64,000 bases of DNA from Halobaculum limi (GCF_029490015.1 NZ_CP120468.1:1-64000); one strand, 5' to 3'. Shown: positions 1 through 64,000, counted from the first letter of the stretch. Made by a program: numbers and translations. Notes: generated by a model from the letters alone, not told the origin.

Positions 1-32
1 CTGACAAGGCAATCCTATGGCTGTGATCGCGA

Positions 33-2276
33 ATGGTACGTGAACTTCGTGTCGCTGGATTAGCTCCGCACGATGCGGGACGTGGGATCGCACGAGTTGG
101 AACGAGTGTTCTGACCGAACTTGGAATTGAACCGGGAGACACCCTCCAAATCACGGGTCGGCGACGAACCGTCGCGAAGGCGATGCCGGCGTACGAGGGT
201 GACCCAGATGGGATCCTCCGGATAGACGGGAACGTCCGGTCGAACGCCGGAGTTGCGATCGACGACTTCGCGGAGGTCGACACTGTAGAAGCAACACCGG
301 CGGAATCGATCACCGTCGCGCTTCCACAGTATGTCATTCTCCGTGGCGCAGAGCAGTTCCTCGCCCGGTATATGACCGACCGCCCTGTCGTCCGGGGAGA
401 CGTAGTCCATCTCCGCTTGCTCGGCCAACCGTTCGTGTTCCTTGTCACGAAGACATCGCCCGCTGGACCCGTTATTGTCACCGGTGAGACGGAGCTGACG
501 ATTCGCGAGCGCCCGATCAGCGAGGACGACCTCCAGGGCGAACGCGCCGGGATTCCGGACGTCACCTACGAAGATATCGGCGGACTCGACCGCGAACTCG
601 ACCGCGTGAGAGAGATCATCGAACTTCCACTCCGACACCCCGAGTTGTTCCGCCGGCTCGGCATCGCCCCACCGAAGGGCGTGTTGTTGTACGGCCCACC
701 GGGGACCGGCAAGACGTTGATCGCGAAGGCCGTCGCCAACGAAGTCAACGCGGAGTTCTACGCGATCTCGGGCCCGGAAATTATGTCCAAGTACTACGGC
801 GAAAGCGAGCAGCATCTCCGTGAGATATTCGATGAAGCCGCACGCAACACGCCGGCAATCGTCTTCATCGACGAAATCGATTCTATCGCGCCAAGTCGCG
901 ACGAAGTCACCGGAGAGGTCGAACGGCGTGTGGTCGCCCAACTACTCTCGTTGATGGACGGCCTCGAAGAGCGTGGCGACGTGATCGTGATCGCTGCGAC
1001 GAACCGACCGGATGCGATCGACACGGCGTTACGTCGGGGCGGCCGCTTCGACCGCGAGATCGAGATCGGCCCGCCGGACCGTGATGGCCGGTTGGAGATC
1101 CTGACCGTCCACACCCGTGGGATGCCGTTGGCGTCAGCCGTCGATCTCGACGATGTCGCCGATCGAACGTACGGGTTCGTCGGCGCAGACTTGGAGGGAC
1201 TCGCCAAAGAGGCGGCGATGACCGCGCTCCGGCGGGCGCAAGTCGACTTGGACATCGACTTAGATGCAGAGACCGTCTCGCCGGACATTCTCGAACAGAT
1301 CGAGATCACGGTCGATGACTTCGAAGCCGCGCTCCAAGAGGTGCAACCAAGTGCGATGCGGGAGGTGTTCGTCGAGGTGCCCAACGTGACGTACGACGAC
1401 GTCGGGGGCCTCGAATCCGTCCGTGAAGAACTCGTTCGTGCGGTCGAGTGGCCCCTCCGCTACCCACAACTGTTCGAGACCCTCCACACAGAGGCGCCGA
1501 AAGGCATCCTCCTGTACGGGCCCCCAGGGACGGGCAAGACGCTGTTGGCGCGGGCGATCGCAAATGAGAGCGGCGTGAACTTCATGTCGGTGAAAGGCCC
1601 GGAACTGCTCGACAAGTTCGTCGGTGAGTCGGAGAAGGCAGTCAGAGAGGTGTTTCGACGGGCTCGACAGAACGCCCCGACGATCGTGTTCTTCGACGAA
1701 CTCGACGCGCTCGCGCCCGAACGCGGCGGGACGATGGACTCACGCGTGACCGAGCGGGTCGTCTCCCAACTACTGACGGAGTTAGACGGGATCGAGGATC
1801 TCCGAAACGTGTTGATCATCGGGGCGACGAATCGGCCAGACATCGTCGACCGAGCGCTCTTGCGTCCGGGCCGCTTGGAGAAGATCCTCTACGTCCCAAC
1901 GCCGGACAGGGACGCTCGACTCGCGATCTTTGGCGTTCACACTGCAGGCGTTCCGTTAGAAGATGACGTCGACCTCGCGGAGTTGGCAGACCGGAGCGAG
2001 CGGTACACCGGCAGCGACATCGAGGCGATCGTTCGCGAAGCGAGCCTGTTGGCGATGGAGACCGCGATCGAGGACGTTCCCGCAGATTCCTCACCCACAG
2101 CACTCGACGAGTGGGCAGCGACGGTCCGCGTTTCAGCCGACGACTTCGACAGAGCGATCGAGAAAGTGACGCCGTCCGTGACAGCGGAGATGCAGCAGTT
2201 CTACGATGACCTTGCGCAGGAGTTGGGTGGAACGATAGACCTCGATGTCGACAGTTCGGAGTTGGGATTCCAGTGA
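33..2276 (+). CDS. Cdc48/p97-type AAA+ ATPase (VCP-like)
   Basis: Predicted 747-residue double-AAA ATPase of the Cdc48/p97/VAT family, which uses ATP hydrolysis to unfold or extract proteins, in archaea probably feeding the proteasome. The N-terminal part (about residues 1-180) matches the Cdc48 N-domain. The first AAA module has Walker A GPPGTGKT at about 221 and Walker B IVFIDEID. The second has GPPGTGKT at about 496 and IVFFDELD. Both modules have the ATNRPD sensor motif and arginine-rich second-region-of-homology segments, so both sites look functional. Length is normal for the family. The ATG at 33 gives a family-like N-terminus. It stands alone, followed by a convergent small gene. Confidence 0.96.
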
Positions 2277-2340
2277 CATCTCCCACGAGTGAAGTCGTTG
2301 GCTTCCGCCTCGAATGTGTGTGAGAACTCCCCACCCCTCG

Positions 2341-2652
2341 TCACTCTGCTTCGAGGCGGTGGAGCCTGTATCGGTACGTGTTCTGGTCGGTTTTGACGAC
2401 GAGGACGTGCCCGTCGTTGGTGTGTTCAATCCGGTCGAAGTGCGTCGCGAGGTTGCCCGGGTTGAGCGAGTCGGTGCCTTCCAGCCCGAAGAACAACCGC
2501 GCGGGTTCGTGCCTATCGGTATCTACTGCTCGCGCCTCCACCCCCAATGACTCACCACTTTCGAGAATTTCGACGTCACCAGAGAGTTCCCACGTGTGGT
2601 CGTGGTACCGGACCTCCTTGCCACGAATATCATCCCATTGAGATTCGATCAT
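2341..2652 (-). CDS. Small conserved-looking hypothetical protein (103 aa)
   Basis: A 103-residue acidic soluble protein convergent with the Cdc48 gene. I do not recognise a named domain. The pattern of alternating hydrophobic residues, with several short beta-strand-like stretches and no membrane segment, suggests a small beta-rich fold. The first residues, MIESQWDDIRGKEV, look like a genuine start. Third-position GC is high, as in the neighbouring real genes, and the competing plus-strand frames read like shadows. Confidence 0.6.
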   Translation of the reverse strand: MIESQWDDIRGKEVRYHDHTWELSGDVEILESGESLGVEARAVDTDRHEPARLFFGLEGTDSLNPGNLATHFDRIEHTNDGHVLVVKTDQNTYRYRLHRLEAE

Positions 2653-2819
2653 ACCCCGTACACACGGGTCGAATTATTCGCCGTTTCGACAGATCTTGTC
2701 CGATTAGTCGTCGACCCGTGATCGTTCCGTGACGGCGGTCGCAGTTCGCTGATATTGATATCGAACGCGAGGACCGGTTTACAAGACTACCGGAAACGTG
2801 AGTACAGTCAACTATCGAT

Positions 2820-3428
2820 ATGCGATTGCTGGATACACTCGTTCGTCCATTCGAACGATACGCCGATGCGCTCTCCGTGAGAACCCACGGGGTCGTCGCC
2901 GCCGTCTCGTTTTGCACATTCGTCGGGGTGATCGCGCTGGGGTTCGTACCGGTGACCCGACGGATCGAGACGTCTGGCTACTCCACTGCAGATTTGCAGG
3001 CCGCGACGACCCGGGCGGAAGTCGATGCGATACTGCAGGCTTTCGAACCCGTTATGAGATCCGTGATGCTGCTCTCGGTCCTCGATTACCTCTTCATTAT
3101 CGCAGGATTTCTCCTGTTCTTCTCACTCCACTCGATCGCTTTGCAGACACTGGCAGGCCACGACAGACTCGTACTGCTACCGAAAGTCGGAATGGGACTG
3201 ACGGTTCTCTCGCGACTCCTCGACTCGCTGGAGAACTTCTGGGTCATCCTCATCTACACGAATCCCGACGAGTACGCGACGCTCCTGATTGGCCTGATGA
3301 ACGCTTCTGAGTCTCTGAAGTGGATGGTCGTCGGAGTCGAATATCCAACTCTCGCCGTCTCTGTCGCAGTTGCACTGCTGGTACGGTTCACATCGTTGTT
3401 TGACAGTCGCTCGAACAGCCCACGGTAG
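2820..3428 (+). CDS. Four-TM integral membrane protein of unknown function
   Basis: A 202-residue membrane protein. Hydrophobic segments lie at about residues 25-45, 78-103, 120-145 and 165-190. A polar, alanine-rich extracytoplasmic stretch between the first two (ATTRAEVDAIL) looks helical. No catalytic motif is visible. The ATG at 2820 follows an AT-containing tract (around 2776-2782) that could hold a TATA box. It may be a sensor or structural membrane protein; no function is assigned. Confidence 0.7.
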   Translation: MRLLDTLVRPFERYADALSVRTHGVVAAVSFCTFVGVIALGFVPVTRRIETSGYSTADLQAATTRAEVDAILQAFEPVMRSVMLLSVLDYLFIIAGFLLFFSLHSIALQTLAGHDRLVLLPKVGMGLTVLSRLLDSLENFWVILIYTNPDEYATLLIGLMNASESLKWMVVGVEYPTLAVSVAVALLVRFTSLFDSRSNSPR

Positions 3429-3544
3429 ATTAGCGTGGAATATCCGGCCAGAGTGTCGTCAGTGGACTGGTCAGCAAGTGTCGGATTCACTCATAGGGTA
3501 ACCGGCGGAATTCTCATCTCGAAATAAGGTCGCGAGGACGCACG

Positions 3545-3991
3545 TCACTCGCTCGTGTCGTCGTCGCCGTGGCGAAGCAACGAGGTGTCGGAATTCTCGC
3601 ACTCCTCAGTGCTGCAGGCACCTGTGTCGTCGTCCTCACGCTCATCGTATAGCGACACCTGCCGGTCGCCATCAAGGTCGCCATCGGCCGCCGACACTGC
3701 ACGGACCGCAACGTAGCTCACGAGGACGACTCCTGCAACGAGGGCGCCGTGAAAACCCAGCAGCGGCTCCGAGTCGAAGCCGCCCGGCGCGAGCACACCG
3801 AATCCAATGACAAATGCCGCCAGCATCGCGATGGGAACGGCATTCACGAACAGATCCGAGAGCGTCCGCCGAGAGAACACGCCAGCGCCGTCGGCCTCCG
3901 CATCCCCGTCGTCATTGGGGGCCGTGTCGCTATCGAGGTCACGCTCGTCTGCCACTCGAGACGCCTGCTCGGCTGTCTGCTCGTCGGTCAT
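3545..3991 (-). CDS. Acidic two-TM membrane protein (DUF6684-like)
   Basis: A 148-residue protein with a very acidic N-terminus, two hydrophobic helices (about residues 55-75 and 85-105) and an acidic C-terminal tail containing a Cys pair. The core starting FSRRTLSDLFVNAVPI resembles small haloarchaeal proteins often found near terminal-oxidase genes (DUF6684), but that is from memory of the pattern. The ATG at 3991 is preferred over an upstream in-frame GTG at 4018. No oxidase subunit is visible nearby. Confidence 0.6.
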   Translation of the reverse strand: MTDEQTAEQASRVADERDLDSDTAPNDDGDAEADGAGVFSRRTLSDLFVNAVPIAMLAAFVIGFGVLAPGGFDSEPLLGFHGALVAGVVLVSYVAVRAVSAADGDLDGDRQVSLYDEREDDDTGACSTEECENSDTSLLRHGDDDTSE

Positions 3992-4018
3992 CCGCTCGGG
4001 TCTACTGAGGGTGTCCAC

Positions 4019-4355
4019 GATCTTGAACGGCCGGGTTTCGGAGCGAGAGCCGACCGGCGGGTCACCAGTGTCGACTCACGTTGAGAGGGACGTCTCGATC
4101 ATCTTCGTGTACGCACTGCGGCACGAGTCCCCCGAAGAACACCCGCAGGCGGTTAGCCGCTTGGTCCCGATGACCGTCGCCATCGTGGATATCCTCATAA
4201 TCAGCGACTGTCGGAAGCGTCGCCTCGCCTGCCGTGAACAGGTTCGGGGGAAGCCCCATCCGGCTGGTGACCAGAGTCGGAGGTATGACCGACGACCGCC
4301 GTCGCTCGCGCAGATCGACTCCCGGTCGCCCCGGCCGTTCTCAGAGGAGGTCGCG
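4019..4355. other. Gene-free interval between divergent genes
   Basis: No convincing gene. A 65-codon minus-strand frame (4062-4259) has a fairly protein-like composition but low third-position GC and no domain I recognise, so it may be a gene remnant. The interval must hold the promoters of the flanking divergent genes. Confidence 0.4.
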
Positions 4356-4745
4356 ATGCCGCTGATCGACTTCGACGCCGAACGTGCATACGACGACAAG
4401 CGATTCAGCGCCCAAGAGACGTTCCGGACGGAGCGGACGAAAGTCGTGTGCGCCTACTTCGAGCCGGGGCAATTCATCCCCGTCCACGCGCCCGGAAGCG
4501 ACGTCGTAGTCAACGTCCGACGCGGAACCGGCGTCGTCCGCGAAGACAAGACGACCCACAAGGTCAGCCCTGGCGACACGGTCGCCGTCGAAGCCGGGAC
4601 AGACCGCGGTATCCGGGCCGACGAGGATGGCCGGTTGGAGGCGTTGCTCGTGACCACGCCGCCGCCGACCGACGAAGAACACGGCCCTGTCCGTGAGGGC
4701 CTACGCCGGGGCGTGTTCGACCCGACCGCCGACGACTCGGAGTGA
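4356..4745 (+). CDS. Cupin-domain protein
   Basis: A 129-residue single-domain cupin beta-barrel. The sequence around residues 28-60 (YFEPGQFIPVHAPGSD followed by VVNVRRGTG) matches cupin motif 1, and SPGDTVAVEAGT matches motif 2. Only one His is kept in motif 1, so metal binding is uncertain. An in-frame reading continues far upstream, but the ATG at 4356 is preceded by a good GAGGAGG ribosome-binding site and begins the family-like sequence. A second cupin gene follows on the same strand and may be co-transcribed. Confidence 0.82.
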   Translation: MPLIDFDAERAYDDKRFSAQETFRTERTKVVCAYFEPGQFIPVHAPGSDVVVNVRRGTGVVREDKTTHKVSPGDTVAVEAGTDRGIRADEDGRLEALLVTTPPPTDEEHGPVREGLRRGVFDPTADDSE

Positions 4746-4839
4746 CGAGCGAGCATACGAATATGCGGTAACTGAGCCATCCGACGACACCGCAGCATCG
4801 CACGCCACACACGACCCAGCCACACCATCCAACTCACTG

Positions 4840-5148
4840 ATGACCCAAGTTCGAACACTCTCCGACCTCGACGCGACGCCACACGCGACCGTCTTCCCCG
4901 ACGCCGAACCGCGGACGATCCGACTCGCCCTCGATGCCGGCGAACGGGTCGACCCACACAGTCACCCCGGTCGAGACGTCCTGATACACGTCCTCGACGG
5001 TGCCATCGACCTCCACGTCGACGAAGAGACGCACGCGCTGTCGGGCGGTGACTTGACCCAATTCAAGGGCGAACGCGAGGTCTCGCCGGTCGCAACCGAG
5101 GATAGCCTCGCGCTGGTCGTCTTGGCCCCGCGAGCAGACGAGGGGTGA
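4840..5148 (+). CDS. Cupin-domain protein
   Basis: A 102-residue cupin. Motif 1 (DPHSHPGRDVLIHVLDG) keeps two His residues and motif 2 is HALSGGDLTQF, so a metal site is plausible. The ATG at 4840 (MTQVRTLSDL) is chosen. The frame is open back to 4693, but those residues are low-complexity and overlap the upstream cupin. Its position behind another cupin suggests paired small-molecule sensing or isomerase functions; the substrate is unknown. Confidence 0.82.
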   Translation: MTQVRTLSDLDATPHATVFPDAEPRTIRLALDAGERVDPHSHPGRDVLIHVLDGAIDLHVDEETHALSGGDLTQFKGEREVSPVATEDSLALVVLAPRADEG

Positions 5149-5169
5149 CCGCCCGCCGCCGAACGCGTT

Positions 5170-5745
5170 TTGTCGACTGCGGCTGTTGGCCGGGACGATG
5201 CTTCGACGAATCCGAGGTCGCCGAGTGATCGCGTCGTGACCTGGCTGCTCACGCTCTCGTACGTCGCACACGTCGTCGCTGGCGGCCTGTGGACCGGCAG
5301 CGTCGCCTATGCCGCTGTGACCGTCGTTCCGGCGGCACGCGAGGGCGACCTCGCAGCCGCGGCGTTCGGCCGCTCTGTCGACTGGTTGCTCCAGACGACG
5401 CGGTGGACGGGTGTGATCCTGCCACTCACTGGTGGATACCAGATCTGGGAGTTGTACCCTCTGGCGCGGTTGCTTGGGACGACGCGCGGACACCTCATCC
5501 TCGGGATGCTTGCGCTGTGGGGCGTGATGAACGGCATCCTCGAACTCGGCATTTACCGACTGCGGGCGGCCGATGGCACCGCGATGGGCTTCGCCCGGCA
5601 CGCGATCACCCGGTTCGGCCTCGACGATGACGCGGAGGCGCGGCGGCTTGCTGGCGTCGTCCGCCCGTACGTGCTCGTCGCGACCGTGCTGGGCGTACTG
5701 TTGCTCGTTGACGCGGCGTTGTTGGCAAGCGGGGTCGTCCCCTGA
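5170..5745 (+). CDS. CopD-like multi-pass membrane protein
   Basis: A protein of up to 191 residues with four predicted helices (about 25-55, 78-95, 112-130 and 165-187). The start HVVAGGLWTGSVAYA and the TRWTG...GGYQIW segment resemble the CopD/YdhA-like transporter families of haloarchaea, in which conserved His residues may bind copper or haem. The TTG at 5170 gives the longest form. A GTG at 5236 would start just before the first helix and is an equally plausible start. It lies 21 bp after a cupin gene. Confidence 0.7.
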   Translation: MSTAAVGRDDASTNPRSPSDRVVTWLLTLSYVAHVVAGGLWTGSVAYAAVTVVPAAREGDLAAAAFGRSVDWLLQTTRWTGVILPLTGGYQIWELYPLARLLGTTRGHLILGMLALWGVMNGILELGIYRLRAADGTAMGFARHAITRFGLDDDAEARRLAGVVRPYVLVATVLGVLLLVDAALLASGVVP

Positions 5746-5868
5746 TCAGCCTCGCTTTTGCGCCATCGTCGGCATCGTATTCATCGGGCAGACTCGCAGC
5801 TCAGCGTGGACCGTTTTTGATCTCGTCGCCACGGTCTTTTCATCACAGCATCCGTTGGTACAGGTAGG

Positions 5869-6279
5869 ATGCCCAACCCGCAGACGGACGGCGGTGCCCC
5901 CGATGGTGATGAACCGGAGCGCAACGTGCTTGCCGAACCCCTCGAAGAGTGTAGCGGCGACCCTGAGACCGGCTACCTTCGAGACGGACACTGCCGCCAC
6001 CTCGTCCGTGACCCTGGGCGGCACGAGGTGTGTGCGGTCGTAACTGAAGAGTTCCTCCAGTACTCCCGTGACCGGGGTAACGACCTAATTACGCCGCGGC
6101 CAGATCTGGGATTCCCAGGACTCGCAGACGGCGACCGCTGGTGTCTGTGTTTGCCACGCTGGGTGGAAGCGCGGGAGGCTGGCGTTGCACCGCCCGTCGT
6201 CCTCGATGCGACTAACAAATCAGTACTTGAGGAGGTCTCACTCGAGACGCTTCGTGAGTATGCGGTTGACGACCGCTGA
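5869..6279 (+). CDS. DUF2237 family protein
   Basis: A 136-residue protein matching DUF2237 along its length: NVLAEPLEECS near the N-terminus, VCAVVTEEFLQYSRDRGNDL in the middle and GDRWCLCLPRW with conserved cysteines, then APPVVLDAT. The molecular function of the family is unknown; the conserved Cys and acidic residues suggest a metal or redox role. The ATG at 5869 is a clear start preceded by a purine stretch. Length is usual for the family plus a short acidic haloarchaeal N-terminal extension. Confidence 0.88.
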   Translation: MPNPQTDGGAPDGDEPERNVLAEPLEECSGDPETGYLRDGHCRHLVRDPGRHEVCAVVTEEFLQYSRDRGNDLITPRPDLGFPGLADGDRWCLCLPRWVEAREAGVAPPVVLDATNKSVLEEVSLETLREYAVDDR

Positions 6280-6457
6280 CGGGACTACCGGGCAGACAAC
6301 AGCAATCGGTCCGAGCACTAACATTGGCAAAGGGGACGTCGCGTCCGTGCTCAATAGAGAGCAGAGGTAGATTCCTTTCTGGGTGCTGCTGTGGAGTACT
6401 TCGAGCACAAGCCCCGAGGCATTTGCCTTGCTGATCTGTAGAACGTGTGTCCCGGTC

Positions 6458-8212
6458 TTACACCGGGAACTGTGTGGCGGTGCCGGCCACGACTGTCCAC
6501 GTGACCAAGAGTGCGTTCACCGTGGCGCCGACCCAGACGCTCCCAGTCCGCCTGAAGAAGTACGTGCTAACGAACGCGACGATCGACAGGAGGACGAGGA
6601 ACTGCATCGCGATGATCGTCCACAGCGGGTCACCAACGGGGAGTGGGCTTCCCGACAGCAGTGTCGCGTACTGCAACACGAGGAGACCGAGGAACCCACC
6701 AGCCACCACGGCCCAGTTCGTCGCCATCGCACGGCCGAACGACTGCTCGGTGCCGGCGGGGCGAAGCTGCCCGTGCAGCAGGACGCCGAGCACGACGAAG
6801 AACGCAAACAGCGGGACGACGTACGACAGTGCGATCCGGAACTGGACGGGTGACAACAGCTTGATCGCGAACACCCAGATACGGAGGTCGGTCTGGAAGA
6901 GGAACGCGATGGCCGTCTCGAGGACGTACAGCCCCGCGACGACGCTCACACCGATACCAAGTGCCTTCGCGACGGTTCGAGCACCCTCGCCGGTTCCGAG
7001 CCCGTAGTTCTCGAGCGTGACCGAGGGGTCATCGCGGTTGTTCGTGTAGTGCCAGAGACCGAATAGCGCCGCCGTGATGACGCCATTCGCAAGCGCCCAA
7101 ACGAGCACTCCGTTGGAGATCAGCTGCGGGAAGAACCGATTCACCGGTAGGATGCCCGCCGCGCCCGTCGTGAGCGGGAAGTAGGTGATAACAGGGATCA
7201 CCGCCGCGAGAACGCCTGCGGCGATTCGCCCGGGTCCAGTCATCCCCTTTGCCTCGGGGACAGACGCGGAGTTGAATCCCTCAACGCGGTCGATGACGAT
7301 CCCGCCGAACGGGAACATAAACAGGACGCCGCCGATCAACGCGAGGAACGTTCCGAGCGACTTCCAGTACCACACCTGGTTCGAGGCGGGGAGTTCGTTC
7401 TCGCCGTCGAGCGTTAGCTGGAGCCACTCGATGGAGTCACCGATCGCGGCCGTCGAGAAGTGGTCACCGGGGTGGGTCGTTGTCGGGGTGTACAGCTGGC
7501 GAGCGGTCCCCTCTTGGAGACTGCCGTAGGTTCGACCCTCTTCGACCGTAGTGTCGGTGCCGAAGACACCCTGGAGTTTCTCGCTGTTTTCGACATCGGA
7601 GGCGTGGTCGACCTCCCACATCAGTTGGGAGAACTCGTCGTACTCACTGAAAACGACTCCGAGGTTTCGTGGGTATTCCGTCGTTCCAGGGGGAGAGAAG
7701 CCCGACCCTGTCGAAGAGCCGACGAGCACCATCGACTCGTAACCGTCTGGCTGGGCCGCCGCAGCCGACAAGACCGTCCAGCCACCCATCGAGTGGCCTT
7801 CGAGCCCAATGTTCTCGTTGTCGACGAACTCTAGCGAGCGCAGGTACGACAGCCCGTCGGGGCCGCCGAAGCCGTTGGCGAATGCCGGTGCATCAGAGTA
7901 GCCGTGACCCGTCTGGTCGAGTGCTAACACGACGAATCCGCGTCTCGCGTACTCAATGGCGAACGCCGATTGTGTCTCCTTTGAGTTGATGTAGCCGTGG
8001 ACCGCTAACACACCAGGTTGCGGGCTTGCACTGGACGCTTCTTCCGGGATATACAGCGTCCCGCTCATCATCGTCCCGTTCGTCCCCGCAAACTTTACAT
8101 CTCGAACCGCGACGTCGCCGCCGTCGGTCTGTACAGTCCACGCCATCGCACTCCCACCAAACACGAGCAGGAGTGAGAATCCGAGGACCAGTAGTCGCGA
8201 TTTCTTATCCAT
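6458..8212 (-). CDS. Alpha/beta hydrolase fused to a multi-TM domain
   Basis: A 584-residue protein. An N-terminal signal or anchor (about residues 5-25) is followed by an extracytoplasmic alpha/beta-hydrolase domain with nucleophile elbow GHSMGG. Downstream are about seven hydrophobic helices (residues 275-580). The hydrolase part resembles dienelactone hydrolase/S9-like esterases; the membrane half is unassigned. The ATG at 8212 (MDKKSRLL) is chosen because the 20 preceding in-frame residues are not signal-like. The likely role is a membrane-bound esterase or lipase acting outside the cell; the substrate is unknown. Confidence 0.82.
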   Translation of the reverse strand: MDKKSRLLVLGFSLLLVFGGSAMAWTVQTDGGDVAVRDVKFAGTNGTMMSGTLYIPEEASSASPQPGVLAVHGYINSKETQSAFAIEYARRGFVVLALDQTGHGYSDAPAFANGFGGPDGLSYLRSLEFVDNENIGLEGHSMGGWTVLSAAAAQPDGYESMVLVGSSTGSGFSPPGTTEYPRNLGVVFSEYDEFSQLMWEVDHASDVENSEKLQGVFGTDTTVEEGRTYGSLQEGTARQLYTPTTTHPGDHFSTAAIGDSIEWLQLTLDGENELPASNQVWYWKSLGTFLALIGGVLFMFPFGGIVIDRVEGFNSASVPEAKGMTGPGRIAAGVLAAVIPVITYFPLTTGAAGILPVNRFFPQLISNGVLVWALANGVITAALFGLWHYTNNRDDPSVTLENYGLGTGEGARTVAKALGIGVSVVAGLYVLETAIAFLFQTDLRIWVFAIKLLSPVQFRIALSYVVPLFAFFVVLGVLLHGQLRPAGTEQSFGRAMATNWAVVAGGFLGLLVLQYATLLSGSPLPVGDPLWTIIAMQFLVLLSIVAFVSTYFFRRTGSVWVGATVNALLVTWTVVAGTATQFPV

Positions 8213-8550
8213 AATTGGGTATCTCCAGTAGAGAACCCGCCACATCCATAATAGTTGTATGTGAACTATCAAAAACCGTGTGTTAAGTTTGCGTACAGGT
8301 GTTGTATAAACTGCACCCGGGCGTCGAATGTTCGCTGACGACAGCTACAGGAGTCCGATTCGAGATACTGGTCGTCGAGTTCGTTCTCTACTGTTTCCTC
8401 GAAAGTGGTAGTGAAACCGACCGAGTGCGACCGTACAACAGCGGATCGTTGAGCGAATACTGTTCGAATACGAATCCTCGAAGTTGAGTCCGAAAGATGG
8501 TTCGAGTGCACCTCACCCGCCACGGTGTGTAAACACTGCTCGGACGAGCG
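8213..8550. other. Gene-free interval upstream of the hydrolase gene
   Basis: No supported gene. A minus-strand frame of 84 codons (8269-8523) has poor coding character. The AT-rich stretch 8250-8285 just upstream of the hydrolase start probably holds its promoter. This interval separates ordinary cargo from the type IV secretion-like operon and is a candidate element boundary, but no direct repeat or tRNA was seen. Confidence 0.4.
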
Positions 8551-9741
8551 TCAGCGACGGCTGAACAGTCGGCCGAGAATTCCAAGCTTCTGTTCTTTCT
8601 CCTCCTCGAGGGCAACCTCCAACTCGTGTCGCTGCGCCCGTTCCGCAGAGAGGGCTTCCCGTAGCCGTTCATTTTCTGCCTCCAGCGCCTCTAATTCCGC
8701 CCGAACACTCACCAACACGTCAGTCGATATCGGCGTTGGTTCAGGAGGGGTGTCGTCACCCACCGTAGTCTCAGTCTCATTGTGCCGCGTCCCTGATTCG
8801 TTGGTGTCGAACGCAGTCCACGAATCCGTGGCCGGCGGTTCGTAGAACTCACTCGTGCCAGCGACTGCCCGTTCGATAGTCCGCCCGCCGTAGGTCGCAC
8901 CATCAGCGAAATGAACATCATCCCATTTCCCACGGAACAGGCCAGATTCGCGGAACAGTCGGTCCATCTGGGCTTCATCGCCACCAGTCCAGAACGCGAG
9001 CAACGAACACAGCGCCATATCCGCCTCCGACTGGCTTGGATACCCAGCAGTTGACCCATCGAACAGCCGTGTGAACTTCTCGCCGTTCGCTGCCGTCCGC
9101 GCCCGGTCAAGGAGTTCGTCGTCCGAGAGGCCGGGTTGAGTCGCCGCGCTTGCGCTCCGGTCTGTTGGTGCGCCTCCGCGATCATCAGCAGGCGTGGCAG
9201 CAGCGACGTACTCGGCGTGAACCGCTTGGAGTTCCGACGGTCGGCGCTCAACGGTCAGCGGCGTCTCCGAGAGGTGGTCACCAGTGACGGTGAAGAAGCG
9301 GCCCTCGTCGTACATCTCGACCGTGCCGTGTCGGTTCCGCCCGTCTGGAAGGCTCCCAGCGGCGATGACGTGAACGCCGGTTCCCGACGGACTCACCTCG
9401 GTGAACGAGTCCAAGCACTCGACGATCGCTCGGGCATCCGTATCGAGCGCTCCAGAATTGGGGTCGCGACACGCATCGAGGTCGACGCCGACGAGCGTGT
9501 CCGGCGCAGTGAACACGAATCCAAGACCGTCTTCATCTGCCGCAGCGGCGCGGGCCGCATTGAACGACGCCCACGTCGCCGAATCGGTCGTCGAAGCATA
9601 GCCACCTGTACTGGGGTCGATCGGAACCTTCGTCAGCTTGCCGTCGCGTTCCTCACCCCGCCAGCAGAGCCATTGAGAGCGCTCGACCATCGCGTCCGGG
9701 AGGTCGGCAGCTGTCGGGAGATTGCCGTCAGTCATCGGCAT
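8551..9741 (-). CDS. Primase-polymerase-like replication protein (NrS-1-type)
   Basis: A 396-residue protein whose first about 180 residues match the N-terminal primase-polymerase-like domain seen in NrS-1 phage polymerase and many plasmid or viral proteins: WLCWRGE...GKLTKVPIDPSTG, then GFVFTAPDTLVGVDLDACRD with acidic D87/D89, and SPSGTGVHVIAAG. A second helical domain (about 200-290, LLDRARTAANGEKF) is typical of the same family. The last about 50 residues form a coiled coil. No helicase domain follows. It overlaps the VirB4-like gene by 14 bp and is last in the operon, suggesting a DNA-priming role in transfer or element replication. Confidence 0.75.
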   Translation of the reverse strand: MPMTDGNLPTAADLPDAMVERSQWLCWRGEERDGKLTKVPIDPSTGGYASTTDSATWASFNAARAAAADEDGLGFVFTAPDTLVGVDLDACRDPNSGALDTDARAIVECLDSFTEVSPSGTGVHVIAAGSLPDGRNRHGTVEMYDEGRFFTVTGDHLSETPLTVERRPSELQAVHAEYVAAATPADDRGGAPTDRSASAATQPGLSDDELLDRARTAANGEKFTRLFDGSTAGYPSQSEADMALCSLLAFWTGGDEAQMDRLFRESGLFRGKWDDVHFADGATYGGRTIERAVAGTSEFYEPPATDSWTAFDTNESGTRHNETETTVGDDTPPEPTPISTDVLVSVRAELEALEAENERLREALSAERAQRHELEVALEEEKEQKLGILGRLFSRR

Positions 9742-11800
9742 ACGCAGGTGATTTGGTGTCAGCGAGCGGTCCGTCAGTCGTCCCGGGGTCGTGTTCGATC
9801 ACCGCGTGCTCACGCGGGAGTGCTCGCACCTCCATCCCACGCCACTCGCCGTCAACGCCAAGCAGCGCCTGTGAGTACCCAGATTCCTCATCGCCGGGCG
9901 TCGCCGTCTGGACAAAGCGCATCTGTGGGTGATTCAGCCCGAACTCGTCTGCCCACTCAGGGTCCATCCCATCCAGCTTGTGGAACTGCTTGATCGCACA
10001 CTGGTCAAGGATCATCTCCGCGATGTCGTGCTCGAAGAACTCGTCGACGGTCTGCGTGACCAACCGGATTGAGAGATCGTGATGGCGATGGTGCCGGAAG
10101 ATCGTCTCCAAATACGAGAGGGTCGCGGCGTCTTTCATCAGATACCGCGCTTCGTCGATGACGAACACGACCTCCTTCTCCGTCTCTTTGGCCCGCTCAT
10201 ACACCAGCGAGATGAGCAGCTCCATCAGCAGGCTTGTGTGGCCGCCGAGTTGCCCGCCCTGTTCGGCGAGGTCGAGGTATACGAGCGACTCATCTCGGAT
10301 GTCGAACTCACTGTGACGGCCGAGTTGCTCGAACTGCCCACCCTCCGCGAATGGACGGAGCTGGTCGAGGAGCCATACCGCGTCCTCGGCGATCTTGTCG
10401 GCTTCGGCTTCTGTCCGGACGACGTACTCTTCGGGCGACTCAGAGAGCTCTGCAAGGACGTCGAGCATATCACGGACGGTCGGGCTCTCGCGATCGTGGG
10501 TCGCAACGTCCTCGGTGATTCCCTTGCGGTCATAGGCTTCGATGAGTGCCGTCTCCAGTGTGGTACGGCGGTCTGCGAGTTCGACGTCGCGAGTCGCAAA
10601 CGCATTCGTGAAGAAAGAGAGGGCACGCTCTCGTCGCTCTTTCAGGATGCTCGCGTCATCGCCGCGAGCGTTACGGACGTGCTCGGGCGTCGGTTTAATC
10701 TCGAGGGGGTTGAGGCCGAGCGTCCCGCCAACAGTGATCCGACGACCACCAAGGGCCTCGTTCACCCCAGCCCAGTTGTTGAGCGGCTCGAGGATGATAC
10801 CGATCCGGTCATCAGACTGTTCGAGACTCCGGATGAAGTTCTGTTTCGCCCCATACGATTTCCCCGAGCCCGGGTCGCCGACAGTGAACATTGCGTAGCC
10901 GTCTTCGCGAGCGAACGGGTCGACAACGAGCGGGCTTCGTGTGTCTTTGTGTACGCCGAACTCGACGCCACCCTCCTCCAGCAGCGTCGGTGAGTGTGGT
11001 GACGAAAGGAGCGCACCGACTGCACCACCAAGCGCGTACGAGCTACGGCCGAGTGCGTCACCACCAACTGGTGCAGCCGATTGGAGTGCCTTGTCCTGCA
11101 GACACACGGCCGTCGCTGGCTCGAGATTTGCAGGAGGCTCGCGGATTGTCGCCCGGACTGTCGAGACTTCATCTTCCAGTTGCGAGCGCGTCTCCGCACG
11201 GACGGTGATGTACAACGACTGCTCGAACACCCGCTGGCCATTCTCGACCGCTTTGTATGTGGCTGTGGCCGCTGCTGCGCGGTCGTGGAGATACGCCTCC
11301 CGGACGCTCCGTTCGAGGTCGGCATCGGCTTGGAGGTCATCGGCGGCCGCTTGGAGGCGGTCACGTGCACGAGCTTGCGGGAGTGGGTCAATGTGGGCCG
11401 TTAGGTCAAACGAGACGTCAGTCAACTCAAACAGCCCACTCAGATAGCCGTCTGTCGGGTGGTCTGGATACGCAGCGATGGTGAGCGTCTGCGTCCACTC
11501 ATCGCCGACCCTCGCTGCACGCGACTCCCACTCGATGGCATCCGGTGCAACCGCGGTCCGATGACGCTCAGCCAGCGCATCGAACGCGGCGCCTTCTGCG
11601 TGTCCAGCCGTAACAGTCTCCTCATCAAGGAGATCGCCAAATGTGGTGTCGTCACCGCGTGTGCTCCACCACTGACGGAGACGGGCGACAGCAATGAGCA
11701 GCACCACGCCCCCGACTCCGTAGGTGAACACACCACGAGCTGAGAACGGCGCTGGTGCCACCGCGAGGACGTCTGCGATGAGGGAGGAGACTGGCGTCAT
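9728..11800 (-). CDS. VirB4/TraC-like conjugation ATPase
   Basis: A 690-residue ATPase with one N-terminal membrane helix (about residues 23-40), a variable middle part, Walker A GDPGSGKS at about 308 and Walker B VVFVIDEA at about 544. A downstream Gln motif, RLVTQTVDEF, is typical of VirB4/TraU/TraC-family motors that power type IV secretion and pilus assembly. The start overlaps the preceding gene's stop in a TAATG arrangement, showing tight translational coupling. It sits in a seven-gene operon with membrane components, supporting a conjugation-type machine. Confidence 0.85.
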   Translation of the reverse strand: MTPVSSLIADVLAVAPAPFSARGVFTYGVGGVVLLIAVARLRQWWSTRGDDTTFGDLLDEETVTAGHAEGAAFDALAERHRTAVAPDAIEWESRAARVGDEWTQTLTIAAYPDHPTDGYLSGLFELTDVSFDLTAHIDPLPQARARDRLQAAADDLQADADLERSVREAYLHDRAAAATATYKAVENGQRVFEQSLYITVRAETRSQLEDEVSTVRATIREPPANLEPATAVCLQDKALQSAAPVGGDALGRSSYALGGAVGALLSSPHSPTLLEEGGVEFGVHKDTRSPLVVDPFAREDGYAMFTVGDPGSGKSYGAKQNFIRSLEQSDDRIGIILEPLNNWAGVNEALGGRRITVGGTLGLNPLEIKPTPEHVRNARGDDASILKERRERALSFFTNAFATRDVELADRRTTLETALIEAYDRKGITEDVATHDRESPTVRDMLDVLAELSESPEEYVVRTEAEADKIAEDAVWLLDQLRPFAEGGQFEQLGRHSEFDIRDESLVYLDLAEQGGQLGGHTSLLMELLISLVYERAKETEKEVVFVIDEARYLMKDAATLSYLETIFRHHRHHDLSIRLVTQTVDEFFEHDIAEMILDQCAIKQFHKLDGMDPEWADEFGLNHPQMRFVQTATPGDEESGYSQALLGVDGEWRGMEVRALPREHAVIEHDPGTTDGPLADTKSPAYADD

Positions 11801-12885
11801 TACGCTTCCTCCCGGCGGGTAGCAGTCGCGAGCGCTGGCTCACGAGCGAGCAGGCGCGCTGCTGTGTCGTACTCAGTCCCGTTCCAGAACGTCGTGGTCA
11901 GGACGAACAACTCCAGCGTAGAGAGTCGCCGAGATTCCCACTCGTCGACGTGTTCGATGAACTCCGACTCGACGACTCGCAGTCGCTCTCGAAGGCGGTC
12001 GTACAGTTCCTGGCGGCGCCGCGCAGGTGTCGGTGTCGACCGACGCGAGATGAGTGGGGAAAGAAGCATCCCGAAGACAGGGAAGTCGGCGAGTCGCTCG
12101 CTCGGCGTCGGCTCGCCTTGCCGCGTCCGTCCAAGATCCGACGGCTGGACACCCACCCCGAGGTAATACCGGTGTTGGCGCGTATCGGCGAGGTCTGCTG
12201 GCCGCCGCTCTCGGTACTCAGCAAGCAGCGCTTCGAAGGCCTCGTTCTCGACAATATCGGGGTCTGCTCTCCGCTGAGTCAACCGTTCGACGAGCTGGTT
12301 CCCTGGGAACGCCCGCGTCGTCGTGTGGACGGTCAGCGGGAAACGCAGGGAGCCGTTCGCGAAGCGTTCACCAGCCCGCTGGACGGCTTCCCAATCGCCC
12401 GACATCGCGAAGTCCATATTCGCTGGCGTCACCTCAATGAACGCCTCAAGGGCGCCGTCCTCGCGTTCGATGACGCCGGTTCCAGGCCACGCCCGGGCGA
12501 CGTTCGTGAGGTCTTGGGTTCGTTCGTCGGGTGTGAATGGTGCGTAGGTTCGTCCACCATCGGTTCCCTCGTGTGTTGCACCCGCCGGACGAGAGAGGGT
12601 GTAACGTGGGCGCCAGAGGTAGTACCGACCAATATCTTGGAGCCACCCCCACGCAGTCCGATGCCGCGGCGCTGCGTACACAGTGGCGACGCCGACGATA
12701 ACGCCCACAAGTGTGAGCGGGAGGACCAACGGATTCCACAGCAGGCTCCCAACAAGGAGGCCAGCAATCGGAAATCCGACGAGGACACCGAAGTCCCCTT
12801 CACGGACGTTCAGCAGTGGGATTCGACGTGCTTCGCCTAACTGGGTTACAATGCGACGGTCTGCAGCGGTTACGTCTGAGGACAT
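11800..12885 (-). CDS. PrgI/VirB3-like membrane protein of the transfer operon
   Basis: A 361-residue protein with two adjacent membrane helices (about residues 35-75) near the N-terminus followed by a long soluble region. The position immediately before VirB4 and the two-helix N-terminus fit the PrgI/VirB3 inner-membrane subunit class; the soluble part recalls the N-terminal region often fused to VirB4. The ATG at 12885 lies 7 bp after the upstream stop. An in-frame ATG at 12921 would overlap the upstream gene by 29 bp. The family assignment rests partly on synteny. Confidence 0.65.
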   Translation of the reverse strand: MSSDVTAADRRIVTQLGEARRIPLLNVREGDFGVLVGFPIAGLLVGSLLWNPLVLPLTLVGVIVGVATVYAAPRHRTAWGWLQDIGRYYLWRPRYTLSRPAGATHEGTDGGRTYAPFTPDERTQDLTNVARAWPGTGVIEREDGALEAFIEVTPANMDFAMSGDWEAVQRAGERFANGSLRFPLTVHTTTRAFPGNQLVERLTQRRADPDIVENEAFEALLAEYRERRPADLADTRQHRYYLGVGVQPSDLGRTRQGEPTPSERLADFPVFGMLLSPLISRRSTPTPARRRQELYDRLRERLRVVESEFIEHVDEWESRRLSTLELFVLTTTFWNGTEYDTAARLLAREPALATATRREEA

Positions 12886-12892
12886 AGTCTGA

Positions 12893-14023
12893 TCAGTAGT
12901 AGCCGGGGTCGTGTTCTGCACGACGGTAGGCGGGGACGCCCCCGTCAGCGTCGGCGTCGGTCGTCAGGTTATCCTGTCCGGTGGTTGACGAGGTTCGCTG
13001 GCTGTCGGTCGCCCGGGAGTCCCCGCCAACACGCTGGATTGCCGCTTGGGCAACCCCTGCCCGAGAGCCGTATCGAGCCGCGGTTGCAGCGGCGCCGGTC
13101 CCGCCCGTCGCCGCAATACCAGCGACGACGCCCGCGGCCGTAGCAACCCGACCGGTTCGTGAAATGGCCGCTGTGACCAGCGGCGCACCATAGCGGAACG
13201 TCTTCCACGTGAGGTACAAGCCGAGCACAGGGAGCGAGATGACCGCCACGTACTGGAAGAGCGCCTCGCCCGGCGAGACAACTGGTGACCCGCCGAACAA
13301 GAGTGCATACCCGCGGAACAGCACGGCTGCGGGGAGCGGGAGGATGGCCAGTGGGATGAACTGGCGGCAGAAGCGAGCCGCAATTTGAGAGATGACCGGG
13401 AGATTGCTGAACGCGAACGCGACCCCGATCGGCATCCCGTAGAGATAGACGTACAGCAGTAGCTCACGCAGGAAGTAGATAGCCTTCAGAGCGGTGAGCG
13501 AAATCGCCCCAATTCCCATAAAGATGAACGTCATCAGGGGGTTGAGTCCGGCTGACGGGAGTAGATCCAGAATTAAGCTACTAACCTCTGAGACATTGGG
13601 AACAAGTCCTATGGTCAGCCCGTGTACCAAGTACAACAACAGAACTCCGACCCAGTACCAGCCAACGATCAAAACGGCACCTATCCAGCCACTACGCTTC
13701 GCTTGGCGGTCCTGCTGTGGTGAGCCCAGTTGGAAAATGCGAACAAAGTGTCTTGCTTGGACAGAGAGGAAGAGCACAAGCAACGCGTAGATCATAATAT
13801 CGCCTCCAACGATTGACTGGTAGAGGTCGTACCACAACTGGTCAGTAGAACTGGGGGCGCTGAACAACGAGGTAAGCTCTGTATCAGGGAGAGGAGTCCC
13901 AAATATCTCGGCTGACAGGGTCTGATAGCCCGTCGAGAGTTGCTCCCTCAGCCACTTGTTAAGCTGCCCAACTATATCCTTGAACCACTCAAGGCCGAAG
14001 TCAGAGAGAGGAATTTGCGCCAT
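12893..14023 (-). CDS. VirB6/TrbL-like polytopic membrane protein
   Basis: A 376-residue protein with about seven hydrophobic helices between residues 75 and 310. The N-terminal amphipathic region is probably extracytoplasmic, and the C-terminal tail is Gly/Ala-rich, polar and disordered. This organisation is typical of VirB6/TrbL channel subunits. Its place two genes before VirB4 supports that role. There is no enzymatic motif. The stop lies only 7 bp before the next start. Confidence 0.7.
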   Translation of the reverse strand: MAQIPLSDFGLEWFKDIVGQLNKWLREQLSTGYQTLSAEIFGTPLPDTELTSLFSAPSSTDQLWYDLYQSIVGGDIMIYALLVLFLSVQARHFVRIFQLGSPQQDRQAKRSGWIGAVLIVGWYWVGVLLLYLVHGLTIGLVPNVSEVSSLILDLLPSAGLNPLMTFIFMGIGAISLTALKAIYFLRELLLYVYLYGMPIGVAFAFSNLPVISQIAARFCRQFIPLAILPLPAAVLFRGYALLFGGSPVVSPGEALFQYVAVISLPVLGLYLTWKTFRYGAPLVTAAISRTGRVATAAGVVAGIAATGGTGAAATAARYGSRAGVAQAAIQRVGGDSRATDSQRTSSTTGQDNLTTDADADGGVPAYRRAEHDPGYY

Positions 14024-14025
14024 TG

Positions 14026-14856
14026 CTACGTATTCCGATCTTCAATGCTGATGGCACAGGTGGCCTCACCAGCAGAGTAGCTCGCATCGAACTCTGCTGT
14101 AGAACTCTCTCCAGTTACAGAATCAGATACCTCTACGCGGATGATGCTCTCGCTGGGCATTGAGGAGCACTTGGCCTCTTGACCGGCGAACAGAAACGGT
14201 ACCGTGCTCGTGAACAAGCGAACACTTGAGTTGCTCTCAATGAGCTTGAACTCTACATCTGTCACACCGTTCTCTGGGTCAACGATGCCGCTCTTTTGAG
14301 GATACGGCATCACGTCTTCTGTCGGATTTGGGACGTCCCCACTGAACGCGAGGTTCACAATCCCAGTTGGACCAGTCCCCCGGTTTCGAACAACGACCGT
14401 CGCCGCGTACGGTTCGAAGTTCCCGAGACTATCGGGCATCACATCCAGATTGTTCGCACCGACACCGAGCTCCTCAATCACGAGATCCGGCTCCAAGGTG
14501 AGCGAGGTACTCGCACCCGACTCAGTCGTAATCTCGTAGGTACCCGGCGCATACGTTACGCCAAGTTCAGCACGAACTCGTGTCTGTCCGGAGACGATAT
14601 CGAAGCTCCGAATGCGAGAGCCATCTGGGGCGATGACGTTCACTTGCTCAACGCTGGCATCCTCACGGAGATCGATCACGAGCGTCGTTTCCTCGACAGC
14701 GACGCTCGCAAACGGCCCACCCTCGCCGGCTTCATCTCCGGCAGAGCCATCCGGTTGGTCATCTCCAGCAGCCCCGTCCGTGCTGGTGCACCCGGCGAGC
14801 CCGCACACGCCGGCTGCAGACAGGCCAAGGAGCCGCCGCCGTGAGATGCGGTTCAT
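14026..14856 (-). CDS. Tat-exported lipoprotein of the transfer operon
   Basis: A 276-residue surface lipoprotein. The start NRISRRRLLGLSAAGV is a twin-arginine signal, with a lipobox LAGC at about residues 21-24. An acidic, disordered linker and beta-rich domains follow, including a CARDB-like segment (VVVRNRGTGPTG). The ATG at 14856 overlaps the upstream stop as ATGA. A longer reading back to 14964 would run over the upstream gene and is rejected. It is probably the surface-exposed accessory of the conjugation apparatus. Confidence 0.75.
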   Translation of the reverse strand: MNRISRRRLLGLSAAGVCGLAGCTSTDGAAGDDQPDGSAGDEAGEGGPFASVAVEETTLVIDLREDASVEQVNVIAPDGSRIRSFDIVSGQTRVRAELGVTYAPGTYEITTESGASTSLTLEPDLVIEELGVGANNLDVMPDSLGNFEPYAATVVVRNRGTGPTGIVNLAFSGDVPNPTEDVMPYPQKSGIVDPENGVTDVEFKLIESNSSVRLFTSTVPFLFAGQEAKCSSMPSESIIRVEVSDSVTGESSTAEFDASYSAGEATCAISIEDRNT

Positions 14857-16616
14857 CGCCGCATCCCTCCAACTGCGAGAAGCTGACCCAGTCGGCGTCC
14901 CGCATACACTGCCAGCGCGAACGGGATAGCCACCTGAAGCACGCGGACGAACAAATCGAGCCAACCCTCAATCGTGAACAGCGGGTGCCAGCGTGCCGTT
15001 GCACTCGAACCAGCATAGGCTGGATCCTGTGCAAGCCACGACCCAGGGACGTACCGAGCGGTGTACACCCCCGGCTCGTCGACAGTAACGATTGCCACAC
15101 CCCTTGCGTTCGTCTGCACCTGCTCACCACCGATCTCGATGTAGCCAGTCCGAACACCGCCAGGTGGCTCTGGGAAGGGTGCATTCGGCTCGCCAAGGCG
15201 AATTGGCGCACCGGTTTCGGCGTCGTGGAGTGAGATACGGATCGTCGCTTCGAACTCCGTCTGTTCGACAACGCGTGCACGGACCTCGCTTTGTCGAAGC
15301 TGTGTGACACCGCCAACCTGCTCGATCGGGACGTCAACGCCACGGACCACACCGGCGGCTGTGACCGACGCCGCTCCAGATGCGTTGGTCTCGACCAAGA
15401 CACCGTAGGATGCTGTGTAGGGCGACTCGACCACGTCGACGGCAACGTTCTCTGGGAGTCGAGTTGCTGGCGAGCGCCGGTCTGCACCCCACACATCGGT
15501 CAGCGTCGGTCGTTGCCCGGCAGGTTCACTCCGCGGGCCGAATCGCGAAGGGTACGCATACACTGAGACAGGGAGAGCCGGCGATACCGACTCGGTACGC
15601 TCGCGGCCGGAACTGGCAACGAGGGTGTCCCAGCGAGGGTCACGAGCGGTGTAGTACCGCCAGACACCGCGGACGCGGCGCTCACCGTCAGGTCCGAATC
15701 GAAGCCCCTGCCAGGGGTCGGCGTGGAACGCAGCGACGAGGTGGTCGCCATCGGGCGTTTGTGCCCGTTCGAGGGCAACCCTCGGCGTGTAGGTCTCGAC
15801 GTCGATCTCATCGCTGACGGTGACCGTTTCGCTGGTTACCTCGACGGAGGTCGTCGTCTCGGTGGTGTTCACGAGCGACCCGTTGGGGTGGATGAACCAG
15901 CCACGTTTCTCACGTGTTCGCTCGAGACGGATCTTGGCGGAGATTTCAGCGACAAGTCGCAGCGAGCTCGTCTCGCTGTCGAGCTGATACGACAATTCCG
16001 GCGTTGAGTCCTCAGCCGACGTCGCGACAGTCGTTCCATCGTCGGTAACGAGGCGGACCGAGTGAATGCGAGTGCTCGCGAGCGAGTACTCCGTCGTCTC
16101 GTTCCCACTCGTAGTTGCGGCAGGCAATGTGACTCGATAATCGACGAATCCACGGACGGTTCCGTTCGGAGCGACGTACCGCGTCTGCTGGTCGGGCGAC
16201 TCGTACACGACGGTCGATGGAGTGACTGCGAACAAGGTGGCGTGTGCATCCTGGATGTACGTCCCGTTCGCTCGCTCGGCGTGCGGTGGGTACACCGAGC
16301 GATCAACTCCGGTTTCGGGGAGGTCCTCGTAATCACGGCGCGTCCACCGCGCGGCCGTATCTGGCGGTCGTCGGAAGGTGAGATCCGTCGCGTTCGCGAG
16401 TTGGATGAGCGCAGTCGACTCGTTCGAATCGATTGCACCTGCCGTCTCAGAGACCGTCCCGGTGTCCACATCGCGACTCCACAGCGTCGCCGCCTCTCCC
16501 GTGGTAAGGCCGTTCGTCTCGGTGGTCGGCCGTGGCGGCTGCCCGCTTACGACGGCGACGAGCCCACCGATGAGGACGATAGCGAGGATGGCTCGCGTGG
16601 TGATCCACTCACGCAT
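14853..16616 (-). CDS. Large anchored surface protein of the transfer operon
   Basis: A 587-residue protein with an N-terminal signal/anchor helix (about residues 8-26), a long extracytoplasmic beta-rich region with many NxS/T glycosylation sequons, and a C-terminal helix (about 555-575) followed by a short basic tail. Near residues 445-530 a stretch resembles a carboxypeptidase-regulatory/Ig-like fold (DAETGAPIRLGEPN). No catalytic motif is seen. Its location between the VirB2-like and lipoprotein genes suggests a structural surface part of the transfer machine. Confidence 0.7.
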   Translation of the reverse strand: MREWITTRAILAIVLIGGLVAVVSGQPPRPTTETNGLTTGEAATLWSRDVDTGTVSETAGAIDSNESTALIQLANATDLTFRRPPDTAARWTRRDYEDLPETGVDRSVYPPHAERANGTYIQDAHATLFAVTPSTVVYESPDQQTRYVAPNGTVRGFVDYRVTLPAATTSGNETTEYSLASTRIHSVRLVTDDGTTVATSAEDSTPELSYQLDSETSSLRLVAEISAKIRLERTREKRGWFIHPNGSLVNTTETTTSVEVTSETVTVSDEIDVETYTPRVALERAQTPDGDHLVAAFHADPWQGLRFGPDGERRVRGVWRYYTARDPRWDTLVASSGRERTESVSPALPVSVYAYPSRFGPRSEPAGQRPTLTDVWGADRRSPATRLPENVAVDVVESPYTASYGVLVETNASGAASVTAAGVVRGVDVPIEQVGGVTQLRQSEVRARVVEQTEFEATIRISLHDAETGAPIRLGEPNAPFPEPPGGVRTGYIEIGGEQVQTNARGVAIVTVDEPGVYTARYVPGSWLAQDPAYAGSSATARWHPLFTIEGWLDLFVRVLQVAIPFALAVYAGRRLGQLLAVGGMRR

Positions 16617-16619
16617 CAG

Positions 16620-17114
16620 TTAGAATGGGATAAGGTCGACACACTCGGCGATGGGCAGGCCCATTGCCGACCCGCCGACGGTGAACAGCGGCCCAAGCAC
16701 GACCAGCGTGAGCGCAGAGCGAACAGCCCTGCGTTTGTGTTCTTTGAGCTGGGCTTTCTGCTCACGGCCAAGCGTGAACATCTCCATCAACGCATCTGCC
16801 TGCCAGACGACGAGCAGACCCATAATCCCGAGTCCAGTTGTGATCTGGACGAAGCCCTCGATCATATTCCCGAGTGTCCCGGAATCGTCCGTACACACGG
16901 GGTTCGTCGTTACCTCCTGTGCAACTGCCGGCGTGCTCAACACTCCGATGAGAAGCACCGCATAGAGCGAGACTCGTACTAGCTGAACAGAAACTGGCAG
17001 CCGTCCCGACAGCGAGCGATTCACACGTCGTGATCGAATTCGTGACAGAAGCGATGAAGACGAACTATCGCCAGAATCAGCAGTTGCTACTGTATCCCCC
17101 AGGCGCGTACTCAT
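16620..17114 (-). CDS. VirB2/TrbC-like small membrane protein
   Basis: A 164-residue protein. A basic N-terminus is followed by a signal-like helix ending ...LSTPAVAQEV (about residues 46-66) and then two hydrophobic helices (about 90-110 and 132-150) separated by a charged loop. A signal peptide plus two-helix mature part is the VirB2/TrbC pilin layout, although the mature part is longer than usual and has cysteines. It is the first gene of the minus-strand operon and is divergent from a winged-helix regulator, so the promoter lies in 17115-17260. Confidence 0.65.
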   Translation of the reverse strand: MSTRLGDTVATADSGDSSSSSLLSRIRSRRVNRSLSGRLPVSVQLVRVSLYAVLLIGVLSTPAVAQEVTTNPVCTDDSGTLGNMIEGFVQITTGLGIMGLLVVWQADALMEMFTLGREQKAQLKEHKRRAVRSALTLVVLGPLFTVGGSAMGLPIAECVDLIPF

Positions 17115-17260
17115 TAATTGCTATCACAGCCAGAGGTGGAAGTAATCAGGGAGTCAAACGGTGTTTGAATCCGTAAAACGTGCAACGAGGCTCATACGCG
17201 CTGGTCGCTGTCCACCCCTTACTAGTGAATGGAGCACGAGGATTTGTCCGCGCGGTCGCT

Positions 17261-18319
17261 ATGTCGCAGTCCAGCCGCTCGCGAGTCGATATCTCTGTGT
17301 TGTTAGTGGGCACAGCTGGTGGGAGCAAAGCAACAGCGCTAGCTGATCGGAACGAGATTAGTCGGGAGACAGTGTATCGGTGGCTCGGTGAGTTCGAGCA
17401 GCTTGGATTTGTGCAGGATGAGCGGGGAGCCGGATTTCGATTGACTCGCTCCGGGTGGCTCGCACACCAAGCATATGAGCAAGTAGTCGACCGCCTCGGT
17501 GTAGAGAAACTCGCATACCTCGCCGGGTCGGAATCGCGTCCGGACCTGATTCGGGCGTTAGCTCGTGCACCTGCAGATAAGTCGACCCTCGCAGCAGATC
17601 CGAGGCTTCCCTCGCGAGCGACAATTCATCGGACGCTCAGAACCTTCGAAAAATACGGCTGGATCGCAGACTCGCCTGGTCGCCAAATTCGGATCAGCAA
17701 AACTGCGGTGGTCGCTGTCGAACAACTCGGATGGCTCTACACGGCAGTCGCAGAAGCGATCGAAAAGGGACCTGCGTTGAATACGATGGCGTACTGGGCT
17801 GGTCCTCCACTCCACACGCTCGTTGGGAGTGAGCTCCTCACGAAGACACCGGGCGTGCAAAATACGATGTTGAACGCGATGGTCGAGGAGGCAGGGCTTC
17901 GAACGGGAGCGCTTCACCAACTGCAGGTTGTCGTCCCGGCACTGGATGCAGTCACGTTCGACCACTTCGCGTCATCGTTCACGAGCGACCACCATCAGCT
18001 CATCCTCGACCGGAACGCGTATCGATATCTCGCACGGCCACGGAACCACCACCGGCTTGCGACACTGCTGGAGAGCCCAACGGTTGACCTCCGTGTCCAT
18101 CACGATCCGCTGTACACCGTCCTTGCGATCTTCAACGGCGAGCGTGTGTTAGTTGGCGGCTCGACGCGGACGAGCCAGTCCGATGCAGTTGTTGGGTCCA
18201 CAAAACGGCTCAAACGGTGGGCGACGTCGACGTTCGATGAACTCTGGGCGGAGAGTCAGCCAGTCGAGTTTCGATTCGATCGATGGCTCACGACCACGCC
18301 GCACTCCTCAGCGGAGTAG
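17261..18319 (+). CDS. Double winged-helix transcription regulator (FilR1-like C-terminus)
   Basis: A 352-residue DNA-binding protein with two N-terminal winged-helix domains (about residues 8-75 and 85-155; helix-turn-helix EISRETVYRWLGEFEQLGFV and LPSRATIHRTLRTFEKYGWI) and a C-terminal effector-type domain like the FilR1 regulators of haloarchaea. The ATG at 17261 begins the first wing domain. A start at 17180 would add 27 unrelated residues. It is divergent from the transfer operon with 146 bp between, so it is the obvious candidate regulator of that operon. Confidence 0.75.
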   Translation: MSQSSRSRVDISVLLVGTAGGSKATALADRNEISRETVYRWLGEFEQLGFVQDERGAGFRLTRSGWLAHQAYEQVVDRLGVEKLAYLAGSESRPDLIRALARAPADKSTLAADPRLPSRATIHRTLRTFEKYGWIADSPGRQIRISKTAVVAVEQLGWLYTAVAEAIEKGPALNTMAYWAGPPLHTLVGSELLTKTPGVQNTMLNAMVEEAGLRTGALHQLQVVVPALDAVTFDHFASSFTSDHHQLILDRNAYRYLARPRNHHRLATLLESPTVDLRVHHDPLYTVLAIFNGERVLVGGSTRTSQSDAVVGSTKRLKRWATSTFDELWAESQPVEFRFDRWLTTTPHSSAE

Positions 18320-18334
18320 CGACGCTCCTATCCG

Positions 18335-19288
18335 TCAGTCGGCGCTTGTTCCTCGTCTCCCACCCGCTGCACGCAACGCATTTCGATGGCTTCTGAGCGT
18401 CACGGGCGTCACGTCGACGATCTGGGCTACCTCTTGCTGGGTAAACTGCTGGCGAACACCCACAGCGCTGGCCGCGACGAGCACTGCTCCCCCTGCGATC
18501 CCAGCAGGGTTTCCCCCACCAGCCGTCGTCGCATCGCCGGCTTGCGCAAGGAGACGGCGGGCACGTCGCTCGACTGCGGGAGGGAGTCCAAGTGCAGAGA
18601 CCACCTTTGGAAGAAACGTCTCCGGCGTCCGGGGAGCAGCCGGAAGCCCGAGTTCGGTGTTCAACGCACGGTAGGCAGTTCGAATCCGTTGTCGGTCGAT
18701 GCGTGAGACTCGGGTAATGTCTGCAAGCGTCTCCGGACGGCCAGTACACCGACACACTGCATACACCGAAGCACCAGCCATCCCTTCGAGAGTCCGGCCT
18801 GGGAACAGGTCCATCTTCTGTGCTGAGGAGAAGAGTTGACAGGCCCGATCACGGACGTCTGTTCCGAGCCCAAGTGCACCAACCATCCGTCGGATCTCTG
18901 TGAACCCATATGCTTGGTTACGTTCGGCTTTCGACCGGAACCGCCCACGACTGTGCGCACGACGGAGTCGCGAAAGCCGATGTCGCGTCTTTCCGTTGAG
19001 TGGCTGTCCGTAACCATCGCAGTGGTGGCCGATCTCTGTTGAGAGCCCTCGATCGTGTCTTGCGGGGGTCTTCGGCGGCCCGACCCGCGACCGAGATGGC
19101 TCATCTGTGTGGTTTCGCCACTCCGGGCCAAGGTCGACGTTTCCGTCTGCAAGGATGAGGCCACAATCATCACACACCACCTCGACAGTGTTCATCGTCA
19201 CCCGGCCGTCACACTCAGGGCAGGTGTTCGCAGTCGTTTGTTGGGTCGATTCATCGTATCGCCGGTCGTACACAGTGTCCCGTTGCAC
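18335..19288 (-). CDS. Transcription initiation factor TFB
   Basis: A 317-residue TFIIB-like factor. The N-terminal zinc ribbon has C23/C26/C39/C42, followed by the B-reader/linker (GPEWR...) and two cyclin-like repeats (about 120-215 and 220-310). The second ends in a helix-turn-helix TQQEVAQIVDVTPVTLRSHR. TFB bridges TBP-promoter DNA and RNA polymerase. Haloarchaea carry several TFBs, and element-borne copies can redirect transcription. The start is GTG at 19288. It converges with the winged-helix gene with only 15 bp between the stops. Confidence 0.92.
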   Translation of the reverse strand: MQRDTVYDRRYDESTQQTTANTCPECDGRVTMNTVEVVCDDCGLILADGNVDLGPEWRNHTDEPSRSRVGPPKTPARHDRGLSTEIGHHCDGYGQPLNGKTRHRLSRLRRAHSRGRFRSKAERNQAYGFTEIRRMVGALGLGTDVRDRACQLFSSAQKMDLFPGRTLEGMAGASVYAVCRCTGRPETLADITRVSRIDRQRIRTAYRALNTELGLPAAPRTPETFLPKVVSALGLPPAVERRARRLLAQAGDATTAGGGNPAGIAGGAVLVAASAVGVRQQFTQQEVAQIVDVTPVTLRSHRNALRAAGGRRGTSAD

Positions 19289-19357
19289 AGTCGATCACGA
19301 GGCACGCCTTCCAGCGCCCCTCGCCCGCCAGGGGCAGATAAACTCCCTTCGGTCGCG

Positions 19358-19810
19358 TTAGACGTCCGGGAGCGGCTTCTGGCCTCGGGAAACACACTCG
19401 AAACACGGGAAGCCGTCTTCGAGGCCGGCACAGTCACACCACTCAGGGATGGCAGGCTCAGATTCTGGAGAGTCGGCAGGTGCTCGATCTCCTTCACCTG
19501 GGTTTGCGGGTTGTGTCCCGCCGTCCGCGAGCGCCTTCTTCGTCGCCGCTTGGAGGACTGGCGTTCGAATCGCGACCGCGATCCGGTGTTTGCACGCACC
19601 ATCGTAGTGCGCGTCTGCAGGACAATCGCAGGTGACTGGGACGCCAGCAGTGACCGTGACGACGTATGAGTGGTCGGACGGGTGCTCGTAGCGGTGGTTC
19701 GTGACGCGGACGCCTTCTGTGGTGAGAGAGAAGGTGAACGGCTCTGTTTGAGCGCGGCGTCTTGCACGGGACGATACATCCAGTTTGGTGAGGACGTGGT
19801 TCGATCTCAT
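19358..19810 (-). CDS. SWIM zinc-finger protein
   Basis: A 150-residue protein with a SWIM motif CxCxnCxH at C61, C63, C73 and H75 (CDCPADAHYDGACKH), preceded by beta-strands that usually form the SWIM scaffold. The C-terminal tail has a second Cys cluster (WCDCAG...CFEC) that could bind another zinc. SWIM domains bind DNA or proteins. In haloarchaea such small SWIM proteins are common next to element genes and TFBs. ATG at 19810. Confidence 0.8.
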   Translation of the reverse strand: MRSNHVLTKLDVSSRARRRAQTEPFTFSLTTEGVRVTNHRYEHPSDHSYVVTVTAGVPVTCDCPADAHYDGACKHRIAVAIRTPVLQAATKKALADGGTQPANPGEGDRAPADSPESEPAIPEWCDCAGLEDGFPCFECVSRGQKPLPDV

Positions 19811-20026
19811 CGAATGACGGCACGCCTACGCGCGCCACCCGTGGCGGCGCGCACAAACACGCGGAGAACAGGTGCAAAAACCAGGCCAGTCGGCAGAACC
19901 AGTCACCTCGTCTCCAAGCCGCACTCGAGTCGATCGAGAACGGACAGAGTGCTGCTTGCAGCCACCATACCCAGAGTGTGAACATCCCCATCGGGATTTT
20001 ATTGGTAAATAGCGAACACAGTAGCG

Positions 20027-21064
20027 ATGAGTACTAGGAAGGTCAAGCGTCGAACACTGCTGCGAACGCTTGGTGCTGCAGGAGTTGTTGGCCTTGCTGG
20101 GTGTGGCAGTCGGCAAGAGAGTAGAGCGGGCGATGAGATTGATCCGCTCATCCAGCAGAACGTGGGGACGAACAGTCAAATCCGTATTCCACCAGGGACC
20201 TACGAGTGGAACGGCACTGCGTTAGATGTTCGTACCGCACTCGTTGGTTCCGGGTCTCTAGGAGACGTTGTATTTCGATTGCGCTCGGGTTCAATGGAGG
20301 GAGCCGTCCGCGGAACGTTGGAGAACATCGTTGTTCGAGGCACCAACCCCGAATCGAAATCGGGTCTGGATCTGTATCCAGGCGGTGAGATTCGGGGCTT
20401 CTGCTGGCCCGATGGAGGCGGAATGGATCAAGATCGGGCGATCTACCACCCTGAAGGAGGGGCGCGAACAACGATTCGCAATACGTGCATCGCAGGAATG
20501 GCGAACAACGGTGCCTACGTCGACAAAACACCGGTGACTGTTGAGGACAGTTCGTTCATCAACAGTAACGTCGCGAACCTGCGTGTCGGACTTGACGAGG
20601 AATCTGACTCGGAAGCGGTCAGCTACGTCCGAAATTCACTCATTGCCGTAACGAGTCCCGTCCGAACAGACGCCGATTCCGGCCAGAATCCTGTTGGACT
20701 ACGGATTCGCCGAACTGGGCAGTTCGTCGTTGAAAACTGCTGGTTCGTCTTCACGGATCGTGCGCCAGGTTCGGACGGACTGGTCGAGATTAAGGGCGAT
20801 GACGTCAGTGTTGAGTTCCGTAATTGTCACTTCCACAATGACACAGCAAGTGAAGTGATCAGAGACGGTGGCTCAGACAATCAGGTCACAGTCGCGAACT
20901 GTACCGTGAGTGGTACGGGGAGAACTAGTATATCAGACGACTCGATTTCAGGGTCCCTCCGGAGGGAGACGGTTCAGGTTCCACTTCCGTCAGCTGTGAC
21001 AGGGTTTTCACAGGCTGATGATGCATACGGATTTGATCCACAAGCGAGTCCGTTCAGTCAGTGA
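20027..21064 (+). CDS. Tat lipoprotein with right-handed beta-helix fold
   Basis: A 345-residue protein. The N-terminus KVKRRTLLRTLGAAGVVGLAGC is a twin-arginine signal with lipobox Cys at about residue 26. The body shows repeating short beta-strand units (for example VRNSLIAV, VVENCWFVF, VEFRNCHFHN, VTVANCTVSG) typical of a parallel beta-helix as in pectate-lyase-like or adhesin proteins. No catalytic residues are clear. An AT-rich tract at 19996-20010 could be its TATA box. It is probably a cell-surface carbohydrate-binding or adhesive protein. Confidence 0.75.
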   Translation: MSTRKVKRRTLLRTLGAAGVVGLAGCGSRQESRAGDEIDPLIQQNVGTNSQIRIPPGTYEWNGTALDVRTALVGSGSLGDVVFRLRSGSMEGAVRGTLENIVVRGTNPESKSGLDLYPGGEIRGFCWPDGGGMDQDRAIYHPEGGARTTIRNTCIAGMANNGAYVDKTPVTVEDSSFINSNVANLRVGLDEESDSEAVSYVRNSLIAVTSPVRTDADSGQNPVGLRIRRTGQFVVENCWFVFTDRAPGSDGLVEIKGDDVSVEFRNCHFHNDTASEVIRDGGSDNQVTVANCTVSGTGRTSISDDSISGSLRRETVQVPLPSAVTGFSQADDAYGFDPQASPFSQ

Positions 21065-21235
21065 GCTCTCGCCCACGAGTTCTATTGGAGCTTCACGAAT
21101 GATGGTTTGACAGCTTCCCTACCCTGAAAGGCAGAGGTTAGCTTTGTTGATTCAATCGCCGTAATATCCGCTTACATCGCACTACGACTAGAGTAACAAA
21201 ATCCGGGAGGTGCAAACAATCAGGAGGAGGACACG

Positions 21236-21670
21236 ATGACTGTTCAAGAGCAGAAGCAGCTCGTTCGAGAGTCCGAGCTCGAGGCATGGAATGACGGAAA
21301 CGTCGACGTCTTCGATGCGATATACACGGACGAATACATTATGCACACCCCGATGGGCGATCGCGATTTGGCAGGGGTGAAAGAGATGGTTGAGGCAGTG
21401 CGATCGGGAACCTCTCAGTTCGAGTTCGAAGTGGATGACCTCATTGGGGAAGACGACCGGGTTGTACTCCGGTACACGCTGAGCGGGCGAAACACCGGTC
21501 CGTCGTTTCTCACGGACGAGCCGACGGGGAAATCGTGGGAAGGTTCGGGGATCTCCATTTATCGCTTCGAGGATGGAAAGGTTGCAGAACAGTGGGACCG
21601 TTTTGACTACCTCGGCGTGATGCAACAGCTCGGACTCATCCCAGCTGCGGCGAACGAGGCGACCGTGTGA
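21236..21670 (+). CDS. Ester cyclase / SnoaL-like NTF2-fold protein
   Basis: A 144-residue NTF2-like protein of the SnoaL-type ester-cyclase group. Diagnostic pieces are ESELEAWNDGNVDVFDAIYTD, the pocket segment IMHTPMGD, and ISIYRFEDGKVAEQWDRFDYLGVMQQLG at the end. Members act on small polyketide-like substrates or are of unknown function. A strong GGAGGAGG ribosome-binding site lies 3-10 bp before the ATG. It stands alone on the plus strand. Confidence 0.85.
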   Translation: MTVQEQKQLVRESELEAWNDGNVDVFDAIYTDEYIMHTPMGDRDLAGVKEMVEAVRSGTSQFEFEVDDLIGEDDRVVLRYTLSGRNTGPSFLTDEPTGKSWEGSGISIYRFEDGKVAEQWDRFDYLGVMQQLGLIPAAANEATV

Positions 21671-21795
21671 ACCGACACAGGAGCAATCTAGCGGGCCTGT
21701 TGACGCTGTCCAATAATAACTGCCGTGAGGGGCATCAAGAGCGGTATATAGTGACCAACTTCGGTTCGTTTCATCAGTGAGTTGGCGAATCCACC

Positions 21796-21812
21796 GATAG
21801 GAAGGTGCTGCG
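21796..21812 (+). repeat. 17-bp direct repeat, copy 1
   Basis: GATAGGAAGGTGCTGCG here is repeated exactly at 22347-22363. The two copies flank the broken HalOD1 gene. Bases just upstream of this copy (21785-21800) also match 46131-46147. Confidence 0.7.
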
Positions 21813-21839
21813 AATCAATCAGTGATATTGGTCGCAGGT

Positions 21840-22169
21840 TCAGAAAACGGGTGCCAACTCGGTTCGTTGGGTCGCATCACAGACGCGAATGTTCCCGTCG
21901 GACCTGACGAACACGTTCTACGTCTCCACTTGGAAACAAACGACGGCGGTGTCCAACGTGTCTTTATTTTCCCGGTCCAACATCGCGTCGAGTGCGTCCG
22001 GGTCGGTATACTCGTATAGTGGTGGCACGTCGATTTGATCGACACCCATAGCGTCTGCCAACGCGAGTACGACAGCCTCTGTAGCGGACAAATCATTCCC
22101 GGACCCACATATTCCATCGACGACCGTTGTGCAATTACAATGAACGACTAGGTCTTCACAGTCAGACAT
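21840..22169 (-). pseudogene. HalOD1 output-domain protein interrupted by an amber codon
   Basis: The reading frame from ATG 22169 encodes a typical HalOD1 domain (SATEAVVLALADAMGVD...PPLYEYTDPDALDAML...) but meets TAG at 21918-21920. Reading through, the same frame continues with NVFVRSDGNIRVCDAT, the expected last strands of the domain, and stops at TGA 21840-21842. The family usually has an aromatic residue at the stop position, so a single TAC-to-TAG change explains it. An in-frame upstream ATG at 22184 is also possible. HalOD1 domains are small signalling outputs of haloarchaea. The truncated 83-residue product may be non-functional. Confidence 0.75.
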
Positions 22170-22346
22170 ACCCTGACTATCCACTACCAGACGGAAAGAG
22201 TTAGTGTGAGGATGTGGGTGACACAGTTCTCTCGGTCAGATCATACCTGTTCGATCAACTCACATCGAATACCAACTCGGTAATCGAGACTCACGCTGTA
22301 TCTATCAGGCGCTACAATTTTATAGAGGTATAACTCCGGAAAACGT

Positions 22347-22363
22347 GATAGGAAGGTGCTGCG
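22347..22363 (+). repeat. 17-bp direct repeat, copy 2
   Basis: Exact copy of the sequence at 21796-21812. Here the end also forms a small palindrome, GGTGC-TGC-GCACC. It may mark the edge of an inserted segment carrying the HalOD1 gene. Confidence 0.65.
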
Positions 22364-22462
22364 CACCGAGCGCCGGGTGCAACTGTCGCCAGCATCGCTT
22401 GTCTCACCGGTGTATATTGTGTGAGTACACAGAAATATTGGCCACGTTCTTCGCAGATAGCT

Positions 22463-23239
22463 ATGGAAGGGCCCGACCCTCGCATCGCCGATCACTACGA
22501 TGACCTCGCCGAGTACTGGGGACACATCGCGGACTCTCCATCGAAAGCGCAGCTCCTCTGGCCATCGATCGAAGCGATGCTTCCCGATCTCACCAACCGT
22601 CGGGTTCTCGATGCTGGGTGTGGTTCGGGAGACTGTTCCGCGAAGCTTCTCGAACGTGGTGCCGATGTGATCGGTGTCGATGTCAGCGAGGAGATGGTCG
22701 CGGTGGCGAAAGAACACGTACCAGCGGCGACATTCGTGCAGGGCGACCTTGCTGACGGACTCGACTTCATTGCGGATGATAGCCTAGATGTCATCGTTTG
22801 TCAGCACGTCTTCTCTCACCTCGAAGAGTTGACCACTCCCCTTGCGGAGTTCGCCCGTATTCTGGTCGATGGGGGCGTCCTCGTTGTCTCCACACACAAT
22901 CCACTCCACGATTACCTCGTCGTTCGGGATGGAGTCTATCCGACCGTCGACGACGAATCAGACACCGAATCAAGAGTTGAAACAGGGCCAAGTCCACCGA
23001 ACTACCCCGAGACGGAGCGCTACGATATCATCTGGAACCCAGAGGGCGATGCCACACGCGCAACCTACTACCGCCGTTCCATCGAAGGCCTGTTTTCGCC
23101 ACTGACTGATGCTGGATTCACGGTACAGGAGATGACGGAGCCGAGTCCTGATGATGGCTTCGAGCGCAACCATCCCGAGATAGCTGAAGCGTTACGGAGC
23201 GCTCCTCCTACGTCGATCTGTCTGCGAGCCACACGTTGA
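22463..23239 (+). CDS. Class I SAM-dependent methyltransferase
   Basis: A 258-residue Rossmann-fold methyltransferase. Motif I is VLDAGCGSGDCSAKLL, followed by ADVIGVDVSEEMVAVA (SAM ribose-binding acidic residue), LDVIVCQHVFSH and ILVDGGVLVVSTHNPLHDYL. The substrate is unknown. The ATG at 22463 gives the usual length; an in-frame GTG at 22421 would add 14 residues. The C-terminus looks intact, and the TnpB gene begins 12 bp after its stop in the same frame, so the insertion landed right behind it. Confidence 0.88.
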   Translation: MEGPDPRIADHYDDLAEYWGHIADSPSKAQLLWPSIEAMLPDLTNRRVLDAGCGSGDCSAKLLERGADVIGVDVSEEMVAVAKEHVPAATFVQGDLADGLDFIADDSLDVIVCQHVFSHLEELTTPLAEFARILVDGGVLVVSTHNPLHDYLVVRDGVYPTVDDESDTESRVETGPSPPNYPETERYDIIWNPEGDATRATYYRRSIEGLFSPLTDAGFTVQEMTEPSPDDGFERNHPEIAEALRSAPPTSICLRATR

Positions 23240-23251
23240 CACAAGCGTTCT

Positions 23252-24400
<1,149 letters not shown>

Positions 24401-24421
24401 AACGGGAGTCCACGCTGAATG

Positions 24422-24441
24422 CCACGCCCTTCAGGGCGTGG
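24422..24441 (+). repeat. Right-end hairpin of the IS605-type element
   Basis: A perfect 8-bp stem (CCACGCCC / GGGCGTGG) with loop TTCA lies 21 bp after the tnpB stop. Such subterminal hairpins mark the right end of IS200/IS605 elements and the 3' end of the omega-RNA. The element probably ends shortly after it. Confidence 0.7.
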
Positions 24442-24753
24442 TAGCTTACTTCCAGGCGTGAGTCGCGTGACCGACTTGTGTTTTGTTCTGATTTCACCAC
24501 AGGTCGAGAACCGCTGGCTCTTCCTTGTACCGACGGGAGAGCGCTGCCGCCCACGCACGGACCTCAGGATCGTCGGTGATGGCGATAGATTCCCCGAGTC
24601 GAAGAGAGGCTCTCGTCGGTTAGGGGAATCGGCCTCCACTTTCGCCTCGCCTTCGCACACGTACTGATAAACACGTCAAGAGGCCAATCCAGCGAAATCA
24701 GTCCGCACAGGCCAGAACGTACCAGTACGGTCGAAAGGCGAAGGACCGTTTCC
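24442..24753. other. Gene-free interval after the IS element
   Basis: No supported gene. It contains the remaining right end of the IS and the upstream region of the recA-like gene. A CCACTTTCGCC sequence near 24637 is a weak partial match to the shared element that follows. Confidence 0.4.
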
Positions 24754-24782
24754 ACTTTCACCGAACACGGATGGCTGAGGCC
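24754..24782 (+). promoter_or_regulatory. Shared upstream element (recA-like copy)
   Basis: Twenty-four of 29 positions (ACTTTCAC, four variable bases, ACACGGA, one variable base, GGCTGAGGC) match 26754-26782 upstream of polB. It abuts a TATA-like CTTATCC about 26 bp before the ATG at 24811, so it occupies the BRE/operator position of what is probably a leaderless promoter. Confidence 0.7.
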
Positions 24783-24810
24783 CTTATCCGTCGCCGTCGA
24801 TGTCCTGTGT

Positions 24811-25560
24811 ATGAATTGCACCGACGCACACGCCGGCGTCGAACTCCCGACCCTCGATCCGGGAATTACGCTCCTCAGTATCGACTCCGAACTCGGTATC
24901 GAGCCACTGTGTGCCGTCGTCCTCGATCACCTCCTCGAAGCGTCTGGTGAGGTAGTCTGGGTCGACGCAGGCGGGCACGTCCAGACGCGGACGCTCACAC
25001 GACTTGCACCACACCCACGGTATCTCGACCGAATTACCACGGCTCGTGGGTTCACCGCCTATCAACACGCCTCGTTGCTGGATCGTCTCCCACGCATCAC
25101 CTCAGATCTCATCGCAAATGGGGCGGAGCTGTCACTCGTCGTCGTCCCAGCAATGGATCTGCAATATCGTGAGGATGACGTGCCTCGCGAGCAGGCACAG
25201 GAGCTCCTTGTGCGTCGCCTCGCCACACTCGCGGGTGTCGCTCGCGAGCGGGATGTTCCAGTGCTGCTCACTCGCGCTCGCGAAGACGACCTGAGTGCGC
25301 CGCTGTCAGCTGCTGCCCACGAGACGCTCACGTGTTCGAAGACGCGATTCGGGCCGCGCTTCAGTGGGGAGGAAGCCGACGACGAGACGCTCGTGTATCA
25401 CACCGGCGACGGGTGGATGCAGACCACGCTCGCGTTCTGGCGGGAGATCCTCGAACACCGGGCCCGAGCAGTGGGCGGCGTCATTGATGAGTCGGATGCT
25501 GGAGCCACCCCTGCGCCTGAGTCCGGGCCATCAGCGCCTGCCACGCCGGAGGGGTGGTAA
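24811..25560 (+). CDS. RecA/RadA-superfamily protein with degenerate ATP site
   Basis: A 249-residue protein with the alternating strand-helix pattern of a RecA core: ITLLSIDSELGIEPLC where the P-loop strand should be, VVWVDAGG, then LSLVVVPAMDLQY in the Walker B position and VPVLLTRARE. The GxxxxGKT loop is absent, so ATP hydrolysis is doubtful. It is probably leaderless (TATA at about -26). A small coiled-coil gene follows after 2 bp and polB lies 1.3 kb downstream. By analogy to bacterial ImuA/SulA-like RecA relatives that partner error-prone polymerases, it may be a polymerase accessory factor; that is inference. Confidence 0.7.
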   Translation: MNCTDAHAGVELPTLDPGITLLSIDSELGIEPLCAVVLDHLLEASGEVVWVDAGGHVQTRTLTRLAPHPRYLDRITTARGFTAYQHASLLDRLPRITSDLIANGAELSLVVVPAMDLQYREDDVPREQAQELLVRRLATLAGVARERDVPVLLTRAREDDLSAPLSAAAHETLTCSKTRFGPRFSGEEADDETLVYHTGDGWMQTTLAFWREILEHRARAVGGVIDESDAGATPAPESGPSAPATPEGW

Positions 25561-25562
25561 GT

Positions 25563-25835
25563 ATGGGACGGACGAACCCGACGTTCCGAGACCTCCTCTC
25601 GCGAATGGAAGACGAGTGGAGTGACTTCCGGCGGGCGCTGCGTCGTCGCCACCAGCCACTGTTCGACCGGTTGTTCACCTACGCTCGCGAGCACGCCGAT
25701 GCTGCGAGCAACCTGAATCACCCCGACCGGCTCGCACCAGTGTTGATGAGCATCTCGATCGAGCAAGAGGCCCGCATCGACGACCTCGAAGAGCGAGTTG
25801 CGGCGCTTGAGGCCCACGTAGAAGAGGAGGAATAG
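25563..25835 (+). CDS. Small coiled-coil protein in the recA-like/polB locus
   Basis: A 90-residue charged protein. The N-terminal half is basic and helical (FRRALRRRHQPLFDRL), and the C-terminal third (residues about 60-90) is a heptad coiled coil ending in a run of Glu. The ATG at 25563 follows the recA-like stop by 2 bp with a GGAGGGG site, so the two are translationally coupled. It is probably an oligomerising partner of the RecA-like protein. I do not recognise a named family with certainty. Confidence 0.7.
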   Translation: MGRTNPTFRDLLSRMEDEWSDFRRALRRRHQPLFDRLFTYAREHADAASNLNHPDRLAPVLMSISIEQEARIDDLEERVAALEAHVEEEE

Positions 25836-25930
25836 CGTATGTCGGTAGCTCAATCTTGGAACTGTACGAACAGCTGTCTCTCTCGTCCCCGTCTTCTGAC
25901 ATACCGAGTCAAGCGGTCGGTCAGTCCCGA

Positions 25931-26176
25931 CTACCGGTGTTCGTCTATCCATCGGCACCACTCCCGGAAGTCGTTCGCACCACATTGCTCAGCGATGCTC
26001 TGGAGGGTGCCGATACGAACGCGGTCGTGGAGTGGGACGGTGACCGTCCGCTTCTCCCCTGTAACGGGATGGGTGTACTTCAGCACTGCGTGGTCACCAC
26101 GGGTTCTGTCGTGGCGATAGCCGAACTTCTGGAGGACCTTGACGATCTCCCGCCCAGAGAAGTCGCGTGTCACCAC
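25931..26176 (-). CDS. hicA: HicA family toxin (mRNA interferase)
   Basis: An 81-residue HicA with the dsRNA-binding-like fold. The N-terminal SGREIVKVLQKFGY, catalytic-His segment RGDHAVLKY and VPLHDRVRIGTLQSIAEQCG are all present. HicA cleaves mRNA when not bound by HicB. The GTG start at 26176 directly abuts the hicB stop. The cassette lies on the opposite strand between the recA-like and polB genes, as an insertion into that locus. Confidence 0.88.
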   Translation of the reverse strand: MVTRDFSGREIVKVLQKFGYRHDRTRGDHAVLKYTHPVTGEKRTVTVPLHDRVRIGTLQSIAEQCGANDFREWCRWIDEHR

Positions 26177-26383
26177 CTACGAATCCTCGAACCACGGCGC
26201 GTCCGGTTCGGGGGAATCCGTGTCGTCGGCGCGAGCCTCTTCGGTTACCGCGATCGCCTCGTCGAGATTCTGAAGGGCTTCTTGGCGGGTCTCGCCCTGA
26301 CTCGCCACGCCGGTCTCTTGGTCGATGGCCGACCACCAGCTGTCGTCCTCTTCGACGAGGCGTATTTCGCGCCCAGTACTCAT
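26177..26383 (-). CDS. hicB: HicB family antitoxin
   Basis: A 68-residue HicB-like antitoxin with the partial RNase-H-like fold: IRLVEEDDSWWSAIDQETGVASQGETRQEALQNLDEAI. It lacks a C-terminal DNA-binding domain, which is common in haloarchaeal HicB. The ATG at 26383 is preferred to one nine codons upstream. It precedes hicA with no gap, as expected for a coupled toxin-antitoxin pair. Confidence 0.85.
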   Translation of the reverse strand: MSTGREIRLVEEDDSWWSAIDQETGVASQGETRQEALQNLDEAIAVTEEARADDTDSPEPDAPWFEDS

Positions 26384-26753
26384 ACGACGAGATAGCGTGG
26401 TATCTCTCATAAGGGTTCGGTCGGGTTGCCCGAAGCTGCGCTCTACGGCGCGTGCCTGTTCGGTTTCGCCGCCCCTCTACCGTTACGCAACCCCACCTTC
26501 GGTCCGAACTCCGTGTCCAGGTAGCTCTGTTCGATTCATTAGCCCCGTGCTGCATCCAGCCTCTCTATCTTTCTTCGAGGAGAGAATCCCGCCGTTTACC
26601 GTGGGAAAGATGTCACCTTTCTGCGTGAGTGGCGTCTACCTCCACCAATGAACGACCCGGGAGTACTTAACTGACAGATAGTACAGAACCGCCGGATACT
26701 GTTGCAGTGAGGCTTCTGTAGCGGGAGTTGTGAATTACAATCGGTACCGGACT
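26384..26753. other. Gene-free interval upstream of polB
   Basis: No supported gene; open frames here are arginine- or serine-rich shadows. The interval holds the hicBA promoter at its left end and leads into the shared upstream element and polB promoter at its right end. Confidence 0.4.
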
Positions 26754-26782
26754 ACTTTCACTCCACACGGACGGCTGAGGCA
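26754..26782 (+). promoter_or_regulatory. Shared upstream element (polB copy)
   Basis: Matches 24754-24782 at 24 of 29 positions. A TATA-like CATATTCC follows at 26781-26788, predicting a transcript start near 26811. Confidence 0.7.
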
Positions 26783-26813
26783 TATTCCTCACCACGTTCT
26801 GGATCCACCTGTG

Positions 26814-26864
26814 ATGACCGAGGCGAGATTAGATATCAAGACGCCATCCGAACAAGAGCGATAG
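26814..26864 (+). other. Possible 16-codon leader ORF before polB
   Basis: An ATG 30 bp after the TATA-like box opens a 16-codon frame ending in TAG 3 bp before the polB ATG, in the same frame as polB. It could be a leaderless leader peptide that couples translation to polB, or chance. Confidence 0.3.
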
Positions 26865-26867
26865 CAG

Positions 26868-29090
26868 ATGGTACTCACAATCGACTACGATGGCACGTCG
26901 GTCGTTGAGTGGCATCTCACAGCTGACGGCGTCGATCGAAGACGAGTCAGCGACTACCGACCGACGATGTACGTTGGCGCACCCGTCTCACAGTTGTACG
27001 GCGAGCAAGGTGGTCCAACACCGAATCCACGGATGCCGCGAGCGGGTGCACTCTCGGAATCGCTCGAAGCGCTCCAGTCGTTCCTCGACGGCCACGAGGC
27101 GGTTGTTGACCTCAGCCCTGATGTGTGGCGCCAGACGTTCCGGACATCGTTTCGACCGGTGTTGCGAGTCGAGTGTCGCCGGATTCAGGACGTCCGCTCG
27201 GTCGCAAAGCGTATTCACCAGTTCGGCGACCCCGATGAGCACACCTGTTACAACGTTGATCTCACACGCCAACTTCGCTACACCCTCGAAACCGACTGTG
27301 ACCCGAGTCCGGACACCTCGATTCGCGAGCTTCGGACGATGCGACTCGAGTTCCCGGCTCACGAATCGGAGCTGTCCGCCCTCTCGAAGCTCCGGGTCAA
27401 CGGGGAGCCAGTTGGAGCGTCGCCCCGAGCGGTTGCAGCGGCGGTCGCCGACCGCGTGGCCGATGTCGACCCAGACGTCCTCGTCGTCGACACCGCACGA
27501 GTCGTTCCCCTCCTGTTCGAAGCTGCCGAGGATTTCGACCTCCAGCCGTACGCGCTCGGCCGCGAGCCAGGGTACACCCAACTCGCGTCGGCCTCAACGT
27601 ACACGAGCTACGGACAAGTGGGCCACTCACCGGCGCGGTACTCGGTTCCGGGGCGGGTGATCCTCGACCGCTCGAACACGTTCTTCTACAGTGAGGCGGG
27701 GCTGGCGGGCTGTCTCGATCTCGTCGAGCGCGCTGGCCTCCCACTGCAAGAACTCGGCTGGGCGTCAATCGGCCGGGTGCTGACCGCGATGCAGATTCGA
27801 GAGGCTCGACGCCGGGGTGTGCTCGTGCCGTGGCGGGCGTGGCGCCCGGAGTTCTTCCGCTCGGCGGCAACGCTCGATACAGCCGACCGGGGTGGGACAA
27901 CGCTCGCGCCCGACGTCGGCGTTCACGAGGAAGTACACGAACTCGACTTCTCGTCAATGTACCCGAACATCATCCGCACGCGCAACATCTCCCCCGAGAC
28001 GGTGCGGTGTGGCTGTTGTGACAACGATGCGGTTCCAACCGTGGGGTATTCGATCTGTGAGCAGGATGGCTACCTCCCCGACGTCCTCGGGCCACTGATT
28101 GACGGGCGCAGTGAGATTAAACAGCAGATTCGCGAGACGGACGACCCCGAAGCGATCGCGAGACTGGAGTCACGCTCGTCGGCGATCAAGTGGATCCTCG
28201 TCTCGTGTTTCGGGTATCAGGGCTTCTCGAACGCGAAGTTTGGCCGGATCGAATGTCACGAGTCGATCAACGCGTTCGCTCGTGAGATCCTCCTCGATGC
28301 GAAAGCTGCACTCGAAGCCGGCGGGTGGCGCGTGCTTCACGGAATCGTCGATTCCATTTGGGTGACGCCAGCGCCCGATGTGCCCGAATCACAGCGCCGT
28401 CCGTTGGACGCGATTGCAGAGGAAGTGAGCGAAGCTGTGGGTATTGAGTTGGAGTATGAGGGTGCCTTCGACTGGGTTGCCTTTTGTCCGCGTCGTGGTG
28501 GGGATGGTGGGGCGCTGACGCGGTATTTCGGACGCCGGCGAGGCGTCGAGTATCCAGACGAGGGCCTCGGTGACGCGGTGAAGACGCGAGGGATCGAGTG
28601 CCGGCAGGACGATACGCCTGAATGGATCAACCGACTGCAAGCGACGCTGATCCGAACCCTCGATGAGACACACGACCCTGAAGCCGTGTGTGGCGTGCTT
28701 CGCGAATGTGTCACGCGGTTGGAAGAGGGTGAAGTTGACCCCGAGGAGTTACTGATCGAACAACGTGTCTCGAAGCGAGTAGAGCAGTACTCTCACGAGA
28801 CAGTGACCGTTGCCGCACTCAAGCGAGCGGAGTGGAAAGACTGTGCGTTAGCACCCGGCCAGCGAGTACGGTATCTGGTGACGGATGATGACGCCCGTGG
28901 GCTCGGGCGGGTACGGCTGGATCACGAGCCACTTCGCTCGTATGATGCGGGCTGGTATCGAGCCCAGGCGATACGGGCCGCTGAGAGTGTGCTGTCGGCG
29001 CTCGGGTGGGATCGAGAACGAATTGCGGAGTCACTATCGGCGACGTCAGCGCCGACGATTGGACAGTTCCACTCCTCATCAACGAACTGA
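26868..29090 (+). CDS. B-family DNA polymerase, exonuclease-degenerate (PolB2/Dpo2-like)
   Basis: A 740-residue DNA polymerase B. Polymerase motif A is ELDFSSMYPNII (Asp at about 360), motif B has Lys at about 441 in KWILVSCFGYQG, and motif C reads HGIVDS with the metal-binding Asp at about 495. The usual first Asp of DTD is Ile. The proofreading motifs are eroded: the expected DIE reads RLEFPAHE, and Exo II and Exo III acidic residues are not found in place. It therefore looks like a non-proofreading polymerase, compatible with PolB2/Dpo2-type translesion enzymes. The association with the recA-like gene by a shared promoter element supports a damage-tolerance role. Confidence 0.85.
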   Translation: MVLTIDYDGTSVVEWHLTADGVDRRRVSDYRPTMYVGAPVSQLYGEQGGPTPNPRMPRAGALSESLEALQSFLDGHEAVVDLSPDVWRQTFRTSFRPVLRVECRRIQDVRSVAKRIHQFGDPDEHTCYNVDLTRQLRYTLETDCDPSPDTSIRELRTMRLEFPAHESELSALSKLRVNGEPVGASPRAVAAAVADRVADVDPDVLVVDTARVVPLLFEAAEDFDLQPYALGREPGYTQLASASTYTSYGQVGHSPARYSVPGRVILDRSNTFFYSEAGLAGCLDLVERAGLPLQELGWASIGRVLTAMQIREARRRGVLVPWRAWRPEFFRSAATLDTADRGGTTLAPDVGVHEEVHELDFSSMYPNIIRTRNISPETVRCGCCDNDAVPTVGYSICEQDGYLPDVLGPLIDGRSEIKQQIRETDDPEAIARLESRSSAIKWILVSCFGYQGFSNAKFGRIECHESINAFAREILLDAKAALEAGGWRVLHGIVDSIWVTPAPDVPESQRRPLDAIAEEVSEAVGIELEYEGAFDWVAFCPRRGGDGGALTRYFGRRRGVEYPDEGLGDAVKTRGIECRQDDTPEWINRLQATLIRTLDETHDPEAVCGVLRECVTRLEEGEVDPEELLIEQRVSKRVEQYSHETVTVAALKRAEWKDCALAPGQRVRYLVTDDDARGLGRVRLDHEPLRSYDAGWYRAQAIRAAESVLSALGWDRERIAESLSATSAPTIGQFHSSSTN

Positions 29091-29230
29091 GCGGCGTCCG
29101 AGTGATAGCTCCGCAGCCGAGAACCACGACCAATGAGAACGCACAAGCGGTTCTGGGAAAGCCCCGAATACTCACAGGTCTTTAATAGTGCCACGAGTCC
29201 CGAACGGTCGGCTCCGTACTACGCCGACGT

Positions 29231-30259
29231 TCAACTGGCGACCGCAACGCCGGTGACCTCGAAGCGGGCACCACCGGTTGGACTCTCAGTCACTTGGATG
29301 TCCCAGCCGTGGCTCTCGACGACGCGTTCGACGATCGCCAACCCGAGCCCAGTTCCGTGCGTCGATGTCGAATAACCAGTGTCGAATACGTCCGCTCGTT
29401 CGGCTTCTGAAATTCCGGGGCCGTCGTCTTCGACGTAGAAGCCATCCTCCAGCGCGCCGACGGTAACTGCGACGCCGTCGGGGGCGTGGTCGAGCGCGTT
29501 CCTGAACAGGTTCTCCAACAGTTGGGTGAGTTGGAGTTCGTCAGCGCGGATTGTCAGGTCGACGTCGGCGTGGAGCGTGGCGCCAGGAGTCACGACGTTA
29601 TGCCAGCACGACTCGATTACACGGCGGAGCTCCACCGATCGCAGTTCTGCTCCGCGGTTCTCGACCCGCGCGTTTGTCAGGAGTCCGTCGATCAGCGCCT
29701 CCATTCTATCAAGTGCGTCAGCGATTGTCGTGTAGTCGTCAGCGGGAAGTTCGTCTTCGTTTAGTTCGAGGTACCCCTGCGCGACGCCGAGAGGGTTGCG
29801 TAGGTCGTGCGAGACGACGTCCGCGAACTCGTTGAGCCGTGTGTTCGCGCGTTCGAGCTCCTGCCGGGTGCGCTTGCGGGCTGTAATATCACGCGTGTTG
29901 ATCACGTAGTACCCGTCCGGCGTCGGCGTCGAGGAGGTGACAGACTCAACCCACGTGTACGACCCGTCGGCGTTCAGATGGCGGTACTCGACAGCCTCGA
30001 CGGTGTACTCCTCGCTTTCGACAATACGCTCGAAGGCGGCGTACACTCGGTCGCGGTCGGCGGGGTGGAAGCACTCAATGCACGAGACGCCGACTAAGTC
30101 GGCCTGTTCAAAGCCACAGAGCCGCGCGATCGCCGGGCTTTGATAGCGGATGACTCCGTCGCGGTCGAGCAGCGAGAGCAGGTTCGTAGAATGAAGCGGG
30201 ATGTCTTCGAGCGAGAGTGTCTCGCCAGGGCGGCCTTCGTCGCTCCCGTCTCCAATCAT
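29231..30259 (-). CDS. PAS-domain sensor histidine kinase
   Basis: A 342-residue cytoplasmic kinase. One PAS domain (about residues 20-130; LLSLLDRDGVIRYQSPAI, ending VINTRDITARKR) is followed by HisKA with phospho-acceptor His151 in VVSHDLRNPLG, then HATPase with N box LLENLFRNALDHAP, G1 VEDDGPGI and G2 GTGLGLAIV. There is no membrane helix and no cognate regulator next to it, which is usual in haloarchaea where kinases are scattered. The PAS ligand is unknown. Confidence 0.92.
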   Translation of the reverse strand: MIGDGSDEGRPGETLSLEDIPLHSTNLLSLLDRDGVIRYQSPAIARLCGFEQADLVGVSCIECFHPADRDRVYAAFERIVESEEYTVEAVEYRHLNADGSYTWVESVTSSTPTPDGYYVINTRDITARKRTRQELERANTRLNEFADVVSHDLRNPLGVAQGYLELNEDELPADDYTTIADALDRMEALIDGLLTNARVENRGAELRSVELRRVIESCWHNVVTPGATLHADVDLTIRADELQLTQLLENLFRNALDHAPDGVAVTVGALEDGFYVEDDGPGISEAERADVFDTGYSTSTHGTGLGLAIVERVVESHGWDIQVTESPTGGARFEVTGVAVAS

Positions 30260-30291
30260 ACACGACTCATCTCCCGATGGAGCTTAGCTCT

Positions 30292-31083
30292 TTACTCGTC
30301 GAACGCCGCGTCGAGGCCGGTGCCAGCCTCGAGATGGTCGTTGAGGCATTGTACGAATCGCGTGGCTGGGGCCCCGTCTACAACATCGTGGTCAAACGTG
30401 ATGGTGAGACTCAAGAACTCTCGCGACCGGAGTTCACCGTCGATAAGTCGTGGTTTGGTTCCGATACCGCCGACAGTGAGCTGGAGGGTATAGTTCGTTG
30501 GACTGATAGCCCATCCGTTTCCGGTGCCGAACATACCAACGGATGTGACAGCGACAGTACCGGCAAGACGCTTCCACAGTGAGGGGAACAACTGCGGTAA
30601 GCGCCAGAGTTGTCTGCGGACGATTCCGGGGAGACGGTGTACAAGCCTAGCGACTCCGGTCCCCGTGCGAGCAGATGTCTCTTCTTGGACGCGTCGAATT
30701 TCGTAGTGAATTGATCGGACAGTCCGCCGATTTGCTGCCCGGATGATATGAGGGACCCCGATTCGCTCGCCGTCGATGTCGCGTTCGACGAGGACGTTTA
30801 TATCCACGTCGTCGAACTCGTGGATTCGTCCCCGCCAATCGTGGTAGCGGTGGATGTGTGGTTGTTCGTCTACAGTGATAGCCAGACAGTAGATAATGAA
30901 GGCCGTAAACGAGAGGTCCACCCCAGTCTCGTCTTCGATTGTTCTGATCTGCTCTCTGGTATCGGTGACGTCAACCTCGACAAGGCCGTGGACGTTACTC
31001 CGTTTTCTAGCCATCCGCATATAATCTCCTGTCAACCGCTGTTGCGGAGACACCCGCTCAATTCCGGAGTCTCGATTGTTCAT
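30292..31083 (-). CDS. Stand-alone 2-oxoacid dehydrogenase E2-type acyltransferase domain
   Basis: A 263-residue protein matching only the catalytic core of dihydrolipoamide acyltransferases, with the active-site motif DHDVVDG (HxxxDG) near residue 240 and a preceding conserved SVGMFG segment. No lipoyl or peripheral-subunit-binding domain is present, so it is not a classical E2. Stand-alone cores are related to chloramphenicol-acetyltransferase-like folds and are found widely in haloarchaea with unknown acyl acceptor. It lies 32 bp from the kinase gene on the same strand and may be co-transcribed. Confidence 0.8.
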   Translation of the reverse strand: MNNRDSGIERVSPQQRLTGDYMRMARKRSNVHGLVEVDVTDTREQIRTIEDETGVDLSFTAFIIYCLAITVDEQPHIHRYHDWRGRIHEFDDVDINVLVERDIDGERIGVPHIIRAANRRTVRSIHYEIRRVQEETSARTGTGVARLVHRLPGIVRRQLWRLPQLFPSLWKRLAGTVAVTSVGMFGTGNGWAISPTNYTLQLTVGGIGTKPRLIDGELRSREFLSLTITFDHDVVDGAPATRFVQCLNDHLEAGTGLDAAFDE

Positions 31084-31151
31084 AAGAACATATCAACAGA
31101 GAGGACTAAATTCGTACGTACCAATCGGACGATCCCAAATATGAGGTATCG

Positions 31152-31174
31152 ACCCCCCATCAGTTCCAGTGAAC
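31152..31174 (-). repeat. ORB-like element, downstream pair, left copy
   Basis: Minus-strand GTTCACTGGAAC...TGGGGGGT. It is inverted relative to 31206-31228 (18 of 23 positions match), with G-tracts facing outwards and 31 bp between. The form is that of a haloarchaeal origin recognition box. Confidence 0.7.
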
Positions 31175-31205
31175 GACAAAACACGCCTTGTTCAACACCG
31201 GATAG

Positions 31206-31228
31206 CTTCACTGGAAACAGTGGGGGGT
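31206..31228 (+). repeat. ORB-like element, downstream pair, right copy
   Basis: CTTCACTGGAAA...TGGGGGGT followed by another G5. It is the inverted partner of 31152-31174 and lies 35 bp beyond the 3' end of orc1. Confidence 0.7.
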
Positions 31229-31262
31229 GGGGGCGAATCAGAATGAGAAGCGCACACTACCC

Positions 31263-32528
31263 TCAAACCAAGCCCTTCCGCTCGGCGTTCTCTCGAATCG
31301 GCTGTACCTCTAACTCCGACGCAGTCTCCTCAAACACCTGAAACACTGACTCCAGCGAAATATCCAACTCGTAGTAGTTCTTGTTGCCCCGTCCGGTCGA
31401 CACATCAACCTGGCTCAAGATCCCGTTCAAGTCGAGGTTGCTCAGGTGGTCGTGAATCCGCCGCCGCTTGAGCGGATCATACCCGTTCGCCAGTGCAACC
31501 TGCTGGTACTCGTCGTGGATCACGCGGGTCCGTTCGGGACTCTCTTCGCGAGCCTCAATCGCACACATCGTCAACAGCGTGAGCTTTGCGTGTTGCGTGA
31601 GCGAGCGAATCCCCTCAAGCACTTGTTGCTGCTCCACGAGTTGGTTCGCCTCCTCAACGTGAGCTTCGTCGAGTGCGATCTCCCCGCCAGTGTTCTCGCT
31701 TGCCTCCCGCTTTGCGAGGTCTCCTGCCTTCCGGAGGATGTCGAGTGCTTGGCGGGCAGAGCCCCGATCACGGGCAGCATATGCAGCCGCCAGGCGAACT
31801 GCCGCGGTCGTCTCGACATCGTCGTGGAACGCCTGTTCAGCGCGCTTCTCTAAGATCGCGGTGAGCTGCGTTGCATCATACGGTGGGAACGTAATTTCCT
31901 CTTCACACAAGGTATCGATTACCCGTGCTCCGAGCTGATCGCGGAACGAGTAGTCGTTCGAGATACCGATGATCCCGAGTTTCGCATCGAGGTCGTAGGT
32001 CTTGCGGGCTCGCGGCAGCTCGTAGAGAATATCGTCGTCTGAGCCGATGTGGTCGATCTCGTCAAGGACGATGGCGATCGTCCCACCAACCGATTCGAGG
32101 TCCTTCCGGAGTTCGCGCATCAACCGCTTTTGCGGATAGCCTGTCTCGGGGATCGGTTCGCGATCTACTTCGACACTCGTGAGTTGGTGGTCGGGATTTC
32201 GGAACTCGTTCACGAGATTGGAAGCAACTTGATACGACGACGTGAGCCCTGTACAGTTGAGTTCAACAAGTTGGACGTCGATGTCATCGTATGCCTGTGC
32301 GTCCTGACGAAGTTCAGTCAGGAGTTGATGGGTCGCAGCCGTCTTCCCGACGCCTGTGGGACCGTACAGAAAGATGTTGTCGGGTTGATTGCCGTCGATA
32401 ATCGGCTGGAGTGCGGTCGCATACTCGTCGAGCTTCTCCCCCCGCTCTTCGAGACTCTCCGGTTGATAGTCTTCCCGGAGGACATCGCGAGTTCGAAAGA
32501 CATGAGATTCACGGCGAAACCGGCCCAT
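31263..32528 (-). CDS. Orc1/Cdc6-family replication initiator
   Basis: A 421-residue AAA+ initiator. Walker A GPTGVGKT lies at residues 56-63 and Walker B IVLDEIDHIG at about 153-162. The sensor-1 region is LGIIGISND and the C-terminal winged helix ends with GRGNKNYYELDI. Orc1/Cdc6 proteins bind origin recognition boxes next to their own gene and load the MCM helicase. Origin-like repeats of two sequence types flank this gene, so it is probably the initiator of the replicon or element. The ATG at 32528 starts the common MGRFRRESHVF-type N-terminus. Confidence 0.93.
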   Translation of the reverse strand: MGRFRRESHVFRTRDVLREDYQPESLEERGEKLDEYATALQPIIDGNQPDNIFLYGPTGVGKTAATHQLLTELRQDAQAYDDIDVQLVELNCTGLTSSYQVASNLVNEFRNPDHQLTSVEVDREPIPETGYPQKRLMRELRKDLESVGGTIAIVLDEIDHIGSDDDILYELPRARKTYDLDAKLGIIGISNDYSFRDQLGARVIDTLCEEEITFPPYDATQLTAILEKRAEQAFHDDVETTAAVRLAAAYAARDRGSARQALDILRKAGDLAKREASENTGGEIALDEAHVEEANQLVEQQQVLEGIRSLTQHAKLTLLTMCAIEAREESPERTRVIHDEYQQVALANGYDPLKRRRIHDHLSNLDLNGILSQVDVSTGRGNKNYYELDISLESVFQVFEETASELEVQPIRENAERKGLV

Positions 32529-32602
32529 GTACTGCGATTAGGTGGTGGAGTGATAACCCCCTCGAACCAGTATTGCCAGTATTGCCAGTTGGCGGTCTCT
32601 CT

Positions 32603-32621
32603 CCCCCCTCCATTGCCAGTT
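32603..32621 (-). repeat. Origin repeat R1
   Basis: Minus-strand AACTGGCAATGGAGGGGGG; a variant of the upstream origin box. Confidence 0.7.
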
Positions 32622-32657
32622 ACGTTGTCCGATCGACCCTCTAGACTAGTAGAGAAC

Positions 32658-32676
32658 ACACCCCCGTTGCCAGTTT
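32658..32676 (-). repeat. Origin repeat R2
   Basis: Minus-strand AAACTGGCAACGGGGGTGT; one mismatch to R4 and R5. Confidence 0.75.
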
Positions 32677-32709
32677 CTGATCCCAGCGCAGTATGGTGAT
32701 TGTTGGAGG

Positions 32710-32727
32710 ACACCCCCAGTGCCAGTT
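32710..32727 (-). repeat. Origin repeat R3
   Basis: Minus-strand AACTGGCACTGGGGGTGT; one mismatch to R4 and R5. Confidence 0.75.
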
Positions 32728-32816
32728 ACTCCAATAGTGGATTACAGTTGATTCACTAGACAGTATTGATGAATCCCGTCGGGTGTTGTGATGTCGGGTG
32801 ATAGTCTCGACCGAGA

Positions 32817-32835
32817 AAACTGGCAATGGGGGTGT
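32817..32835 (+). repeat. Origin repeat R4
   Basis: AAACTGGCAATGGGGGTGT, identical to R5 over 19 bp and followed by a further G5. Confidence 0.8.
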
Positions 32836-32883
32836 GGGGGAGGAACGAATCCACCAGCAGACGCAGACCATCATTCTGTGGTG

Positions 32884-32902
32884 AAACTGGCAATGGGGGT
32901 GT
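32884..32902 (+). repeat. Origin repeat R5
   Basis: AAACTGGCAATGGGGGTGT, identical to R4 over 19 bp. Confidence 0.8.
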
Positions 32903-32952
32903 GTCAGTCGAGAACAGGGGTGGACGATCGAATCGACGCTCCAGCGAGCTTT

Positions 32953-33873
32953 CTACTGAATCACATCGAGGAGCGACCCTGCCGTCGCACTGATCCGGTC
33001 GAACCGCTCGCGAATCACCTCCGTCTCCTCACCTGTCCACGAAGCCAAGTAAAACGCCGACCCGCTCGCATCCAACCCGCACGCCCGAGCGACCACGTAC
33101 GCCACTCCTTCTGCCTCCACTTCCCGCTTCGCTCGCTCAACCTCGCTAGTCACCCCAACGTGCAACCGTGCGTGAGCGTATTCGTGTACGAGTGTTCTGG
33201 CGAGGTCTGCACGATTCTCCCGATCGCGAACCTCGATCTGTGGCTTCTCACCAACTCGCTCTGGCTGACGGCAGATCCCGTTCGCTCTCCCGTACTCCCA
33301 CTCCTCGTCAGCGACGATATCGACCGAGGCCCCAATCTGATGAGCCACAGCACACAATCGCTCAACAAGGTCACCAGCCTCGCCGATCGCTTCGTACTCC
33401 ACCTCGGGTAACTCCTCACCTTCGGTCTGCGACACGTCGAACACGGACACTGGCCGGAACCCGACCAACCCGCTTCCCCACTCAGACACAGGTGTCTCGT
33501 CGTATGCACACCCGATCTGCTCGTGGTACGACGGTGCGTTCTCACACTTCGGGCACCGCGTCGTGATGATCGGGGCCCAGATCCAGATTCCCGATTCGCC
33601 AGCCTGGACTTGCCTATCGAACTCTTCTTGCCACGTTCGGTACCCGGCGACCATCGTCGCACCCGGGAACTGCTGGTGGATGAGCATCGAATTCCGCGCT
33701 GAGTAGTCGTGGAACCGGCTTTGGACGTCGAGCCACGCTTGGAACTCGTCGCTTGCTCGTGCCGCGTCGGTCGCGTTCACAAGGTCGTTGATCCACTCGT
33801 CGATCGTACTGTGCATCTCGTCTCGTCGGGTGTTGGTCTCGCTGAACGAGACCGAGGTATCACTCGAAGCCAT
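32953..33873 (-). CDS. ArdC-like antirestriction protein with metallopeptidase domain
   Basis: A 306-residue protein. The N-terminal ArdC-type ssDNA-binding domain contains FHDYSARNSMLIHQQFPGATMVAGYRTW (given in part), a Cys pair CPKC and VFDVSQTEG. The C-terminal half has a zinc metallopeptidase motif HEYAH (H230, E231, H234) like ImmA/IrrE. ArdC proteins protect incoming plasmid DNA from restriction during conjugation. It is divergent from an Mrr-like nuclease gene and next to the origin, which fits a mobile-replicon protection role. The ATG at 33873 is chosen; a longer start at 33936 adds unrelated residues. Confidence 0.85.
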   Translation of the reverse strand: MASSDTSVSFSETNTRRDEMHSTIDEWINDLVNATDAARASDEFQAWLDVQSRFHDYSARNSMLIHQQFPGATMVAGYRTWQEEFDRQVQAGESGIWIWAPIITTRCPKCENAPSYHEQIGCAYDETPVSEWGSGLVGFRPVSVFDVSQTEGEELPEVEYEAIGEAGDLVERLCAVAHQIGASVDIVADEEWEYGRANGICRQPERVGEKPQIEVRDRENRADLARTLVHEYAHARLHVGVTSEVERAKREVEAEGVAYVVARACGLDASGSAFYLASWTGEETEVIRERFDRISATAGSLLDVIQ

Positions 33874-33909
33874 TATCGAATCCGGGACACGCAGAGTCCA
33901 TCTCAGAAC

Positions 33910-33930
33910 GCGCCCCGCCCGTCGGGGCGC
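33910..33930. promoter_or_regulatory. Perfect hairpin between divergent ardC-like and mrr-like genes
   Basis: Seven-bp inverted repeat GCGCCCC / GGGGCGC with a 7-bp loop, 37 bp upstream of the ardC-like start. It could be an operator for the divergent pair. Confidence 0.45.
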
Positions 33931-33998
33931 CCACAAACTCCCCCAGTCGCACCGAACAGCCTATACTGGTGTACAGGTAGTCAACTGACAGGTATCCG

Positions 33999-35363
33999 AT
34001 GGCAGTCTTAGATGATCTCTCTGGATTCGAGTTCGAGGACCTGATCGAGGACGTGTTCCGGAATCTCGGCTACGAAAACGTTCACCAAGCGTCGAAGACC
34101 GCTGACGAGGGGCGAGACGTCTTGATGGAGGAGGTCGTTGACGGAACGCGCCGCGGCGTCGTCGTCGAGTGCAAGCACACCGATTCCGTCGGGCGGCCGG
34201 TCGTTCAGAAGCTGCACTCAGCGGTTGCAACGTACGACTTCGCCGGTTCAAAGCGCGGGATCGTCATCACGACCGGGCGGTTCACCAAACCTGCACGGGA
34301 GTACGTTGAGCGACTGCGAGCAAACGGTGATCCCCATCCTATCGAACTGATCGATGGGACCGAGCTCCGTGAGATCGCCGACGAAATTGGGCTTGACCTC
34401 TACAACGGTCGCATCGAGATCCTGTGCGATGAGACGCTCCGCCCGTATGATCCGGCCGCGTCGGTCGCAGCACCGGTCGAGGAAGCGTTCAGAGACATCG
34501 ACAACCTCGACACAGAGACACTCCCCACGCCCCACTCACAGGTCTCGTTCCGGCCAGTAGTGACCATCACCGCCGATACGAACGCCATCTTCGAGACGTC
34601 CGTCGGCGTGATTCACCAGATCAACGACCGGACGCAGTTCGTTGCGCACGCCGACCGCGGGCACCCGTCGGTCGCTGAGGAGTCGGTCACGACGCTCGTC
34701 GCACAGAATCTCCACACGACCATCGACGTCGATGACGAACGGATCCGGAGCGCCTTCGACGAGGTCGATGAGAATCGGTTCGGGCAGACCCAAACCGAGT
34801 ACAAGGAATGGGCTGTCAATCGCCTCCGTGAGCACCACACGACGACGGTGACCTACACCGGCGACAACAACGTCACGTACAACAAAGAGTGTGAGCCGAA
34901 TCTCTCAGACATCTCGGTGCAGTCGATCGAACCGGTGTACCTCCCAGAGGTCCGCCACACGACACACCTGAAGGAGTACACCTACCCGTACGAGTACTAC
35001 GCCGCAGGGCCCTCGCGAGTCACGACCGACGACCAGATCCACGGTTGCGTCCATTGCGACACTACTGGCCGAGACGAGTCATACACGTACTGCGCCAACT
35101 GTGGAGCGATTGCTTGCGGGAGTCACATCAGGACAGAGCGACTCGAACAAGAGCCCGTCTGCACAGGCTGTGCAGTCACCGGTCGATTCGCGCTGAAGAC
35201 GAAGTACTTCTACGACGACGAGAACCTCGCGGCATTCCGCGAGGAGTACAACGAGATGGCAGTCCACCAGAAGGCGATGGAGAACACGTGGCTCGTTGGT
35301 GGCGGAGCCGTCGCGACTCTGCTCACGGTCGTTGCGATGCTGTTCGTAGTCGGCCTGTTCTAA
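33999..35363 (+). CDS. Mrr-like restriction endonuclease with zinc ribbon and C-terminal membrane anchor
   Basis: A 454-residue protein. The N-terminal Mrr-type PD-(D/E)xK nuclease domain has D40 in EGRDVL and E57-C-K59 in VVVECKH, followed by RGIVITTGRFTKPAREY, typical of the family. The middle region (about 165-340) is unassigned. Residues about 347-395 contain paired Cys motifs (CVHC, CANCG, CTGC) of zinc ribbons. A single hydrophobic helix lies at 428-452. A membrane-anchored Mrr-like enzyme could attack incoming or modified DNA at the envelope. It is divergent from the antirestriction gene. Confidence 0.82.
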   Translation: MAVLDDLSGFEFEDLIEDVFRNLGYENVHQASKTADEGRDVLMEEVVDGTRRGVVVECKHTDSVGRPVVQKLHSAVATYDFAGSKRGIVITTGRFTKPAREYVERLRANGDPHPIELIDGTELREIADEIGLDLYNGRIEILCDETLRPYDPAASVAAPVEEAFRDIDNLDTETLPTPHSQVSFRPVVTITADTNAIFETSVGVIHQINDRTQFVAHADRGHPSVAEESVTTLVAQNLHTTIDVDDERIRSAFDEVDENRFGQTQTEYKEWAVNRLREHHTTTVTYTGDNNVTYNKECEPNLSDISVQSIEPVYLPEVRHTTHLKEYTYPYEYYAAGPSRVTTDDQIHGCVHCDTTGRDESYTYCANCGAIACGSHIRTERLEQEPVCTGCAVTGRFALKTKYFYDDENLAAFREEYNEMAVHQKAMENTWLVGGGAVATLLTVVAMLFVVGLF

Positions 35364-35366
35364 CGG

Positions 35367-35669
35367 CTACTCGCCGGAATCGTCGTCTGACCCAAGCCGC
35401 CGCGACATCCGGTCAAACCGGCTCTGCGCTGATTCCTTCCGTGCTGTCGTCTCCTCCTCGTCGTACACAGCGTCCACGAGTGAAGCCGACTCCACAGTCA
35501 CAGTGAAGACTGCATCCGCGTGGCGGCCGTCATCCGGCAGCTCAGTGCGGTCGACGACCAACTGTCGGAGGTCGTCAGCTGTCGACACCTCCAGCACTAC
35601 AAGATCATCTTCGAAGCGATCCACCACAGCCGTGTACTCCCCATCGGGAAGCTGGTCTCTGTCGTCCAT
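35367..35669 (-). CDS. DUF3006 family protein
   Basis: A 100-residue acidic protein whose first about 55 residues match the small beta-barrel DUF3006 (DGEYTAVVDRFEDDLVVLEV). DUF3006 genes are regularly found beside ComEC-like MBL hydrolases in bacteria and archaea. Here the ATG overlaps the MBL gene's stop as TAATG. It is likely a partner or regulator of the upstream hydrolase; its biochemical function is unknown. Confidence 0.82.
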   Translation of the reverse strand: MDDRDQLPDGEYTAVVDRFEDDLVVLEVSTADDLRQLVVDRTELPDDGRHADAVFTVTVESASLVDAVYDEEETTARKESAQSRFDRMSRRLGSDDDSGE

Positions 35670-37120
35670 TAGTTGTAATCCTCCTGAATCACAACCGTCC
35701 CGTCTGCAGTGCGAACGGTCACTGTATCGCCACCATTGTTCCAGACTGGTGCAGCTGCACCCCAGTACAGGTCTGTCTCAGTATCAGTCCCACTCCCTGT
35801 GTGTAGCGTGACCTGCCCACCGGGGGCAAGTGTCGTTCCCTCCGGAACAGTGTACACGTGATCCGCGGCGTCGGCAACTGTCCACCCAGAGAGGTCGAGT
35901 TCGCTGTCGCCGGTGTTTTCGAACACGAGGTACTCATCGTTGAGATTCTCGCTCTCCGTGCCTGCGGCGTCCGCGTGAATTTCGACAAGTGCGAGTGCTC
36001 CTGGATCGGAGCCCCCATCAGGGATTGCTGTCTGTGTGGGCGTTGGTGTCGCAGTCGCTGTTTCGGTTCCAGTCGCCGTCTGTTCTTCCACGCCATCTGG
36101 AGTGATCACTGCCCGTTCCTCAACAGGCATCGTACTCCCCGGCTCGACGGGGTCGCCCTCGCGGATGGCAAGCGGGTCGGTCGGCGCCGCCGCCTGTGTC
36201 CGGACGCTCACTGTCGAGCCGTCGCTCACCATCACGACGGATCCGTGCGTGGCGGTCCAGTAGGTTGGAATCGACCGCTCGCCAAAGCGTTCGAGCACCT
36301 CCTCGTGCGGGTGGCCGTACTGCGAGTCGTACGCACTCGAGATGACCGCAACCTCCGGTGACACGAGGTCGAGCAACTCGGCGCTGGAACTGCTGTCGCT
36401 GCCGTGGTGGCCCGCCTTGTAGATGGTCGCATCGAGTGTCTCGCCGTACTCGTCGACGAGGTACGCTTCCTGTTTCTCCTCCGAGTCGCCCGTGTGGAGG
36501 AGGCTCGTCTGTCCGAACGTGAAGTGGAGGACGATCCCGTTCTCGTTTCGGGAGTCAGTATCGAGATACGGGTCCGGCGGTCCGAGGACCCGCGTCTCAA
36601 CGTCCTCGAACGGGAGGGTATCTCCTTCACGGACTTCGAAGAGGTCGACGTTGTACTCCTCGACGGCGTCGAGATACCGCTCGTACGTCTGCGTGCTCGC
36701 GGCGATACCGGGGTCGTATATCGCGCCGATGCCGTCCGCCTCCGTCTCGTAGTACTCGATGACGGCCGCGTTCCCTCCGATGTGGTCGGCGTCGTTGTGC
36801 GTGACGACCAGGTGGTCGATGCGATCGATGCCGTTCTGCTGGAGGTACTCGAGGGTGTACTCCCCATCGTTGCGGAAGTCGCCCGTGTCGATCAGCATCG
36901 TCTCACCCGCCGGCCCGATGATCAGCGTACTCGCGGATTGGCCGACATTAATGAAGTGGATCTGAAGTGACCCATCGGGTGTGGCCGCTGCAGTCGTTGT
37001 CGATGTTTCTGTCGCTGAGACGTCCGGTGCACCTGTGTTGTCAACGCTGCCCGCCATTCCCCCCGTACAGCCCGCAAGGAGCACGACGGCCGCGATGATA
37101 AGTGTCGTGTGCCAGCTCAT
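35669..37120 (-). CDS. Secreted MBL-fold (ComEC-like) lipoprotein with lamin-tail domain
   Basis: A 483-residue protein. The signal peptide ends in lipobox LLAGC, followed by a Thr-rich linker. A metallo-beta-lactamase domain like the ComEC C-terminal hydrolase has LVVTHNDADHIGG, the HSxD/GD segment LLHTGDSE and KAGHHGSDSS. The last about 110 residues form a lamin-tail domain (LVEIHADAAG...YLVFENTGDSELDLSGW). ComEC-type hydrolases are nucleases acting on extracellular DNA, so this lipoprotein may be a surface nuclease or phosphodiesterase. It is coupled to DUF3006. Confidence 0.88.
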   Translation of the reverse strand: MSWHTTLIIAAVVLLAGCTGGMAGSVDNTGAPDVSATETSTTTAAATPDGSLQIHFINVGQSASTLIIGPAGETMLIDTGDFRNDGEYTLEYLQQNGIDRIDHLVVTHNDADHIGGNAAVIEYYETEADGIGAIYDPGIAASTQTYERYLDAVEEYNVDLFEVREGDTLPFEDVETRVLGPPDPYLDTDSRNENGIVLHFTFGQTSLLHTGDSEEKQEAYLVDEYGETLDATIYKAGHHGSDSSSSAELLDLVSPEVAVISSAYDSQYGHPHEEVLERFGERSIPTYWTATHGSVVMVSDGSTVSVRTQAAAPTDPLAIREGDPVEPGSTMPVEERAVITPDGVEEQTATGTETATATPTPTQTAIPDGGSDPGALALVEIHADAAGTESENLNDEYLVFENTGDSELDLSGWTVADAADHVYTVPEGTTLAPGGQVTLHTGSGTDTETDLYWGAAAPVWNNGGDTVTVRTADGTVVIQEDYN

Positions 37121-37204
37121 TGCTCGTCTGTTCAGCGAGCAGAGACATAGGTGTAGCAGCCTGAGACCAAATCCTATGAAAATTCGCAGTCAGTGAGATT
37201 AATC

Positions 37205-37450
37205 CTAACAGTGGTCATCAATCCACTCACAGAACGAGTGAAACTCTTCTGCACCACACTGCTCTGCGATGCTCGCAAGAGTCCCACGGGGAATCTCCCC
37301 GTGAAGAGGGACAGTCGCTTGTCGAACCTCGCCAGTGTCCGGGTTGACGTACTCCAGCGTGAGATGACTCCCAGTTCGTGACTTCGGTTCGTATCCGAAT
37401 TTCATCAGCACCTTCGCGACTTCTCGACCTGTGAACGTCGTCCGACTCAC
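37205..37450 (-). CDS. hicA: HicA family toxin (second cassette)
   Basis: An 81-residue HicA: FTGREVAKVLMKFGYEP, catalytic-His segment TGSHLTLEY, and VPLHGEIPRGTLASIAEQCG. It is similar to, but clearly diverged from, the HicA at 25931-26176. The GTG at 37450 is chosen because it follows the hicB stop by 1 bp and begins the family N-terminus. The frame stays open upstream only because it overlaps hicB. Confidence 0.85.
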   Translation of the reverse strand: MSRTTFTGREVAKVLMKFGYEPKSRTGSHLTLEYVNPDTGEVRQATVPLHGEIPRGTLASIAEQCGAEEFHSFCEWIDDHC

Positions 37451-37451
37451 G

Positions 37452-37712
37452 TTACTCGTCCCACGGGGGACGGCCCGCACTCCCGGCTTCGTCCCCATCG
37501 AGACCCAACTCTGCAGCCAGTTCGTCTTTGTCGACAGACTTGCTCTTCCCGTGGTAAGCATCAAGTGCGTCTGCAAGCATCCGCAGAGCCTCTGCGCGGT
37601 CGTCGCCGAAAGAAGCGACACCCGTCTCGATGTCTTTTGCCGTGACTCGTCCATCCTCCTCATAGACGAACTCAACGCCGCCATTACCGTTGTCACGAGT
37701 CGTGCTGGCCAT
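37452..37712 (-). CDS. hicB: HicB family antitoxin (second cassette)
   Basis: An 86-residue HicB-like antitoxin: VEFVYEEDGRVTAKDIETGVASFGDDRAEALRMLADAL followed by a helical acidic tail. The ATG at 37712 (MASTTRDNG) is preferred; the in-frame ATG at 37805 adds a basic segment unlike the family. It immediately precedes hicA. The C-terminal GLDGDEAG tail is typical of haloarchaeal HicB. Confidence 0.82.
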   Translation of the reverse strand: MASTTRDNGNGGVEFVYEEDGRVTAKDIETGVASFGDDRAEALRMLADALDAYHGKSKSVDKDELAAELGLDGDEAGSAGRPPWDE

Positions 37713-38188
37713 CTCTATGAAAAAGAGTCGGTGTCTATGGATAAGCGTTCGGACGATCTCACGTTGATTGAGGATTTCAACAGAGCCCGATAAAACAAAC
37801 CTCACTGAGGGCTTCGATGCCGTCCCGTTTCCAGCGGGGAGGGGTCGCGAAACCGAGAGAGGATGACATCCAGGTCACGACCCGTCTCGTGCTTTTTGTG
37901 ACACCTACTAAACGTGTTGATATGGCCACAACAAAACCAGCAGATGTTGCTGGATGATAATAGGCCAGCGGCTGTATGTCAGAATCGCTACTCTGGGACC
38001 GCTGGCCTGTTGTCCATCTGGTCGCCTGGCTACTTCGGTAGCTAAGGTGTTCTCAACACCAGACCTTGTTACAATCCCAGTAGACTGGCATTTCGTTGAC
38101 CCACACCAATTTTATGTGAAATCAATAACAACTCAGACGTGGATCATAGCTTACACTGTGTACCCCACCCCGCACAACGAGATCAACT
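37713..38188. other. Gene-free interval with two inverted repeats
   Basis: No supported gene. Two inverted repeats lie close together: CCAGCA/TGCTGG at 37937-37942 and 37948-37953, and a 9-bp GGCCAGCGG/CCGCTGGCC pair at 37963-37971 and 37999-38007. The right end (38109-38150) is AT-rich and probably contains the promoter of the DUF7344-like regulator. Confidence 0.5.
37963..38007. repeat. 9-bp perfect inverted repeat
   Basis: Arms GGCCAGCGG and CCGCTGGCC are separated by 27 bp, 180 bp upstream of a winged-helix gene. It may be an operator, a terminator, or the end of a lost mobile element. Confidence 0.5.
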
Positions 38189-38530
38189 ATGTCACAAACG
38201 CACGAATCAGCGACCCTCGATTCGATGTTCGATGCCCTCTGTCATCCATACCGAAGACGTGTGTTGCTCGAACTCCTCAAGCAGGATCAAGTCAAAACAC
38301 CCGAGTTCATCCACGAGACGGTGGACGCTGTCAGCCTAGAGAGCACAACTCCAGAACGGCTGAAAGTGGATCTCCACCACGTTCACCTACCAAAATTGGC
38401 TTCGAAGGGGTATATTGACTGGACTCCCGAGACGAAGCTCGTTCAACGAGGGCCGAATCTCGACGAGATCACGCCCCTCATCAAGTTGATCGATTCGCAC
38501 GCCGACAAGCTACCTGCGGATTGGCCGTAG
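38189..38530 (+). CDS. DUF7344-type winged-helix protein
   Basis: A 113-residue small transcription regulator. The start DSMFDALCHPYRRRVLLELLKQD is the signature helix of the haloarchaeal DUF7344/ArsR-like winged helix, followed by LKVDLHHVHLPKLASKGYIDW, which forms the recognition helix and wing. Its targets are unknown. ATG at 38189 after an AT-rich upstream region. Confidence 0.85.
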   Translation: MSQTHESATLDSMFDALCHPYRRRVLLELLKQDQVKTPEFIHETVDAVSLESTTPERLKVDLHHVHLPKLASKGYIDWTPETKLVQRGPNLDEITPLIKLIDSHADKLPADWP

Positions 38531-38600
38531 CAGCGTATCGAAGCAACGCGTGCGAACTACTGCACCTCGTTTTATTCGACACGGGTCTGACGTGTGAGTG

Positions 38601-39788
38601 ATGCCCTCCAGACGAGCAGTACTCGCCGGGATCACTGGCGGCGTCGCAAGCAGTCTCGCCGGGTGCGTCGGAACCAGCGCGAACGCAACCCCAGGCACTG
38701 ACGAGAATACGGATTGGCCGATGTTCGCTGGCAACAACTACGGGACAGGGTACGTGCCGACGGCTGCCGCCCCTCGTTCGGACCCGACCGAACGCTTCAG
38801 TGTATCACTCGAAGGAGACCCACTAGGCCAACCGATCGTCGTGGATGGCCGTGTGTTCCAATCGACGTGGTACGGGCTCGAAGCCTTCGACGCCGAGACC
38901 GGCGAATCGCTCTGGACCTTCCGAGATGAAGAACCCGAGGACACCGCTGTCGAGTACCACCCGCCGGCCGTCCACGACGGCGTCGCGTACGTCGGCACGG
39001 AAGCCGGACTCGTCGCACTCGATGCAGCCTCCGGTGCAGAGCGGTGGCGCGTCGAAACAGAAGGCCGAGTGTCTGCACCGCCGATTCCGGGCTTCGACTG
39101 GACGAACCTCTATGTGGGCACCGTCGAGGGAGAGGTCCTCGACGTCTGGATCGACCAGGATTCGTCAGTGTCGCCCGGGACTGTCGAGTGGAGAGACACG
39201 GTGTACGGCGAAATCTCTCAGCTCGTCACGCCGAACGCCGCAGGAGTGATCGCGGGGACGACTGGCGGTGACGTGTACGCGCTGTACAACGGTCGAGGGC
39301 TCTGGAGGGCGAAAGCACCGGGGATGATCACCGCAATGAGCGCCGAAGCGGGGAACAACCTGTACGTCGCGACGTTCGGCGGCGGCGTCCTTCGACTTCG
39401 AACCGCCGCCCACGCCGGCCGCGTCCGGTGGCACGCTGAACACGGTCCGATCGCAGAGGGATCGCTCATTCGGGCTGCTGGGGGCGTGTACGGCGTGGAT
39501 GGCGGCGGCCTCTCCAAGTTGGGCAGTGACGACGGAGCCGAGTTGTGGACCGCTCCGAGGGCCACGCCCAGCGTCCCCGCAGCCGCCGGGGATACGCTAT
39601 TCATCGGTGGAGAAGGTGGTCTCTGTGCGTACCGACTCTCTGGTGGGATCGGCGTTGGGAGCGTCCGTGCGAATCCGCGTCGGTGGACGTACTCACTCGA
39701 GGGTGGCTCTGTCTCAGGCGTGAGTGTCGCCGACGGCGCAGTGTTTGCTGGCGTGAGCGACGATCAGCGGATCGTCGCTGTGGACTGA
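38601..39788 (+). CDS. PQQ-like beta-propeller lipoprotein
   Basis: A 395-residue secreted protein. The N-terminus PSRRAVLAGITGGVASSLAGC is a Tat signal with lipobox. Repeated blades follow, such as GLEAFDAETGESLWTF, GLVALDAASGAERWRVETEG and LYVATFGGGVLRLRTA, characteristic of PQQ-binding-like (YVTN/WD-type) beta-propellers. No catalytic residues are evident, so it is probably structural or binding rather than a dehydrogenase. The ATG at 38601 is chosen over the adjacent in-frame GTG at 38598. Confidence 0.85.
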   Translation: MPSRRAVLAGITGGVASSLAGCVGTSANATPGTDENTDWPMFAGNNYGTGYVPTAAAPRSDPTERFSVSLEGDPLGQPIVVDGRVFQSTWYGLEAFDAETGESLWTFRDEEPEDTAVEYHPPAVHDGVAYVGTEAGLVALDAASGAERWRVETEGRVSAPPIPGFDWTNLYVGTVEGEVLDVWIDQDSSVSPGTVEWRDTVYGEISQLVTPNAAGVIAGTTGGDVYALYNGRGLWRAKAPGMITAMSAEAGNNLYVATFGGGVLRLRTAAHAGRVRWHAEHGPIAEGSLIRAAGGVYGVDGGGLSKLGSDDGAELWTAPRATPSVPAAAGDTLFIGGEGGLCAYRLSGGIGVGSVRANPRRWTYSLEGGSVSGVSVADGAVFAGVSDDQRIVAVD

Positions 39789-39865
39789 CTGACGGTGACC
39801 CGTTGGCGGACAGCTGCCCTGACCAGAGCAACGCCTACACGCAGTGGTGCAGACAACCAAACGAT

Positions 39866-40366
39866 CTACCAGCGGACCTCGTCTCCGACGGTGACCGTTC
39901 CGGATTCGACGATTCGAGCGTCGAGTCCGCCACGGTGGACGAGTGCGTCTGCAGCGTCGGGCTGGTCGGCAAGCGATTCCATATAGCCACAGGGCTCACA
40001 CAGACCTGTCCCCTCGAACACCGCCTCACCGACACGAAATCGTGTGCCGACCAAGTGGTTCAACGCCACCCCACGTGTCGTGATATTGCGACGGTGTGCG
40101 CCGTTTTCCAGATGGACGTCGTACTCCGCTGCAGCGGCAGCCAGTGCTTCAGCCTCGATCAGCGTCACGTCGCTCGGGTCGAGGTCATCCTGCTCGTTGT
40201 AGATCCCCTTGCCGTGGAAATAGCGATCGCCTTTGAGTCCGCGGTCCGCGACGGCTTCGACCGCGTCTCGCGCCGCCGGTTCACCGCCAGTATCGGGTGC
40301 GATGTGGATCGCCTCGACAGCACCAGTACGAGTCCCGCCAACCGCCTCTTCATACGTCTCGCTCAT
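39866..40366 (-). CDS. MOSC-domain protein
   Basis: A 166-residue MOSC protein: GAVEAIHIAPDTGGEP, GLKGDRYFHGKGIY, VTLIEAEALAAAA, RRNITTRGVALNHLVG and the Cys segment GTGLCEPCGYME. MOSC domains carry sulfur or bind the molybdenum cofactor in enzymes such as YiiM. The family position of the Cys fits a sulfur or Moco ligand. The ATG at 40366 (MSETYEEA) is preferred. It converges with the beta-propeller gene. Confidence 0.9.
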   Translation of the reverse strand: MSETYEEAVGGTRTGAVEAIHIAPDTGGEPAARDAVEAVADRGLKGDRYFHGKGIYNEQDDLDPSDVTLIEAEALAAAAAEYDVHLENGAHRRNITTRGVALNHLVGTRFRVGEAVFEGTGLCEPCGYMESLADQPDAADALVHRGGLDARIVESGTVTVGDEVRW

Positions 40367-40830
40367 TGCTCGAACCACTCTCTCGAGCTGCAATAACTAC
40401 CCGGGCACACCGTTCCGGAGGGAGAAACACGCGGTAGTCCCATTCAGTCGATTGTGCCGTGTGGTGATTTCCGCTGTAGTCACAACGACGGGGGGATGCT
40501 CCACCAGCGGAGGAACTCCGGACTACTCTCCGGGCTGCCTTGGTAAACCGTTGAGAGAGGGGTCCGCAGCAGCAGAGGTATGGCAACCCAACCGCAGCTG
40601 CGGCGCTTCTCTCTATCCAGAGGAACTGATTTAGCGATAACGGCCGCGGAAGCGGTGGCCCGGTCAAGCTAGAATCGACGGGCCACGCTCAACAGAGTTC
40701 AGACTACGCACAGACAGGGCTCGCTGGAAACAGCCAGCCGAAGAGCCTGACGACGAGGACGCCGTCATCGCTGAGAACATCCGACACTACACACTCAACA
40801 CTTTTCCAACACTATCTGAATCAATGGAGT
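40367..40830. other. Gene-free interval with a possible gene remnant
   Basis: No intact gene. A plus-strand frame around 40727-40800 reads acidic, protein-like sequence (AEEPDDEDAVIAENIRHYT) without a start and may be the tail of a lost gene. The right end contains the M48 protease promoter. Confidence 0.35.
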
Positions 40831-41838
40831 ATGCCCTCCAGACCGAATGCGCTTATCATCGGAATGATTGTTGCAGTACTGGGATTGGCAGCAGTCACCT
40901 CGGGATTGCTCGCTGGTGTCTGGACCGTGTTTTACGTTGGCCTCTCGTTCGTCAATGTGGGTTCTGCAGCCACCATCGCAGCAGGAGTCACTGGAGTGAC
41001 GCTCCTGACGGTCGGATATCTCGAATACAGACAGATTGGGACAATAGAGCGTATTGCTGACGCCAAGCGTGTAGGTCGGGACACCGAACCAGCGGTGTAC
41101 GACGTGGTGACACGCGTTGCGGCACAGCTCAACGTTCCAGTGCCGACGATAGCCATTTCTGAACGACAAGCCCCGGAAGCGTTGGCTGTCGGATTTCGGC
41201 CAGAGAACATCCACCTTGTGTTGTCACGGGGGACGCTCGACGCTCTCGATGGAACGCTCGAATTGGAAGCGGTGATCGCTCACGAACTTGCCCACGTCAA
41301 GAACCGAGACGCGATGGTGATGACGCTCGTGTCGCTCCCTGTGCTTCTCGCTGGTGGACTCAAATCCCGACTTGCCGAGATGGAAAATCCGGGCTGGATG
41401 GTGGCCATTATTATTCCGCTGTCAGTGATCGCAACGAGCGTCTGGATTATCGGGAAGGCAATTACCGCTCGATTATCCCGTGTTAGAGAACAGGCTGCTG
41501 ACCGCGTCGCAGCCGAGGTGACTGGTTCCCCAGCTGCGGTCGCGAGTGCGCTCAAACAGTTAGACGAGGATATCGCAGAGACGCCGGCGCGTGACCTCCG
41601 TGAAGCGTCGGGTATCTCGTCACTGTCGATTCTCCCACTGGAGCCTGCAGAACTCGAGAAGGTGATGCTCGGCCCAGAAGGGACCAAAGAACCGTCGTAC
41701 TGGTGGCTTGAGCAACGACTTCATCGGGTCGAACGCTGGCTCTTCCGAACCCATCCGCTGACAGAAGATCGCATCGAGCGGCTCTCGACGGCCGAACGCG
41801 AACAAGAACAGCAAGGCGGGCCAACAGTGCAGTCGTGA
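40831..41838 (+). CDS. M48-family (HtpX-like) membrane metalloprotease
   Basis: A 335-residue protease. Two N-terminal helices (about residues 8-70) are followed by a gluzincin domain with HELAH (H151, E152, H155) and a third ligand Glu in REQAADRVA. Two more helices lie between the motifs (about 170-215). This matches HtpX-type zinc proteases that degrade misfolded membrane proteins. The C-terminal HPLTEDRIERL is typical. ATG at 40831. Confidence 0.92.
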   Translation: MPSRPNALIIGMIVAVLGLAAVTSGLLAGVWTVFYVGLSFVNVGSAATIAAGVTGVTLLTVGYLEYRQIGTIERIADAKRVGRDTEPAVYDVVTRVAAQLNVPVPTIAISERQAPEALAVGFRPENIHLVLSRGTLDALDGTLELEAVIAHELAHVKNRDAMVMTLVSLPVLLAGGLKSRLAEMENPGWMVAIIIPLSVIATSVWIIGKAITARLSRVREQAADRVAAEVTGSPAAVASALKQLDEDIAETPARDLREASGISSLSILPLEPAELEKVMLGPEGTKEPSYWWLEQRLHRVERWLFRTHPLTEDRIERLSTAEREQEQQGGPTVQS

Positions 41839-42028
41839 GTACTACCGCCTGACACAGTCTATCGACCTCTGTTGGAGGCCTCATACACAGACAGTGGGGG
41901 CGTGCTGAATACTGGGCGTGAGTCGGTCAGAGCCATCGGCACCGTTTGCTCGCCACAGGTGTAAACATCCCTGCTGCAAGTGGGAGAACGCAGTCCGTAT
42001 TTATGCCTCGCGAGAAACGACACACACG

Positions 42029-42328
42029 ATGCCCTCCATTCTCGACCAAACTGTGTTCAGCGAGCCCTCCGGTCGTCCCCTTGGACTGGTCTATCTCTGT
42101 GGAGCACTCCTGTTATCGGGGTCGTATGGATACTACGTCGTCGTGAGAGATTTCACGCCGGACAGTTTCGTACTAATTCTGAGTGCCGGAATGGCCCTAT
42201 CCGGAATTGCAGAGTCCCTGCCGAAACCTCGCCGACGGGCAGCTGGTGTCCTGCGACTCACGGCGATATCCGTACTGGTGTGTCTTCTCGTGACCATCTT
42301 CTTCGCGCCCGAACTCCTGACTGAGTAA
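42029..42328 (+). CDS. Small membrane protein, paralogue of 43427-43726
   Basis: A 99-residue protein with three hydrophobic helices (about residues 18-38, 46-62 and 75-95) and a conserved cytoplasmic-looking SGIAESLPKPRRR loop. It is about two-thirds identical to the protein encoded in opposite orientation at 43427-43726. The ATG at 42029 gives the same N-terminus (MPSI-DQT-FSEPSGR) as the paralogue. Function unknown. Confidence 0.75.
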   Translation: MPSILDQTVFSEPSGRPLGLVYLCGALLLSGSYGYYVVVRDFTPDSFVLILSAGMALSGIAESLPKPRRRAAGVLRLTAISVLVCLLVTIFFAPELLTE

Positions 42329-42354
42329 GAGAGCCGGTCAGATTGCGTTCACTG

Positions 42355-42948
42355 CTATTGGGTGGCGATGAGGACGCCGGCTGACTCGGAGATGACCTCG
42401 ACATCGGTGAGCGTGAAACCCGCATCCACAAGGAGATTAGCGATGGTTCCCATCGGTGGCAGCGTCTCGTACTCGCTCGGAGACTGCACTGGCCCGAAAC
42501 GCATCTTGTCGGCCACCGCGACGCACCGCGGATTCAGCGACGCGAGCCCGTCAATGGCGGCGCGGAGTTCGCCCTCGCCTCCCTCGTCGTAGGCCATATA
42601 CAGCGCGTAGCTGGCAACGACGACATCGACCGGCTCCTCGACGTTGGGTTCACGGAACGACCCGTGGTCGAACGAGACGTTCTCGATGCCGCGCTGCTCA
42701 GCCTTCTCTCGGGCGTACTGGAGCCACTCGTCGTAGATGTCCCGTCCGACCACGTGGTCACACTTCGGCGCGAGTCCGAGCGCGACAATACCCGTGCCCG
42801 TCCCGATATCGACCACGGTATCGCTAGGCTTGATTGGCGCGTCCGTGACCAGATATGACAGACACCGCTGATACACCTCGTCTGCCTCGCTATCCGCGTC
42901 GTAGTCCATCGGAGTGTAACCGTGAGACTCGCGTTCGGTATCGGTCAT
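42355..42948 (-). CDS. SAM-dependent methyltransferase
   Basis: A 197-residue class I methyltransferase. Motif I VVDIGTGTGIVALGLAPKCDHVVGRDIYDEW, then VSFDHGSFREP and VDVVVASYALYMAYDEGGEGEL. The substrate is unknown. The ATG at 42948 (MTDTERESHG) is preferred over 43005. It lies between the two inverted copies of the small membrane protein gene. Confidence 0.85.
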   Translation of the reverse strand: MTDTERESHGYTPMDYDADSEADEVYQRCLSYLVTDAPIKPSDTVVDIGTGTGIVALGLAPKCDHVVGRDIYDEWLQYAREKAEQRGIENVSFDHGSFREPNVEEPVDVVVASYALYMAYDEGGEGELRAAIDGLASLNPRCVAVADKMRFGPVQSPSEYETLPPMGTIANLLVDAGFTLTDVEVISESAGVLIATQ

Positions 42949-43140
42949 CGGTAGGGCGAATAGGCTGTGCTGGATGATAAGCGTCTCAAGAATCATCGCT
43001 GACACGTCCGACCGGCTCGTGTTCTCTATTTACCACGGCCTCAACAAACTGTCAGAAACCAATACTGTCAACAGATCTGTCCGTGCTGAATCCGGGCGCG
43101 AGTCAGTGAACGATTTGTATTCGGGGTTGAAGGTTCGAAT

Positions 43141-43317
43141 ATGGCCAGTCCCTCCATCCGGTTTGTCCTGTGCCTCATTATCGGCCTGTTCACCGGAAGC
43201 ACTCTTGGGATACTGTTCGTCCCAGACCCAACAGGGCTAGTCGCATTCGGCCTTGCAGCAGTGTGTACTGCAGGGGTTACCGGCTATCTGTTCCGAAGCG
43301 ACTGGCTCCGTGACTAG
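43141..43317 (+). CDS. Small two-TM protein (58 aa)
   Basis: A 58-codon frame, MASPSIRFVLCLIIGLF... ending FRSDWLRD, with two hydrophobic helices (about residues 7-27 and 32-50) and a basic/acidic tail. It has good third-position GC and a clean start and stop. There are no homologues I can name. It is probably real because it is regular, hydrophobic and fills an otherwise empty interval. Confidence 0.55.
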   Translation: MASPSIRFVLCLIIGLFTGSTLGILFVPDPTGLVAFGLAAVCTAGVTGYLFRSDWLRD

Positions 43318-43426
43318 CTGACCGACACCCTCTGGACTCTGTTGCAACCCCCAAGACTGGCAGATATCGCGTGCTTGAGAAACCAGCGCTCTCACAACCC
43401 CGGCGGATTCGAAGGCCTTCCATCCC

Positions 43427-43726
43427 TCACGCAGTAATGAGGTCGGGTGCCAAGAAGCCGATCACGAGGAGACTCACGAGTACGGCAATCGCCGTAAGTC
43501 GCAGGACACCAGCTTCCCGTCGACGGGGTTTCGGCAGGGATTCGGCAATTCCGGAGAGGGCCATCCCGACAATCACAAACAGTACAGCGTAGAGCGGTGT
43601 CGCCCCTTCTACAATGACGTAGTACCCCTGCTGCCCAGCCAGCAGGAGTGCGCCACAGAAGAAGACCAGTCCAAGGAAACGACCAGAGGGCTCACTGAAC
43701 AGCGTCTGGTCGATGATGGAGGGCAT
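43427..43726 (-). CDS. Small membrane protein, paralogue of 42029-42328
   Basis: A 99-residue three-helix protein with the same layout and the same SGIAESLPKPRRR loop as 42029-42328, in inverted orientation about 1.4 kb away. The ATG at 43726 aligns with the paralogue start; an ATG at 43735 is also in frame. Function unknown. Sequence divergence suggests an old duplication rather than recent inversion. Confidence 0.75.
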   Translation of the reverse strand: MPSIIDQTLFSEPSGRFLGLVFFCGALLLAGQQGYYVIVEGATPLYAVLFVIVGMALSGIAESLPKPRRREAGVLRLTAIAVLVSLLVIGFLAPDLITA

Positions 43727-43920
43727 CGAGCGCATATTTACTCACGTGGAATAAATATGAACTGTGTTCGCCCGCCTGCTGCAGGGATGTTCATAGCTGT
43801 GCTGAGCGAACGGTGGTGAGGGGGCTGACCAACTCACACTCTGTGTTCAGCACAGCCACAGAAATCTGCCCGAACACTGCCAGAAGTGGTGTGCAACACT
43901 CAGAGCATCCAGCTACTAGG

Positions 43921-44073
43921 TCAAGAGAGCAGGGTTGCGGAAACACCCCCAACAACGAGTAGAATACTCAGGCCAGTTAGCAGAGGGTCATTTCCGAAGA
44001 GTTCCCGCAGAAAGAGACCAACTAAGGTCATCTGAACGCCAACGAGCATTCCCTTCGCGTTGGAGGGCTCCAT
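43921..44073 (-). CDS. Small two-TM protein (50 aa)
   Basis: A 50-residue frame with a short polar start (MEPSNAKG) and two hydrophobic helices joined by RELFGNDP. It resembles small haloarchaeal membrane peptides, but no family is recognised. An upstream ATG at 44106 is less likely. Confidence 0.45.
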   Translation of the reverse strand: MEPSNAKGMLVGVQMTLVGLFLRELFGNDPLLTGLSILLVVGGVSATLLS

Positions 44074-44202
44074 TGTACAGCTCAAAATCCATAGGCTGTA
44101 CAACATTCTTCTGGTGTACAGACAGCAAGCCCAAGCGGATCAGTGTCGTGGAGTACGGGAGCCGACTAATGATCGATTCGCAGCACCGATCTATCGGCTG
44201 TT

Positions 44203-44648
44203 TCAGACAGAAACATCCCTAAAATAGGATTCTAATAGAGCCATACACCCGTACTCAGCCTGCAGGCTCGCGGAACTCAGCCTCCACGTATTGTGTAGCG
44301 TTCCGTCCAATAGCACTCTCGCGCGTGCTTTGAGTGCGCGGTCATCAGGTGGCCGAACTTGGAATGTTGATTCGCCGCGAGCATCTGGTTGGGTCGGCTG
44401 CAAATCCGTACTCCAAGACTCCACGATATTCCTTGCCTGTCCTCGAATTCGATTTGGAACGTCGTGTTCTCGGCAACCCGGTCTCCAACATTCCGGACTG
44501 CAGCCTCCACAGTTGCTCCTCCGTCCTCCGACACAGAGACGACGAATCCGAAATCATTCAGCAAGGTCGTGGCTGCCGGTCGCCTGCGTGCGACCGGGAG
44601 CGGTGGGTGGGGAGGTGGGGTTTGGGTCGGCCCGGCGTCGACGAACAA
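44203..44648 (-). pseudogene. FxLYD/CARDB-like domain gene broken by a frameshift
   Basis: The upper frame encodes TTLLNDFGFVVSVSEDGG and VRNVGDRVAENTTFQIEFEDRQGI, a typical FxLYD-like beta domain. Coding character then switches near 44428-44438 to another frame that continues IVESWSTDLQPTQPDARGE and ends at 44203. A one-base or two-base indel around the AGGAATATC stretch restores one domain. The N-terminal signal expected for such lipoproteins is not clear, so the gene may also be 5'-truncated. Confidence 0.6.
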
Positions 44649-44665
44649 GGAGCCGCCCCGCTACG

Positions 44666-45523
44666 CTACCCCTCCCACCACCGGCCGCGCTCAGGGAACG
44701 AGACGTCACTCCATCCCGTCACAGCCACCGAGACGCGCCCGTTGTACCAGTTCTTCGCCGCCGCCCGAATCCGCACACGCTCGCCTTCGTCCATCCACGG
44801 TGCATCCGACGCCTTCCACACCGTCACCTTCACGCGACCGCTCTCGTCTTCGAGAAGCCCGACTTGGGCTATTTTCGAATTGCTCGGCTGCCACAATTGA
44901 CTCACAGTCGCCTCAACTGTCACCTCTTTTCGACTCACCTCCTCCAACATCCCAATCGGCACGACCGTCCCCGCCCGCGTCTGCTCTGCCTCCAGCACCC
45001 GCAGACTCGCACTCATCAACCCCTTCCCACTGCGCACCTCCTCGGCTAGCCGCCGACTCACAGCCGCCCGCGTCCCGCTCTCGCGCACCTTCGCTGTGAT
45101 CCGCGCCGCCTGCTGATTTACCGCCGCCAGCTCCTCACGGGTTAACGCCGCCCTCGCATCACCCGGCTCAAACGCCGGGTCCACGCTTGCTGCCCGCTCT
45201 CGGAACCGCCGCGACCGCTCAACTGCCCCATGCTCAACTGTCACCCGCGTCCGCCGCTCTCGTTGCGACGTCTGCACCTTCTGTCGCTCGTGCGTCCGTG
45301 CAATCTCCGCTTCTCGCGCTTCCCACCGCTCCTGGGCTTCAAGCGTCAGCCCGTATGGGTGGTCCAACTCACCCGTCCCATCCACCTTCGCGATCGCCTC
45401 CGAGTCGATCTTCGCTTGCGTCCGCAACTCGACTGTGGGCCGCAGTTCCGGCCGCTCGTCCACGATGCCCTGCTCCTGTTTCTGTTCCGATGCAACCGTT
45501 TCACTCCGCACGTTTCGTTTCAT
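44666..45523 (-). CDS. OB-fold nucleic-acid-binding protein with helical N-terminus
   Basis: A 285-residue protein. The first about 185 residues are highly charged and helical/coiled-coil. The last about 95 form an OB-fold like RPA-type single-strand-binding domains: VTVEATVSQLWQPSNSKIAQVGLLEDESGRVKVTVW, then WYNGRVSVAVTGW. The fold suggests ssDNA or RNA binding in element maintenance or transfer. A strong 14-bp hairpin (45541-45582) and a 114-bp repeat lie directly upstream of its start. Confidence 0.8.
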   Translation of the reverse strand: MKRNVRSETVASEQKQEQGIVDERPELRPTVELRTQAKIDSEAIAKVDGTGELDHPYGLTLEAQERWEAREAEIARTHERQKVQTSQRERRTRVTVEHGAVERSRRFRERAASVDPAFEPGDARAALTREELAAVNQQAARITAKVRESGTRAAVSRRLAEEVRSGKGLMSASLRVLEAEQTRAGTVVPIGMLEEVSRKEVTVEATVSQLWQPSNSKIAQVGLLEDESGRVKVTVWKASDAPWMDEGERVRIRAAAKNWYNGRVSVAVTGWSDVSFPERGRWWEG

Positions 45524-45540
45524 AGCTATCTCTGAAGCCG

Positions 45541-45582
45541 CTCTCGCTCGCGCCTTCGCGCCCTCTTGGGCGCGAGTGAGAG
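45541..45582. repeat. 14-bp hairpin upstream of the OB-fold gene
   Basis: Arms CTCTCGCTCGCGCC and GGCGCGAGTGAGAG pair with a single G.U, with a 14-nt loop. It lies 18 bp upstream of the OB-fold start and could regulate it. Confidence 0.6.
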
Positions 45583-45910
45583 CGCGTCAGCAGGGAGGCC
45601 CCAGCCAGCCACGCGCGAGGACCCGCCCGCCGCGAGCGTCCACGGGAGTATGCGTCGCGGGAGGAGCCTGCGAGTCCCCGGCGGATACCTCGTGGCGTCG
45701 AAGGCACACGCCCGGACCTCGGCGGCGAGCCTGCGAGTCGTCGAGGAGCCCGGACTGGTCAGTCGCGAGCGATGCGGCCGGCGAGCGGAGCGAGTCGGAC
45801 GCAGGCGGCGGGCGGCAGCCCGAGCGGGGCGAACCGTCGACGATAGCGGACCACCCGCATCGATCGCCGATTACGTCAACCTCGCGGCGCCGACGCTGCG
45901 CACTCAGCGG

Positions 45911-46024
45911 GGTGGGATTGGAAGGGGCCGCCGGGTCGACGAAGACGGGCGATGCAAGGACCGCAGGCGAACACCGTGAGGCGAGGACCATAGCGAGCCC
46001 CTCGAGTCGAGCCGGCGGGGGCTT
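45911..46024. repeat. 114-bp repeat, copy A
   Basis: Matches 54258-54371 at 107 of 114 positions with no gaps, in the same orientation. It sits upstream of the OB-fold gene (which reads away on the minus strand). An internal inverted repeat GCGAGCCCC...GGGGCTTGC is partly kept in the other copy. Confidence 0.85.
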
Positions 46025-46221
46025 GCGCGGACCGCTCTGTTACCGTCATCGAGCGGTGAACTGCCGGCGTTGAGCAGTGAATGCAGAAGATATGTTCGGC
46101 ACCCAGTTGGGCTTCAGTTCATCCGAGAGGTGGCGAATCCGCCGATAGATAGCTGCTGCGTATGCAGCACACGACGGACCCCCTCGAAGGAGAACATCGG
46201 GAGTCTGTGGGGTAAGGCAGT

Positions 46222-47055
46222 TCACACATCACGTACAGTCACGGTCCCCCTCATATTGAGAGCATGCAAGAGGCACAGATACGGGTACGCACCTGGTTCC
46301 TCAAACGTATGAACGAATGGCTCTTCAGGGAGGACATCACCCTTCCGCACCGTCAGCCAGTCCTCGACCGCAGCCTCCGCCGAGTCGAACCCCCCACTGG
46401 CGAAGTACTCACCGTTCTCTGGGAACTCTCTATCGTCACCCTCAGGAATCGCCTGTCCACCGTCCTCACCGGTGACGGAGTGGGCGATTCCAGTCCCATT
46501 CACCCAGCCGACGCTGTCACCCGGGCGAACCGTCAATGACTCCGGGTAATAGGACAGCAGGCCCATCTGCACGATGTGGTCGGTATCGGGCTGGACGACC
46601 TCGGGAGGTGGTGGTATCTCGCCTGCCGGTGTTCGAACGACGATCGTTCCGGCCATCGTGTCGAAATCCTCGTGCGGCAGGCAACAGTACTGGTAGTGTC
46701 CAGGGACGGTGAACTGGTGCTCAAAGCGATCGCCTGGACCAAGGAGTCCGGAATCCGATTGGTCGGCTCGAGCGGCGATTTCAGAGTCGAAGCCACCGCT
46801 CGCAAAGTAGCTCGCCTCGTCGGGGATTCGGCCTTCGTAGGCTGTAACAGTGTGCTTGAGGGTCTCGATGTTCCACCACGTGACCGTCTCACCGGGGTCG
46901 ATGACGAGCCGACCTGGTTCGAACCAGTTGGGCTGGACATCTACACGGGGCTTTGGTGGTGGCACTCCAGGGAGCGATGTGGAACAGCCCGCAGTCCCGA
47001 CGAGGCTGGCCACACCCACTGTTCGGAGTAGTGACCGTCGTGTCCACCTCGCCAT
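46222..47055 (-). CDS. Tandem cupredoxin (halocyanin-like) lipoprotein
   Basis: A 277-residue secreted copper protein. The Tat signal MARWTRRSLLRTVGVASLVG is followed by a lipobox Cys. Two plastocyanin-like domains follow. Domain 1 has type-1 copper ligands His in TLKHTV and Cys-His-Met in YCCLPHEDFDTM. Domain 2 has His in GIAHSV and Cys-His-Met in YLCLLHALNM. Both sites look complete. It is probably a surface electron carrier with two copper sites. The ATG at 47055 is chosen over 47160. Confidence 0.87.
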   Translation of the reverse strand: MARWTRRSLLRTVGVASLVGTAGCSTSLPGVPPPKPRVDVQPNWFEPGRLVIDPGETVTWWNIETLKHTVTAYEGRIPDEASYFASGGFDSEIAARADQSDSGLLGPGDRFEHQFTVPGHYQYCCLPHEDFDTMAGTIVVRTPAGEIPPPPEVVQPDTDHIVQMGLLSYYPESLTVRPGDSVGWVNGTGIAHSVTGEDGGQAIPEGDDREFPENGEYFASGGFDSAEAAVEDWLTVRKGDVLPEEPFVHTFEEPGAYPYLCLLHALNMRGTVTVRDV

Positions 47056-47194
47056 TTGGTCAACTCTGACTCCACTGGGCAATATCTGTTGGGGAGGTGC
47101 TATTATCAAAGCATAGTCAAACGAGTCACAGTAACCAACTGATATATGGAACTTCTGCATTCAACAGGGGCAGTAGTTCATACGACAGAGTGCG

Positions 47195-50140
47195 TCACGT
47201 CCGCAAGAATCGAAGTTCGACAACCGACCCAGTTGGGTCGTTGTCCGTGATCTGGAGCGAGCCACCGCTGTTCGTCGCCATCCAGCGGACGAACCACAGC
47301 CCGAGCCCGTTGGTATGCTGCAGTGGCGACTCTTCCCCAGCAACGACTGACTCTCGTTCAAGCGCTGGAATCCCCGGTCCATCATCAGCGACACGAACCA
47401 CCACAGCATCCGCCTCGTCGTCCAGCGTGACCGAGAGGTGAACCGACGGATGCTCGCCACTGTGTGTTACGGCGTTGTCAACGAGCTCGTCGACTGCCAG
47501 TTCGAACGCTTCGTGCACCCGTGCCTCTGCGACGGCCGGTGTATCAACTGAGATGGACGCATTCGGATAACTCAGCTCTGCCTCCGACGCAATATCAGTA
47601 ACATACTTCGCCACGTCGATAGTCGTCAGCGAGTCGGTCGCGTTCGGGTCCAACACGCTCTCGAACTTTCGAACACTTTCAGCGAGTTCGAGCAGCTCGT
47701 CGCTGGCAGTTCGAATGGTTGTAGCGCCTTGAGAGACCGTCTCATCACGTGTCTCTCTGAGGAGGGTGTCCGCCCACGCCTGGATGATATTCATCTTATT
47801 CCGCAAGTTGTGGCGGAGCACACGGTCGAACACAGATAACCGCCGTTCACGTTCTTTCAGTTCGGTGATGTCGCGCCCGACGCAGACCAACTCTTTGGCA
47901 TCCTGAGCAGAGAGCCCAACAGAGATCGTTGTCTGGAACTGTCGTTCTTCGCCGGTGTGGTCGACGATGGTCGTCTCCACAGTCGTCTCCGGTATCTGCT
48001 CCGCAGAGAGTTTGCTCGTCGCTACTGCTAGTGACTCAGCATGCTCATCTTGGAACACGGTAGAAAGGTGCTCGCCGATGAGCTCCCCTTCTGGTGAACC
48101 GATAAACTCAGCAACTGCTGTGTTGAGTGACGTGAACGTCAGATCCTCATCAAGGGTGTATACGAGGTCGTTTGTCGTTTCGACGATACGCTCGTAGCGC
48201 CTGAGTTCCTCCTTGCGTTCTTTTTCATCAGTAATGTCCTCAAGCAGGCCAACTACCCCAGCGATCTCGCCATCGCTGTCTCGCATCGGGGCAGTCGTGA
48301 GTGCCACATCGACGAGCGAGCCGTCTTTTCGCTGGCGAACCGTCTCGTAGCCCACGGCTGGCTGCTCACCTGTAATGACGTCAGTTCGCAGTTCGTCGAA
48401 CTCTGGCCGTTTCGCCTCTTGAACATTCGGAAGCGGTTCGCCAAGGGCTTCTTCCTCAGACCACCCAAAGATCTGCTCACATCCCTTACTCCAGAGCCGA
48501 GTGATGCCATCCTCGTCCACTGCGAGTATCCCGAGCGGTGAGGCATCGAATACGGACTGAAGCAGGTCTTTCGTCTCTTTGAGTTCGTGTTCGCGTTTTC
48601 TGCGGTCGGTAATATCTTGGACCGTCCCCCGGTAGACAGCGGGCTCAGACTGGTGTGGTCTTCCTCGGACGTGTGCCCACCGAATCTCTCCAGATGCCGT
48701 CCGGAGCCGACACTCCAGTTCCTGTGGCTCACCGGTCGCGACTAATCGTTCGAACGCCGCACGGATATCCGCTTGATCGTCAGGGTGGTAGAAGCCGAAC
48801 GTCTCATCAAGGTCGAATTCAGTTCGTGGCCAGGTGCCAACCAGTTTGGCGAGCCCTCTGGTGTATTCAACCTCACCAGATTCAGCGTTGACTTCCCACC
48901 CGCCGATGTCGGCAATAGCCTGCGTCTGGTCAAGAAAGTCGACCAGTCGCTCTAATTCACGCTCTTGGGCTTGACGGTCAGTGATATCTTGAATAGTCGC
49001 GACAACGCCGATTCGATCACCCGACTCGTCAGTCAGGGGAGCGGCATTAATTGAAAGCCAGCGTGTCTCGCCGCCCTCGGCAATACCGTGTTCGTAGCCT
49101 CGGACAGTCTCACCCGTCGCCATCACGCGACTGAACGGGAGGTCCTCACTGTCGATTGGTTCTCCTTCTGCTCCAACGATCTCCCAGCTTGGTTCGTCAA
49201 ACGTGCGACCAACCACCGCTGAACGCTCCAGCCCGAGGACTTCTTCAGCGACTGCATTCGCGCGGACAATCTGCCCATCAGCATCGAGTAATGTGATTCC
49301 GATAGGACTCGCTTCAAACACTCGTTCGAGCGTCTCGGTTTCCTCACGCAATTGCTCCTGTGCTTGTCGCTTGGCTGTAACATCGGACTGAAAGCCAATG
49401 TAATGCGTGAGTTCCCCTGTGTCATCGTACACTGGAGAGATTTCGAGGTAATTCCAGAACGCGGACCCATCGTTTCGATAATTTCGGAGCTCGACGCTTA
49501 CGGCTTCGCCCGCCTCAATAGCATCGTGAATCCGTTGAACTGGTTTAGGATCAGTCTCTTCACCCTGCAGGAATCGACAGTTTTGCCCGAGCACGTCCTC
49601 GCGCTCGTATCCAGTAATCTCCACAAACGCATCATTGACGTAGGTCAGCGGCTGGTCGTGAGAAGCGTCGGCGATGGTGATGCCGGTCGTCGCATCATCC
49701 ATCGCCCGCCGATACAGCGCGAGTTGTTGTGACTGCCGACGAGTTCGGAGTAGCGACGCAACACGCGACCTGACGACTGCTTTCGCTGCCGGAATACGGA
49801 GTGCATCGTCAGCCACTCCGCCCAATCGCTGGGAAGCTTCCTGTCCGTCTCGATCCCCGACGAGCAAGAGAACTGGCAGATGCCGTTTGCCATGTTCGTC
49901 TTTTCGGTCTGCAAGCGTGTCAGCGACCGCCTGGTAACTCGCTGCGTCGACGATACAGAGGTCAAATGTGGGAAGTGGTTCGTCGGTAGTCGGAGCTGCC
50001 TCAACAACCTCATACTCACCAAGGAGGTCAGCAAGCAGCTTTCGATTGCGCTGGCCTTGGACGACGAGGAGAATCCGCTCGGTCCCTGTCGATGAGTCGA
50101 GCCCCGTCTCCCCACCGAATACTACGTGCTCGTCACTCAC
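47195..50140 (-). CDS. LOV/multi-PAS sensor histidine kinase
   Basis: A 981-residue kinase. The N-terminal receiver-like domain (about 20-130) has a candidate Asp65. A LOV domain (about 145-265) has the flavin-adduct motif GQNCRFLQG (Cys188) and NYRNDGSAFWN. Four further PAS domains span about 270-765, each ending with a DIT-type exit. HisKA has His777 in VLRHNLRNKMN, and the C-terminal HATPase has VADDGPGIP and GLGLWFVRWM. The complete LOV motif predicts blue-light sensing through FMN. The gene starts with GTG 2 bp after the kaiC-like stop, so the two are co-translated. Confidence 0.9.
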   Translation of the reverse strand: MSDEHVVFGGETGLDSSTGTERILLVVQGQRNRKLLADLLGEYEVVEAAPTTDEPLPTFDLCIVDAASYQAVADTLADRKDEHGKRHLPVLLLVGDRDGQEASQRLGGVADDALRIPAAKAVVRSRVASLLRTRRQSQQLALYRRAMDDATTGITIADASHDQPLTYVNDAFVEITGYEREDVLGQNCRFLQGEETDPKPVQRIHDAIEAGEAVSVELRNYRNDGSAFWNYLEISPVYDDTGELTHYIGFQSDVTAKRQAQEQLREETETLERVFEASPIGITLLDADGQIVRANAVAEEVLGLERSAVVGRTFDEPSWEIVGAEGEPIDSEDLPFSRVMATGETVRGYEHGIAEGGETRWLSINAAPLTDESGDRIGVVATIQDITDRQAQERELERLVDFLDQTQAIADIGGWEVNAESGEVEYTRGLAKLVGTWPRTEFDLDETFGFYHPDDQADIRAAFERLVATGEPQELECRLRTASGEIRWAHVRGRPHQSEPAVYRGTVQDITDRRKREHELKETKDLLQSVFDASPLGILAVDEDGITRLWSKGCEQIFGWSEEEALGEPLPNVQEAKRPEFDELRTDVITGEQPAVGYETVRQRKDGSLVDVALTTAPMRDSDGEIAGVVGLLEDITDEKERKEELRRYERIVETTNDLVYTLDEDLTFTSLNTAVAEFIGSPEGELIGEHLSTVFQDEHAESLAVATSKLSAEQIPETTVETTIVDHTGEERQFQTTISVGLSAQDAKELVCVGRDITELKERERRLSVFDRVLRHNLRNKMNIIQAWADTLLRETRDETVSQGATTIRTASDELLELAESVRKFESVLDPNATDSLTTIDVAKYVTDIASEAELSYPNASISVDTPAVAEARVHEAFELAVDELVDNAVTHSGEHPSVHLSVTLDDEADAVVVRVADDGPGIPALERESVVAGEESPLQHTNGLGLWFVRWMATNSGGSLQITDNDPTGSVVELRFLRT

Positions 50141-50142
50141 TG

Positions 50143-51594
50143 TTACTGTTCGTCCTCCACCGTGGGTGTTCCAGTCAGGACACCGCGAAGATTGTCAAGC
50201 GGTTCCCCGATATGAATCCCGTCAGTGTCGATACGGAACGAACGCAAAGTAGACTCAAACGACCCGAATCGCTTCTTGAGGACACCGGCGGCCTTCTGTA
50301 TGTCACCGCGTACCTCGATGTATCGAAGGAAGAAGATATTGTCAGCAAGATAGCTTACGTGGCTGTCTGAAGCGCGGAACCCACCAGTGACGTCCTGTAT
50401 TTCATCGGTTATCACGACTGTCACGCCAACATTACGGAGGTACCGTGCCAACGCGTGCAGTTCTTTGCGCAGGTCGCTTCCTTCTGCGTGGAGGCTCAGT
50501 TCGTAGCCAGCAGTCCCATCGATGAGCACGAACTTTGTATCGTGTTCTTCGACATCGGTCTTGACTCGGTGGGCAAACTCATCAGCGGACAGGGTCAGGG
50601 GTTCGATAGCTTCGACAGCCATCGTTTCTGACTCGAGATAGTCACTGACTGAGAAGCCGACGGCCGCCGAGCGGTGTTTGAAACTCTCCTCGCTTTCTTC
50701 GAACAGATACAGCGCCGCTCGTTCGCCGCGAGCGGCGAACGCCTGTGCAAGTGTTGTCGCGGTTGTGGACTTGCCAACGCCACTCGGCCCTGAAACAAGC
50801 GTGATGCTTCCTCGTTCGAGGCCGCCACCGAGTAACGCATCGAGCGATTCGACGTTCGATGACACCGTTTCGAATGCAGATTCATCGTGATGGTTCTCCG
50901 GACGGATCTTGGGGAAGATCCGGATGCCTCGACCCTCGTCGATTCGGAATGCGTGGGTGCCGCTTTGGAAGTCTGATCCCCGGAGCTTTTCGATTTTGAG
51001 GAATCGTCCTTCATCGGTCCGCGAGATGGTTATCGAGCCGTTACAGAGGTATTGAAGACTCTCATCCGCCTGCTGTGCATCTGGTTGACTCGTGAATAGC
51101 GTCGTCGCGCCTGTGTCCTTGAGATAGCGCATCAGAGAAGCGGCCGTCTGATTGAACTGATATTCATCAGGAGAGAGATGGCGTAACTGTGAGAGAGGAT
51201 CGATGACGACACGAGTTGGCTGGTGCTCTGTGACCGCTTCAGCGATAGCCGATGTTGTCGACTGTCCTTCAACCTCACTCGGCGCGAGCACCGAATATGC
51301 CTCGTCATCGAGGAATTTGCCACTCGTTGGACTCAGGTCAAGTACGGGTATATCTGAGAAATCGAATCCAAGCGTCGCAGCGTTTTCGGCAAGCTCAGCA
51401 GCCGTTTCCTCAAATGAGATATAGAGGACGTGTTCTCCGTTGGCGACTCCTTCAGCAAGAAAATGGTATCCGAGAATTGTCTTTCCCGTCCCAGATCGCC
51501 CACGGATCATATACGTACGGTTGGAGACGAATCCACCGTTGAGCAGCGTATCGAGACCATCGATTCCCGATGATATCCGAGGACGATTATTCAT
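50143..51594 (-). CDS. Two-domain KaiC-family ATPase
   Basis: A 483-residue protein with two RecA-like KaiC domains. CI Walker A is RSGTGKT with catalytic ISFEE. CII Walker A is PSGVGKS with LYLFEESEES. The CII phosphosite region reads SDSHVSYLAD: KaiC Ser431 is kept as Ser414, while the neighbouring Thr is Tyr. The C-terminal YIEVRG matches cyanobacterial KaiC. Haloarchaeal KaiC proteins show diurnal expression and signalling roles. It is first in the operon with the LOV kinase, which implies a light-linked signalling unit. Confidence 0.88.
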   Translation of the reverse strand: MNNRPRISSGIDGLDTLLNGGFVSNRTYMIRGRSGTGKTILGYHFLAEGVANGEHVLYISFEETAAELAENAATLGFDFSDIPVLDLSPTSGKFLDDEAYSVLAPSEVEGQSTTSAIAEAVTEHQPTRVVIDPLSQLRHLSPDEYQFNQTAASLMRYLKDTGATTLFTSQPDAQQADESLQYLCNGSITISRTDEGRFLKIEKLRGSDFQSGTHAFRIDEGRGIRIFPKIRPENHHDESAFETVSSNVESLDALLGGGLERGSITLVSGPSGVGKSTTATTLAQAFAARGERAALYLFEESEESFKHRSAAVGFSVSDYLESETMAVEAIEPLTLSADEFAHRVKTDVEEHDTKFVLIDGTAGYELSLHAEGSDLRKELHALARYLRNVGVTVVITDEIQDVTGGFRASDSHVSYLADNIFFLRYIEVRGDIQKAAGVLKKRFGSFESTLRSFRIDTDGIHIGEPLDNLRGVLTGTPTVEDEQ

Positions 51595-51741
51595 CTTACT
51601 TTTTACCGTTTAGATCCTAATAAGTCTCTTGAATCATCATACGTGAATATTTGTTAATAATTCTCATCGAATGCATCGGTGATGCGATCCTGCTCGACAG
51701 ACACTACTTGACTTGTATCGGCAGCAGGGATGTGCTGACTG

Positions 51742-53079
51742 TCACGCTGGTACTACAGTCCCTGTGCTCGGCGAGCCAACCACCGTCACACCAGTCGGCG
51801 AGTAGACGAGTGTATCACCGTTCTTCCCTTTCCCATCAATGCTCGTCTCGTTAACCGAGAGCGTCGCAGCCGGCGTCCCCAAGTCAGCAGTGTTGGTGTC
51901 TCCCAGCAGTACTGCTGAGTCGAGATTGATATCGCCGTTAGACTCGAGTACGACACCTCCGCCAGCATCGAACGTCGTTCCGACAGCGGAGATGTTGCCG
52001 TTGGTACTGGTGACCGTGATATCTCCGTTGCCGTTAGACTCGAGGATACCACCACTGATGTCGATATCTCCTTCGGCAGTCAGTGTGATCACATCGCCAT
52101 TCGCTCTGAAGTCAGCTCCTGAGGTTATCGTTTTCGCGGTGATATCAACCGCTGCACCGTTCGTTCGTACTTCCCCGACGGAAGGGTAGATCACAAGGTC
52201 GGTTGATGGGTCGTTGTACCCGCTTTCGAGTTCTTCCTTGGTCACGATTGTCTCGTTCTCGTCGTACACACCGTTGCCGTTCGCGTCGTCGAACGCACTT
52301 CCGTCTCCATCCCCATCCTCAGGGGCCGGCGCGGCGTCGATGTCGACAACGGTGACTGTGAGTGTTGTCGTATCGGTGTTCCCAGCACTGTCGGTGACCG
52401 TGAGCTCCAGCGACACCGTCTCATTAGCGGAGACATCATCCGGTGCAACGTACGTCGCATTCGGTGTGTTCGTCCCGTCCTCGGTGATCGACCCGGAACC
52501 GCTCGCGATCGCCCACGAGTAGCTTGTGATATTCTCCGCGTTGGTCGTGCTACCGGACCCATCGAGGGTAATGCTGAATCCCTCTCCAACTGCTGGGGGT
52601 GCAGCTGCGTCGGCGGTCACGGTGGACGATGCAGCCGGCGTCGGGAACGGAGTAGGCGTTGCTGTCGACCGGAGCGTCTGATACAGGCGGTCACCAGTCT
52701 CAGCTGAGACGAGGAGGACGTCGATATATCCGGAGAACGTGTGTGACAGCCGGACGCTGTCACCAACATCGAACGAACCGTCATCGAGGCCTGTCCCGTT
52801 CACTGTCGGGTCAGCGAGTGAAACTGGCCCTCGACGGTCCCCACCGCTGCGAAGGAGCAGCCGCGCTGAGTCGGTCTCGACTGAGGTCGTGCCGACGTGG
52901 GTAAGGGTGACGTTTGACGCCGTAACTTCGGTCTCGAGACTGAGCTGCGTCCGGTCCGACTGGGCACGGAGTTCAGCAGTCCCGAGAAGGACGCCACTCC
53001 CAGCTGTACTAGCGACGACGACGACAACCCCGACGAGCAAGACCGTCCCGATCGACTCTGTCGCGGCTCGATTATCCAT
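51742..53079 (-). CDS. Type IV pilin-like surface protein with PKD-type domain
   Basis: A 445-residue protein. The N-terminus MDNRAATESIGTVLLVGVVVVVAST is a class-III/pilin-type signal and hydrophobic core. A beta domain follows with an Ig/PKD-like fold (GEGFSITLDGSGSTTNAENITSYSWAI), then a Ca-binding-like DGDGDGSAFDDANGNGVYDENE. The C-terminal half is beta-helix-like with Asn/Gly-Asp repeats (SNGDINLDS). It is probably a pilus- or surface-displayed adhesin. The ATG at 53079 is chosen over 53094. It is divergent from another pilin-like gene. Confidence 0.78.
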   Translation of the reverse strand: MDNRAATESIGTVLLVGVVVVVASTAGSGVLLGTAELRAQSDRTQLSLETEVTASNVTLTHVGTTSVETDSARLLLRSGGDRRGPVSLADPTVNGTGLDDGSFDVGDSVRLSHTFSGYIDVLLVSAETGDRLYQTLRSTATPTPFPTPAASSTVTADAAAPPAVGEGFSITLDGSGSTTNAENITSYSWAIASGSGSITEDGTNTPNATYVAPDDVSANETVSLELTVTDSAGNTDTTTLTVTVVDIDAAPAPEDGDGDGSAFDDANGNGVYDENETIVTKEELESGYNDPSTDLVIYPSVGEVRTNGAAVDITAKTITSGADFRANGDVITLTAEGDIDISGGILESNGNGDITVTSTNGNISAVGTTFDAGGGVVLESNGDINLDSAVLLGDTNTADLGTPAATLSVNETSIDGKGKNGDTLVYSPTGVTVVGSPSTGTVVPA

Positions 53080-53221
53080 ATGGTCCCCGTGCACGACGGT
53101 GATTGCTGCACCAGCGTGCGAGTTACAGTGAACAGTACGTTCCAGTAAACAACTCTTTTGGTCCGTTCACTCAGCAATAGTGTCAGATTATCTCAGAAAC
53201 ACAGGTATGTGAGTACGAATA

Positions 53222-54070
53222 GTGTACGCCACTGTGCGTCAGTCGTTCTCCGATCGAGGGCAATCGACGGTGATCGGGTTCATCCTCATATTTGGTTTTC
53301 TGGTCGTCAGCTACTCCATCGTCCAGGCGTATGTCGTTCCAAATCAGAATGCGACGATTGAGTACAACCACTATCAAGAGGCGCGGTCAGATATGGTGGA
53401 TCTGTACGCTGGGATCGTCTCACTGAGCGCGTCTACACAAAGCGGGCAGGTGCTAGTCCCAGTATCGCTCGGCACTGAATACCCCGCTCGGCTGTTGTTT
53501 CTGAATCCACCGCCAGCATCTGGGCAACTCGGCACGTCAACACCCGGGTCGCTTCAGATCAGAACGGTCAACGGCACATCGAACACGACAGAGATCTGTG
53601 GAGGAACGTCGACATCGGGTCTGACATTCACGCCGGGGTATTACGTCTCCTCGCAGCCGTCTATCCGGTATGAACACGGCCTCTTGTATGTCGATACCAA
53701 CGACGGAGGATACGCGATTATCGATCACCAACCCGTTGTAGACGATACCTCAAACACGATCAACATCTATCGCCTTACTGGGCGGTTCGAGACGCGAGGT
53801 CGATCGACGACGCTGCCAGTCGAGCTCACGGGGACCAAAACCTACGGCCTCACAACGGTCAAGATAGAGGATAACGGGATCACCCTCCCGAGTAAGCTCC
53901 CCGCGACGGAGTGGAACGATCACATCCTCCCACCATCGATCGACGCGACTCAGAACGGCAGCAATATCGATCTCTCCGGGTTCAGTGGCGAGGAGTATAC
54001 ACTCCGGTGTTACACCGTCGGACTCGGCGAACAGCCACCAACGGAGTTTCGACACTCGACCACGAGGTGA
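53222..54070 (+). CDS. Pilin-like surface protein (DUF7289-like)
   Basis: A 282-residue protein starting with DRGQSTVIGFILIFGFLVVSYSI, a type IV pilin-like signal and core helix, followed by a beta-rich ectodomain. It resembles the haloarchaeal DUF7289 class of pilin-like proteins. The start is GTG at 53222; a GTG at 53234 is also possible. It is divergent from 51742-53079 with 142 bp between, so the two may be co-regulated surface proteins. Confidence 0.72.
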   Translation: MYATVRQSFSDRGQSTVIGFILIFGFLVVSYSIVQAYVVPNQNATIEYNHYQEARSDMVDLYAGIVSLSASTQSGQVLVPVSLGTEYPARLLFLNPPPASGQLGTSTPGSLQIRTVNGTSNTTEICGGTSTSGLTFTPGYYVSSQPSIRYEHGLLYVDTNDGGYAIIDHQPVVDDTSNTINIYRLTGRFETRGRSTTLPVELTGTKTYGLTTVKIEDNGITLPSKLPATEWNDHILPPSIDATQNGSNIDLSGFSGEEYTLRCYTVGLGEQPPTEFRHSTTR

Positions 54071-54447
54071 CGCTCGGGGGAAGTAGGGTCGAGCCGGCAG
54101 TGACAATCAGTTAATTTTGCGTATTCATCACGCTAAGAGAGCAGGAGTACAGAAACAGCGGGATCAGGACTCCAGAGGACGGCAACCGACTACAGATTAG
54201 TTCGCGACTCTCTCGTACACGCTGAGCAAGAGACATCGGCCCCACTGCAGTCATCCGGGTGGGATTGGAAGGGGCCGCCGGGTCAACGAAGACGGGCGAT
54301 GCAAGGACCGCAGGCGAACTCCGTGAGCCGAGGACCACAGCGAGCCCCGCAAGTTGAGCCGGCGGGGGCTTCCGCAGACACCGTTGCAGACCCTCACACG
54401 CCGTTTGACGCCGTGCATACTTGCTGGCGAACGGATTGCGTCTACTC
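54071..54447. other. Gene-free interval with repeat copy B
   Basis: No supported gene. It contains the second 114-bp repeat (54258-54371) and the start region of the large ATPase. Everything else is arginine/serine-rich in all frames. Confidence 0.5.
54258..54371. repeat. 114-bp repeat, copy B
   Basis: Matches 45911-46024 at 107 of 114 positions without gaps, in the same orientation. It ends 76 bp upstream of the GTG of the VirD4/HerA-like gene. The internal stem is weaker than in copy A. Confidence 0.85.
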
Positions 54448-57400
54448 GTGCCCACAGACCGCCAGTATCTCCAGATCACACCAAGTGGCGAGCCGCTCCC
54501 TGCCGACCGCATCACCGACCAGTTCGAACAACTTCATCGCGCCGTCGGCGACCACACGATCGAGATCTGTCTCGTCAGCGATGGCGAGGACGTCCACTAC
54601 TTCATAGGAACGGCCACGGCCGCCTTCGATTCACTTCGCCGCGTCATCAATCGGATTATCCCGGATACGTACGCTCGCGAGCTAACGAACACCGACCCAC
54701 TCGAACACCTGCTTGATGACACAGCTGCTATCGCCGAACTCAACGGGGTTGGCGAGCGCCGGCTTGACTGGCAGACCCGTCTGCGCCCACCCTCGTATTC
54801 GGATGCGCCCGAGCAACACGAGACGTCGCGGATGAAAGACGCCCCCGGCCTTCCGCTCGCCTCTATCGCAGAGGCACTCGCTGCCAGCACGACACCTGCT
54901 GCGTACCAGGCGCTGCTCGTCCCCAAACCCGATTGGAGCGGTGAAGCAGAAGCCCGCGTGCGTCGCATCGACCAAACCCGAGATACGATCGGCCAGCAGC
55001 TTGCGGGCTTCATCCTCCCACCCGAAGATGACGAGTACACGGCCGATCGACACTCGCCGAAACACTCTGCTCACCGGCGTGGTGACGCGGGGAGCATCCC
55101 CGGTACGCGCATCGACGCTATCCTCGCGAAATCCAGCGGCCACTCCTACGACGTGAATGCTCGACTGCTCGCGAGCGGGCCACAAGCGCACGCGATTGTC
55201 ACTGACCTCGCAGCCACCTTCACGGCTGTCGGCGGCGACTTCTATGCGCTGCGTGCTCCGGCCGAGACCGAGCCCACAGAGCCCCTCCAAAGCGCTATCA
55301 CTGACCGGCGACTTCGGACCCTCCCACTCAGCCGCCGCCTCGCGACGCACATCCCCCTCGTCAGTAATCGCTCACCGAAGATTGTCGCCGACGCGACGAC
55401 CGCCCCACACTTCGCCCTGCTTGATGGCGCAACCCTCACCCAGCCTGCAAGCCGTGCGCTTGGAGCGCTCCACAGCGACCAAACCGGGTTCGCCCCACCA
55501 CCCGAACAAACGCTCAGTCAGTACGACCACGGCCTCGAACTCGGCACTCCAAGGCGTCGCGATGGGACGACTGACCGCTCGACAGTCGCCCTCCCACCCA
55601 GCCTGCAACCGCTGCACACGGCGTGGTTCGGGAAGACCGGCTCTGGGAAATCGACGGCACTCACCCGTGCCATCACAGCCAACCACGCGGCCACTGCGGG
55701 CGCGGACATCTGCATCCTCCCGAAGGGCGATGAGATGGCAGAAACGCTTCTGCGCACCCACTACGCCGCGCACGGGTCGTTGGAGGACGTCTACTACTTC
55801 GACTGCAGCGAGACCCTCCCCGCGGTCTCGATGTTCGATATCCGCGATGCGCTTGCGGCTGGCGTTCCCCGAACCACCGCAGTACAGGACGTCACCGATC
55901 ACTATCTCGAACTCCTCCGCGCTGTCACGGGTGCAGAGTCGTTCGATAGTGCCGTCCGCTCGCCAGACGTCATTCGCTATCTCGTGAAGGCGCTGTTCGA
56001 CCCGGAGTACGGCGCAGATGCCTTCACACACCGCGATCTCGAGCAGACAATCCACCGCTTTCGTCGGGAGGCCACGCCGCCACTCGTCAGTGATGATGAC
56101 CTCCGCGGGATGCTCGAGGGCGTCGCCGAAAACGACCAGCGAGCGTTCGACCATATTATGCAGGGGGTTGCCAACCGCGTCGAGAAAATCCCGCTTGACG
56201 ACCGCCTCGCTCGCGTGTTCAATCACGTCTCCCGCGATGACGGCCCGCACTTCGACCTCACGAGTGTCCTCGATGAGGATGCACTCGTTATCCTTGATAC
56301 GGGCGGCCTTCGCTCGAAGAGCCAGCAGTCGCTTGCACTCGTCCTCCTGTCTAAGCTGTGGACATCACTTCGAGAGCGCCAACGCCGCTCGAGCGGCGAC
56401 CTCCCACTGGTTAACCTGTATGTGGAGGAAGCAGCCTCACTCGCTGTTTCAGACCTCCTGAGCGACCTCCTTGCACAGTCGCGCTCGTTCGGCCTTGGCA
56501 TCACGCTCGCGATGCAGTTTCCGGGGCAGTTGCGCGAGGCCGACCCCAGGGCATACAGCGAGGTGATGAACAACGTCTCCACGCTCGTCACGGGCAATGT
56601 CGCGCTCGACACCCGACTGCAGCAACGTCTGGCGACTGATGAGACGCCTGCTGAGGAGGTGGGCACGCGACTGCGAGCGCTCTCTCGGGGTGAATGGCTC
56701 GTCACACTTCCCGCCCCATTCAACGAGCCAGAGCCACAGCCGTTCGTCGTGAACTCACTGCCGTTGCCGGCCGGGCACCCGGATGCACCACGTGGGTTCA
56801 CCGACGCCCGCGAGTGTGCGTTCGACGCTGAACACGAAACAGCCTGTCTCCGAACCCAGAACGAGTCAGCGCTCACGCTCGACGAGACGGGAACCGCGGA
56901 CACGGTGGGGGTGGCGAGCAAACCTGGCAGTGACCGACCGACTGGGCTCATCGACTCTGCGTTGCCGTTCACCGACCGCCTGCCGAACGGGGTTCGATAC
57001 GAGGAGACCGCCCACGCCATCGCCTGTACGGACTGTGACGGACTGTATGAGCCGACTGTCGAAGGCATCCGTAGCGCCGTCGACTGCTGTGGAGATCTCG
57101 AAAAACTCGACCGTGACCAAGTCCCTGTCTGTGCGCTGCCGCTCACGATCTCTGAGGGCGACCGTATCGCCTCCGGGTGTACGCATCAGCAGCTGCTCTT
57201 TCTCCAGGCAGTGTATGCGGGCCAACACGGCCGCCTCGACCCGCTCGCGTTCGACCTGCGTCGCGACGGGATGAACACGCTCCAGCGTGACTGTGGGCTC
57301 GGCGAGGCGGCTGTCGAACGCCTCATTGACGCCGGCCTCCTCCGCCACGACACCGATGCACCGCGGACGCTCTACACTGTGACGCCTGCCGGGCGGGAGA

Positions 57401-57912
57401 TCCTCAACGAACCGCATCGCAGCGGTGACGTGCACGGCCACGGGCTTGGTGACGTCGCGGAGTCGAGTCTCCACACGCTGATGGTCGACCTCGGGCGGCG
57501 CTACATCGAGCAGGCGTTCGTTGCCGACGCGGACTCTGCAGCCGTCGAGGTCGACACCTACTACGATGTCGACGGTGGAGACGTCCGGTACGACGCCGTC
57601 GGCCTCGACAGCGAGGGGGCGATTGTCGTCACGCTGGAGGCCGAGCGGGCGAACAACGACCGCTACACGGCGGCACCGGCTGACTACGACAAGCTTGCCG
57701 CCCCTGAGCCGGAGGCGGCGGTCTGGGTGACGCGCAATCGGGCGGACGCGTATCTGGTGTTGCTGGCGTTGAACAACCCGAGCGACGACCACCCGCGTGT
57801 CAAAAAAGAGTACAGCGAAAACTCACCGCCGAGTCGCTGGCAGATCGACGAACCGGGCTTCACCGAGATTCACACCGCAGGGACGCTGGAACGAGACCTT
57901 CGCGACGACTGA
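54448..57912 (+). CDS. VirD4/TraG/HerA-like ATPase with C-terminal domains
   Basis: A 1154-residue motor ATPase. The long N-terminal region (about 1-370) is unassigned. The RecA-like ATPase domain has Walker A GKTGSGKST at about 395 and Walker B LYVEEAA at about 658, plus LAMQFPGQL, as in VirD4/TraG/HerA-type DNA pumps. A winged-helix-like segment (about 965-1005) and a C-terminal domain with DAVGLDSEGAIVVTLEAE (possible PD-(D/E)xK-like nuclease core) follow. The GTG at 54448 gives MPTDRQYLQI; the TTG at 54421 adds 9 residues. It is the likely coupling protein of the transfer system. Confidence 0.8.
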   Translation: MPTDRQYLQITPSGEPLPADRITDQFEQLHRAVGDHTIEICLVSDGEDVHYFIGTATAAFDSLRRVINRIIPDTYARELTNTDPLEHLLDDTAAIAELNGVGERRLDWQTRLRPPSYSDAPEQHETSRMKDAPGLPLASIAEALAASTTPAAYQALLVPKPDWSGEAEARVRRIDQTRDTIGQQLAGFILPPEDDEYTADRHSPKHSAHRRGDAGSIPGTRIDAILAKSSGHSYDVNARLLASGPQAHAIVTDLAATFTAVGGDFYALRAPAETEPTEPLQSAITDRRLRTLPLSRRLATHIPLVSNRSPKIVADATTAPHFALLDGATLTQPASRALGALHSDQTGFAPPPEQTLSQYDHGLELGTPRRRDGTTDRSTVALPPSLQPLHTAWFGKTGSGKSTALTRAITANHAATAGADICILPKGDEMAETLLRTHYAAHGSLEDVYYFDCSETLPAVSMFDIRDALAAGVPRTTAVQDVTDHYLELLRAVTGAESFDSAVRSPDVIRYLVKALFDPEYGADAFTHRDLEQTIHRFRREATPPLVSDDDLRGMLEGVAENDQRAFDHIMQGVANRVEKIPLDDRLARVFNHVSRDDGPHFDLTSVLDEDALVILDTGGLRSKSQQSLALVLLSKLWTSLRERQRRSSGDLPLVNLYVEEAASLAVSDLLSDLLAQSRSFGLGITLAMQFPGQLREADPRAYSEVMNNVSTLVTGNVALDTRLQQRLATDETPAEEVGTRLRALSRGEWLVTLPAPFNEPEPQPFVVNSLPLPAGHPDAPRGFTDARECAFDAEHETACLRTQNESALTLDETGTADTVGVASKPGSDRPTGLIDSALPFTDRLPNGVRYEETAHAIACTDCDGLYEPTVEGIRSAVDCCGDLEKLDRDQVPVCALPLTISEGDRIASGCTHQQLLFLQAVYAGQHGRLDPLAFDLRRDGMNTLQRDCGLGEAAVERLIDAGLLRHDTDAPRTLYTVTPAGREILNEPHRSGDVHGHGLGDVAESSLHTLMVDLGRRYIEQAFVADADSAAVEVDTYYDVDGGDVRYDAVGLDSEGAIVVTLEAERANNDRYTAAPADYDKLAAPEPEAAVWVTRNRADAYLVLLALNNPSDDHPRVKKEYSENSPPSRWQIDEPGFTEIHTAGTLERDLRDD

Positions 57913-58084
57913 GGGTTCGGGGTCGCGTCGTCGGGTGCACACCACGCGACGAGACAGCGGCTGTCACTATCGGTTACGACTACCGACTATCCACTTCGGT
58001 GTCTGTGCGTACTCGTCCCCCGCGCTGGATGTGTCGACTGCAAATTATGAGCGGGGGATACGAGGGTGCTGGTTGTACCCTCTG

Positions 58085-58095
58085 TTCGTACACCC
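58085..58095 (+). repeat. TTCGTACACCC repeat, copy 1
   Basis: TTCGTACACCC, followed by CCTT. One of three copies in the gene-poor interval. Confidence 0.45.
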
Positions 58096-58334
58096 CTTCG
58101 AGAGGCCTCCTCGCGCCCGGTTTACGGCATCGCTGATAGCGCTATCCCTGGGCTGGCGGCGTACAAACCCCCGTATCCTCCGCTTTAGCGTGATACAGGG
58201 GGTGTGACCGAGCAATCGCAGTGATCGGGTGTGTCTCTGTCGTCGGCGAGTATGGTGTTTGGCCACGTCGAGGCCTGAGACAGCCAGCATCGCAGTCTCG
58301 CTGTTGTAGATGTTGGCTCGATCTGGCTCCGTGA

Positions 58335-58345
58335 TTCGTACACCC
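58335..58345 (+). repeat. TTCGTACACCC repeat, copy 2
   Basis: TTCGTACACCC in the same orientation, 250 bp from copy 1. Confidence 0.45.
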
Positions 58346-58771
58346 CTGGATCCGGGCGTTTCGGATGCTGAGCGGGGCTTTCGCTGATCGGGATCGTTCT
58401 GGGCGGTGAGCCTCTGCCCAGCCATCGGATCGTCCGTGTGTGGGGTGTAGGGCTCCGTTTGGTCGTGTTTCGGTGCTTCACTCCTGTGCCGTCGATGCTT
58501 GAGCCGCGTCGCTGATCTGCCGATACACCGTCTGAGTATGGCTATTTCGGCACATTCACGTCGTCGACGCGGCGTCGTTGTCAGCCCGCCCTGATTGTGA
58601 GCCTGCTGAAGACGCGTCCGTTGCGGCGTCTACCGACTGTCTGCTTGCGAGGGCTCTTGACTGATGTCGTTCGATGGTGGGTGATCTGGTAAAGCGGAGT
58701 TCGGCGGAAACCGTACCGACATCTCTTTCCCCCGATTCGCCCGATTTCAGCAGATACGCGCCTGTTGTAGA

Positions 58772-58782
58772 GGGTGTACGAA
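58772..58782 (-). repeat. TTCGTACACCC repeat, copy 3 (inverted)
   Basis: GGGTGTACGAA, the reverse complement of copies 1 and 2, about 165 bp before the next gene. Confidence 0.4.
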
Positions 58783-58945
58783 ATCAGGGTGTGTGCAGAC
58801 AGTTGGTTGACTGGTCGCTGGGAGGGTAACCACCCCTGACAAGCCCCGCTGTACAGCCATCGGATCCGGCCGCTTACACAGGACTGCCCTGCCTGTCGGC
58901 CGGCGGCGCACGTTCATTACCTCCCTTCGCCTACAGGCGGCGACG

Positions 58946-60352
58946 ATGCCAACGCCACACCCCACCGACGCGGCCGCGAACGACCCGCGAGCAACGACGA
59001 CGCGCCGGACGCTGCTGGCGGCGGGCGCACTTGCCGTTGGCAGTCTGAGCGGCTGTCTCGGACGCGTCGCGAGTGCTGTGACCGAGACGGGCGCATCGCC
59101 GGCGGCGTTCTACGCCGGCGACCGGCGTGCGACTGGCGCCGACAGGAACGGCGACGCCGACGACCGACACCGGGCGTACCACCCCAGTGAGCCGACCGTT
59201 CGACACGTCCCGTCACGGATCCGCGGTGCGGTGGGGCCGTTCGCGGGGCGACTCGACCTCGATGGCTGGACGACGACCGCCGAGATGAGAGCCCAGAACC
59301 ACAACTCCTCGCGGTCGAACCGGACCCAGCCCGTCGCCTTCGATGACTTCGAGGACGATGACAGCGACGACGACGGGGTCGGCGACGGGTCCGAAGAGGA
59401 CGTGGACCTCCTGTTCAACTACCTCGGCGGCGACCCGGTGATCGCCGAGCGATTCGCCATTAGCGTTCCCGATGCGCGGCTGCCCGGTGGGCGGGCGTTA
59501 GCGGACGAACTCACTCCCGCACGGCTCGTCGCCTACCTTACTGGTGACCCGGACGACGGGCTGTGTCAGGCGGCGCGACGCGGCGAGGGCGTCGTCCACC
59601 GCGACATCGCGTGTCGCAACGTACTCTCGGCCAGATTGGCCGAGGAGAACGACAAAGGGCGGCTTGTCCGCGCCACCACCGACGCCGACGGTGTCGTGGT
59701 CACCGGGACCAACGGCGACGATCCGGACGGCGCAGCAATGGTGTTTGTCGCGGAAGGCGGGCAGGAAACTGGTGGCGACGCCGACGACTGGGGGCGCGAG
59801 GTGACACCCGGCGCGGCTCGCTCTGAGGGCGAGAGTGCCAGTATGACGGCGACACTCGTCTGTCCCGTGTTCGCGAGACCGCCAGACTGCCCGACAGGAA
59901 TGCCGGCGCTGCTACACCTCCGCCGCTGTCGCCACGACGGCCAGCTCCTGTACGTCGGTGGGTGGACCGTCGACGACGGGGCGCTGTACGAGGACGCCGC
60001 GACGCTGCTGGTTGGTGAGGGCCCGACCGAGGTCGTCGGTGTGTCACCGGCCGACATCGAGCGAGTGGCCGGCGGCGGCGACCTCGACGGCGACGGGTAC
60101 GGCGACCTGCTCGCACAGCGGTTCGGCCGCGACCGGAGCCGCTACGGTGTGACGCTGTTCAGCGGTGTTCACGATCCGGAGTCGGCAGCGCTGCCGCGGG
60201 CGCTCCGCAGCATCGTCCGGGACCACGCGGGTGACCTACGCAATAGTGTCGTGAGCGCACTCGACGCACCCGTCGTCCATCTCGCGGCCGCCGGCGCGTC
60301 CAATGAAGTGAAGTTCAAAGCCGGTGCTGAACTGTCCGGCCAGGTGAACTAA
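58946..60352 (+). CDS. Tat lipoprotein of unknown function
   Basis: A 468-residue secreted protein. The N-terminus has TTRRTLLAAGALAVGSLSGC, a Tat signal with lipobox Cys at about residue 37. An acidic Asp-rich segment (about 130-150) and beta-rich domains follow. Near residue 375 GGGDLDGDGYGDLL resembles an FG-GAP/integrin-like Ca-binding repeat, of which only one copy is clear. The ATG at 58946 is good. Function unknown; probably cell-surface. Confidence 0.75.
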   Translation: MPTPHPTDAAANDPRATTTRRTLLAAGALAVGSLSGCLGRVASAVTETGASPAAFYAGDRRATGADRNGDADDRHRAYHPSEPTVRHVPSRIRGAVGPFAGRLDLDGWTTTAEMRAQNHNSSRSNRTQPVAFDDFEDDDSDDDGVGDGSEEDVDLLFNYLGGDPVIAERFAISVPDARLPGGRALADELTPARLVAYLTGDPDDGLCQAARRGEGVVHRDIACRNVLSARLAEENDKGRLVRATTDADGVVVTGTNGDDPDGAAMVFVAEGGQETGGDADDWGREVTPGAARSEGESASMTATLVCPVFARPPDCPTGMPALLHLRRCRHDGQLLYVGGWTVDDGALYEDAATLLVGEGPTEVVGVSPADIERVAGGGDLDGDGYGDLLAQRFGRDRSRYGVTLFSGVHDPESAALPRALRSIVRDHAGDLRNSVVSALDAPVVHLAAAGASNEVKFKAGAELSGQVN

Positions 60353-60835
60353 GCGGGCGGTGGTTCTCGGTGGTTGGTCCGCAGCATTGTGCGGTTTTGC
60401 ATCGCAGGTCTATCCACGAGGACACCGGAGCTCACTATCAGCCATCCCTCATCGTGGAGCGGTCGGACCGATGCTCGCATAGTCGATAGGAGCGACTACC
60501 CCCTCACCGCCGGCCGTCGCGGGTGAAGAACTATGGAGAGACAGTCGCACGCTGGCCGAACAACAGGTAAGGAACACGAGGAACATCTGTTCGCCGGCGT
60601 CAGGATCACACACGGAGTAGGGGAGGTGCCGTAGGTCATCGTGTCGCTTCGTCGCAGACCGTCCGCCATCGCCGTCGACGTGACCGTCACCAGCCCGGAC
60701 AGAACCACATCGCTGACGACGGTGATTCGGTCGCGGTGACGCCGACAACCGGGGTGGTTTGTCCATCAACCAATCTACTGTAAATTACTTCGACGATCCC
60801 GTCATTTTTCACTCTCCAGCGGTGGCATAGAGTGG
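60353..60835. other. Gene-free interval upstream of the large kinase
   Basis: No supported gene; a 106-codon minus-strand frame (60449-60769) has no recognisable features. An AT-rich tract at 60778-60790 probably contains the kinase promoter. Confidence 0.4.
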
Positions 60836-63800
60836 ATGCGAACTTCGGGTGGGGGGCGCGTCACAAGACCAGACAGCGTGCCGGCTGTCGTCTGTGGCGG
60901 AGCGGATGCGACGCGAGCAGAGCTAATCAAACTGATCAGCGATCGCAGCGATCTCTCGCCCGTCGAGCCTCTCTCGTCGAGCGAGGATGGCGTCGAGGTC
61001 GGCGCCGACCACGTCGGCATCGTGATCTGTCTCGCAGATCCGGCGCGAGGTGATGGATCGGTCGACCCCACCATCGAGCGTGCCGCCGAGGCAGTCGGCG
61101 AGTGTCCAGTCGTCGCCGTTGGATCGAGCGTCGACGCCGCGGCCGCCTACGAGGCAGGCGCGACGGACGTAGTCGGCCTCAACCCCACGGATTATCCGGA
61201 GACGTTCATCGATCAGATTACGGCCATCGTCGACCGCTACGTCGCGGGCGCGTTCGAGATGGCGATGGTCAACGAGACGGACCACGGGATTGTCGTCCAC
61301 GACCCGGAGACGGCCGAGGTGGTCGCCTGTAACGAACGATTCTACGACCTGCTCGGCTACGACTCATCAACGTACGACATCACGCTCTCGGACTTCGTCG
61401 ACCACGACGAGGCGTTCTCCCGCGAGCGTGCGGTGGCGCTCGTCCGGGAAGCCGCCGCGGGGGAGTCAGTGAGCATCGAGTGGCGAGACCCGACGAACGA
61501 GGGGACGGACATCTGGGTCGAGGTTCGCTTGGAGGCTGCCGAGTTCTTCGACGAGTCGTACGTCGTAGGGTCGGTGCAAGATATCTCCGAACGGAAAGCA
61601 CGCGAGCGAGACCTCGAGTGGAGTCGAGAGACACTCCAGCGCGTTCACGAGATCACTGCAGATCCGGATCTTATGCTCGAAGACCAGGTCGACGAACTGA
61701 TCCGGTTCGCCACCGACCGCTTGGACGTCGACGCGGGCTACCTCGGGCGGGTCGACGTGGAGTCGAACGACTACGAGGTCGAGGTGGCACACGGCGACGA
61801 GCGTCTGGTGCGTGAGGGAATGACGCTCCCGTTCGACGAGACGTACTGTCAGTTCGTCGTCGACGACCCCGAGCGGTCGATGGCGGCGGAACCCGACGTC
61901 AACGAGAGCGACGTGATCGACGCGAGCGTTACCAGCGACGACGCGCCGACCTGTTACGTGGGCAGTGAGATCCGCGTCGACGGTGACCTGTACGGGATGG
62001 TGTGTTTCGTCGAGCAGACGACGCGGGCGTCGTCGTTCACGGACGAAGAGCAGACGTTGGTACGCCACATCGTCGAGTGGCTCCGCCGGGAGTTCGAGCA
62101 AGTCCAGTATCGCCGCGAGGTCGACCAGACAAGAGACCGCCTCGAAGACACGTTCGATCGGGTGAGCGACGCGTTCTTCGGGCTCGACCGAGACTGGCGA
62201 GTCCGCTACGCCAACGATACCGGGGCCGGGGTGCTTCGCGACGCGATGGACCTGCCGGCGGACGCCGAGGTCCGCGGCCGACACCTCTGGGAGGAGGTTC
62301 CGGATGCCGTCGGCACCAGATTCGAGTCGGCGTATCGACAGGCGCTGCGTGAGCAAGAGCAGGTCACCTTCGAAGAGTACTTCGAGGCGATGGACACCTG
62401 GTTCGAGGTGCGCGCGTACCCCGACGAGGGTGGTCTGTCGGTGTACTTCTCCGACGTGACCGACCGGAAGTGGACACAACGTGCGCGTCGTCGCCTGATC
62501 ACCGGAACGCAGGAACTGTTCGACGCGGAGACGAATCAGGCGCTCGCCGACGCGGTCGCCGAGACGGCGGCGGACGTCTTCGAGCGTCCGGCGACACTGT
62601 ACCTGGCCGACGACTCGGGCGACCGCGGCGACACCGAGACGTTCACCGCGGTGTCCACAGCCGGGACCGACGCAGCGAGCGTCGACGGGCAGGTGCTCGC
62701 GCCAGACGACGAGGCGGTGTGGCCGGCGCATCGTGATGAGACGACCGTCGTCGAACTCGACGGTGACCGCGACCGCGACAGTGGCGGTGACGACCTCGAT
62801 GCCGTCCTACTGGCCCCCGTCGGCGACCGAGGTACGATCGCAATCGCTGGAGACGACTCGGTCGACTTCGACGAGACCGACCGTGATCTGGCGGAGTTGC
62901 TGTCGGTGAACACCGAGACAGCGGTGGCGAAACTCGACCGACGGCGCGAACTCGAGCGCTACGAGACGCTGTTCGAGACGGCGCGCGAGATGACATACGT
63001 CGTCGACGACGATGGCCGGATCGAACTGATTAGTGAACCGTTGGCCGCAGCCATCGGCTACGACCGCGAGGACCTCGTCGGTACGCACATCTCAGAGATA
63101 TCGACGGACGAGACCGAGGAGACGGCCACCGAGCGCGTGGTCGACCTCCTCGTGACACCCGGCGAAACGAGCGACACCTTCGAAGGGGCGTTACTGACGC
63201 GCGACGGGACGGAACTCCCCGTCGAGGTCGAACTCGCGTTGCTCCCGTACGACGACTCCTTCCGTGGGACCGTCGGGTCGGTCCGTGACATCAGCGAACG
63301 CAGACAACGCGAGGAAGAACTCGAAATCGTCCAACAAGCAGTCACCGAGGCAGGCGTCGGCCTCGCGATGTACGACGAGTCGGGTCACCTCGAGTACGTC
63401 AACGACCAGTGTGCACGGCTGTTGGGTCGCACGCGGGAGTCGGTCGAGGAGACGCCAGCGTGGGAGTCGATCACCTCGATTGACGCCGATGGCTTCGAGA
63501 CGTACTGGGAGAGTTTCGACGAGGGCGAGACACGGACACAGGAGACGCAACTGCGCCGTGCCGACCGCTCGACGACGCCAGTCGAGACGGTGACGACCCG
63601 GGTGACGATCGACGGTGAGACCCACAACATCGTCACCGTCCACAGTATCGCCGGACGGCGCGAACGCCGACAGCAGTCGGAGGTGCTCCACCGGGTCCTC
63701 CGACACAACCTTCGCAACGACCTCACCGTCATCCACGGCCACGCGGATCTGCTGGTTGACCGACTCGATGGAGCCGAAGCGGAGACCGCCACGACGATCC

Positions 63801-64000
63801 GTCGCCGTGCGAACCACCTCGACGACATCGCGGATACCGCACAGCAAGCGCAGACAGTTATCAACAGAGACGTGGTCCGCAAGCCGGTCGACGTCATCGA
63901 CCAACTCCGGGAGGCCGCCGCCCGCGTCGTTCCCGACGCGGGCGTCCACCTCACGGCCGACGTCCCGGAGCGTCACTACGTCCTCGCCAGCAGCACACTC
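60836..64000 (+). CDS. Multi-PAS/GAF sensor histidine kinase, 3'-truncated by window end
   Basis: At least 1055 residues with no stop before the window ends. In order: receiver-like domain (about 15-130), PAS (about 140-255), GAF (about 270-430, CQFVVDDPERS), PAS (about 440-540), GAF (about 555-690), two PAS domains (about 700-925) and HisKA with VLHRVLRHNLRNDLTVIHGH (His near residue 953). The HATPase is only beginning. The ATG at 60836 (MRTSGGGR) is the first in-frame start. It is probably a soluble sensor typical of haloarchaea. Ligands unknown. Confidence 0.9.
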   Translation, partial: MRTSGGGRVTRPDSVPAVVCGGADATRAELIKLISDRSDLSPVEPLSSSEDGVEVGADHVGIVICLADPARGDGSVDPTIERAAEAVGECPVVAVGSSVDAAAAYEAGATDVVGLNPTDYPETFIDQITAIVDRYVAGAFEMAMVNETDHGIVVHDPETAEVVACNERFYDLLGYDSSTYDITLSDFVDHDEAFSRERAVALVREAAAGESVSIEWRDPTNEGTDIWVEVRLEAAEFFDESYVVGSVQDISERKARERDLEWSRETLQRVHEITADPDLMLEDQVDELIRFATDRLDVDAGYLGRVDVESNDYEVEVAHGDERLVREGMTLPFDETYCQFVVDDPERSMAAEPDVNESDVIDASVTSDDAPTCYVGSEIRVDGDLYGMVCFVEQTTRASSFTDEEQTLVRHIVEWLRREFEQVQYRREVDQTRDRLEDTFDRVSDAFFGLDRDWRVRYANDTGAGVLRDAMDLPADAEVRGRHLWEEVPDAVGTRFESAYRQALREQEQVTFEEYFEAMDTWFEVRAYPDEGGLSVYFSDVTDRKWTQRARRRLITGTQELFDAETNQALADAVAETAADVFERPATLYLADDSGDRGDTETFTAVSTAGTDAASVDGQVLAPDDEAVWPAHRDETTVVELDGDRDRDSGGDDLDAVLLAPVGDRGTIAIAGDDSVDFDETDRDLAELLSVNTETAVAKLDRRRELERYETLFETAREMTYVVDDDGRIELISEPLAAAIGYDREDLVGTHISEISTDETEETATERVVDLLVTPGETSDTFEGALLTRDGTELPVEVELALLPYDDSFRGTVGSVRDISERRQREEELEIVQQAVTEAGVGLAMYDESGHLEYVNDQCARLLGRTRESVEETPAWESITSIDADGFETYWESFDEGETRTQETQLRRADRSTTPVETVTTRVTIDGETHNIVTVHSIAGRRERRQQSEVLHRVLRHNLRNDLTVIHGHADLLVDRLDGAEAETATTIRRRANHLDDIADTAQQAQTVINRDVVRKPVDVIDQLREAAARVVPDAGVHLTADVPERHYVLASSTL

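What the first reader, a model, noticed from the sequence alone, without database searches (positions are those of the whole stretch)
24754..29090. RecA-like protein and degenerate PolB share a promoter element: a candidate mutagenesis/translesion module
Seen: a 29-bp element (24 matches) lies directly upstream of TATA-like boxes of both the recA-like gene (24754-24782) and polB (26754-26782), exactly 2000 bp apart. The RecA-like protein lacks a P-loop, and PolB lacks proofreading residues. Known: bacterial ImuA (RecA relative) with error-prone polymerases, and archaeal PolB2/Dpo2 in damage tolerance. Inferred: the genes are co-regulated, possibly by DNA damage, and act together with the coiled-coil protein.
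Basis: partly seen in the sequence, partly recalled or inferred. Interest (0 to 1): 0.82.

Follow-up and report, generated by a model that had tools for sequence, protein, structure and literature searches.

The report
UV-type promoter box on archaeal mutasome
In this salt-loving archaeon, the genes for an error-prone DNA-copying machine (a dead RecA-like protein, a small helper and a degenerate DNA polymerase) carry the same promoter signal that precedes UV-induced repair genes in related archaea, so the cell very probably switches the whole machine on when its DNA is damaged.

Summary
The 29-bp element (24/29 identical) lies at 24754 and 26754 and nowhere else in the genome within 3 mismatches of its pattern. 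The genes form the known PolB2 translesion module: iRadA (RadA fold, no P-loop), PPB2 (MGRT N-terminus) and PolB2. The element's core (TTYCACTTTCAC) is the UV-B box described for Halobacterium radA1 and top6B; in the window's genome and family it also precedes radA, rpa, top6B, orc1, a DUF5790 gene and a small conserved gene. The extended form (CACTTYCAC-N10-YGGCT-TATA) precedes iRadA in all 13 same-genus promoters examined and in further genera of the family. PolB2 has its own copy only where a toxin-type insert separates it from iRadA-PPB2 (4/4 split, 0/6 contiguous loci). Both window promoters have a second box exactly 116 bp upstream. Most other haloarchaeal iRadA promoters carry a different, origin-box-like tandem GGAA element, shared with a linked Orc1/Cdc6 gene, so the mutasome appears to have been rewired between two probable damage circuits. 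Co-regulation is strongly supported; damage induction and the regulator's identity are inferred.

The parts
24637..24671 (+). distal box of the iradA promoter: CACTTTC (24637-24643) followed by GATAAA (24666-24671), exactly 116 bp upstream of the proximal box
   Evidence: the 116-bp spacing is shared by 8 of the 13 same-genus iRadA promoters
24783..24788 (+). TATA-like box CTTATC of iradA
   Evidence: spacing to the start codon fits a leaderless transcript (inference)
24811..25560 (+). iradA: RadA/Rad51-fold protein without P-loop (249 aa)
   Evidence: NCBIfam RadB E 1.8e-4, below cut-off; AlphaFold2 model pLDDT 77.5; Foldseek to RadA/Rad51/Dmc1 E 1.9e-12
25563..25835 (+). ppb2 (arCOG07300-type small coiled-coil protein, N-terminus MGRT)
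   Evidence: alignment of 13 relatives with invariant MGR start; PMC11791011
25931..26176 (-). HicA-type toxin gene inserted between ppb2 and polB2
   Evidence: PF07927 E 6.8e-15
26177..26410 (-). partner of HicA (DUF7387, HicB-like by position)
   Evidence: PF24113 E 9.2e-17
26637..26670 (+). distal box of the polB2 promoter: TACCTCC (26637-26643) followed by TACTTAA, exactly 116 bp upstream of the proximal box
   Evidence: same spacing in two other split loci (L064, L073)
26781..26788 (+). TATA-like box CATATTCC of polB2
26814..26864 (+). 16-codon leader reading frame MTEARLDIKTPSEQER*, ending in a probable remnant of the PPB2 C-terminus (compare ETPVERER*), 3 nt before polB2
26868..29090 (+). 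polB2: PolB2-group DNA polymerase, catalytic DTDS changed to IVDS, no exonuclease domain match
   Evidence: NF004418 936 bits (cut-off 692); PF00136 only
31263..32528 (-). Orc1/Cdc6 gene near the module (421 aa, a different subfamily from the Orc linked to iRadA in other haloarchaea; promoter without the box)
   Evidence: TIGR02928 383 bits; upstream sequence

Best explanation
iradA-ppb2 and polB2 encode one translesion DNA polymerase complex (PolB2 mutasome). In this clade both transcription units are controlled by the haloarchaeal UV box CACTTYCAC, which sits just upstream of BRE/TATA in an extended form (CACTTYCAC-N10-YGGCT-TATA), with a second box 116 bp further upstream. After DNA damage a regulator acting at the box would raise transcription of iradA, ppb2 and polB2 together with radA, rpa and top6B. 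The three proteins would then assemble and extend mismatched primer ends past lesions, at the cost of mutations. PolB2 has its own copy of the promoter region because a toxin-antitoxin insertion separated it from an originally contiguous operon. Shown here: gene identities, element conservation, its placement before each transcription unit, the 116-bp spacing, the shared box at radA, rpa, top6B and orc1, and the remnant of ppb2 before polB2. Inferred from published work on relatives: damage induction, complex assembly and translesion activity. Unknown: which protein binds the box, and whether it activates or represses.
For: Element unique to the two sites in the genome. Present before iRadA in all 13 promoters of the genus examined and, as ACTTYCRC-N10-TGGCT, in ten more genomes of two other genera of the family. 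Upstream of polB2 in 4/4 split loci and 0/6 contiguous loci (Fisher p 0.005, not corrected for relatedness); split loci keep a PPB2 C-terminal remnant before polB2. Core identical to the UV-B box of Halobacterium radA1, top6B, vng17 and vng280, about 50 bp before the start codon (PMC2556686). In 24 family genomes the box precedes radA (10), DUF5790 (10), a small protein gene (10), rpa (5), top6B (5) and orc1 (5). Module identity; PMC11791011. [quoted passage not shown]
Against: No expression data exist for this organism. Box-bearing genes include replication genes (orc1, top6B, rpa), so the signal could be replication or growth control. Outside this family most iRadA promoters lack the box and carry another element. 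UV induction of most box genes in Halobacterium is modest (1.5-2 fold) except radA1. In two split loci (L066, L073) the spacing inside the polB2 element is shorter. HMM support for iRadA is below the RadB cut-off.
Confidence: 0.75

Rival explanations
1. The box marks a replication or growth-phase regulon and not a damage response: radA, rpa, top6B, orc1 and the mutasome would be expressed together during replication.
For: Box upstream of orc1, rpa and top6B; basal expression of such genes is needed in growing cells.
Against: The box was first recognised because its genes were UV-B induced in Halobacterium (PMC2556686); PolB2 is dispensable in Halobacterium (PMC1906834) and damage-inducible in Sulfolobus (PMC7390963).
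Confidence: 0.17
2. The two copies are only the trace of a duplication of the promoter region during operon splitting and the sequence has no regulatory role beyond the core promoter.
For: Split loci carry a second promoter and a PPB2 remnant.
Against: The box and the 116-bp spacing persist while surrounding sequence has diverged, and the element is present before iRadA in contiguous loci and in other genera.
Confidence: 0.05
3. The element is the operator of the inserted toxin-antitoxin modules, which control polB2 as a neighbouring gene.
For: A toxin-antitoxin or toxin-like gene lies between ppb2 and polB2 in every split locus examined.
Against: The inserts differ (HicA/DUF7387, Fic/Doc, PemK-like, UPF0175-DUF3368) while the element is the same, and the element also precedes iRadA where no insert exists.
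Confidence: 0.03

Closest known systems
PolB2 mutasome (PolB2 + PPB2/arCOG07300 + iRadA; Makarova 2014 PMC4104785, Timinskas 2025 PMC11791011)
   Same: All three genes, gene order iRadA-PPB2-PolB2, inactive RadA fold, MGRT start of PPB2, degenerate polymerase and exonuclease sites
   Different: polB2 is split off by a toxin-antitoxin insert and has its own promoter; no promoter element was found described in the papers read
UV-B box TTTCACTTTCA of Halobacterium sp. NRC-1 radA1, vng17, top6B and vng280 (Boubriak 2008, PMC2556686)
   Same: Same core sequence, same place (about 50-60 bp before the start codon, upstream of TATA), partly the same regulon (radA, top6B)
   Different: Mutasome promoters have an extended downstream half (YGGCT) and a second box 116 bp upstream, which the window genome's other box genes lack; iRadA and PolB2 were not in the published set
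Sulfolobus Orc1-2 / DDRE (ANTTTC) damage-response circuit (PMC9738581)
   Same: Controls a damage response; ACTTTC fits ANTTTC; Orc1/Cdc6 genes accompany polB2 in archaea
   Different: A six-base match is weak; binding untested; the window's nearby Orc lacks the box in its own promoter
Bacterial ImuA-ImuB-DnaE2 mutasome
   Same: RecA-like protein working with an error-prone polymerase (from general knowledge)
   Different: Different polymerase family and different RecA-like lineage; analogy only

Membership tests
PolB2 mutasome | PolB2-group B-family polymerase with altered DxD and no proofreading domain | tested here: met
   NF004418 936 bits; IVDS at the catalytic motif; no exonuclease Pfam match
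PolB2 mutasome | iRadA: RadA/Rad51 fold, no N-terminal helical domain, no ATPase site | tested here: met
   AF2 model, Foldseek to RadA/Rad51 E 1.9e-12, TM about 0.6; no Walker A motif in 13 relatives
PolB2 mutasome | PPB2 with conserved N-terminal MGRT | tested here: met
   MGR invariant, MGRT or MGRS in all 13
PolB2 mutasome | Genes next to each other in the same orientation | tested here: met
   order iRadA-PPB2-(HicA pair, opposite strand)-PolB2
PolB2 mutasome | Physical complex and translesion activity | not testable with these tools
   needs purified proteins or genetics
Haloarchaeal UV-B box | TTTCACTTTCA about 50 bp upstream of the start codon, upstream of TATA | tested here: met
   TTTCCACTTTCAC ending at 24761 for iradA (one base longer inside than the published 11-mer); polB2 has TACTTTCAC, a shorter match
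Haloarchaeal UV-B box | Induction of the gene by UV-B | not testable with these tools
   no expression data for this genome
Sulfolobus Orc1-2 DDRE circuit | ANTTTC hexamer bound by an Orc1-2 regulator that also binds its own promoter | tested here: inconclusive
   ACTTTC present; the promoter of the Orc gene in the window lacks it; binding not testable
ImuA | Sequence membership in a bacterial ImuA family, with Y-family ImuB and C-family DnaE2 partners | tested here: not met
   no ImuA family match in Pfam or NCBIfam; structural matches are RadA/Rad51; the polymerase is B-family

The most novel reading that the evidence does not exclude
Haloarchaea have two damage circuits for the PolB2 mutasome. 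In most lineages a short Orc1/Cdc6 paralog encoded next to iRadA acts as an autoregulated damage regulator through an origin-box-like operator (tandem GGAA-N5-GGAA) found at both its own and the iRadA promoter. In the window's clade the linked Orc and its operator were lost and the mutasome was moved into the radA/UV-box regulon.
Probability: 0.45. Interest if true: 0.8.

Novelty: new variant of a known kind. Interest (0 to 1): 0.64.

Why it matters
What controls the DNA-damage response of euryarchaea is an open question. This ties the error-prone PolB2 machine, known genetically from Sulfolobus, to a published but little-followed UV motif in haloarchaea, gives a defined regulon (radA, rpa, top6B, orc1, DUF5790, a small protein, the mutasome) and points to a second, Orc-linked element elsewhere in the group. 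Both elements are short, at fixed positions, and can be mutated in genetically tractable species.

Tried and rejected
G302:C16 hit of the element (2 mismatches) in a genome without the module: it lies over the start codon of a glutamate-synthase-like gene (MAEP...), rejected as chance. G210 hit with 3 mismatches: no promoter context, rejected. G119 hit (L003), 3 mismatches, in front of a TATA-like box of a 39-aa reading frame: possibly a genuine box gene, left open. The reversed-pattern control for TTYCACTTTCACY is not independent, because CACTTTCAC reads nearly the same backwards, so counts against it were not used as a test. A genome scan for the tandem-GGAA pattern found mostly unrelated places plus inverted repeats near orc genes. 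The window's own Orc as a member of the box regulon: its promoter lacks the box. A distal box at radA, rpa, DUF5790 and the small gene: not present. A meaning for the exact 2000-bp distance: rejected, it differs in other split loci.

Full report
The observation. Some pair this similar is expected about once in a 64-kb window, but given the first copy the second is expected 2e-5 times, and the next best match is 18/29. In the whole 3.48-Mb genome the pattern occurs only at these two places.

The genes. The RecA-like protein has a RadA/Rad51 fold (AlphaFold2 mean pLDDT 77.5; Foldseek best match RadA, E 1.9e-12) without a Walker A motif. The 90-aa coiled-coil protein begins MGRT; MGR is invariant in 13 relatives. 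The polymerase is PolB2 (NF004418, 936 bits against a cut-off of 692), has IVDS in place of DTDS and no exonuclease domain match. These are the three parts of the PolB2 mutasome described by Makarova 2014 (PMC4104785) and Timinskas 2025 (PMC11791011). The module is therefore known. The word 'promoter' does not occur in the main text of the 2025 paper, and a full-text search for the UV box sequence found no paper linking it to PolB2.

The element in relatives. In Halobaculum saliterrae the element precedes both iRadA and polB2 where the operon is split, and only iRadA where it is contiguous. Among 11 same-genus genomes, all matches with at most 2 mismatches lie before iRadA or polB2, apart from one chance match over the start of a gltB-like gene. 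Aligned promoters show a conserved box CACTTYCAC, then about 10 bases, then YGGCT, then TATA. Ten further loci from two other genera of the family carry CACTTYCRC-N10-TGGCT followed by TTTTA in the same place.

Split and contiguous loci. Four loci (window, G395/H. saliterrae, G158, G260) have an insert between ppb2 and polB2; all four have the element before polB2. Six contiguous loci have none there (Fisher p 0.005, relatedness not corrected). In the split loci a short reading frame directly before polB2 ends like the PPB2 C-terminus (ETPVERER*; TPSEQER* in the window), which suggests that an insertion broke a contiguous operon. The inserts differ: HicA with a DUF7387 partner in the window, a Fic/Doc protein in G158, a PemK-like protein in G260, UPF0175 with DUF3368 in H. 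saliterrae.

A second box. Both window promoters have another YACYTYC box exactly 116 bp upstream, each followed about 29 bp later by a TATA-like sequence. The same spacing occurs in 8 of the 13 same-genus iRadA promoters (window included) and in 3 of 4 polB2 promoters of split loci (window included); others have 107 or 87 bp or no clear distal box. The window genome's radA, rpa, DUF5790 and small-gene promoters lack it. Its function is unknown; 116 bp is close to eleven helical turns.

What the box is. Boubriak 2008 (PMC2556686) found TTTCACTTTCA about 50 bp before the start codons of UV-B induced radA1, vng17, top6B and vng280 in Halobacterium and before radA in other haloarchaea. In the window's genome TTYCACTTTCAC occurs 8 times; six are in promoter position, before iradA, radA, rpa, a DUF5790 gene, a 61-aa gene and a leader upstream of ilvA. 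In 24 genomes of the family the downstream genes cluster into a small 55-61-aa protein (10 genomes), radA (10), DUF5790 (10), rpa (5), top6B (5), orc1 (5) and a few others. The mutasome thus shares its box with core recombination and replication-repair genes.

A second promoter class. Of 80 iRadA loci sampled across the order, 11 carry the UV box and 45 are assigned to a second class (at most one mismatch to a tandem repeat GGAA-N5-GGAA just upstream of TATA). With spacing of 4 or 5, exact repeats are present in 45 of 79 promoters and 0 of 79 control stretches. A short Orc1/Cdc6 gene often lies directly upstream of iRadA in this class (19 of 45 in a truncated list, against 0 of 11 in the UV-box class; p 0.01, relatedness not corrected). 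The promoter of that Orc gene carries the same tandem repeat in 19 of 30 cases against 0 of 30 control stretches, and one genome has a matching variant (TTCTGGCACTTCTGGC) at both genes. Near-identical sequences form inverted pairs beside orc genes in two other genomes, as expected of origin recognition boxes, and a published haloarchaeal ORB-like element contains CGGAAAC (PMC3528665). This Orc subfamily is absent from the window's genome at the threshold used. Linkage of polB2 to an Orc gene was noted in 2007 with function unknown (PMC1906834). The simplest reading is an autoregulated Orc controlling the mutasome in most haloarchaea, similar in plan to Sulfolobus Orc1-2 (PMC9738581), and replacement of that control by the UV box in the window's clade. 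Binding is not shown for either element.

Mechanism and limits. Shown: gene identities, element conservation, placement at each transcription unit and the shared regulon. Inferred: damage induction (from Halobacterium UV-B data and from Sulfolobus Dpo2, PMC7390963), complex formation and translesion synthesis. Not known: the regulator. Counts come from a sample of genomes and related sequences are not independent.

Noticed in passing
window 25931-26410; L022 5441-6596; L066 213-1010; L073 (reverse strand) 482-1206: The gap between ppb2 and polB2 is an insertion slot for different toxin-type genes (HicA pair, Fic/Doc, PemK-like, UPF0175-DUF3368), three of them next to a MarR-like winged-helix gene.
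   Followed up: partly
L129-L208 upstream regions; L293-L322: Most haloarchaeal iRadA promoters and those of a linked short Orc1/Cdc6 gene share an ORB-like tandem GGAA-N5-GGAA element.
   Followed up: partly
window 24637 and 26637: A second box exactly 116 bp upstream of each proximal box, with its own TATA-like sequence.
   Followed up: partly
L098, L213, L219, L228, L231, L249, L259, L265, L273: The UV box also precedes a conserved leader beginning near ATGCACG; where a downstream gene could be read it is ilvA (threonine ammonia-lyase); reason unknown.
   Followed up: no
L097 and relatives (10 genomes): A 55-61-aa conserved protein with a C-terminal motif like LERRGGRTYLV has the UV box in its promoter in ten genomes; the window genome's copy matches no Pfam or NCBIfam family.
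   Followed up: no
G400:C1:132878-132932 (L212): Run of at least eight overlapping TTTCAC repeats.
   Followed up: no
window 23252-24400: A TnpB-family RNA-guided nuclease gene ends about 240 bp upstream of the iradA distal box.
   Followed up: no
L023 7001-9220 (G395:C3): The contiguous second mutasome copy of Halobaculum saliterrae has in-frame stops in the polB2 match, so it may be a pseudogene.
   Followed up: no
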